Source of the DNA: a virus
Length of the DNA: 25,714 nt
IMG/VR virus record: IMGVR_UViG_3300021963_000587
Coordinates: 1-25,714 of that record
Strand: one strand, 5' to 3'
Under the pieces are notes generated by a model, which searched no databases, had not been told where the DNA came from, and saw nothing but the letters and a program-made list of their open reading frames with translations. This document shows positions 1 through 25,714 of the stretch, piece after piece. A program made the translations under genes and the position numbers. Each line of letters opens with the position of its first letter. Position 1 is the stretch's first letter.

Positions 1-6
1 TTCCCC

Positions 7-393
7 CTAATACCAGCCGTAGCCGGTCTTTTGTTTTTGGTGTCTCCAATGTTTCCATGCCGCGCATGGCCCACCGGATCCGTATTTGCGTCCAATATAC
101 GCCAATGCCGCGATAGTTTGTGACACCCGGCTCTCGGGGTGTCGCATTCCTAGATTGCGGTATGTGCCTTCTAGAAGTTGGCCCACGCCTGCTGCGCTTG
201 ATGTGGGGTTATTGACCGATCTCCACGCGCTCTCTTTGCCTACGAGCTGCGTGAAACATTTGAACTGATCTGTGGTCAATAATTCGCGTGCGAGCTGCTT
301 TGGGTCGATGTTTTGCATCGCTGTGCGCTCTTTGTAAACCACCGGAATCGCCGGGGTTGGATTCAGGGCTGTACTGAAGATCGTGCTGGTCAT
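7..393 (-). CDS. Lytic transglycosylase-like cell wall hydrolase
   Basis: The 128-residue product has the C-terminal pattern of small actinobacterial lytic transglycosylases. A GKESAW segment carries the likely catalytic Glu54, AAGVGQLLEGTY follows, and the protein ends in a YGSGGPCAAWKHW...GWY tail. Enzymes of this type cut the glycan strands of peptidoglycan outside the membrane. The ATG at 393 overlaps the whiB stop as ATGA, so translation is probably coupled. No secretion signal fits inside the protein from this start. The frame stays open for 87 bases upstream and there encodes a basic stretch followed by a hydrophobic one, but without a start codon (see the entry at 394-484). The true product may therefore be longer. 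Fold assignment is fairly sure; the start is not. Confidence 0.7.
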   Translation of the reverse strand: MTSTIFSTALNPTPAIPVVYKERTAMQNIDPKQLARELLTTDQFKCFTQLVGKESAWRSVNNPTSSAAGVGQLLEGTYRNLGMRHPESRVSQTIAALAYIGRKYGSGGPCAAWKHWRHQKQKTGYGWY

Positions 394-854
394 TGCGCTG
401 ATCCCAACGATTGCGATGAATCGGCGGACTGTGTATCTGTTTTCGGGTTTGATTGGTTTTCTCGCTTTCTCGCCCTGTTTTCATCTGAAAATATTCGGTA
501 GACCGAATGGATCTTGATGCCAACAATTTGAGCGATATCTTCGGTTGAGACTCCCCTGTTGCGTAGTTTTAGTACGCGTTCTTTCCTCTTGAGAATTTCT
601 GTTCTCTTAAGAACGACGCCTCTCTCGGTTGGCGTTTTGCCACCCCAGATGCCGTACGGGATCTCTTCTCTAATTGAGTATTCCAAGCATTCCTTTCTTT
701 CTACGCAGCTTTGGCAAATCGCCCGAAGCTGTGGGAGACGCTTTGTCTCTTCTGTTTTCCCATCCGGGAAGAATAAATCCTGATCCTCTAAATCTGCACA
801 GAGTGCGTTTTCGAATAAAGGGATCGTGTTGAGAAATAGTTGCGGACGGATCAT
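390..854 (-). CDS. whiB: WhiB-family transcriptional regulator with C-terminal helix-turn-helix
   Basis: WhiB proteins are actinobacteria-specific regulators that bind a [4Fe-4S] cluster and act with the housekeeping sigma factor. The 154-residue product has the four cluster cysteines C19, C47, C50 and C56 (C-X27-C-X2-C-X5-C), the FFPDG segment and the GIWGG turn at 68-72. Residues about 90-122 (KERVLKLRNRGVSTEDIAQIVG...) look like a helix-turn-helix, and the tail is polar. The start at 854 was chosen because AGAGGA precedes it and ATGA overlaps the stop of the nuclease gene; an in-frame ATG at 872 is less well placed. Phage WhiB proteins are known to interfere with host WhiB regulation, so a role in host control or early/late switching is plausible. 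Confidence 0.9.
   Translation of the reverse strand: MIRPQLFLNTIPLFENALCADLEDQDLFFPDGKTEETKRLPQLRAICQSCVERKECLEYSIREEIPYGIWGGKTPTERGVVLKRTEILKRKERVLKLRNRGVSTEDIAQIVGIKIHSVYRIFSDENRARKRENQSNPKTDTQSADSSQSLGSAQ
394..484 (-). other. Signal-peptide-like extension in frame with the transglycosylase, start codon out of frame
   Basis: Reading upstream of the ATG at 393 in the same frame, the 29 codons up to a TGA at 483-481 give a basic segment (KARKPIKPENRYTVRR) and then FIAIVGISAM, continuing into TSTIFSTAL. This is the shape of a signal peptide or membrane anchor. No ATG, GTG or TTG occurs in it. An ATG at 484-482 followed by four A's (478-481) is one base out of register. With three A's the protein would begin MKQGEKARK and run unbroken into the enzyme. 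This could be slippage on the A run, a natural frameshift, or a base-call or assembly error. The segment overlaps the whiB C-terminus in another frame. Confidence 0.45.
493..508. repeat. 16-bp inverted repeat inside whiB, upstream of the out-of-frame ATG
   Basis: Two perfect 7-base arms (ATTCGGT / ACCGAAT) are separated by two bases. The element lies within the whiB coding sequence and, on the minus strand, ends eight bases before the ATG at 484 discussed for the transglycosylase. It could be a protein binding site or a small RNA hairpin; chance cannot be excluded. Confidence 0.3.
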
Positions 855-1201
855 TGGTTCCTCTTGATCCATTGCTCTAGGTTTTCTACCACCCAGGCTT
901 TTTCAATGCCGGCGTTGCGTCGTTTAATAATTACATACGCCGGGGGTGTTTGTTCTAATCCACGCGCTTTGGCGTAGTTAGTCGCTTCTGTTGTTGCTTC
1001 TTCCCAGAAGGCTGGAAGCGATATCGCTTTGCGATTCTTGAGTTCAAGTATAAAGGTTTGGCCTGAAATTATACAGACGATATCGCCTTCGTCTTTGCTG
1101 CCGGCTTTCGTCAATCTTTCAGCTGTTGCCCCAACGGATCGCAACCACTTCATCACTGCGGTTTCGAATAATGCGCCTTTGCGTCCGTTTGGGTTTGCCA
1201 T
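851..1201 (-). CDS. PD-(D/E)XK nuclease, Holliday-junction-resolvase-like
   Basis: The 116-residue product begins with a KGALFETAV helix containing E13. It continues with AERLTKAGSKDEGDIV, where D40 is a likely metal ligand, and FILELKNRKA, where E53 and K55 form the E-x-K half of the motif. This E...D...E-x-K layout is that of archaeal-type Hjc and phage resolvases and of small PD-(D/E)XK nucleases. It probably cuts branched DNA during recombination or before packaging. Its start codon directly follows the stop of the upstream gene and its TGA overlaps the whiB ATG, so it sits inside one operon. The fold is likely; the exact substrate is inferred. Confidence 0.75.
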   Translation of the reverse strand: MANPNGRKGALFETAVMKWLRSVGATAERLTKAGSKDEGDIVCIISGQTFILELKNRKAISLPAFWEEATTEATNYAKARGLEQTPPAYVIIKRRNAGIEKAWVVENLEQWIKRNQ

Positions 1202-1537
1202 TTACTTTACGAGTTCCAATCGTGGGCTTCTGCGAGCTGCAACGTTGCGCACGATGTCTTGTGCTAAATCAAGCGCTTCGTTTTCGCTCATTGATGCGAT
1301 CAATAAAACTGTATCCGGAAGTGCTTGTCGTAACTTCTCATAATCCAACCATCCGATGTCGGTTGATAATTTGATGCCTTCTCCGGCTTGTGTCAGAGCT
1401 GCGATGTAGTCGCCGTTGGCTTCCTTGCCTGCTTCTTCGAGCAGATCTAGAACGGCATCTTGTTCTTCCAAATATAAAGCGATGCGTCCTTCGTCGTTGG
1501 TGTGTACTGAAAAGAGTGGGCGTCGATCTAAACTCAT
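1202..1537 (-). CDS. Unknown protein of the leftward early operon
   Basis: A 111-residue soluble, acidic protein that I do not recognise. It begins MSLDRRPLFSVHTNDEGRIA, has a helical acidic stretch (residues about 22-42, LYLEEQDAVLDLLEEAGKEA) and ends in a basic RSPRLELVK. No catalytic motif, cysteine pair or membrane segment is visible. Its ATG overlaps the stop of the small membrane protein gene upstream and it is followed without a gap by the nuclease gene, so co-translation is likely. Position alone suggests an accessory role in DNA metabolism or regulation; nothing in the sequence fixes this. Confidence 0.75.
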   Translation of the reverse strand: MSLDRRPLFSVHTNDEGRIALYLEEQDAVLDLLEEAGKEANGDYIAALTQAGEGIKLSTDIGWLDYEKLRQALPDTVLLIASMSENEALDLAQDIVRNVAARRSPRLELVK

Positions 1538-1692
1538 TTTTCGAGCGCCTTCTTGATCCGCTTCTGCTTGCCTTCGTACTGCTGTGCTTCCTCGATCTCT
1601 TTGGCGATCGGATCGTCTGCGTACTTGAGCAATAGGTAAACGATTCCGCAGGCGGCTATGGCCCCGGCGAAGATCAGATATTGCGTTTGCAT
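1534..1692 (-). CDS. Small single-span membrane protein, first gene of leftward early operon
   Basis: This 52-residue frame starts MQTQYLIFAGAIAAC with a hydrophobic span at about residues 5-23 (LIFAGAIAACGIVYLLL). A charged, probably helical tail follows and ends KRIKKALEK. The ribosome site is GGGGG, six bases before the ATG, preceded by the leader element found at other operon heads. Its TGA overlaps the ATG of the next gene. An N-out or N-in orientation cannot be decided. One span plus an amphipathic charged tail is seen in many phage proteins acting at the host membrane, including superinfection-exclusion proteins and anti-holins, but no family match is claimed. Confidence 0.7.
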   Translation of the reverse strand: MQTQYLIFAGAIAACGIVYLLLKYADDPIAKEIEEAQQYEGKQKRIKKALEK

Positions 1693-1695
1693 TGG

Positions 1696-1710
1696 TTCCC
1701 CCTTGTTTGG
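1696..1710 (-). promoter_or_regulatory. Shared leader / ribosome site element, copy B
   Basis: On the minus strand this reads CCAAACAAGGGGGAA and ends three bases before the ATG at 1692. The identical 15 bases occur at 25646-25660 before the methyltransferase gene, and a copy lacking one base lies at 17964-17977 before the glycosyltransferase gene. The G run is the Shine-Dalgarno sequence; the conserved CCAAACAA in front suggests an additional 5' leader function. Confidence 0.6.
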
Positions 1711-1718
1711 TGGGCCTG

Positions 1719-1761
1719 TGGCCCTGGTCGGCTTATTGTGCCTTGCTCTGGCCCTGATCGG
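1719..1761. repeat. Pair of 13-bp direct repeats, 30-bp period
   Basis: TGGCCCTGGTCGG (1719-1731) and TGGCCCTGATCGG (1749-1761) differ at one base and start 30 bases apart, about three helical turns. This is a possible pair of operator sites in the divergent control region. Partial similarity to nearby GGGCCTG sequences means simple composition bias is also possible. Confidence 0.4.
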
Positions 1762-1944
1762 TCGCCGACACGCCGTTTGCTGGTTCCTGGTGCCTATCCC
1801 ACGCCTGTGGGCCTGGCGTTCACAGGAATAACACCGCAGGAGTTCACTTTCATTGTGTGGTTTTGTATTGCTGTTTGTCCATACCTATGCCAAGATTCTC
1901 TTATCGGCAAGGAGCGAATGTCTCGGCCGGTGGGGGGTAATAAA

Positions 1945-2250
1945 ATGTCAGTGTTAAATCTTGAAGATGTGATCGTTGAAGTTGCTACCGAGCTTGCGAT
2001 CTCTGGCGAGTGCGATCTTCCTTTGGATAACCAGTGGGGTGGCGTAGATCTAGTTGCCCCTGGTTATTACGAAGGTGTTGAAGATCCAAAGCGTTTAGTT
2101 TTCACAAACGGTGTTCGCTTTGCAATTGAAGATAATGTAATTCATATTTACAAAGCAGAGAATTACGGCATCGTTGCTCACGCTACTTTCGTTGCTTCTC
2201 TTGCTTCTTTATCTTCCGTCCTTGTTGCTGTTGCGAAGGAGTGGATCTAA
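1945..2250 (+). CDS. Unknown 101-residue protein, first gene of rightward micro-gene operon
   Basis: The product is acidic and mixed alpha/beta and I do not recognise it. It starts MSVLNLEDVIVEVATELA. Its second half contains a beta-like FTNGVRFAIEDNVIHIY segment, followed by a hydrophobic helix (about residues 81-97, ATFVASLASLSSVLVAVA). The start at 1945 is preceded by GGGGGG seven bases upstream, matching the G-run ribosome sites used elsewhere here. An in-frame ATG at 1918 has AAGGAG only three bases away and would add nine residues; I consider it less likely. The stop overlaps the next ATG as TAATG. It is probably an early gene. Confidence 0.75.
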   Translation: MSVLNLEDVIVEVATELAISGECDLPLDNQWGGVDLVAPGYYEGVEDPKRLVFTNGVRFAIEDNVIHIYKAENYGIVAHATFVASLASLSSVLVAVAKEWI

Positions 2251-2486
2251 TGTCTCAGCGTTTATGGGTTTCTGATAATGGCGATGTTCTTTGCGAAGAG
2301 CACACAGGTACATATCTTCGTTGCGCAATTGAAGCAAAGCCGAAGGCGTGGTCACATAGCACTCCGCTTGGCGATTGGTCGCTGTATTTCACGCATCTTA
2401 TCGGTGGTCAGAATTTAGTTTGCGAGACTTGTGTTCCTTGGAATTCTCCTGATCATCCTTATAACAAATTGAAAGCAGGTGCATAA
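2250..2486 (+). CDS. Small Cys/His-containing protein (possible zinc-binding)
   Basis: A 78-residue product beginning MSQRLWVSDNGDVLCEEHTG. It has C-X2-H near residue 15 and C-X2-C (LVCETCVPW) near residue 60, which together could bind one zinc ion. The ribosome site AAGGAG lies ten bases before an ATG that overlaps the preceding stop (TAATG). Its own TAA overlaps the next ATG. No family is recognised. Two half-sites separated by about 42 residues suggest a small treble-clef or zinc-ribbon-like fold, by inference only. Confidence 0.75.
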   Translation: MSQRLWVSDNGDVLCEEHTGTYLRCAIEAKPKAWSHSTPLGDWSLYFTHLIGGQNLVCETCVPWNSPDHPYNKLKAGA

Positions 2487-2608
2487 TGAATCTCTGCCCT
2501 AAATGCAAAACTGAAATGCATGGCGTTTCGATCTATGTCTGGGATCGTGGGAAGTTCATGCACTACGAAGAATGCCCAAGTTGCAATTACAAGACGGGGG
2601 CAAAGTGA
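2486..2608 (+). CDS. 40-residue zinc-ribbon-like protein
   Basis: The frame starts MNLCPKCKTEMHG and ends ECPSCNYKTGAK. Two C-P-x-C knuckles about 26 residues apart are the classic layout of a zinc ribbon. The start overlaps the previous stop (TAATG) and the TGA overlaps the next ATG (TGATG). With 40 residues there is little beyond the metal site. Small zinc ribbons often contact nucleic acid or RNA polymerase, but no target can be read from the sequence. Confidence 0.75.
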   Translation: MNLCPKCKTEMHGVSIYVWDRGKFMHYEECPSCNYKTGAK

Positions 2609-2730
2609 TGAGTTGGTACGACATGCATGAATGCGTCTGCATCGGGTGCAAGGAAACATTTCGATCGATCGAGAAGATAAACGTCTGCTTGCCTTGCTTT
2701 GAGGCTCAATTAGCGAATGGGGATAAATGA
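2608..2730 (+). CDS. 40-residue cysteine-rich protein (zinc-finger-like)
   Basis: The product starts MSWYDMHECVCIGCKE and contains C-x-C-x2-C, then a second knuckle CLPC about 16 residues later, giving five cysteines in 40 residues. It is sandwiched between overlapping start and stop codons of its neighbours (TGATG on both sides). It resembles the adjacent zinc-ribbon protein in size and spacing but shows no clear sequence identity to it. A metal-binding role is likely; the biological role is unknown. Confidence 0.75.
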   Translation: MSWYDMHECVCIGCKETFRSIEKINVCLPCFEAQLANGDK

Positions 2731-2852
2731 TGGCTGTCACATACAAGATAACTGCCGAAGTCGATCAGCAATGGTTCGATATTCTGAATCAGGTCACTCG
2801 TCATCAAGATGGATTCGTATGGGTTAAAGTCGAGAAAAGTGAGGACAAGTGA
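2730..2852 (+). CDS. Unknown 40-residue protein
   Basis: The frame runs from MAVTYKITAEVDQQW to VWVKVEKSEDK. A beta strand, a short helix and a second beta strand would fit; there are no cysteines or membrane segments. It is coupled by TGATG overlaps at both ends. It is the third consecutive gene of exactly 40 codons plus stop. No homologue is recognised, and confidence that it is a gene rests on the unbroken chain of overlaps. Confidence 0.65.
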   Translation: MAVTYKITAEVDQQWFDILNQVTRHQDGFVWVKVEKSEDK

Positions 2853-3025
2853 TGGGTGCAATGAAAGCTCTTCTTATTGATATTAATGAGGCTATGGAAT
2901 TGGCTGGTCGCAATCTTGTCGACGCAGCGGATTCGCAGGATCCTGAATTGATGGAGGCGGTTATGGTGAATGTCTTGTCTGCCCTGCCTTCTTATTTGGA
3001 AGTTTTGCGCCAGGTGAAGCCATGA
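2852..3025 (+). CDS. Unknown 57-residue helical protein
   Basis: The product begins MGAMKALLIDINEAMELAGR and appears wholly helical: two amphipathic helices joined by a DSQDPE turn, ending LRQVKP. It is acidic and without cysteines. The start overlaps the previous TGA and its stop overlaps the next ATG (ATGA). A small helical hairpin of this kind may dimerise or bind a protein partner. No family is recognised. Confidence 0.65.
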   Translation: MGAMKALLIDINEAMELAGRNLVDAADSQDPELMEAVMVNVLSALPSYLEVLRQVKP

Positions 3026-3180
3026 GAATGGATCGCAAGTTTGTCCGTCGCCGTCGCGTCGCCCTTGTCATCGCCTTGGTTGCACTAGTGGCTTTGACGT
3101 ATGGCACTCGCGATCTGTGCTGGACTGGTTCTGGCTATGGCTCTTGTTCTGCGATGATCGACGGGGTGATTGGCAAATGA
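3022..3180 (+). CDS. Small secreted or membrane-anchored protein
   Basis: A 52-residue frame with a strongly basic N-terminus (MRMDRKFVRRRR), a hydrophobic span at about residues 13-25 (VALVIALVALVAL) and a short outer part with two cysteines (LCWTGSGYGSCS), which could form a disulfide outside the membrane. The arrangement is a signal anchor with positive-inside topology. It overlaps both neighbours by ATGA. It could act on the host envelope, for instance in superinfection exclusion; this is inference only. Confidence 0.7.
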   Translation: MRMDRKFVRRRRVALVIALVALVALTYGTRDLCWTGSGYGSCSAMIDGVIGK

Positions 3181-3362
3181 CACACGATGAATTGTTAGCA
3201 GCTCTTGCTTACACGCCCCACACGGATCCAAATGGTGCCAAAATGCACGCCGCCCTTCGTGCAATAGTGCAATTGCATAACTGCATGAATAAATACTGCG
3301 GTAATTGTGGAATGGCATCTCCATGTTTCACTATTCAGGCTATTGAGAAGGAGTTGAAATAA
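3177..3362 (+). CDS. Small cysteine-rich protein
   Basis: A 61-residue product beginning MTHDELLAALAYTPHTDP. Its C-terminal half holds a cysteine cluster HNCMNKYCGNCGMASPC (C-x4-C-x2-C-x5-C). Four closely spaced cysteines could bind zinc or an iron-sulfur cluster. The start was placed at 3177 because ATGA overlaps the previous stop; a longer frame from 3117 would run inside the previous gene. The TAA overlaps the next ATG and AAGGAG precedes that gene. Confidence 0.75.
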   Translation: MTHDELLAALAYTPHTDPNGAKMHAALRAIVQLHNCMNKYCGNCGMASPCFTIQAIEKELK

Positions 3363-3493
3363 TGGCCGTTAAGAAAGCGCGTTCTGTCCGGGTGTCCGAC
3401 CAGCTGTGGGCTGCTGTCAAAGCAAAGGCCGCCGCCGATGAGAAGTCTGTTTCTGAAGTGATCGTCGATGCGCTCAAGGCCTACATAAAGTGA
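3362..3493 (+). CDS. Ribbon-helix-helix (CopG/Arc-type) transcriptional regulator
   Basis: The 43-residue product starts MAVKKARSVRVSDQLWAAVK. It has the ribbon-helix-helix pattern: a basic beta strand (ARSVRVS), a first helix (DQLWAAVKAKAAA), then DEKSVSEVIVDALKAYIK with the conserved turn before the second helix. Such proteins dimerise and insert the strand pair into the DNA major groove. It lies near the end of the rightward operon, so it may regulate the divergent control region or the host. The start is preceded by AAGGAG and overlaps the previous stop. Confidence 0.85.
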   Translation: MAVKKARSVRVSDQLWAAVKAKAAADEKSVSEVIVDALKAYIK

Positions 3494-3732
3494 GCTGGTG
3501 GAATCTGCTGGCTGTACCGATCGCTGGCGTCCTTGCCCTGGCCTATGGCCGTCGTATCTTCTTCTGGTGCCTTGTTGCCTTCTTCTTTGGATTCTGGTCG
3601 CTCTTGATCGTGCTGCTGCCCCGGAAGGAGCTGCGCGTTCCCACTCTTCCTACCTGGTTGCTTGTATTTTGGGGCAACCGGCAGATCGCTCGAATAATGC
3701 GACCGATTCGGGATCCGTCCGATCTGATCTAG
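3490..3732 (+). CDS. Membrane protein, last gene of rightward operon
   Basis: An 80-residue protein starting at GTG, whose codon overlaps the preceding TGA (GTGA). It has two adjacent hydrophobic segments at about residues 4-19 and 23-43 (FFWCLVAFFFGFWSLLIVLL), then a cytoplasm-type basic tail ending MRPIRDPSDLI. It ends seven bases before the terminator hairpin. Two spans with a charged tail would also suit a holin or an envelope-modifying protein. A different open frame at 3498-3761 in the same region is a shadow. Confidence 0.7.
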   Translation: MSWWNLLAVPIAGVLALAYGRRIFFWCLVAFFFGFWSLLIVLLPRKELRVPTLPTWLLVFWGNRQIARIMRPIRDPSDLI

Positions 3733-3738
3733 GGTGCA

Positions 3739-3780
3739 GAAAATCCCCCATCGCTTTGTAGACGGCGATGGGGGATTTTC
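3739..3780. terminator. Bidirectional intrinsic terminator between converging operons
   Basis: A perfect 16-bp stem is formed by GAAAATCCCCCATCGC (3739-3754) and its complement (3765-3780) around a 10-base loop. The A-rich outer end on one side becomes a T tract on the other, so the element can stop transcription from both sides. The rightward operon ends at 3732 and the leftward epimerase stop codon starts at 3781, exactly where a shared terminator is expected. Confidence 0.95.
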
Positions 3781-4644
3781 TTATTCTGCGAGCGCTCTGG
3801 CGATTCCTTCTTCCAGGCTGATCTTTGGTTTGTAAATTTCGAGCATCTTTGTCGGATTGCCGACTCTGTATTCGACGCCGCTTGGCTTGCCTGGGTGCTT
3901 CCTGATCGGGGCCAGGTATCCGGCTTGCAACATCGTCATCTCTGCCAATTGAATGAAAGATGTGGCTCTTCCTGTGCAAAGGTTGAGGGTTTTTACTTTG
4001 TTCTTTACCGCTTCGAATGTAGCTGCAACGATGTCGTCGATGTGGATGAAATCTCTGGTTTGCTCGCCTGTTCCCCAAACGTCGAACGGATCGGCTTTGC
4101 GCTTTGCTCGCTCGATCAATGATGGGAATGGGTAATCCAGGGCCTGATCGGATCCGTAGCCGCTAAATGGGCGCAGAACGGTGACGTTGAGGCCTTCGTT
4201 CCTGGCATATCTGGCAAGGGTTTCCCCTGTCAGTTTGGCCCATCCGTAGCTCAAGTCTGGAGTTCGAATATGATCGAGATTGATGTCGTTCTCTCGAAGT
4301 GTTTGCTTGTATGCCAAGCGCTGCAAATAAGTCGGATAAGCCGCCGAGCTGCTGAAATAAACGACGTGCTTGGGCTTTGTTCTTATCGCCCATTGGAACA
4401 TATCGCTGTCGATCGCCAGGTCGGTGGCAACGGCCAAAGGGTTGCCTTCAATCGTGGCTCGGCCGCCGACGATGGCGGCGAGGTGAATAACGACGTCGTA
4501 TCTGGTGTCGTCCTTCTTGAAGAAATCCCTGCAATCGATGCCGTTTGTGATGTCGATGCCGGTGATCTCATGGCCTTTGCCGTCGAGCGCTCTGTGGAAG
4601 GCCCGGCCAACGAAGCCGGCATCTCCTGTGATAAGAATTTTCAT
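3781..4644 (-). CDS. NAD-dependent sugar epimerase/dehydratase
   Basis: The 287-residue product belongs to the extended short-chain dehydrogenase family acting on nucleotide sugars. Visible are the Rossmann loop GDAGFVG (7-13), HLAA (54-57), the SSSAAYP segment near 98, the catalytic Y133-x3-K137 in YGWAK, RPFSGYG near 158 and WGTG...RDFIHIDD further on. The start at 4644 overlaps the upstream stop as ATGA; an alternative ATG nine bases upstream is possible. It is the last gene of the leftward late region and ends at the bidirectional terminator. With the two glycosyltransferases upstream it probably makes a sugar donor for host-surface or virion modification. Confidence 0.9.
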   Translation of the reverse strand: MKILITGDAGFVGRAFHRALDGKGHEITGIDITNGIDCRDFFKKDDTRYDVVIHLAAIVGGRATIEGNPLAVATDLAIDSDMFQWAIRTKPKHVVYFSSSAAYPTYLQRLAYKQTLRENDINLDHIRTPDLSYGWAKLTGETLARYARNEGLNVTVLRPFSGYGSDQALDYPFPSLIERAKRKADPFDVWGTGEQTRDFIHIDDIVAATFEAVKNKVKTLNLCTGRATSFIQLAEMTMLQAGYLAPIRKHPGKPSGVEYRVGNPTKMLEIYKPKISLEEGIARALAE

Positions 4645-5354
4645 AGCAGCCATTCTGCCAGGTACTTGTCGCTTCCTGTTTCGGCCTTTGCCGTTGACTG
4701 GTCAATGCTGAAAACGAAGCGGTCATCTGCTTCAAGGGCTGCCCCTATGTGGTGCAGGGTTGCCTTCTTTGCGATTGGGAATGGGCGGCGCTTGCTCTGG
4801 CCTTCTGTGGGGGTTTGGTAGCTCTCATCGTGGATCAGGGCGCTGTCCTTGATCAAAGGCCAAATGTGGGCCGCGAGCCAGTCCTGATCGGCGGTGTAAT
4901 AATCGCCTGGTTCTGGTGTTTCCAAATCGGCCGAAATTGCCCTGGTACGAGCTGCAAACATGCCGGCGCTGATCTGGTAATTGTGGCCTGTGGGGTGGTC
5001 TTTCATAATGTGGAAATCGAGGCCGCTTGCCAGAAATTCTTCGTGGGCGATCCGTTCCCGGTGCGTCAACCTGGCGTCTGCGTCGCGGCTTAGAACGACG
5101 TCGAATTCTGGATCTATTAAGGCCTGAAATCTCCAAAGTTTGGCCCTGTGATCTTCTGGCCCTAACTGCTCTTCGAGCTGCACGTGGGGAAATAAGCGAA
5201 GGGTTTGCTTGATGGATTCTGGAACCGATGGCCCGGTGTAGAAGCGCAGGGTGTATCCCTTGAAGTGTCTGGTTGCCAGAATTGCGTTCTTGATCGCGCC
5301 GATCGTGTATCGCTCCTGGTTGCCGTATAACGAATATGCGATGAGCTGCTTCAT
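4641..5354 (-). CDS. Glycosyltransferase-like protein (GT-A type, DxD)
   Basis: This 237-residue protein begins MKQLIAYSLYGNQERY and contains FDVVLSRDADARLTHRE at about 84-100. The D-x-D of RDAD is the metal and sugar-nucleotide binding motif of GT-A transferases. The early SLYG...AIKNAI...LRFYTG order and a later YYTADQDWLAAHIWPLI segment recall family 8-like and related transferases. It overlaps the next gene by ATGA and the previous by the same device, so it is tightly coupled to the epimerase and the other transferase. The acceptor is unknown: host wall polymer, phage structural protein or DNA are all possible. Confidence 0.75.
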   Translation of the reverse strand: MKQLIAYSLYGNQERYTIGAIKNAILATRHFKGYTLRFYTGPSVPESIKQTLRLFPHVQLEEQLGPEDHRAKLWRFQALIDPEFDVVLSRDADARLTHRERIAHEEFLASGLDFHIMKDHPTGHNYQISAGMFAARTRAISADLETPEPGDYYTADQDWLAAHIWPLIKDSALIHDESYQTPTEGQSKRRPFPIAKKATLHHIGAALEADDRFVFSIDQSTAKAETGSDKYLAEWLL

Positions 5355-6028
5355 GGCTTCAGTTTGCGCTTGAGCAATTCGTAGGCTTCGCTCTGAATGT
5401 AGTTCTGGTAGGCAAGGCCATCGAATGCGTATATCTCGTTTGCGTTTACCTCTTTGTAGCCTTCATCCCATTCTGCTTTGCCTGCGATTGGGTGCATGTG
5501 CTCAACGATTACATGATCGAGATAAGTGATTGCTCCTAAATCTTCGCCTAGTTTCTTCCAGAAGTTATCAAGATATAAATGCTTCATCTTTGGCGGAACC
5601 ATTCCGTCGAGCGCTTTTATGATGTCACTTGTCATCGCGATCATGGTTGGAAGTCGTTCCTTCTGGAATAAATCATTCGCGTAGGCCATTGACGGTCGCT
5701 TCTGCATCGCCTGGATGAGAAGCTCATCCCACCCGGCTGTGCGTGGGCGGTGGTCGTCGCCTAAGAAGGCGAAGTATTTATATTCGTTCTTCTTTGCGAT
5801 CGCACTGGCTGCTTTGTTGATCGGGTACGCCATGCCCCGGGTTTCGTTCTGAATTGTCACGCACTTATCTGCGCCTACTTCGTATTCGTAGGTATCGTGC
5901 TCTGGATCGTTTGCGTCAATAACGAAGAGAATGTCTGAATGTGTGGAAAGTCGATCGTGTTCTGCCAATAGTTCGACTGCGTTGCGTGGGCGTCCTCTGG
6001 TTGGAACCAGGACAATCATTTCCTTCAT
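5351..6028 (-). CDS. Glycosyltransferase-like protein (GT-A type)
   Basis: A 225-residue protein starting MKEMIVLVPTRGRPRNAVELL, the usual N-terminal beta strand and loop of GT2-like enzymes. FVIDANDPEHDTY follows, then FAFLGDDHRPRT at 87-97, where the aspartates and histidine occupy the DxD position. AYANDLFQKERLPT and the C-terminal HVIVEHMHP match a class of phage-encoded transferases that usually sit next to others. The first four bases of the downstream gene overlap its stop, and its start overlaps the DUF6378-like gene. Substrate unknown. Confidence 0.75.
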   Translation of the reverse strand: MKEMIVLVPTRGRPRNAVELLAEHDRLSTHSDILFVIDANDPEHDTYEYEVGADKCVTIQNETRGMAYPINKAASAIAKKNEYKYFAFLGDDHRPRTAGWDELLIQAMQKRPSMAYANDLFQKERLPTMIAMTSDIIKALDGMVPPKMKHLYLDNFWKKLGEDLGAITYLDHVIVEHMHPIAGKAEWDEGYKEVNANEIYAFDGLAYQNYIQSEAYELLKRKLKP

Positions 6029-6288
6029 TTGTTTGTCGCAATCTCGCCGGCGATCGCTGCGTATGCCGCTAAATCTATGAATGAGTCTTCTGTCTCTGTT
6101 TCCATCAAGCGTGCGACTTTAACGAGCGCCATGCATATCGCCACTTGCTGTGGGGTTATTTCGTAGTTGAGATATGTCGTCCATAGATTTGCAATGCGCC
6201 AGTGATTGGTTCTTGGATCGCCGTATGTCTGCTGGCGGTCTTTGGCTGTGAGTCGAGCTGCTTCTTGAAGAATATCCCCCCGATTCAT
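6025..6288 (-). CDS. DUF6378-like phage protein
   Basis: The 87-residue product has the pattern I know from DUF6378: ILQEAARLTAKDRQQTYGDP, then IANLWTTYL, then TPQQVAICMALVKVARL, and a final DSFIDLAAYAAIAGEIA. The family is common in actinophages and other phages; its function is not established. The alpha-helical bundle and conserved acidic positions have led to comparisons with MazG-like nucleotide enzymes, but I cannot show that here. The ATG at 6288 was preferred to a TTG one codon earlier. It follows the small hydrophobic lysis-region protein by three bases. Confidence 0.8.
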   Translation of the reverse strand: MNRGDILQEAARLTAKDRQQTYGDPRTNHWRIANLWTTYLNYEITPQQVAICMALVKVARLMETETEDSFIDLAAYAAIAGEIATNK

Positions 6289-6291
6289 CAA

Positions 6292-6486
6292 CTACTTTGC
6301 TCCGCGTCCGAATTCGGTTGCTTTGGGATCGATCGCCTTCAAGATTGGGCCGGCGACTGCTGCGATTCCTGCTGCAAGGTATTCTTTCAGTGGGCGGTTT
6401 GGATCTGCGAGATAAAGAGCTGTGATTGCTGCTGCTGCTGCTCGCAGATAAGTCATTGAAATTGCTTCGAGCTTGTTCTTATCCAT
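6292..6486 (-). CDS. Small hydrophobic protein next to the endolysin (possible holin)
   Basis: A 64-residue product with helix-forming hydrophobic stretches (YLRAAAAAITALYLA, then EYLAAGIAAVAGPILKAI) separated by a charged DPNRPLKE turn and ending in a charged tail. Two potential membrane helices in a protein of this size beside an endolysin fit a class II-type holin. The start at 6486 has AAGGAG seven bases upstream and overlaps the endolysin stop by eight bases; an upstream in-frame start at 6516 lacks support. A second membrane protein lies on the other side of the endolysin, so which is the holin is uncertain. Confidence 0.7.
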   Translation of the reverse strand: MDKNKLEAISMTYLRAAAAAITALYLADPNRPLKEYLAAGIAAVAGPILKAIDPKATEFGRGAK

Positions 6487-6988
6487 TCGTGATCTCCTTA
6501 AATTTAGGGCGTCCAAATCCTACGATAAATACTGGCAGCGATGGTTGAACCTTGCCGCGATTCTTCTTCTTAAATGCTCGGATCTTCTTGCAGACTTCGC
6601 CGCCGTTGCGCTGGTCGCCCTTCTTGTCCGGGCTGGTGTTGCCTTCGATTGTGGTGACTGTGCCGTTGCCGTTATTGGCTATAACGATGCCAACGTGTGA
6701 AATGCGATCGAGCGCATCTCCTGGGAAATCAAAGAAGACGATATCTCCTGGCTGTGGATCTGCTTGCTCTGAAAGCGTCCAGGCGTTCTTGTCCATGAAG
6801 GCTGTGGCTCCTGCTGGCGTGTATGTGCAGTTTGGGATCTTGATTCCGGCTTGCTTTGCGCACCAGTTGACGAAGGCTCCGCACCAGGGTTGCTTTGCCT
6901 TCTGGTATTTCGTCTGGTTATCTGCTGGCCCTTCGATGTAGCCGATCTCTGCTTGCGCTACTTCGAGAAACTTCTCGAGTTGGTTCAC
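6479..6988 (-). CDS. Endolysin, CHAP-domain peptidoglycan hydrolase
   Basis: A 169-residue enzyme with the CHAP (cysteine, histidine-dependent amidohydrolase/peptidase) signature: QPWCGAFVNWCAKQAG with catalytic C36, PGDIVFFDF at about 80, ISHVGIV with H98, and TTIEGNTS with E115 and N117. It would cut peptide bonds or the amide link of peptidoglycan to release virions. No separate wall-binding domain is obvious; the basic tail (KKKNRGKVQP) may help binding. There is no signal peptide, so it depends on a holin. It starts at GTG, which overlaps the preceding TGA (GTGA), after a GGGGGAA ribosome site. Confidence 0.9.
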   Translation of the reverse strand: MNQLEKFLEVAQAEIGYIEGPADNQTKYQKAKQPWCGAFVNWCAKQAGIKIPNCTYTPAGATAFMDKNAWTLSEQADPQPGDIVFFDFPGDALDRISHVGIVIANNGNGTVTTIEGNTSPDKKGDQRNGGEVCKKIRAFKKKNRGKVQPSLPVFIVGFGRPKFKEITNG

Positions 6989-7203
6989 TTCTTCCCCCTT
7001 CTTGATGTTTGGCTATCTAGCAAAATTGAATATATTTCATCAATTCTTGCTTCTAGGCGATTGACTTGGTCTTTAACGCTGCCGCCGCCGTTTGGCTTTA
7101 ATTCTGCCAGGTAATGTTTTACGAGCCATCTGGTCATTGCGACGAATGCTCCGCCGATCGTAAGAAGTGAAACGGCCAGAGCTGCGTAATCCTGCGCGTT
7201 CAT
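6985..7203 (-). CDS. Membrane protein with one span and coiled coil, holin candidate
   Basis: The 72-residue product starts MNAQDYAALAVSLLTIGGAF, with a transmembrane span at about residues 6-24. A basic cytoplasmic-side stretch (KHYLAELKPNGG) follows, then a short coiled coil (VNRLEARIDEIYSILLD), and it ends RRGKK. This layout matches small actinophage holin-like proteins encoded just before the endolysin (DUF2746-type resemblance). Its stop overlaps the endolysin GTG and its start overlaps the preceding gene (ATGA). Confidence 0.75.
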   Translation of the reverse strand: MNAQDYAALAVSLLTIGGAFVAMTRWLVKHYLAELKPNGGGSVKDQVNRLEARIDEIYSILLDSQTSRRGKK

Positions 7204-7454
7204 TTCCCGATCGCCAATACCATCATCGTGACGGTTCCCGAGCTGGTAATGCCCCAGATTCCGTTTGCCTTGTTATCAATTGTAAGCTTGTCGCCGTTAT
7301 CCATCCGGTATCCGGTGCTGGTGGTTACGTCGCTGTTTCCGATAAAGCACTGGCCGCTTGATGAATGAAGAACGACGGTTTCGGCTTCTGCTGTTGCGTC
7401 AACGAGCGCCGTTGCTGTGGTTCCTACGGTTACTTGCCGGGTGCTGATTCCCAT
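7200..7454 (-). CDS. Small beta-rich structural protein, unknown
   Basis: An 84-residue protein rich in Thr, Ser and Gly: MGISTRQVTVGTTATALVDA at the start, TVVLHSSSGQCFIGNSDVT in the middle and IWGITSSGTVTMMVLAIGK at the end. The alternating pattern suggests an all-beta sandwich. Similar small proteins in other phages are head or tail decoration proteins; this is inferred. The ribosome site AGGAGAG lies before the ATG. It sits between the methyltransferase and the lysis genes. Confidence 0.7.
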   Translation of the reverse strand: MGISTRQVTVGTTATALVDATAEAETVVLHSSSGQCFIGNSDVTTSTGYRMDNGDKLTIDNKANGIWGITSSGTVTMMVLAIGK

Positions 7455-7557
7455 TCTTCTCTCCTGGTTTCTTCTGGATCCCCGATGCTTCTACTTCGTC
7501 TACTGCGTCGTCGATCGTTCTTAATAGCGGAACGATATCAGTCAGCAATGTGTCCAT
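7399..7557 (-). CDS. Possible small protein overlapping two genes
   Basis: An open frame of 52 codons starts MDTLLTDIVPLLRTIDDAVDEVE at an ATG inside the end of the methyltransferase gene and runs 56 bases into the next gene. The first 25 residues form a convincing acidic amphipathic helix; the rest (QKKPGEKNGNQHPASNRRNH) is polar. The ribosome site is weak. It would fill the 83-base gap between its neighbours, which is otherwise unusually long for this genome. It may equally be untranslated spacer. Confidence 0.35.
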   Translation of the reverse strand: MDTLLTDIVPLLRTIDDAVDEVEASGIQKKPGEKNGNQHPASNRRNHSNGAR

Positions 7558-8323
7558 TGGTTTTCTTTATCCATACTTGCTGTGAAATCTCCAGGATCTG
7601 AGACTGATCTGCTATTTGAAGGATAAAGGCGTCAATGGCAGATTTTGGATTGTGCTCTTGCCCTTTTGGGTGCTCATATAAATAATCGTCAAGTGCCATG
7701 ATTCCGCCGGGTTTAAGAAGTGGCCACGATAGTTTTGTATCGCTGACGACTGCTTCTGCTGAATGATCGGCGTCAATGTAGATGAAGTCGAAAGGTGCGC
7801 CGTCGTATGCTTGCAGCCAGTGCGAGCTGTATGAAGATTCTTTTACGATCTGACTTACGTATTTTGTCGTTGCTTCGTCGAACGCCTTTTCTACGAATGG
7901 CGAATACCAAACATCGACGCAGGTTATCGTTGAAGTTGGATCTGTCAGAATGTCTTCTATTACTCCGACTGCGCTACTGCCTGCGTATGAGCCAATCTCT
8001 AAGAAGCGCAAGCCTGGAACACCGATTAGATGAGCCAGATGCTTCTTGAAGAAGGCGTCTGCTCCATGCTGTCTATAGAAGTTTGAGTTTCTTGATTCTT
8101 CTGCTTTGGCTTCGTTCATTCTTTCATCAACCCCCATGATCTCAATGCCATCTTGCACTTCGATCCATGCTTGCTTTTGTCCTATGCCGTTTCTTTCTTT
8201 GACACTTACTACTGAAGATGGCCCTTTAATCTCCACCTTCTTAAATCTTCGCACTTTGCCATCGTCGTCTGCGACGCAGATAATGTGCGGCGCATAGTTA
8301 AATTCAATATATATTCGTTTCAA
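7538..8323 (-). CDS. Class I SAM-dependent methyltransferase
   Basis: The 261-residue product has a beta-rich N-terminal part (residues 1-65) followed by a methyltransferase domain of the Methyltransf_24 type. Motif I is FLEIGSYAGSS (107-117), an acidic CVDVW at 135-139 would hold the ribose, IYIDADH lies at 181-187 and LLKPGGIMALDDY at 202-214. Relatives often methylate sugars or small molecules. It lies among tail fibre genes, so modification of a tail protein or of a glycan made by the nearby sugar module is plausible. It starts at TTG, with no ATG nearby in frame and no clear ribosome site, suggesting modest expression. Confidence 0.85.
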   Translation of the reverse strand: MKRIYIEFNYAPHIICVADDDGKVRRFKKVEIKGPSSVVSVKERNGIGQKQAWIEVQDGIEIMGVDERMNEAKAEESRNSNFYRQHGADAFFKKHLAHLIGVPGLRFLEIGSYAGSSAVGVIEDILTDPTSTITCVDVWYSPFVEKAFDEATTKYVSQIVKESSYSSHWLQAYDGAPFDFIYIDADHSAEAVVSDTKLSWPLLKPGGIMALDDYLYEHPKGQEHNPKSAIDAFILQIADQSQILEISQQVWIKKTNGHIAD

Positions 8324-8325
8324 TT

Positions 8326-8568
8326 TTATACATCTACTGATACGAAGACATCGAGTTTCTCATTGTAGTAACAACCCGGGCCTGCAAATGCAAGCCGGAA
8401 GTTTCCGTTATATGAAGTTTGAATCCATCGACCACCGAATGTTTCTTCGCAGAAGCGAGTTCCGATCTCTTCTGATTCATTTCCATTTTCGTCAAGTAAG
8501 ACTTCGTTATTGACGACGATCACTCTCTTGACGATATTGTCGTCGCCGATCTCTGCAAAATGCGCCAT
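8326..8568 (-). CDS. Conserved phage tail-region protein of unknown function
   Basis: An 80-residue protein of a type common in aquatic phages: it begins MAHFAEIGDDNIVKRVIVV, has a GTRFCEETFGGRWIQTSYNG core and ends in a CYYNEKLDVFVSVDV strand. I recognise the pattern from cyanophage and other marine phage genomes, where it accompanies tail fibre genes, but I do not know a defined function. The ATG overlaps the stop of the glycine-rich protein gene (TAATG). It is likely a virion or fibre-associated protein. Confidence 0.75.
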   Translation of the reverse strand: MAHFAEIGDDNIVKRVIVVNNEVLLDENGNESEEIGTRFCEETFGGRWIQTSYNGNFRLAFAGPGCYYNEKLDVFVSVDV

Positions 8569-9473
8569 TATCCGATCACCACCACTACGAAGCCAGAGCC
8601 GCCTGTGCCTGTTGATGTTACATACATCGTTGTTCCCATACTTCCACCGCCGCCGCCGCCTGTATTCGCGGCTCCTGCTGTTCCTTGATAGACGGTTGTT
8701 CCTGGGCTTGCGCCTGCTGTTGCTCCTGCTCCAGCAGCACTGCCGCCACCGCTAGAACCACCTGCTGTGCTTGCGGCTCCTGCTGCGCCGCCGCCGCCGC
8801 CTGCATACGTGGTGCTTGTTCCAGTGATCGAGTTTGTGCCGCCTGCACCGCCTGCTGCGCCGACAGCCGTAGCTGCATTCGCTCCTACTGCTGTCGCGCC
8901 GCCGCCACCTGAACCACCTGCGCTGGCACTCGCACCGCCGTTATTTCCTTGTGATGCAAGCGTCGTAGTTGATGCGACTGTACCGCCGCCATTGGAACCG
9001 CCCCCACTTGAACCGCGTGGTGCTGGTATTACAGTCGTTGAGAATCTGTAGCCGCCGTTGCCGCCGCCGCCCACTCCATAAGGGCCGACTTCGCTGCCGC
9101 TACCGCCACCGCTTTGTTGGCCGCTTTGCATATATCCAGTTGAAGCTGCGCCTGCGCCGATTGTTACTGTGTTGCTTCCTGTTGGAAGGTACGCATCTGT
9201 CTTATACAAATAACCGCCTGCTCCACCACCGCCGCCGCCTGATGCAGAGTCGTTGCTGCCGCCGCCTGTACCGCCGCCGCCAACGACAAGGATTTCGCAG
9301 GTTCCTGCTGTGCCGATCGTGATCGTGCCAGAGCCTGTGTATTTGTAGATGGTCTTTCCTGGTCGCGATGTGGTATCAACCGTCGGCGAGCCTGTCGTTC
9401 CTGTGACTGTCGCCTTTGGCGTTCCTGTGCTGCCGCCCTGTACGAACGGAAGGCCTGTCAGTAATGGACTCAT
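8568..9473 (-). CDS. Glycine-rich tail adhesin-like protein
   Basis: A 301-residue protein. Residues about 1-60 are an ordinary beta-rich region with SGTITIGTAG. From VVGGGGTGGGSN onward it is dominated by Gly, Ala, Ser and Thr, with many GGGGG and GGGGGAAG runs, ending STGTGGSGFVVVVIG. This matches the glycine-rich domain often found at phage fibre tips and in adhesins such as T-even gp38-like proteins, where poly-glycine helices pack as a sandwich and loops bind the receptor. It probably recognises the host surface. Long proline- and cysteine-rich open frames on the opposite strand are composition artefacts. Confidence 0.8.
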   Translation of the reverse strand: MSPLLTGLPFVQGGSTGTPKATVTGTTGSPTVDTTSRPGKTIYKYTGSGTITIGTAGTCEILVVGGGGTGGGSNDSASGGGGGGAGGYLYKTDAYLPTGSNTVTIGAGAASTGYMQSGQQSGGGSGSEVGPYGVGGGGNGGYRFSTTVIPAPRGSSGGGSNGGGTVASTTTLASQGNNGGASASAGGSGGGGATAVGANAATAVGAAGGAGGTNSITGTSTTYAGGGGGAAGAASTAGGSSGGGSAAGAGATAGASPGTTVYQGTAGAANTGGGGGGSMGTTMYVTSTGTGGSGFVVVVIG

Positions 9474-9482
9474 ATTCTCCCC

Positions 9483-10556
9483 TTATGCGAATTTCGTAGC
9501 GCCGCCGGCGAGGACGGTGTATGTCGGTGTTGCTGCTGTCTTGATGATCGTAAATGAATAGGCGTCAATCGAGCTGGCGTTGCCTGCTGCTGGTGCTGTT
9601 CCGCCTGACCACTTTGGAGTTACTGCGCTGCCGTCGATCTGGAATGCGCTCGCGTAGTACGGCGTCGCTCCGTTTGTATTAAGAAAGACGGCCGAGATTG
9701 AATCTCCTACTGCAAGCGCTGAATTGAGTGTCGCTGTTGAGCTGGCGCGAAAGTTAAGCGTGAAGTTTGCGCTGGCGTTTGTGGTGTAATAAAGAACGCC
9801 CTGGGTTGCAAGATCGAAGTTGATCACGCCGGTTGCTGCTGTTGCCGATACTGTGGCGCGTTCTTCTGGTGCGATCATGATGGGTGTAGTCAGAGTCGGT
9901 GTCGTTAAAGCCGGGCTAGTTGCTAGCGTCGTTGCGCCTGTTCCTGTAATTGTTGAAGTGCCTGTGAAGTCTGCATCCCATGAAGCTGCTGTCGTTCCAG
10001 AGGTCAAGATACAAGTGATCAACCAGGTGTTTCCTGCTGGAATTGTTGCGACTGTATTTAAACCGGAAGATTGAACGGTAAGCGCTCCGGTGCTGTTGTT
10101 ATGGATAACGAAGCCCTCACCGAGTGTCATCGTTGAAGCCACTGGTAGAACGATTGTTTGTGTCGTAGTTCCTGTAAAGATCTGGGTGTATGTACTTGCT
10201 GCTGTTAGCGTCGTAGTTCCTGCTGCTGTTGCAGTGGTGGTGTATCCGAATGGGACTGTTGGATCAAGTGTTAACGTAACGGTTCCGGTGGTTCCGCCAC
10301 CTGTGAGTCCTGTTCCTGCTGTTACTCCTGTAATGTCGCCAACGGCTGAAATCCAAGCAGCGCCATCGTAATATTCGAGGCTGTTTGTGTCCTGGAGATA
10401 TGAAACCATTCCCTCTGCCAATACTCCGCTGAGTGCTGTGGTTCGAGCTGCTGAAGATGCAAACGACATCACTGTCTGTTGCATGAGGTAAGTATTGACT
10501 TGTGCTGCCGTCAAAACGTCGCCCGTTGCGAATAGTTTGTATCCTGCTCCTGCCAT
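9483..10556 (-). CDS. Minor tail / tail fibre protein
   Basis: The 357-residue product starts MAGAGYKLFATGDVLTAAQV, followed by a helical stretch and a YLQDTNSLEYYDGAAWIS segment widespread at the N-termini of actinophage fibre proteins. The remainder is Thr-, Ala- and Gly-rich beta repeats such as TGVTAGTGLTGGG and TTLATSPALTTPTLTTP. A C-terminal part (FFLNTNGATPYY-like pattern) is probably a distal domain. The ribosome site AAGGAG precedes the ATG. It likely forms a trimeric fibre or its baseplate anchor. Confidence 0.75.
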   Translation of the reverse strand: MAGAGYKLFATGDVLTAAQVNTYLMQQTVMSFASSAARTTALSGVLAEGMVSYLQDTNSLEYYDGAAWISAVGDITGVTAGTGLTGGGTTGTVTLTLDPTVPFGYTTTATAAGTTTLTAASTYTQIFTGTTTQTIVLPVASTMTLGEGFVIHNNSTGALTVQSSGLNTVATIPAGNTWLITCILTSGTTAASWDADFTGTSTITGTGATTLATSPALTTPTLTTPIMIAPEERATVSATAATGVINFDLATQGVLYYTTNASANFTLNFRASSTATLNSALAVGDSISAVFLNTNGATPYYASAFQIDGSAVTPKWSGGTAPAAGNASSIDAYSFTIIKTAATPTYTVLAGGATKFA

Positions 10557-10568
10557 GATTTCTCCTTG

Positions 10569-11825
10569 TTAGTAACTGAGAACGCCTGCGACGTTCAGAA
10601 TGCCCTGCGTTGTACTGTCTAGAATAAATGCCTGGATAATGGGTTCGCTGGTGAGTATCTTACTGGTGAATGTTGTCCTTGTTATGTCATGTTGCAACCC
10701 TTGTACGAACAATTCCCGGGTGATCGATGTGGATCCCGGCATCGCCTTTGTAACATTGACCAGGTCGAATATCTCTAAATTAATGCCTGCGATGTTCCTG
10801 GCTGTTTGCCCATCATCGACAAGGTTGAGCGTCATCGAATCAATTCGAAGCGTTGCGTCTTTTCGCGCTTGAAGGATCATCGTTGCCTGATCTAGTGATT
10901 CCGTATCTGTCTGTACAAGGATTCCGGTTCTTGCTCCTGAATGGATGAAATAGTTATCGATCGAAGTTTGATCGCTGACCACTTGGTTTGTGCCATTTAG
11001 TCTTTGTACTGAAACATTATTTACAATCAGTGTATCGTCAAAGGCCAGGTCAATCTGGCCATATGTAATGCCCACTCCTGTATCGCTGAAAATTGTCGGA
11101 GTTGCGTCTGCTAATTGGCTGACTGTGGTTCTTGAATAAAATGTGGCATTTCCTTCTGCCGACATAAAGAAGCCACCGAATTCGCTATTTTCTACGGTTT
11201 GAATTGCTTCTAGGACGGTTCTGTCTGCTGTTCCTGGATCGGCTTGCATGGTGCTATCTCCGGCATCGATCGCTCTTTGTGAAGTAGGCCATGTGCTTGC
11301 ATCGAGTAGGCTGTTGATTCTAGTTCCGCTTAATTGTCCTGCTCCTGTGTTTGCAACGGTGCTAATTGCTACGTTATTGAGAAGTCGGAAGCCGTCTACG
11401 CAATTGAGGATAACTCTGGAAACTTCATCGGCTCCGATAGCGAAGGTAGTGTCATAGCTGGTGATAAATCCTGAGAAAAGGTAATAACGCACCCCGTTAT
11501 AATCTGCCCAGATTCGAATCTTTCGAAGCGGTATCAGCTTGCCGTAATAGGGGCCTGCTGTATTAGCCGGGTTCCAGTCGCCTGTGTCGTCCTTGATCTC
11601 AACGACGGCCGTTCCTGCTTCGAATTTATTCAAGATGCGGTTTCGTCCTCTTCGAACGGATGCACGCAAGATAATGCTGGAAATGTCGACCGAGTCATCG
11701 GCGTCTGCGAGCTGGCCTGTTCCCAGTTTGCCCTTGACGGCGTCGTTCAATGTGAAGGCTGTCGAAATAAATGCCGGGCCGTTGACGAAGTCGATCGAAG
11801 CTCCGAGCTGTGGAATGCCTGCCAT
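10569..11825 (-). CDS. Minor tail protein (tail tip / hub region)
   Basis: A 418-residue protein directly downstream of the tape measure gene, where tail tip proteins are normally encoded. It has an N-terminal region with ISSIILRASVRRGRNRILNKFEAG, then a DDTGDWNPAN loop and a KIRIWADYNGVRYYLFSGFI segment typical of actinophage minor tail proteins with distal-tail or hub-like folds. The C-terminal half is mixed beta. Its ATG overlaps the tape measure stop (TAATG). The exact position (distal tail protein or hub) cannot be settled from the sequence. Confidence 0.8.
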   Translation of the reverse strand: MAGIPQLGASIDFVNGPAFISTAFTLNDAVKGKLGTGQLADADDSVDISSIILRASVRRGRNRILNKFEAGTAVVEIKDDTGDWNPANTAGPYYGKLIPLRKIRIWADYNGVRYYLFSGFITSYDTTFAIGADEVSRVILNCVDGFRLLNNVAISTVANTGAGQLSGTRINSLLDASTWPTSQRAIDAGDSTMQADPGTADRTVLEAIQTVENSEFGGFFMSAEGNATFYSRTTVSQLADATPTIFSDTGVGITYGQIDLAFDDTLIVNNVSVQRLNGTNQVVSDQTSIDNYFIHSGARTGILVQTDTESLDQATMILQARKDATLRIDSMTLNLVDDGQTARNIAGINLEIFDLVNVTKAMPGSTSITRELFVQGLQHDITRTTFTSKILTSEPIIQAFILDSTTQGILNVAGVLSY

Positions 11826-14164
11826 TAGAGTTGGATCGCTGTCTTCGTAATTGCCTGGCCGTTATTCTGGCCCTGAAGGATCGCATTGCGGATCGTGTTT
11901 ACGAGGTCGCTTTCGCTGGTAACGCTGCCGTTGATCGTAACGTTGACGGTTGCTCCGCCCATCGATCCCATGCGGTTGAGTGGTATTACGGCTTCTGGCC
12001 CTGCTTCTCCGATCAGAGCTGTGGTTGGAGTGGTAACGATGCCGCCTGTGGCAAGTTTCGGGATGCCGCCGCCCATCGCTGCTGCCATCTCTGGATTGTA
12101 ATAGTTCAAATTTCCGCCCATATCGACGCGAGCGCCGCCATATAGAACGCGTGGGTCGTATGGCCCTGATATTGGAAGGTTCTCTCTTGCTTTGATTAAT
12201 GCGTCAATTTCAGGTTTAGTCTTGGCTGTTACATCTAATTGTGGAAGAAGTTCCGGCGGTAATGTCTGGGTAAGTTTGGCATTGCTTGCTACAACGTATG
12301 CATTAAGAGCTGCGAGCGCGTCTTTCCAAGATTGCGCTGCTTGATTGCCGGGTGTAGGCCATAGGGTAGATGGGACTACTCCTTCTGCGATCTTCTTGGC
12401 ATAATCTAATACTTCTGTATTCGTCAATCCCCATTTTGCTCTTAATGCATCAATCTCTTTTGGATCTAATTTTCCATCATTGATTGCTTTGAAGAATTCG
12501 AGATACATCTCTGCTTGCTTCTTTGTTACTCCCCATTGCTGTGCAAGTAGATCAATTTCAGAAGTTGAAAGTTTGGCATCGTTAGTTGCGAAGACTGCGC
12601 TGGTATAAGCCACGACTGCTTCTTTGCTAATTCCCCATTTAAGTGCCAGAACAATTATTTCTTCTGGTGAGATTACTTGATCTGCAACGACTCCAAGTAG
12701 ATCAACATATCGTTGAATTGCTTCATTGGCTTTTATTTGCGCTTCAAGATTTGCAAGTATCGCCTGGACACGTGCTGCTTCTTGAACGTTTGCTTGCTTT
12801 AGAAGATTTAGACGTGCTGCTTCAAGTTGAATTGGATCAGTTTCTGTCGTTGGCTTTATACCTAATTTTGCCAACGCTGCGAGTGCCTTCTGTGTTGCGA
12901 TAAGTTTGAGGTCTGCTGCTGTGAGCGCCTTTGTCTTTCCTGTTGCTTTGCCAAGATCAACGTTAAGGCCCTTGAGACTATTCAGGAAGTCGTCAGTCGT
13001 TCCGTTTAATCCATCGAAGGAGAATTCTAAATCTTCGCCTGCTCCTTCCATCTTGCTCATCTCGCCGTTTGCTTTATTTACGACAAGATAGAGGCCGCCA
13101 AGTGTTGCAGCGAATGCGGCAACGCCGGCGACGGCTGCTGCTACTGAAACTCCGCCGGTTGCTGCTGCCTGTGCTGCTGCTGCTCCAAGTGCCGCAGCTC
13201 TGATTGCCTGATATGCCTTGACCAGTCCTTGTATCGCTGTAACGAATGCGATCACTTTGCTTGCTACAAATGTAGCCGCCAAGATTGCGCCAAGTGTTAC
13301 GAATAAAGTTTTATGCTTTGCTACAAATGCAAAGACTTTGAAGATGGCAAATCCAAAGCCGACAATGGCTTTGATCGCTCCTGTCATAACTGCGACTAAT
13401 TTGTCGCCATTTTCGTTTAGGAATGTCTGTATCGCCGGGATGACTTTGGTTATCATCACTGTGAATAATTCTTCAAGTGTAGGCATCAGTGCTGTGCCAA
13501 GTGTTTCTTTGGCTTCATCGAATGCAATGCCCAGGCGCTTCATTCTAAATTCGAAGGTGTTTGCTCTGGTTGCTGCTGCGCCACCGAATTGCTTATCTAG
13601 AATTTTGAGAACAGCACCGAAGTCTTTTGTTTTCTTTGTGTTTGCATCAATTGGTACGCCGAGTTTGGTTAATGCTCCGAAGCTTCCCTGGCTTGCTTTG
13701 GTAATTGCTGAGACTGCTGATTCCAGGTCAATGCTTGCGCCTGCTGAAAGATCAAGGGCTGAGCCTAGTAATCCTTGAGCTGCTGTAATGTCTCCGGTGA
13801 CGCCGGTTAATTTGGCCAGTGCTGGTCGAAGTTCATCGTCAACGACTCCGAATGTGCGCTGGACTTTATCGATCCATATCTCGGTTGAAGCGATCGCTGC
13901 ATCTGTTGCCCCAGTGGTGTTTCGGAGCGAATTGGCAAGGAGCGCCTGTGATTTCTCGTCTGCGATCGCGGCTTTGACGGAGTCGATTCCTATTTTGAGT
14001 GCGAATGCCGCCCCTGCTGCTGCCGCTATTCCGAATGATTTTGCTGCTTTGCCTGCAAATTTATCAAAGGATGCGCCGAGCTTCTTTATATCTTTGGATG
14101 CTGCCTTGCTGCCCTTATCTGAATATTGGGTAATAATCCGGGCTACTACTGCGCCTATTGCCAT
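11825..14164 (-). CDS. Tape measure protein
   Basis: At 779 residues this is the longest gene in the window. It begins MAIGAVVARIITQYSDKGSK, has a helical N-terminus (KASKDIKKLGASFDKFAGK), long Ala-rich helices, and hydrophobic membrane-like segments at about residues 265-375. The C-terminal LATGGIVTTPTTALIGEAG followed by PEAVIPL is the familiar tape measure motif. The length sets the tail; about 779 residues suggests roughly 115 nm if 0.15 nm per residue holds. Residues about 497-596 hold three tandem repeats. It follows the chaperone genes, as usual, though with one extra gene between. Confidence 0.95.
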   Translation of the reverse strand: MAIGAVVARIITQYSDKGSKAASKDIKKLGASFDKFAGKAAKSFGIAAAAGAAFALKIGIDSVKAAIADEKSQALLANSLRNTTGATDAAIASTEIWIDKVQRTFGVVDDELRPALAKLTGVTGDITAAQGLLGSALDLSAGASIDLESAVSAITKASQGSFGALTKLGVPIDANTKKTKDFGAVLKILDKQFGGAAATRANTFEFRMKRLGIAFDEAKETLGTALMPTLEELFTVMITKVIPAIQTFLNENGDKLVAVMTGAIKAIVGFGFAIFKVFAFVAKHKTLFVTLGAILAATFVASKVIAFVTAIQGLVKAYQAIRAAALGAAAAQAAATGGVSVAAAVAGVAAFAATLGGLYLVVNKANGEMSKMEGAGEDLEFSFDGLNGTTDDFLNSLKGLNVDLGKATGKTKALTAADLKLIATQKALAALAKLGIKPTTETDPIQLEAARLNLLKQANVQEAARVQAILANLEAQIKANEAIQRYVDLLGVVADQVISPEEIIVLALKWGISKEAVVAYTSAVFATNDAKLSTSEIDLLAQQWGVTKKQAEMYLEFFKAINDGKLDPKEIDALRAKWGLTNTEVLDYAKKIAEGVVPSTLWPTPGNQAAQSWKDALAALNAYVVASNAKLTQTLPPELLPQLDVTAKTKPEIDALIKARENLPISGPYDPRVLYGGARVDMGGNLNYYNPEMAAAMGGGIPKLATGGIVTTPTTALIGEAGPEAVIPLNRMGSMGGATVNVTINGSVTSESDLVNTIRNAILQGQNNGQAITKTAIQL
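12377..12676 (-). repeat. Three tandem 31-35-residue repeats within the tape measure protein
   Basis: Residues about 497-531, 532-565 and 566-596 align. Each has an E-I-[IV/D]-x-L core (PEEIIVLALKWG, TSEIDLLAQQWG, PKEIDALRAKWG), then a helix containing Tyr; the first two copies end NDAK and NDGK. The pattern NDGKLDPKE resembles the second half of an EF-hand loop, but the first two ligand positions are missing. Repeats are diverged at the DNA level. Confidence 0.8.
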
Positions 14165-14170
14165 GCTCGG

Positions 14171-14725
14171 TTATCCCTTCTTCTCTTTGTTTAGATTGGC
14201 TTGCAGGGTCTTCTGTGCGTCGTCCATTGCGGATCTGACATTGGCATAAATTCTGGGGCGATCGCGATCAATAACGGCCCAGATTCCGCGACTGGCTTTG
14301 CGGAAGCGGTCATTCAAATTGCCGATCATCTTGCGCCCGGTTGCTTGCCCTGGCGTCCTGCGTCCTGCGACTTCGAATATAACGCCCGAGGCTGTCTTAT
14401 TGAAGAGTGCGCCTGCGCTGGTGGTGTAATCGGCCCTCACGCGGCCTTCTGAGCGAGTTTTAACGATGCCCTGCTTGATTGCCTGGGGATCCCATGCCGG
14501 CCAGCCTTCGCCACCTCTGGTGGTCTTTCTTGGGTTCTTTGCGGCTGTTGATCGCCAGCCACTCATGGGTGGTTTGTCTGGGATCTGTTCTTTGGCGTTG
14601 CCTTCGGCCAGGCGCAGCTCGTCGTTGATTACTTTGTTTAGGCGACGAGCTGCGTCCTTGTCGAATTTCTTCAAGGCGGCGGTGGTTTCTTTGATGCCGC
14701 TAATTGCAACGACTTCATTGGCCAT
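14171..14725 (-). CDS. HK97 gp10-like neck / minor tail protein
   Basis: The 184-residue product begins MANEVVAISGIKETTAALKK, followed by a helix (FDKDAARRLNKVINDELRLA) and a basic, glycine-rich middle. This resembles HK97 gp10-like proteins, which join head and tail or complete the tail. Its position is unusual: it lies between the frameshifted chaperone gene and the tape measure rather than before the tail tube genes. The first 11 bases overlap the end of the frameshift extension. Assignment to the gp10 family is moderate; a separate minor tail protein is the alternative. Confidence 0.6.
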   Translation of the reverse strand: MANEVVAISGIKETTAALKKFDKDAARRLNKVINDELRLAEGNAKEQIPDKPPMSGWRSTAAKNPRKTTRGGEGWPAWDPQAIKQGIVKTRSEGRVRADYTTSAGALFNKTASGVIFEVAGRRTPGQATGRKMIGNLNDRFRKASRGIWAVIDRDRPRIYANVRSAMDDAQKTLQANLNKEKKG

Positions 14726-15130
14726 ATTTGTTTGCCGCCTTTGCCTTCTCCTTGAGATAGATCACGATCGCTTCAAGTATGCCATCTGGTGCGTCCAATA
14801 AAGAAACGGGATCTATTCCTGTCTCCACAGAAACTGCTGCGATTGAATATGTCAGGCTGTCTCTGTGGATTCTGAATTTGGGTCTGTATCTAGTTGCACT
14901 CCTTCGAGCGTATCTAAGAAATCAGGGCCGAACGGTTTTACAACCACTCCATTGGCTTTAAGTGCAAGCCATCCGAGATAATAGATGTGTTCGAGTTTCT
15001 GTTCTTCGCCGATAAGTTTTGCTAGACCTTTGCCGTACTTCTGCTCGAAGTCGACGATGATGCGTGGTCGTAACGAGAACGTCTTTTCCACGCCATCGAT
15101 CGTCTTGACTTTGATATTGAGTCCATCCAT
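14715..15130 (-). CDS. Tail assembly chaperone, long form made by -1 frameshift
   Basis: Ribosomes that slip back one base at C CCA AAT (14876-14882) after residue 85 read through the short-form stop into a second frame. They add 53 residues, beginning FRIHRDSLTY and ending KEKAKAANKYGQ, to give a 138-residue fusion. The extension has no start codon of its own in the right place yet reads as a well-formed protein, which is strong evidence that it is used. In lambda-like phages the short (G) and long (GT) forms bind the tape measure and load tail tube subunits. The end overlaps the next gene's ATG by 11 bases. Confidence 0.88.
14824..14882 (-). promoter_or_regulatory. -1 programmed frameshift signal: slippery heptamer plus stem
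   Basis: The heptamer CCCAAAT (14876-14882) lies in the zero frame as C CCA AAT, a canonical X XXY YYZ site. Six bases downstream begins a perfect 8-bp stem, TCCACAGA (14862-14869) with TCTGTGGA (14824-14831), enclosing 30 bases. A CCTG in the loop could pair with CAGG just 3' of the stem, giving a possible pseudoknot. The zero frame stops only 24 bases past the site, while the -1 frame stays open for 53 codons. Confidence 0.88.
14852..15130 (-). CDS. Tail assembly chaperone, short form (gpG-like)
   Basis: A 92-residue protein starting MDGLNIKVKTIDGVEKTFSL, with a helical acidic body (VDFEQKYGKGLAKLIGEEQK, then LEHIYYLGWLALK), and an acidic tail after the frameshift site. This is the form made without slippage and is normally the major product. 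It lies directly downstream of the tail tube genes, the conserved place for chaperones. The ribosome site GGGGGA lies seven bases before the ATG. Identification rests on position, length and the frameshift to a second frame. Confidence 0.9.
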   Translation of the reverse strand: MDGLNIKVKTIDGVEKTFSLRPRIIVDFEQKYGKGLAKLIGEEQKLEHIYYLGWLALKANGVVVKPFGPDFLDTLEGVQLDTDPNSESTETA

Positions 15131-15151
15131 CTTTGTTTCCCCCTATTTTCT

Positions 15152-15559
15152 TTAGGATGTTGCTTTGGTAATTGCGCCGGAGATCGGCCATGACACACTT
15201 GCCGTTGCTAATTCACCGACGGATCCATTCAGAGGAGTCCATTCGGAGACAAGCGCGGAGAATGTGTATTGTGGATTGATTGTTGTTGTTGTTCCTGCTA
15301 CTGGCTTTACAACGACTGTAGCTGCTGTTCCAAGTAACGGATAGATTGTTTGTTCGACTGCTGAAGTTGCATAGTCCTGGTTAAATTCGAACGTCACAGA
15401 ATTGTCTGCTAATCCGGCCACACGTGTCTTCGCTGTGTTTCCGAATGCAGTGGTTTCTACGATGTCGTATGTCGTATTAAGGCTTACGCTCGTAATGTAT
15501 TGAGAGAGATCTGTGCTTGCAACGACAACGGATGCGTTTGTTAGTACAAGTCTTGGCAT
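15152..15559 (-). CDS. Major tail tube protein, paralogue 2
   Basis: A 135-residue beta-rich protein starting MPRLVLTNASVVVASTDLSQ. It aligns with the adjacent upstream gene along its whole length with one gap; by hand about 96 of 135 positions are identical. The shared AKTRVAGLADNSVT and YPLLG segments and a C-terminal GSVGELATASVSWP are typical of siphovirus tail tube subunits with the immunoglobulin-like tube fold. The start at 15559 was chosen because TAATG overlaps the previous stop and aligns with the paralogue start; an earlier in-frame start at 15598 lies inside that gene. Confidence 0.88.
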   Translation of the reverse strand: MPRLVLTNASVVVASTDLSQYITSVSLNTTYDIVETTAFGNTAKTRVAGLADNSVTFEFNQDYATSAVEQTIYPLLGTAATVVVKPVAGTTTTINPQYTFSALVSEWTPLNGSVGELATASVSWPISGAITKATS

Positions 15560-15969
15560 TATGCGACCGCCTTTGTGATTGCTCCGGATACTGGCCAAGT
15601 TACAGAAGCTGTGGCCAATTCACCGACGGATCCGTTGATCGGAGTCCATTCTGCAATAATAGCAGAGCATGTATAACTTGGATTGAATGCGCTGGTGGTG
15701 CTGCCGTTTGGTTTGACGATAACTGTCGAAGCCTGTCCGAGAAGTGGATAGATTGTTTGTTCGACTTGGCTGGTTGCGAAGTCCTGGTGAAATTCTAGCG
15801 TTACTGAATTGTCTGCTAATCCAGCCACACGTGTCTTCGCTGCTGTTGATGAGAATGCAGTCGTTTCGACTACGTCGTATGTTGAATTAAGCGTAACGGA
15901 TGCGACCAAACTGCTTAGGTCAACTCCGCCGACGGATATATATGCGTTAGTGAGAACTATGCGAGGCAT
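15559..15969 (-). CDS. Major tail tube protein, paralogue 1
   Basis: A 136-residue protein starting MPRIVLTNAYISVGGVDLSS and ending PVSGAITKAVA. It differs from paralogue 2 mainly in three places: residues about 10-23 (exposed strand and loop), around position 40-43 including one extra Ala, and residues about 87-96. The tube-building core (TRVAGLADNSVTLEFHQDF and QTIYPLLG) is conserved. It is followed directly by the second copy. Possible uses are a mixed tube, a tube start ring or a tip ring; a remnant of a recent duplication is the null explanation. Its start overlaps the previous stop (TAATG). Confidence 0.88.
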   Translation of the reverse strand: MPRIVLTNAYISVGGVDLSSLVASVTLNSTYDVVETTAFSSTAAKTRVAGLADNSVTLEFHQDFATSQVEQTIYPLLGQASTVIVKPNGSTTSAFNPSYTCSAIIAEWTPINGSVGELATASVTWPVSGAITKAVA

Positions 15970-16160
15970 TATTTAGTCGCTCCTTCTTCTATTTCTGTTT
16001 TGATGGATGGGTTTTGTGGTGCTGTATTACTTGCTTTGATGTGGTTTCCAGCGATCAGGGTTTCTGCGCTAACTCCTGCATCTTGCAATTCTTTAGTGGT
16101 GATTGTGTCACCTTTGGTCTTTCCGCAGACTTCTCTATCTGAGATTACTGTGTATGTCAT
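15969..16160 (-). CDS. Small protein between tail terminator and tail tube genes
   Basis: A 63-residue protein starting MTYTVISDREVCGKTKGDTI, with ELQDAGVSAETLIAGNHIK and a polar, acidic tail. The pattern of an initial strand, a G-x-T turn, then a short helix and GNHIK recalls small actinophage head-tail region proteins with a KOW/SH3-like shape. No defined function is recognised. The ribosome site AAGGAG lies before the ATG, and the stop overlaps the tail tube start, so it would be translated well. Confidence 0.7.
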   Translation of the reverse strand: MTYTVISDREVCGKTKGDTITTKELQDAGVSAETLIAGNHIKASNTAPQNPSIKTEIEEGATK

Positions 16161-16170
16161 GTGGTTCTCC

Positions 16171-16575
16171 TTATCCCCAGATTGTTAGGCGGTATCGGTA
16201 TGAGAGAAATGTATTCGATTGCGAGTCGTATGTTCCGGACTCTGCGCCGATCACTCGCAATGTCTGGCATGTTCCGCCGAGCGTTCTATCTCCCTCTATC
16301 GCTGCTTTGATGGATGTTGCTCCGGTTCCTGCAAGATATCCATCGAGCTTGTCCTGGCCTGCTCGCTCTGAGAAGCGCTGGACGATCACATAAATGTCGA
16401 CGTTTGCCTGGTCTAATCCCCGGGCGTTATCGATATCAAATGTGAAATCTAATTGGCCCACGATCGCGCATGGCGGTGTTACTGGTTCTGGTATTAATTC
16501 GTAAACGCGAAGGCCCGAGATGGTTTGAAGTCTTGTTTTGAGTGCGTCGCGCACTGCGCTTGGTTGCATTGGCAT
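16171..16575 (-). CDS. Probable tail terminator / tail completion protein
   Basis: A 134-residue protein beginning MPMQPSAVRDALKTRLQTIS, with a first helix, a LRVYELIPEPVTPPCAIVGQ segment and a C-terminal SYRYRLTIWG strand. The first helix, the L-x-V-Y...P-x-A-I-V pattern and the final beta strand match the fold of lambda gpU-like tail terminators and similar tail completion proteins. Position between the connector and tail tube genes supports it. The ATG overlaps the stop of the connector gene (TAATG). Confidence 0.7.
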   Translation of the reverse strand: MPMQPSAVRDALKTRLQTISGLRVYELIPEPVTPPCAIVGQLDFTFDIDNARGLDQANVDIYVIVQRFSERAGQDKLDGYLAGTGATSIKAAIEGDRTLGGTCQTLRVIGAESGTYDSQSNTFLSYRYRLTIWG

Positions 16576-17183
16576 TATTTAGCCAGCCCATTGTTCTTGC
16601 GGAATGGTCGAAGTAAGGCTTCAACGTCTGCATCGAGCTTGGCTGTGAGGCGCACTGTGCCTAAGTCCGGGCTTCCTGCGATTCCGAATGGCGACTGGCG
16701 GCGTGTGAAGAGACGAGCTGCTTGGATCAAGGTTGCCATGTTGATCTCTGCTGGTGTCGCGCTCCATCCCCAGACGCCGGTGATTCGGCATGCCTGTGGC
16801 AAGTAATAAGGCCAAACGTATCGGCCGATTGCAAGGATGCGGTTTACTGGCCAGCCGCGCTGTGGGTTATTTACTGGTTCGAGCATGTAGTCGCTCGTTG
16901 CCCAGACCGTATCCCATGTCTGGTTAAAGTTATCGTCTGTGGCCACTTGCGTAATTGAAACGCTGTCGTCGATGTTCATCGTCCAGGGATCGAGTGGCGT
17001 GTAGTAACGAGCTACTGGTGATCCTGTCGTTCCGTTCTGGTAAAAGAAGCGCCCGGTGTAGTCGTCGATCATTCTGCTGGTTGCTGTGATTGCTGCTTCG
17101 AGTGGGGTGTCGTCCACGCTGTCTGTGATCGCAAGTGAGGCCTTCAATTCGGCCAGGGTGCAATAGCAATTAGTTAGGGCCAC
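16575..17183 (-). CDS. Head-tail connector protein (gp6-like adaptor)
   Basis: A 202-residue protein starting MALTNCYCTLAELKASLAIT (GTG start). It opens with the TLAELKASLAI...DDTPLEAAITATSRMIDDYTG helical pattern of the gp6/HK97-type adaptor family, followed by a beta domain with ARYYTPLDPWTMNID and VWGWSATPAEINMATLIQAA near the C-terminus. Such adaptors form a ring under the portal and join the neck. AAGGA lies before the start. Family identification is good. Confidence 0.85.
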   Translation of the reverse strand: MALTNCYCTLAELKASLAITDSVDDTPLEAAITATSRMIDDYTGRFFYQNGTTGSPVARYYTPLDPWTMNIDDSVSITQVATDDNFNQTWDTVWATSDYMLEPVNNPQRGWPVNRILAIGRYVWPYYLPQACRITGVWGWSATPAEINMATLIQAARLFTRRQSPFGIAGSPDLGTVRLTAKLDADVEALLRPFRKNNGLAK

Positions 17184-17298
17184 GCTTCGTCCTTCTTTCC
17201 GGTTTCGGCAGCATTGCGCGTTCTAGTTTGGGATCGGCTGTTGCTGTTTCCTTTGCCGGCTTGCGCCGGGTCTTCTTAATCTTTCCAAATATCAGCAT
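17170..17298 (-). CDS. Possible small basic protein between glycosyltransferase and connector
   Basis: An open frame of 42 codons starts MLIFGKIKKTRRKPAKE and ends PKPERRTKRGPN, overlapping the end of the glycosyltransferase gene by 23 bases and the start of the connector by 14. It is very basic. The ribosome site GGAAGAA is weak, but the frame exactly bridges the gap and continues the genome's overlap habit. It could bind DNA or the capsid interior; non-coding spacer is the alternative. Confidence 0.5.
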   Translation of the reverse strand: MLIFGKIKKTRRKPAKETATADPKLERAMLPKPERRTKRGPN

Positions 17299-17959
17299 GA
17301 ATTTCTTCCATCCAGAAGCTCTTCTGATGGGGCAATATTGCGGCTGTGTTTACGTGGATCGTAAATCCGAGCGCCTTTGCCCTTCGGCAGAATAATAAAT
17401 CTTCGCCGATCCATTCTCCGTTTACTGGCCCATCCCAGAACCAGCACCAGTCTTTGCCCTGGTTTGGATCTGCGACTTCGCGCATCTTCTCTAGAACACT
17501 CCGGTGAACAAGTAGGCATCCGGTTCCTGCTGCGTCAATTTCAAAGACTGCGTTCTTGTCGTATTTGTAAAGCGGAAGGAAGCCGTTCTCTGTGTCCTGG
17601 AATATTGCCGGGACTGGCTTTGGGTAAGGCTTGCCTGGTACTCCAAATCCTGCAAAGACAAGGCCTGCGACGATTGGGCGTTCTTTGTCATGGGCTGTGT
17701 CGATCAAGGCGTCGAATACTGGAACAACGAGCTGCTCATCTGAATCCAACATAAGAAGCCAGTCGCTATCGGTGTTATCCAGAAATTGCTTCACCATTCG
17801 GTTGCGTTGCTTTGATAAAAGTCCGGAACCCTTAATTCTTACAAATGGCCCGAGTCTGCTGCTTCTTGCTTGCGCAAGTTGAATGAGCCTGAATGCAAAG
17901 GATCCATTTACGGATCCTGGATCGCATGAGCCGATTGTTACTTTGTGTCCTGTCTTCAT
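17276..17959 (-). CDS. Glycosyltransferase family 2-like protein inserted after the capsid gene
   Basis: A 227-residue protein starting MKTGHKVTIGSCDPGSVNGS. The DSD at 72-74 in WLLMLDSDEQLVV is the metal/nucleotide-sugar motif, and GEWIGEDLLFCRRAKALGF near residue 185 is the catalytic ED region of GT2 enzymes. The start at 17959 was chosen for its GGGGGAAAC ribosome site; an in-frame GTG at 18022 would lie inside the hairpin. It interrupts the structural block between capsid and connector, behind its own leader. Glycosylating the capsid or tail protein, or host glycans, is possible. Confidence 0.8.
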   Translation of the reverse strand: MKTGHKVTIGSCDPGSVNGSFAFRLIQLAQARSSRLGPFVRIKGSGLLSKQRNRMVKQFLDNTDSDWLLMLDSDEQLVVPVFDALIDTAHDKERPIVAGLVFAGFGVPGKPYPKPVPAIFQDTENGFLPLYKYDKNAVFEIDAAGTGCLLVHRSVLEKMREVADPNQGKDWCWFWDGPVNGEWIGEDLLFCRRAKALGFTIHVNTAAILPHQKSFWMEEIHADIWKD

Positions 17960-17963
17960 TTGT

Positions 17964-17977
17964 TTCCCCCTGTTTGG
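17964..17977 (-). promoter_or_regulatory. Shared leader / ribosome site element, copy C
   Basis: On the minus strand this reads CCAAACAGGGGGAA, the same as the copies at 1696-1710 and 25646-25660 except for one missing base. It starts three bases after the hairpin that follows the capsid gene and ends four bases before the ATG at 17959. Confidence 0.55.
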
Positions 17978-17979
17978 AA

Positions 17980-18022
17980 GTGCAGGGCGAGTGACTCGGG
18001 GGGTGGGCCACTCGCCCTGCAC
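17980..18022 (-). terminator. Strong hairpin after the major capsid gene
   Basis: Perfect 14-base arms GTGCAGGGCGAGTG (17980-17993 with 18009-18022) enclose a 15-base loop and begin 20 bases past the capsid stop codon. The position is that of a terminator or RNA stabiliser after a highly expressed gene. On the minus strand it is followed by TTCC rather than a T tract, so it may be a U-poor actinobacterial terminator, a partial terminator, or a barrier to 3' exonucleases. Confidence 0.75.
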
Positions 18023-18042
18023 AATTTAGTGCTTGCCTTCGA

Positions 18043-19392
18043 TTAGAAGGTTGGTGCGCTTAGTCCTGTGCCTGAAATGATCGAGGCTGCAAGTGGGTAG
18101 CGCTCTGCTGTGAATGCGGCGTAGCCGTAAACAACAGACTTGATCTGAAGGTTGCCAGCGCCTGTCGCATCGAAGCGAAGTGCGAATGGTGATCCTGGCT
18201 GTTCCCAGAGATGAGCTTCGCTTGCTGTTACGCAATAGATCTCATCCTGGTTTGTTGTTGTTCCGTATGTTGTTCCGATGTTTGCATCGGTGATGATTGG
18301 AAGTCCGAGCATCTGGTATCCGGAGTTTCCGTATGCTGGTGCTCCGCCGACGCCTACTGCATTGAGTGGGCCATTCGCTGCTGGTACAACAAGCGGACGG
18401 TTTGTGCTGTCCACTGCTGCCAATAGGAACGCGAGACGACGTGGGTGAACTACCCAGTGTGTAGGTGAAACGAATGCGTTTGTCTGGATCTGCTGAATTG
18501 CGTCAGCGAGCTTTGGATAAAGTAATCCGACTGTTGGCGCTGTTGATGTGAATGTGATGGCGTTTCCACCTGAAGCACGAAGGCCCTTGATTGTGCCGGC
18601 TGTGCCTGCACCGTTGAGGATCTGTGAGTCAAGTGTTGTATGCCATGACTTGATCAAGTCAGCGATTACGAATGTATCGATGCCTGTTCCGCGCTCTAGT
18701 GCCTGGCGAGAGATATCTTGCTGGCCTGCAATTGTACGAACATTGATCGTGAGCAGTGTGTCATCCACATCTGTCTCTGATACTGCATCGTTCTGTGTAA
18801 CTTGTACGGCTGTTGAACTTCCAGTCGTCATGCGAGAAATATTCAGGGTCATTCCGCTTGCTGGAAGAACCATCTTGTTTGTCGCTGCATCTGCGAATGG
18901 GCGTCCTGCACGTGCGTATGGAGCTGCAAGATCGACGAGGTATTGTGGAATTACAAGACCTTCGAATTGTGCTGTTCCAACATCGCGGCGCTCGATTGAC
19001 TCTTCACGCATGTGACGTGCGAGGCGCTCGTTTGCTGCGTAGTCATTTGAGAATTGCGCATTGAATGCGTCCTTCACGAATGATGCATCTGAGTGTGCTG
19101 AGTATGTGCGCTCTTCGCGTGTAACTGTTGCTCCGCCGATCTTTGGCATTACAACATCTGATACTGCTGCGCGGATTTCAGATGCCTTTGCATCTGCATC
19201 TGCCTGTGCTTTCATCTTTTCGATCTTTGTATCGAGTGAGCGTGATTCTTCTACGAGTGAGTCGACCTTCTCGGTTTCCTCTGCTGTGAGGTCAGTGCGG
19301 TTCTCTTCTGCTACTGCTTCTAGAACTGCGTCCATCTCTGACTTGACTGCATCACGACGCTCGATCAACTTATCAAGGAAAGACTTTGACAT
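18043..19392 (-). CDS. HK97-type major capsid protein with N-terminal scaffold domain
   Basis: A 449-residue protein. Residues about 1-75 form a charged coiled coil (MSKSFLDKLIERRDAVKSEM...) acting as a delta/scaffold domain that the prohead protease should remove. The mature part carries HK97-fold landmarks: AGQQDISRQALERG, then STAPTVGLLYPKLADAIQ, THWVVHPRRLAFLL, and LPIITDANI near the C-terminus with SVVYGYAAFTAERYP at the end. It assembles the icosahedral head. The ribosome site is AGGAGAT seven bases upstream. It follows the protease gene, the usual order. Confidence 0.95.
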   Translation of the reverse strand: MSKSFLDKLIERRDAVKSEMDAVLEAVAEENRTDLTAEETEKVDSLVEESRSLDTKIEKMKAQADADAKASEIRAAVSDVVMPKIGGATVTREERTYSAHSDASFVKDAFNAQFSNDYAANERLARHMREESIERRDVGTAQFEGLVIPQYLVDLAAPYARAGRPFADAATNKMVLPASGMTLNISRMTTGSSTAVQVTQNDAVSETDVDDTLLTINVRTIAGQQDISRQALERGTGIDTFVIADLIKSWHTTLDSQILNGAGTAGTIKGLRASGGNAITFTSTAPTVGLLYPKLADAIQQIQTNAFVSPTHWVVHPRRLAFLLAAVDSTNRPLVVPAANGPLNAVGVGGAPAYGNSGYQMLGLPIITDANIGTTYGTTTNQDEIYCVTASEAHLWEQPGSPFALRFDATGAGNLQIKSVVYGYAAFTAERYPLAASIISGTGLSAPTF

Positions 19393-19505
19393 GTGTTGAT
19401 CTCCTTCTGATTAGGGTTTGGATCAAAGTGGTTTCGTTTAATCTCGCGGCGCATATTGGGTGCGAGAGGCGCTCCGGCTTTGTATCTGCTGATTGCAGCA
19501 GAATT
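19393..19505. other. Intergenic spacer between protease and capsid genes with two inverted repeats
   Basis: This 113-base gap is unusually long for this gene-packed region. It holds a perfect 6-bp hairpin with a 4-base loop (CTGCTG/CAGCAG, 19486-19501) just after the protease stop and a looser TCTCGC/GCGAGA pair (19443-19466). Neither has a T tract. A processing site or an internal promoter boosting capsid expression are possibilities; no confident promoter hexamers were found, and no gene is supported. Confidence 0.4.
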
Positions 19506-20282
19506 CTACTTTGTATTTTCTACGATTGCTTTTGCAAGTCGTAGCGAAATGGATCGAGCAGCATCTTGTGGAATTACTTCGCTTGCTGGCATCAATTCAA
19601 TTTCTGGATCTTCTACTTCTACTGCCGGGACTAATGTGTCCAGTCCTAGCATAACTTCAAGCATTGATTTTCCTTCTTCAAGGTAATCATATGATTCTGA
19701 AATTTTATCGAAGATTGCCTGGACTGCTAGAAGGCTTTCACCTTCGAGTGCGCGTCCTTCTTTGAGTGCGTTCATTGCTTCTTGCAAGTGTGCGCGTGCT
19801 TCGACTGAAGTGGTTGGATAGGCCGGGTAAGTAACGACTGAAACGTCGCCATCTGCCAGCGATAATTCTGTAAGTGTGCGCTCGGTTCTTCCTTCGTTCC
19901 ATTTCTGGCGAATGACTCGAAATGCGAAGCTCATTTGATCTACGTCGCCGCGCTCGACCAGGGTGTAAAGGTCACGAGCTGCCTGGGTGTCTGGAAGATC
20001 TGCGTCCATATAAAGTCCGACGGTGTCTTCCTGAAGGCGAAGGGTTCCGTTCTTTGTGCGTGCCAAAGGTAGGCCTTCGTGGTTGATCAAAAGGCGCACA
20101 TCTGGTGTTTCTGTTAGCGTCTTGCGAAATGCTCCGGGTGCGATTCTTTCAATGAATGGAAGCGGCACGCTGTCGTCGTTGAATACGGCTGCGTATCCGG
20201 AGAGGCGCATGGTTCCGTCTTCTGCCTGGCGTGCTTCTACGTTCTTGATCGTGAAGGTGCGGCGTTCGATTTTCTTTGTCAT
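19506..20282 (-). CDS. Prohead protease, short form from internal start
   Basis: An in-frame ATG at 20282 (codon 180) is preceded by AAGGAGCAAA, an excellent ribosome site at the optimal spacing and better than that of many separate genes in this window. The resulting 258-residue product begins MTKKIERRTFTIKNVEARQA, the usual start of HK97-type proteases, and contains both catalytic residues (H68, S118). Two proteins in one frame would let the phage make a full-length form and a protease-only form. This follows the logic of nested scaffold/protease genes, though there the shared part is the scaffold end. Confidence 0.75.
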   Translation of the reverse strand: MTKKIERRTFTIKNVEARQAEDGTMRLSGYAAVFNDDSVPLPFIERIAPGAFRKTLTETPDVRLLINHEGLPLARTKNGTLRLQEDTVGLYMDADLPDTQAARDLYTLVERGDVDQMSFAFRVIRQKWNEGRTERTLTELSLADGDVSVVTYPAYPTTSVEARAHLQEAMNALKEGRALEGESLLAVQAIFDKISESYDYLEEGKSMLEVMLGLDTLVPAVEVEDPEIELMPASEVIPQDAARSISLRLAKAIVENTK

Positions 20283-20819
20283 TTTGCTCCTTGAGTTTTC
20301 TTCTGCGTCGAGTGCATCTATTTTCCTTTGCGCCCAGTTTTGTGCTCGGTCGCTGAAGTTTGAATCTCCGCCCCATAAAAGCCAGGCGACTAATCCTGCG
20401 CCTGGGTATCCTGGATCGGATTGGTTGCTGTTCTTGGGTGCTTGGCCGTCGACTTTGTGTCTTGCGAACCAGGGGGCCATTTTCCTGATCTTGTTTTCGG
20501 TGATATTTCCTGCTGCCATTTCGCGAGCTTCTCGCTTGGTTCCTTCTGTGAGGCCGTCGCCGCCGTATCCGTCTGCCAAGTATTTCAGGCCGCGCTTGGC
20601 GTTCTCCTGGATAAAACTAGGCACTGATAAATCAACGGCTCGCTTGCTTACTTCGCCGCCTGGCTCCATGTCCTCTGCGATCGAAACGGCCACCATCTGG
20701 TCGATTGCGTCCTGCTTATTTTCGTGGCATCCGATTGTGGTGTATGTGCCGTCTGTTTCTTCTTTAACGGTTGCCCATCCTGCGCAGTCGCTCTGGCTTT
20801 CGCTTATGAAATATGGCAT
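19506..20819 (-). CDS. Prohead protease, long form with N-terminal extension
   Basis: A 437-residue protein. Residues about 1-55 form a small domain beginning MPYFISESQSDCAGWATVKE with CH...KQDAIDQMVAVS. Residues about 56-178 form a second part with RGLKYLADGYGGDGL and WLLWGGDSNFSDRAQNWAQR. Residues 180-437 are the HK97-type serine protease (S78 family), with LLINHEGLPLA (H247) and QMSFAF (S297) as likely catalytic residues. It cuts the capsid delta domain during maturation. The extension resembles those on capsid maturation proteases of other actinophages. A probable second start lies at Met180. Confidence 0.9.
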   Translation of the reverse strand: MPYFISESQSDCAGWATVKEETDGTYTTIGCHENKQDAIDQMVAVSIAEDMEPGGEVSKRAVDLSVPSFIQENAKRGLKYLADGYGGDGLTEGTKREAREMAAGNITENKIRKMAPWFARHKVDGQAPKNSNQSDPGYPGAGLVAWLLWGGDSNFSDRAQNWAQRKIDALDAEENSRSKMTKKIERRTFTIKNVEARQAEDGTMRLSGYAAVFNDDSVPLPFIERIAPGAFRKTLTETPDVRLLINHEGLPLARTKNGTLRLQEDTVGLYMDADLPDTQAARDLYTLVERGDVDQMSFAFRVIRQKWNEGRTERTLTELSLADGDVSVVTYPAYPTTSVEARAHLQEAMNALKEGRALEGESLLAVQAIFDKISESYDYLEEGKSMLEVMLGLDTLVPAVEVEDPEIELMPASEVIPQDAARSISLRLAKAIVENTK

Positions 20820-22211
20820 TTATTGCACCTCATAAACTGAAGCCGGATCTCCTGGGTCAATTGTGGAGACTTGCTGTAGCTGGCTGCTTGGCACTCCTGT
20901 GTGGGCCATCGGCGGTAATCCGACGGCTTCTGTGACGGCCTTTGGATCGAAGCCGACCTGGATCAGGCTTGCTGCGATCTCTGCTCGAAGTTTAAGCCCT
21001 ACATCTGGTGCATCTGCTGCATCGATATTTTGCAATGGCACTCTGAATTGATCGCCTGCTGTTCCCAGTGGTGTTAAATCTTCAACGGCGCGGACGTCGT
21101 TAAGTGATAGAAATCCTTCGCGGAGGCCTTTCGTGTATGCATCGAAGCGCTCGAGTGTGGTTCCGCGCAGCAATGCGTCAAGATTAAATTTGATGAAGCC
21201 GTCCGGCTCTGGAAGTAATTCGGACATTGATTGTTCGATTCGTTCCAATAATGGGCGAAGCGAATGCTGAACGAATGAGAGGTTCTGTGCTTCAACGCTA
21301 GCGAATGACATCGCTCCTGCTACTGGGTGTCCTAATAGGCTGATTGGTACTCGGAATAATCTCGCGATGTCTTCAACGTTGAAGCGCCGGGCTTCTAGCA
21401 GCTGCGCGTCTGCTGCGTTGAGTGTGAGTGGGCGGAATTGTGCGCCGCCTGAAAGGATTCCGATCTTGCCTGCTCGGTACGGCCCTGTGTGGGTTACGTT
21501 CCAATCGCGGCCGATGTCGCTTGCCTGCTCTTCAGTTAATTCGCCCGGTACTTCAATGACGCCGCCTGGGTTTGCTGCGTTGCCGAAGTAGGCGGCTGCA
21601 TATGTGTCTGCTGCCATCGCTGCGCCGATCGTGAGTCGAGCTGCTGCTATTGGGCCGAGGCCGTAAAGCGAACCGGGAAGTCTAAAGAGTGGAATGTGTT
21701 TCATTTCGCGTGAGGTAAGAATTCGCGTGTATGCGCCTTCGCCATCTCTCATCTTGTAGATGATTGGTTCTCCTGGACGTGGGCGTTCAATCCGAACATC
21801 ATCTGGGTGGATGCAATAGACCTCTTGTACTTCGTCCATGTCGTCGCGAACGGTGAGGATGAATGCGTTGCCATGAATATTAAGTGAAGCGATTATCTGC
21901 TCGTAAAACTCTAGGCGCGATGCTTCTGGATTTGGTTTGTTGATCCAGGCTGGTTGATCTCCGTAAACGCTGGCGTATGAGATTCTGTTTCGGCCGCGTC
22001 GCACGTATGCTGCAAGTGGTAACGAGGAAATCGTATCGCCGAGCAATCTTACGCAGGCATAAACTGTCGACATGCGAATTGCAGAGTCTGCATTTACATC
22101 GATTCCAGATGGGGCCATGTAAGCAGGGCGGCCTGGGATAAGTGGTTCGACCCATTGGCTATTGTTTGTGCGCTTCTGCTCTGCTGCTTTGATTCGCTTC
22201 GATAGACTCAT
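20820..22211 (-). CDS. Portal protein (HK97 family)
   Basis: The 463-residue product has the HK97-type portal pattern: ADSAIRMSTVYACVRLLGDT near 45-60, then SSLPLAAYVR, a LNIHGNAFILTVRDD segment, LTIGAAMAADTYAAAYFGN near 195, RRFNVEDIARLFRVPISLLG near 280 and the long stem helix LRPLLERIEQSMSELL. It forms the dodecameric DNA channel at one head vertex, docking terminase and connector. Its ATG overlaps the TGA of the small membrane protein gene (TGATG), and the protease gene starts immediately after its stop. Confidence 0.95.
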   Translation of the reverse strand: MSLSKRIKAAEQKRTNNSQWVEPLIPGRPAYMAPSGIDVNADSAIRMSTVYACVRLLGDTISSLPLAAYVRRGRNRISYASVYGDQPAWINKPNPEASRLEFYEQIIASLNIHGNAFILTVRDDMDEVQEVYCIHPDDVRIERPRPGEPIIYKMRDGEGAYTRILTSREMKHIPLFRLPGSLYGLGPIAAARLTIGAAMAADTYAAAYFGNAANPGGVIEVPGELTEEQASDIGRDWNVTHTGPYRAGKIGILSGGAQFRPLTLNAADAQLLEARRFNVEDIARLFRVPISLLGHPVAGAMSFASVEAQNLSFVQHSLRPLLERIEQSMSELLPEPDGFIKFNLDALLRGTTLERFDAYTKGLREGFLSLNDVRAVEDLTPLGTAGDQFRVPLQNIDAADAPDVGLKLRAEIAASLIQVGFDPKAVTEAVGLPPMAHTGVPSSQLQQVSTIDPGDPASVYEVQ

Positions 22212-22351
22212 CAGTTAGCCTTTTCTGTTATCCATACTAGGAATGTGCCTAGTGTAATTAATGCGATCGGCAATGAAAGCATTGCGATTCCTGTGGTTGC
22301 TAATGCTACGCCAGTCACTTCTGCTACGAGTGAGAAATCTATTCTTTTCAT
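22211..22351 (-). CDS. Small membrane protein between terminase and portal genes
   Basis: The 46-residue product starts MKRIDFSLVAEVTGVALATT, continues with a strongly hydrophobic stretch (GIAMLSLPIALITLGTFLVW) and ends ITEKAN. One or two short membrane spans fit. The ribosome site AGGAGCG overlaps the terminase stop codon and its own TGA overlaps the portal ATG, so it is clearly part of the operon. A membrane protein here is unusual. It could tether proheads to the membrane or act on the host; no family is recognised. Confidence 0.8.
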   Translation of the reverse strand: MKRIDFSLVAEVTGVALATTGIAMLSLPIALITLGTFLVWITEKAN

Positions 22352-22358
22352 TGCGCTC

Positions 22359-23894
22359 CTAAAGTTGAACCGAGAAGAACCTGGCCACTGGTGGTTTTGG
22401 TTCTGCTGGTTGCGTTGCTCTGTCGTATCCGAATATTGCTGCTACGGCCGCATCGACTTTCCGCTTCGAGCTTGCTTTCGCAACCATAACGCCCCGAGAT
22501 GATTGCTTCGTGACGCAGTTTGTTATATGCCTTGCCATTCTTTCATCGCCATCGTGGGTGAAGCTCTTATTTACTACGGCTTCGTAGAATTTCTGCGTTG
22601 CTGGAACCATGCGCTCTGCGCTGTTCGGGTAAGAAACGACTGGCATTCCTTGCTCATCGAGAACCATAAAGGTTCGCTGCCAGCGTGCCGGGTCGAAGAC
22701 GATCTCTTTGGTTTGGAAATTGCTATTTCTGAATGTGTCGATAATCGTCTGCTCTACTTCGGCGACTGGAACGTGCCAGCCCTGTTCTGCGTCTTCTGGT
22801 CTTTCCCAGATTCCTACAACCATCAGATGCGGTTTGTCTCCGCCAAGTAGCCAGGCGATTAGCGCGGTGCTGTCGTTTGAGAAGGCTCCGTCAAATGCCA
22901 GGATAACTTCTTCGCCCTGTTCCGGCGTTCTCTCTGTGTCGATCAAGGCTTCCCATGATCCGGCTGGAAGCCAGGCGGTTGCTGTCGAGACGAAGCAGTT
23001 TGTTCTCTTGGTTCTAAATTCTGCTTCTGGTGTTCGAAGCACTGCGCTCTCGAAATCTTCGGCGTCGACGATGTCTGCGAAGCCGGGGTTTGATTCGATC
23101 CAGAGCTGCTTATCTCTGTGATCTGCTTCTGGGTTCTTCGGTTCCCACCAGGCAAAGAAGAACGACGGGTCTACAAGTTCGCCCTTTACGAGCTTCTGGC
23201 CGTATTGGTATAACGAATATGCCAGGCTGTCCTGGCCGTTTGCTTGCGTCTTTACTCCTGCTGTGGTGATTCCTAGAAGAAGTGAATCCGATCGTGCGCC
23301 GCCTGCGAGCGACATAACATCCCAGAGTTCGCGGTTTGGCTGCGCGTGGACTTCGTCAAAGATTACGATCGGTGAAGGGTTGAGTCCTTCTTTCGTGTAT
23401 GCCTCTGCTGAAAGCACTCGGTAAACGGAACCCTTGTCTTTGTATTCGATTACGTCGCGATAAAGTGTGAACATCGAAGAAAGTTCCGGGTCTAATTCAA
23501 CCATTCGCTTTGCTGTTCCGAATACGATGCGAGCCTGATCTCGATCTGCTGCGCATGAATAAATTTCGGAACCGTTGCCGCCAAGTGTGAGCGCTGATAA
23601 TCCCATCGAAGCTGCAAGCGCGGACTTGCCGTTCTTGCGTGCCATTCCAATGAGCGCCACTCTGTGTTTGAAGCGGCCGTCTGCTCTGCGTGCGAGTGCG
23701 TGATTGAGAAGTTCCTTCTGCCAATCGCGCAAGTGTAAAAGTTCGCCGGCTGGTGCTGCGACGGAGTCTTTGGTTACTCTGCATACTGCTTCTGCGAATT
23801 CAGAATAGAGTGGGCCGTCGCCGCGTTTGCGGTCTGCCAAGTCCACCGGCGTCATCCAACGCGGCGGCCATGATTGAATTTTCTTCTTAGCCAC
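22359..23894 (-). CDS. terL: Terminase large subunit
   Basis: A 511-residue packaging motor. GMARKNGKS (83-91) is the Walker A loop, SPIVIFDEVHA (174-184) contains Walker B and the catalytic Glu181, and ILAFDGAFSNDST (331-343) with D335 begins the RNase H-like nuclease domain. A conserved EIVFDPARWQRT segment follows. This is the P27-linked, HK97-like large terminase group. It starts at GTG and overlaps the small subunit gene by eight bases. Confidence 0.97.
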   Translation of the reverse strand: MAKKKIQSWPPRWMTPVDLADRKRGDGPLYSEFAEAVCRVTKDSVAAPAGELLHLRDWQKELLNHALARRADGRFKHRVALIGMARKNGKSALAASMGLSALTLGGNGSEIYSCAADRDQARIVFGTAKRMVELDPELSSMFTLYRDVIEYKDKGSVYRVLSAEAYTKEGLNPSPIVIFDEVHAQPNRELWDVMSLAGGARSDSLLLGITTAGVKTQANGQDSLAYSLYQYGQKLVKGELVDPSFFFAWWEPKNPEADHRDKQLWIESNPGFADIVDAEDFESAVLRTPEAEFRTKRTNCFVSTATAWLPAGSWEALIDTERTPEQGEEVILAFDGAFSNDSTALIAWLLGGDKPHLMVVGIWERPEDAEQGWHVPVAEVEQTIIDTFRNSNFQTKEIVFDPARWQRTFMVLDEQGMPVVSYPNSAERMVPATQKFYEAVVNKSFTHDGDERMARHITNCVTKQSSRGVMVAKASSKRKVDAAVAAIFGYDRATQPAEPKPPVARFFSVQL

Positions 23895-24324
23895 GTGCTC
23901 GCGTCATCAGTTCCTGGATGCGTGTCTGTGCTTGCACTTCTGCAAGTCCAAGACGTGAACGCTCGACCGGATTGAATGCTATCAATGAGAGCATCGTGGT
24001 TATCTGGTGATCAAGATGTCGCAATGCGACGCGATCGCGCCATTCTCCACCTCTGAAAACTAAGGCTCGAAGTTGAACGCGCTCATCCATTGTTTCGCAG
24101 AGCAGCATCACTTGTTCGATGTCTGTCGTCGGTGAAATCCATGCGCGTCCTGCTTGCCAGATTCGATCCCACATCTTCTGTCCTTCTTGGCCAAGTGGTC
24201 GAAGTGGTTCTGGTGTTTCTTTCGCCATTGGAAGTGCGATCAGGTTTGCTTTGTCTGGAAGTGGTCGCTTTCCTGGGTTACCAAGTTTGCGCTTCTGCTC
24301 GATTGTCTTTGGGGGATTAGGCAT
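23887..24324 (-). CDS. terS: Terminase small subunit (P27 family)
   Basis: The 145-residue product starts MPNPPKTIEQKRKLGNPGKR, with the GNPGKRPLP motif typical of P27-family small terminases. Further on are PLGQEGQKMWDRIWQAGRAW and a C-terminal helix (ERSRLGLAEVQAQTRIQELM) for oligomerisation. It recognises phage DNA for packaging with the large subunit, the next gene. It overlaps the upstream methyltransferase by eight bases, indicating coupled translation. Confidence 0.92.
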   Translation of the reverse strand: MPNPPKTIEQKRKLGNPGKRPLPDKANLIALPMAKETPEPLRPLGQEGQKMWDRIWQAGRAWISPTTDIEQVMLLCETMDERVQLRALVFRGGEWRDRVALRHLDHQITTMLSLIAFNPVERSRLGLAEVQAQTRIQELMTRARG

Positions 24325-25642
24325 TGTCGCTTCCTATGAAATCGTAAGGCTTGCCGGTGAGTTCATTGATTGGAAGAATTCCAGTCAGGTCTTGCCAGCG
24401 CTTGCATATAACGTCTGCGTATATCGGATCTAATTCGACAAGTGCTGCCGTCATTCCGAGTGTGTGAGCTGCGACGAGTGTTGATCCTGAACCCCCAAAT
24501 GGATCCAGAACAACCGATTCACGATTTGCCGAATTGCTCAATATGCGAGTGATGAGGTTGATGGGCTTCATGGTCGGATGTTCTGAATTTCTGCGTGGAC
24601 GTGGCTCGCGGATAATCGTTGAAGACTCTCGGGCTGTCTCGATTATCTTTACGAGTTCCGTCTTGCTCAATGTGTCCAAGTCTTTCGTCGCGAAATCTAG
24701 AACGGTTGAGTCGTTGAATGGGCCAAACCAGGGATGTGCTGCTCCTGGTTTCCATCCGTAGATGATTGGTTCATGTTGCCAGTTGTAATCCTGGCGGCTG
24801 AGTGTGAAGTTGTCTTTGATCCAGATAAGAATTTGCTTGAGCATAAATCCTGAAGTCTTGAACGCTGATCTAAATGTGACGCTGCTTCCATCTGCGTGGC
24901 AGACATAGATTGGGCATCCGTCTTTCGCGTTTGCGTACATCGCTCCGTAAGTTGCAAGTAAGAACGATTCAAATTCTAAGTCGCTCATCGAGTCGTTCTG
25001 AATTGTTAGGTTCTCATTCGTTCCGCCCTGGTAGGCGACGTTGTATGGCGGATCGGTGAAGATGCAATCTGCAAGTTTGCCGTTGAGTGCCTTGCTTAAA
25101 ATTTCCGGATTTGTTGAATCTCCAACAACAAGGCGGTGCGGCCCAAGGATCCATGTGTCGCCTTCGATGCTGTGCGCTGTTCTTGGTTTCGCTGGAGCTG
25201 CATCTAAGTCGCCGGCCATTGGAATCTCTTCGACCGGTATCTTGAGAATTTCTGCAATCGCTTCTTGGCTGTAGCCGGCGTCGCTTACTAATTCTGGATC
25301 GACATTGACGAGCTGCGCGATCATCTCTCGAAGCGCGTCTTCATCGTAGGTTCCAAGTTCGGCGGTTCTGTTATCTGCGAGCGCGAATGCGTGGGCTGTG
25401 TTGTCGTCGTCGTCTGTCCAAACGACGGCGATCTCTTTCCAGCCGAGTTGCTTGGCTGCTTGCCATGTGTGGTTGCCGGCGATGATGGTTCCGTCGCTGT
25501 GCTTGGCAACGATCGGCTTGCGCTGGCCGAAGCGCTCGAGCGATCTGGCTACGGCGGCGATGTCGCCCCTGCGTGGATTGCCGGGCAGCGTGTGCAAATC
25601 GTCGATCGGCGTGGCCAAGTTCTTCAGGCTTTCATTGATCAT
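24317..25642 (-). CDS. ParB-like / DNA adenine-type methyltransferase fusion
   Basis: A 441-residue protein with two domains. Residues about 10-140 resemble the ParB/Srx-like nuclease domain (LHTLPGNPRRGD, KPIVAKHSDGTIIAGNHTW). Residues about 160-430 are a DNA methyltransferase: IFTDPPY (195-200) is the catalytic motif, HPTMKP (355-360) and LDPFGGSGSTLVAA (379-392) the SAM motif. The order DPPY before FGGSG is that of beta-class N6-adenine or N4-cytosine enzymes. ParB-methyltransferase fusions occur in phages and mobile elements. It probably modifies phage DNA against host restriction. It is the first gene of the late operon and has its own leader. Confidence 0.9.
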   Translation of the reverse strand: MINESLKNLATPIDDLHTLPGNPRRGDIAAVARSLERFGQRKPIVAKHSDGTIIAGNHTWQAAKQLGWKEIAVVWTDDDDNTAHAFALADNRTAELGTYDEDALREMIAQLVNVDPELVSDAGYSQEAIAEILKIPVEEIPMAGDLDAAPAKPRTAHSIEGDTWILGPHRLVVGDSTNPEILSKALNGKLADCIFTDPPYNVAYQGGTNENLTIQNDSMSDLEFESFLLATYGAMYANAKDGCPIYVCHADGSSVTFRSAFKTSGFMLKQILIWIKDNFTLSRQDYNWQHEPIIYGWKPGAAHPWFGPFNDSTVLDFATKDLDTLSKTELVKIIETARESSTIIREPRPRRNSEHPTMKPINLITRILSNSANRESVVLDPFGGSGSTLVAAHTLGMTAALVELDPIYADVICKRWQDLTGILPINELTGKPYDFIGSDNA

Positions 25643-25714
25643 ATTTTCCCCCTTGTTTGGATTCTATCTTGCCCCACCCCCAAAACCTGCGAACTGCGAC
25701 GGTGCGCGTTCTGG
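25643..25714 (-). promoter_or_regulatory. Leader and probable promoter of the late operon, with leader copy A
   Basis: The shared element CCAAACAAGGGGGAA lies at 25646-25660, followed by the ATG at 25642. Further upstream on the minus strand, AAGATAGAATCC contains TAGAAT, a fair -10 candidate, but no good -35 hexamer stands 16-18 bases before it. Beyond is a G-rich stretch. The region runs to the window edge. Confidence 0.45.

Follow-up and report, generated by a model that had tools for sequence, protein, structure and literature searches.

The tail assembly chaperone gene of an actinobacterial siphovirus very probably yields two proteins from a single start, through a -1 ribosomal slip at CCCAAAT. 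The gene lies on the minus strand of the window, the whole 25,714-nt stretch analysed here (IMG/VR record IMGVR_UViG_3300021963_000587). A programmed -1 frameshift at this heptamer, proposed in the initial annotation, is supported by constraint on the -1 frame, by synonymous invariance of the heptamer, by an invariant downstream stem, and by the heptamers and extensions of distant relatives. The G/GT principle has long been known; the protein family is as yet unrecognised in databases, and this member of it is unannotated. Two points stand out: the asparagine codon AAU as the second codon of the shift site, and the turnover of the slippery sequence inside one family.

Gene order, slippery site and -1 frame

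The genes run on the minus strand from two tail-tube paralogs through the 92-aa chaperone gene and a 184-aa gene to a 779-aa gene of tape-measure size (Table 1), so that the chaperone gene sits between a major tail protein, assigned by PHROGs, and a probable tape measure protein, recognized by size and position. The chaperone gene ends GAC CCA AAT TCA GAA TCC ACA GAG ACA GCC TGA, with 21 nt between the heptamer C_CCA_AAT (14882-14876) and the 0-frame TGA (14854-14852). A -1 shift at the heptamer would lead into FRIHRDSLTYSIAAVSVETGIDPVSLLDAPDGILEAIVIYLKEKAKAANKYGQ and on to a TGA at 14717-14715, adding 53 residues after Asn85 for a total of 138; the predicted fusion junction reads ...DTDPN-FRIHRDSLTYSIAAV.... 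The initial annotation had described a short chaperone stopping at 14852, a -1 frame of 53 codons reaching 14715, and a perfect X XXY YYZ site upstream of the stop; its coordinates and counts hold, and the site is in phase. Across 24 window genes, in-frame X_XXY_YYZ sites occur at 15 of 6789 codon positions, and only the chaperone's has a stop within 30 nt. On the minus strand of the window, CCCAAAT itself occurs once.

Table 1. Features of the chaperone locus and its neighbours in the window
Feature	Coordinates	Strand	Evidence
Two tail-tube paralogs	15969-15559, 15559-15152	-	PHROGs major tail protein
Putative 0-frame tail assembly chaperone, G-like, 92 aa	14852..15130	-	ORF; position between tail-tube paralogs and tape measure; profile homology to phiPsal1 chaperone family
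Slippery heptamer C_CCA_AAT	14876..14882	-	In phase; invariant in 48/48 relatives
Spacer, heptamer to stem, 6 nt	14870..14875	-	Sequence and relatives
5' arm of the putative 11-bp stimulatory stem	14859..14869	-	Paired in 48/48 relatives
3' arm of the 11-bp stem	14824..14834	-	GTT TCT GTG codons, zero synonymous change
CAGG, proposed pseudoknot partner of loop CCTG (14856-14853)	14818..14821	-	Doubtful pairing
Predicted -1 frame extension, T-like, 53 residues and stop	14715..14876	-	Open in relatives; dN/dS 0.125; homologous extensions in wider family
Next gene, 184 aa	14171..14725	-	No family match; ATG overlaps extension end by 11 nt
Probable tape measure protein, 779 aa	11825..14164	-	Length and position; no family match

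Most ribosomes would terminate at 14852 and release the 92-residue G-like protein. A minority, with tRNA-Pro on CCA in the P site and tRNA-Asn on AAU in the A site, would pause at an 11-bp hairpin 6 nt downstream, slip one base back to CCC AAA, and read on to 14715, giving a 138-residue GT-like protein. If lambda is a guide, coating of the tape measure would fall to the G part and recruitment of tail-tube subunits to the T part. The slippage mechanism, its efficiency and the roles of the two proteins are inferred.

The chaperone role of the 92-aa protein is suggested by its position, the gene order and the GT arrangement. Neither half of the product matches Pfam or PHROGs, and the chaperone half also has no match in NCBIfam, or in the PDB by sequence or by fold. 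The structure predicted for the chaperone half is confident (pLDDT 81.6). All of its BFVD matches at E<=0.001 are phage proteins that are unnamed or uncharacterised; an annotated chaperone appears once, at just E 0.17. Both consecutive tail-tube paralogs (15969-15152, minus strand) match the same PHROGs family, phrog_4574.

Selection on the heptamer, hairpin and extension

Close relatives were collected from a scan of viral contigs, which gave 386 stretches of which 80 were kept, with further ones from a second query; de-duplication left 98 distinct relatives, 48 of them non-redundant. C_CCA_AAT occurs at the identical place in all 48 non-redundant relatives. The codons GAC CCA AAT show zero synonymous variation across this set (p = 0.002, resampling equal-degeneracy columns), and neighbouring codons vary. 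From the stop to just beyond the 3' stem arm, ten codons carry 1.4 synonymous units where 3.6 would be expected (p = 0.0007); both p-values are approximate, being resampled from columns of the same gene.

Past the chaperone stop, the -1 frame has a dN/dS of 0.125 among the 48 relatives, a mark of purifying selection. Read in the other two frames, the same bases give 1.76 and 1.31, and these frames are interrupted by stops in 48/48 and 47/48 relatives. Variable sites in the extension fall 13, 8 and 33 times at codon positions 1, 2 and 3. The -1 frame ends early at one of 131 loci (index 329), which may lie outside the 402-nt set or reflect an assembly error. Comparison among relatives shows, at the level of sequence, that the -1 frame is translated and that the slip site and the stem are under selection.

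The stem begins 6 nt after the heptamer, as first described, and is longer than the 8 bp originally given: the pairing TCCACAGA/TCTGTGGA extends by G-U, A-U and C-G to 11 bp, joining 14869-14859 with 14834-14824. All 11 pairs are kept in 48/48 relatives, a conservation that in this close group overlaps coding constraint. Two pairs vary, within pairing rules only (G-U/A-U and C-G/U-G) and with one-sided changes; the nine others never vary and are uninformative by themselves. Folding of 101 nt of the window around the site gives -24.1 kcal/mol with a structure z of -2.4, and z ranges from -3.2 to -5.5 for the 70 nt that follow the heptamer in the eight C_CCA_AAT-group sequences folded. The 6-nt spacer falls inside the range of 5-9 nt that has been the focus of many studies (PMC5009743).

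If the frameshift is real, the downstream element could also fold beyond a simple hairpin into a true H-type pseudoknot, which we consider unlikely. The 4-bp loop pairing put forward earlier, CCTG (14856-14853) with CAGG (14821-14818), is present in the window and intact in 42/48 relatives, but one pair is lost in the other 6/48 and the CAGG codons show synonymous variation near average. The second stem is thus not credited, showing no excess constraint across the 48 relatives, and an 11-bp stem joined to it by only 2 nt would probably be strained.

A Shine-Dalgarno-like AAGGAG (14904-14899), 16 nt before the heptamer, was considered as a further stimulator and rejected as not general, since it is absent from a second clade (e.g. 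GAAGCTGTATC).

The wider chaperone family

A protein search of named phages recovered Pontimonas phage phiPsal1 at 27% identity. Its chaperone gene (MG835450) ends GAC TCA AAA AAA TAA, and the -1 frame runs on into a related extension. Profile comparison by hhalign links the window's clade to the phiPsal1 family through each half, with E 3e-11 for the chaperone and E 9e-11 for the extension; by this sequence homology of both halves, the window gene is a member of the phiPsal1 chaperone family. The initial annotation had suggested searching the extension for relatives: BLASTP with the window and phiPsal1 extensions as single sequences returned nothing, but profiles did find relatives, connecting it to those of the wider family. 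A scan of the genome collection gave no relative.

A scan with the phiPsal1 fusion product found 51 loci; the 51 members analysed are 50 of these plus phiPsal1, with the partial match L130 left out. An in-frame A_AAA_AAA or C_CCA_AAA lies 7-19 nt before the stop, with the -1 frame open beyond, in 50/51 members. The exception, L088, read from a match starting at query residue 6, showed no such arrangement. At L087, L095, L099-L102 and L105 the heptamer adjoins a -1 stop and the -1 frame opens exactly there, which confines the shift to the heptamer or the few bases after it, within the last 7-19 nt. In EBPR siphovirus 6, gp13 (L138 1481-1860, JF412301) carries C_CCT_TTG ahead of its stop, together with a related -1 extension that is unannotated.

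The phiPsal1 group and its metagenomic relatives share with the window a homologous chaperone and extension, the gene order, and an in-frame heptamer before the stop; they differ in that A_AAA_AAA stands directly before the stop, with C_CCA_AAA in sister groups. Part of the A_AAA_AAA group (A3 columns 15-52, L106-L132) has a hairpin of its own, 7 nt past the heptamer, in which 4 pairs are changed on both sides, giving 10 such cells against 3.7 in shuffles, a difference that kinship can inflate. Little structure is seen in the C_CCA_AAA groups tested (z -2.2 to +1.2), against z of -3.2 to -5.5 in the C_CCA_AAT group. In Rhodococcus phages REQ1, Shagrat, Jflix2 and Madraxi, too, a related tail-tube protein lies upstream and the tape measure is preceded by a chaperone pair, but the chaperones are longer and show no X_XXY_YYZ near the stop. 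The gene order at chaperone loci of Rhodococcus phages is like the window's, and the Jflix2 locus is annotated with a joined frameshift.

The fusion might instead arise by transcriptional slippage or by an indel, which is very improbable. A7 runs in relatives (L083 among them) could also make the polymerase slip, and poly-A motifs have been discussed in light of polymerase slippage (PMC3711429), but the longest run in CCCAAAT is three, and no indel, whether from sequencing or mutation, would turn up again in each of the 48 relatives, all of which conserve heptamer and stem. Still less probable is a separate small gene with its own start, translated by coupling or re-initiation once ribosomes have stopped at the end of the chaperone: the -1 frame does offer GTG at 14828, TTG at 14798 and GTG at 14765, but none has a ribosome-binding-like sequence ahead of it, and the conserved block SLTYSIAAVSVETG has no start codon before it and would then not be made. 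Several phiPsal1-type relatives have a -1 frame that is open only from the heptamer onward. The chaperone family yielded no relatives that have a separate start and lack a slippery site, which would have counted against a programmed shift.

Ribosomal slippage at the heptamer is by far the favoured reading. The family supplies a range of naturally occurring slip sites and hairpins with which to test how phages hold the frameshift ratio fixed. One tentative interpretation, which we hold somewhat less likely than otherwise, is that the slippery sequence changes within this single chaperone family (A_AAA_AAA, C_CCA_AAA, C_CCA_AAU, C_CCU_UUG) with shift position and extension preserved, a weaker Asn-AAU heptamer being offset by a stronger hairpin so as to hold the G to GT ratio fixed. 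The comparison also suggests a likely function for a chaperone family present in hundreds of uncultured phage contigs and absent from the family libraries searched. The annotation of the named phage phiPsal1 misses the long form: phiPsal1_016 (L082 5001-5410, MG835450) is entered as a hypothetical protein, and the -1 extension after A_AAA_AAA is unannotated.

Known frameshifts and genomic context

Among the closest parallels is lambda G/GT, whose role and ratio have been reviewed (PMC5009743). Both systems have a short chaperone and a -1 extended form, a slip just before the stop, and a position between tail tube and tape measure; they differ in that no sequence relationship is established and the window has C_CCA_AAT. 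Some tailed-phage shifts seemingly occur without stimulators (PMC5009743); the window's clade has a conserved strong hairpin.

C_CCA_AAG is highly shift-prone in E. coli, and Asn AAU as second codon is not among the shiftiest there (PMC5009743). In haloviruses, which have archaeal hosts, Asn is likewise the second shift-site codon of a tail chaperone, read from AAC rather than the AAU seen here (PMC5009743). In the SEA-PHAGES data analysed with PRFect, all four bases occur at each of the X, Y and Z positions of the heptamer (PMC10885494). On these reports, C_CCA_AAT is unusual yet within the known kind (PMC5009743; PMC10885494). A literature search for CCCAAAT in frameshift papers gave no tail chaperone among the matches listed.

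Other window genes bear on the host and on the virus more broadly. A WhiB-like regulator gene (872-390, minus strand), with a weak helix-turn-helix match, presumably points to an actinobacterial host. At 6028-3781 (minus strand) lie a glycosyltransferase-like gene (below the Pfam cut-off), an uncharacterised 237-aa gene and a NAD-dependent epimerase gene, suggesting possible glycan modification. A ParB-like domain fused to an N6/N4 DNA methylase is encoded at 25642-24317 (minus strand), adjoining the terminase genes.
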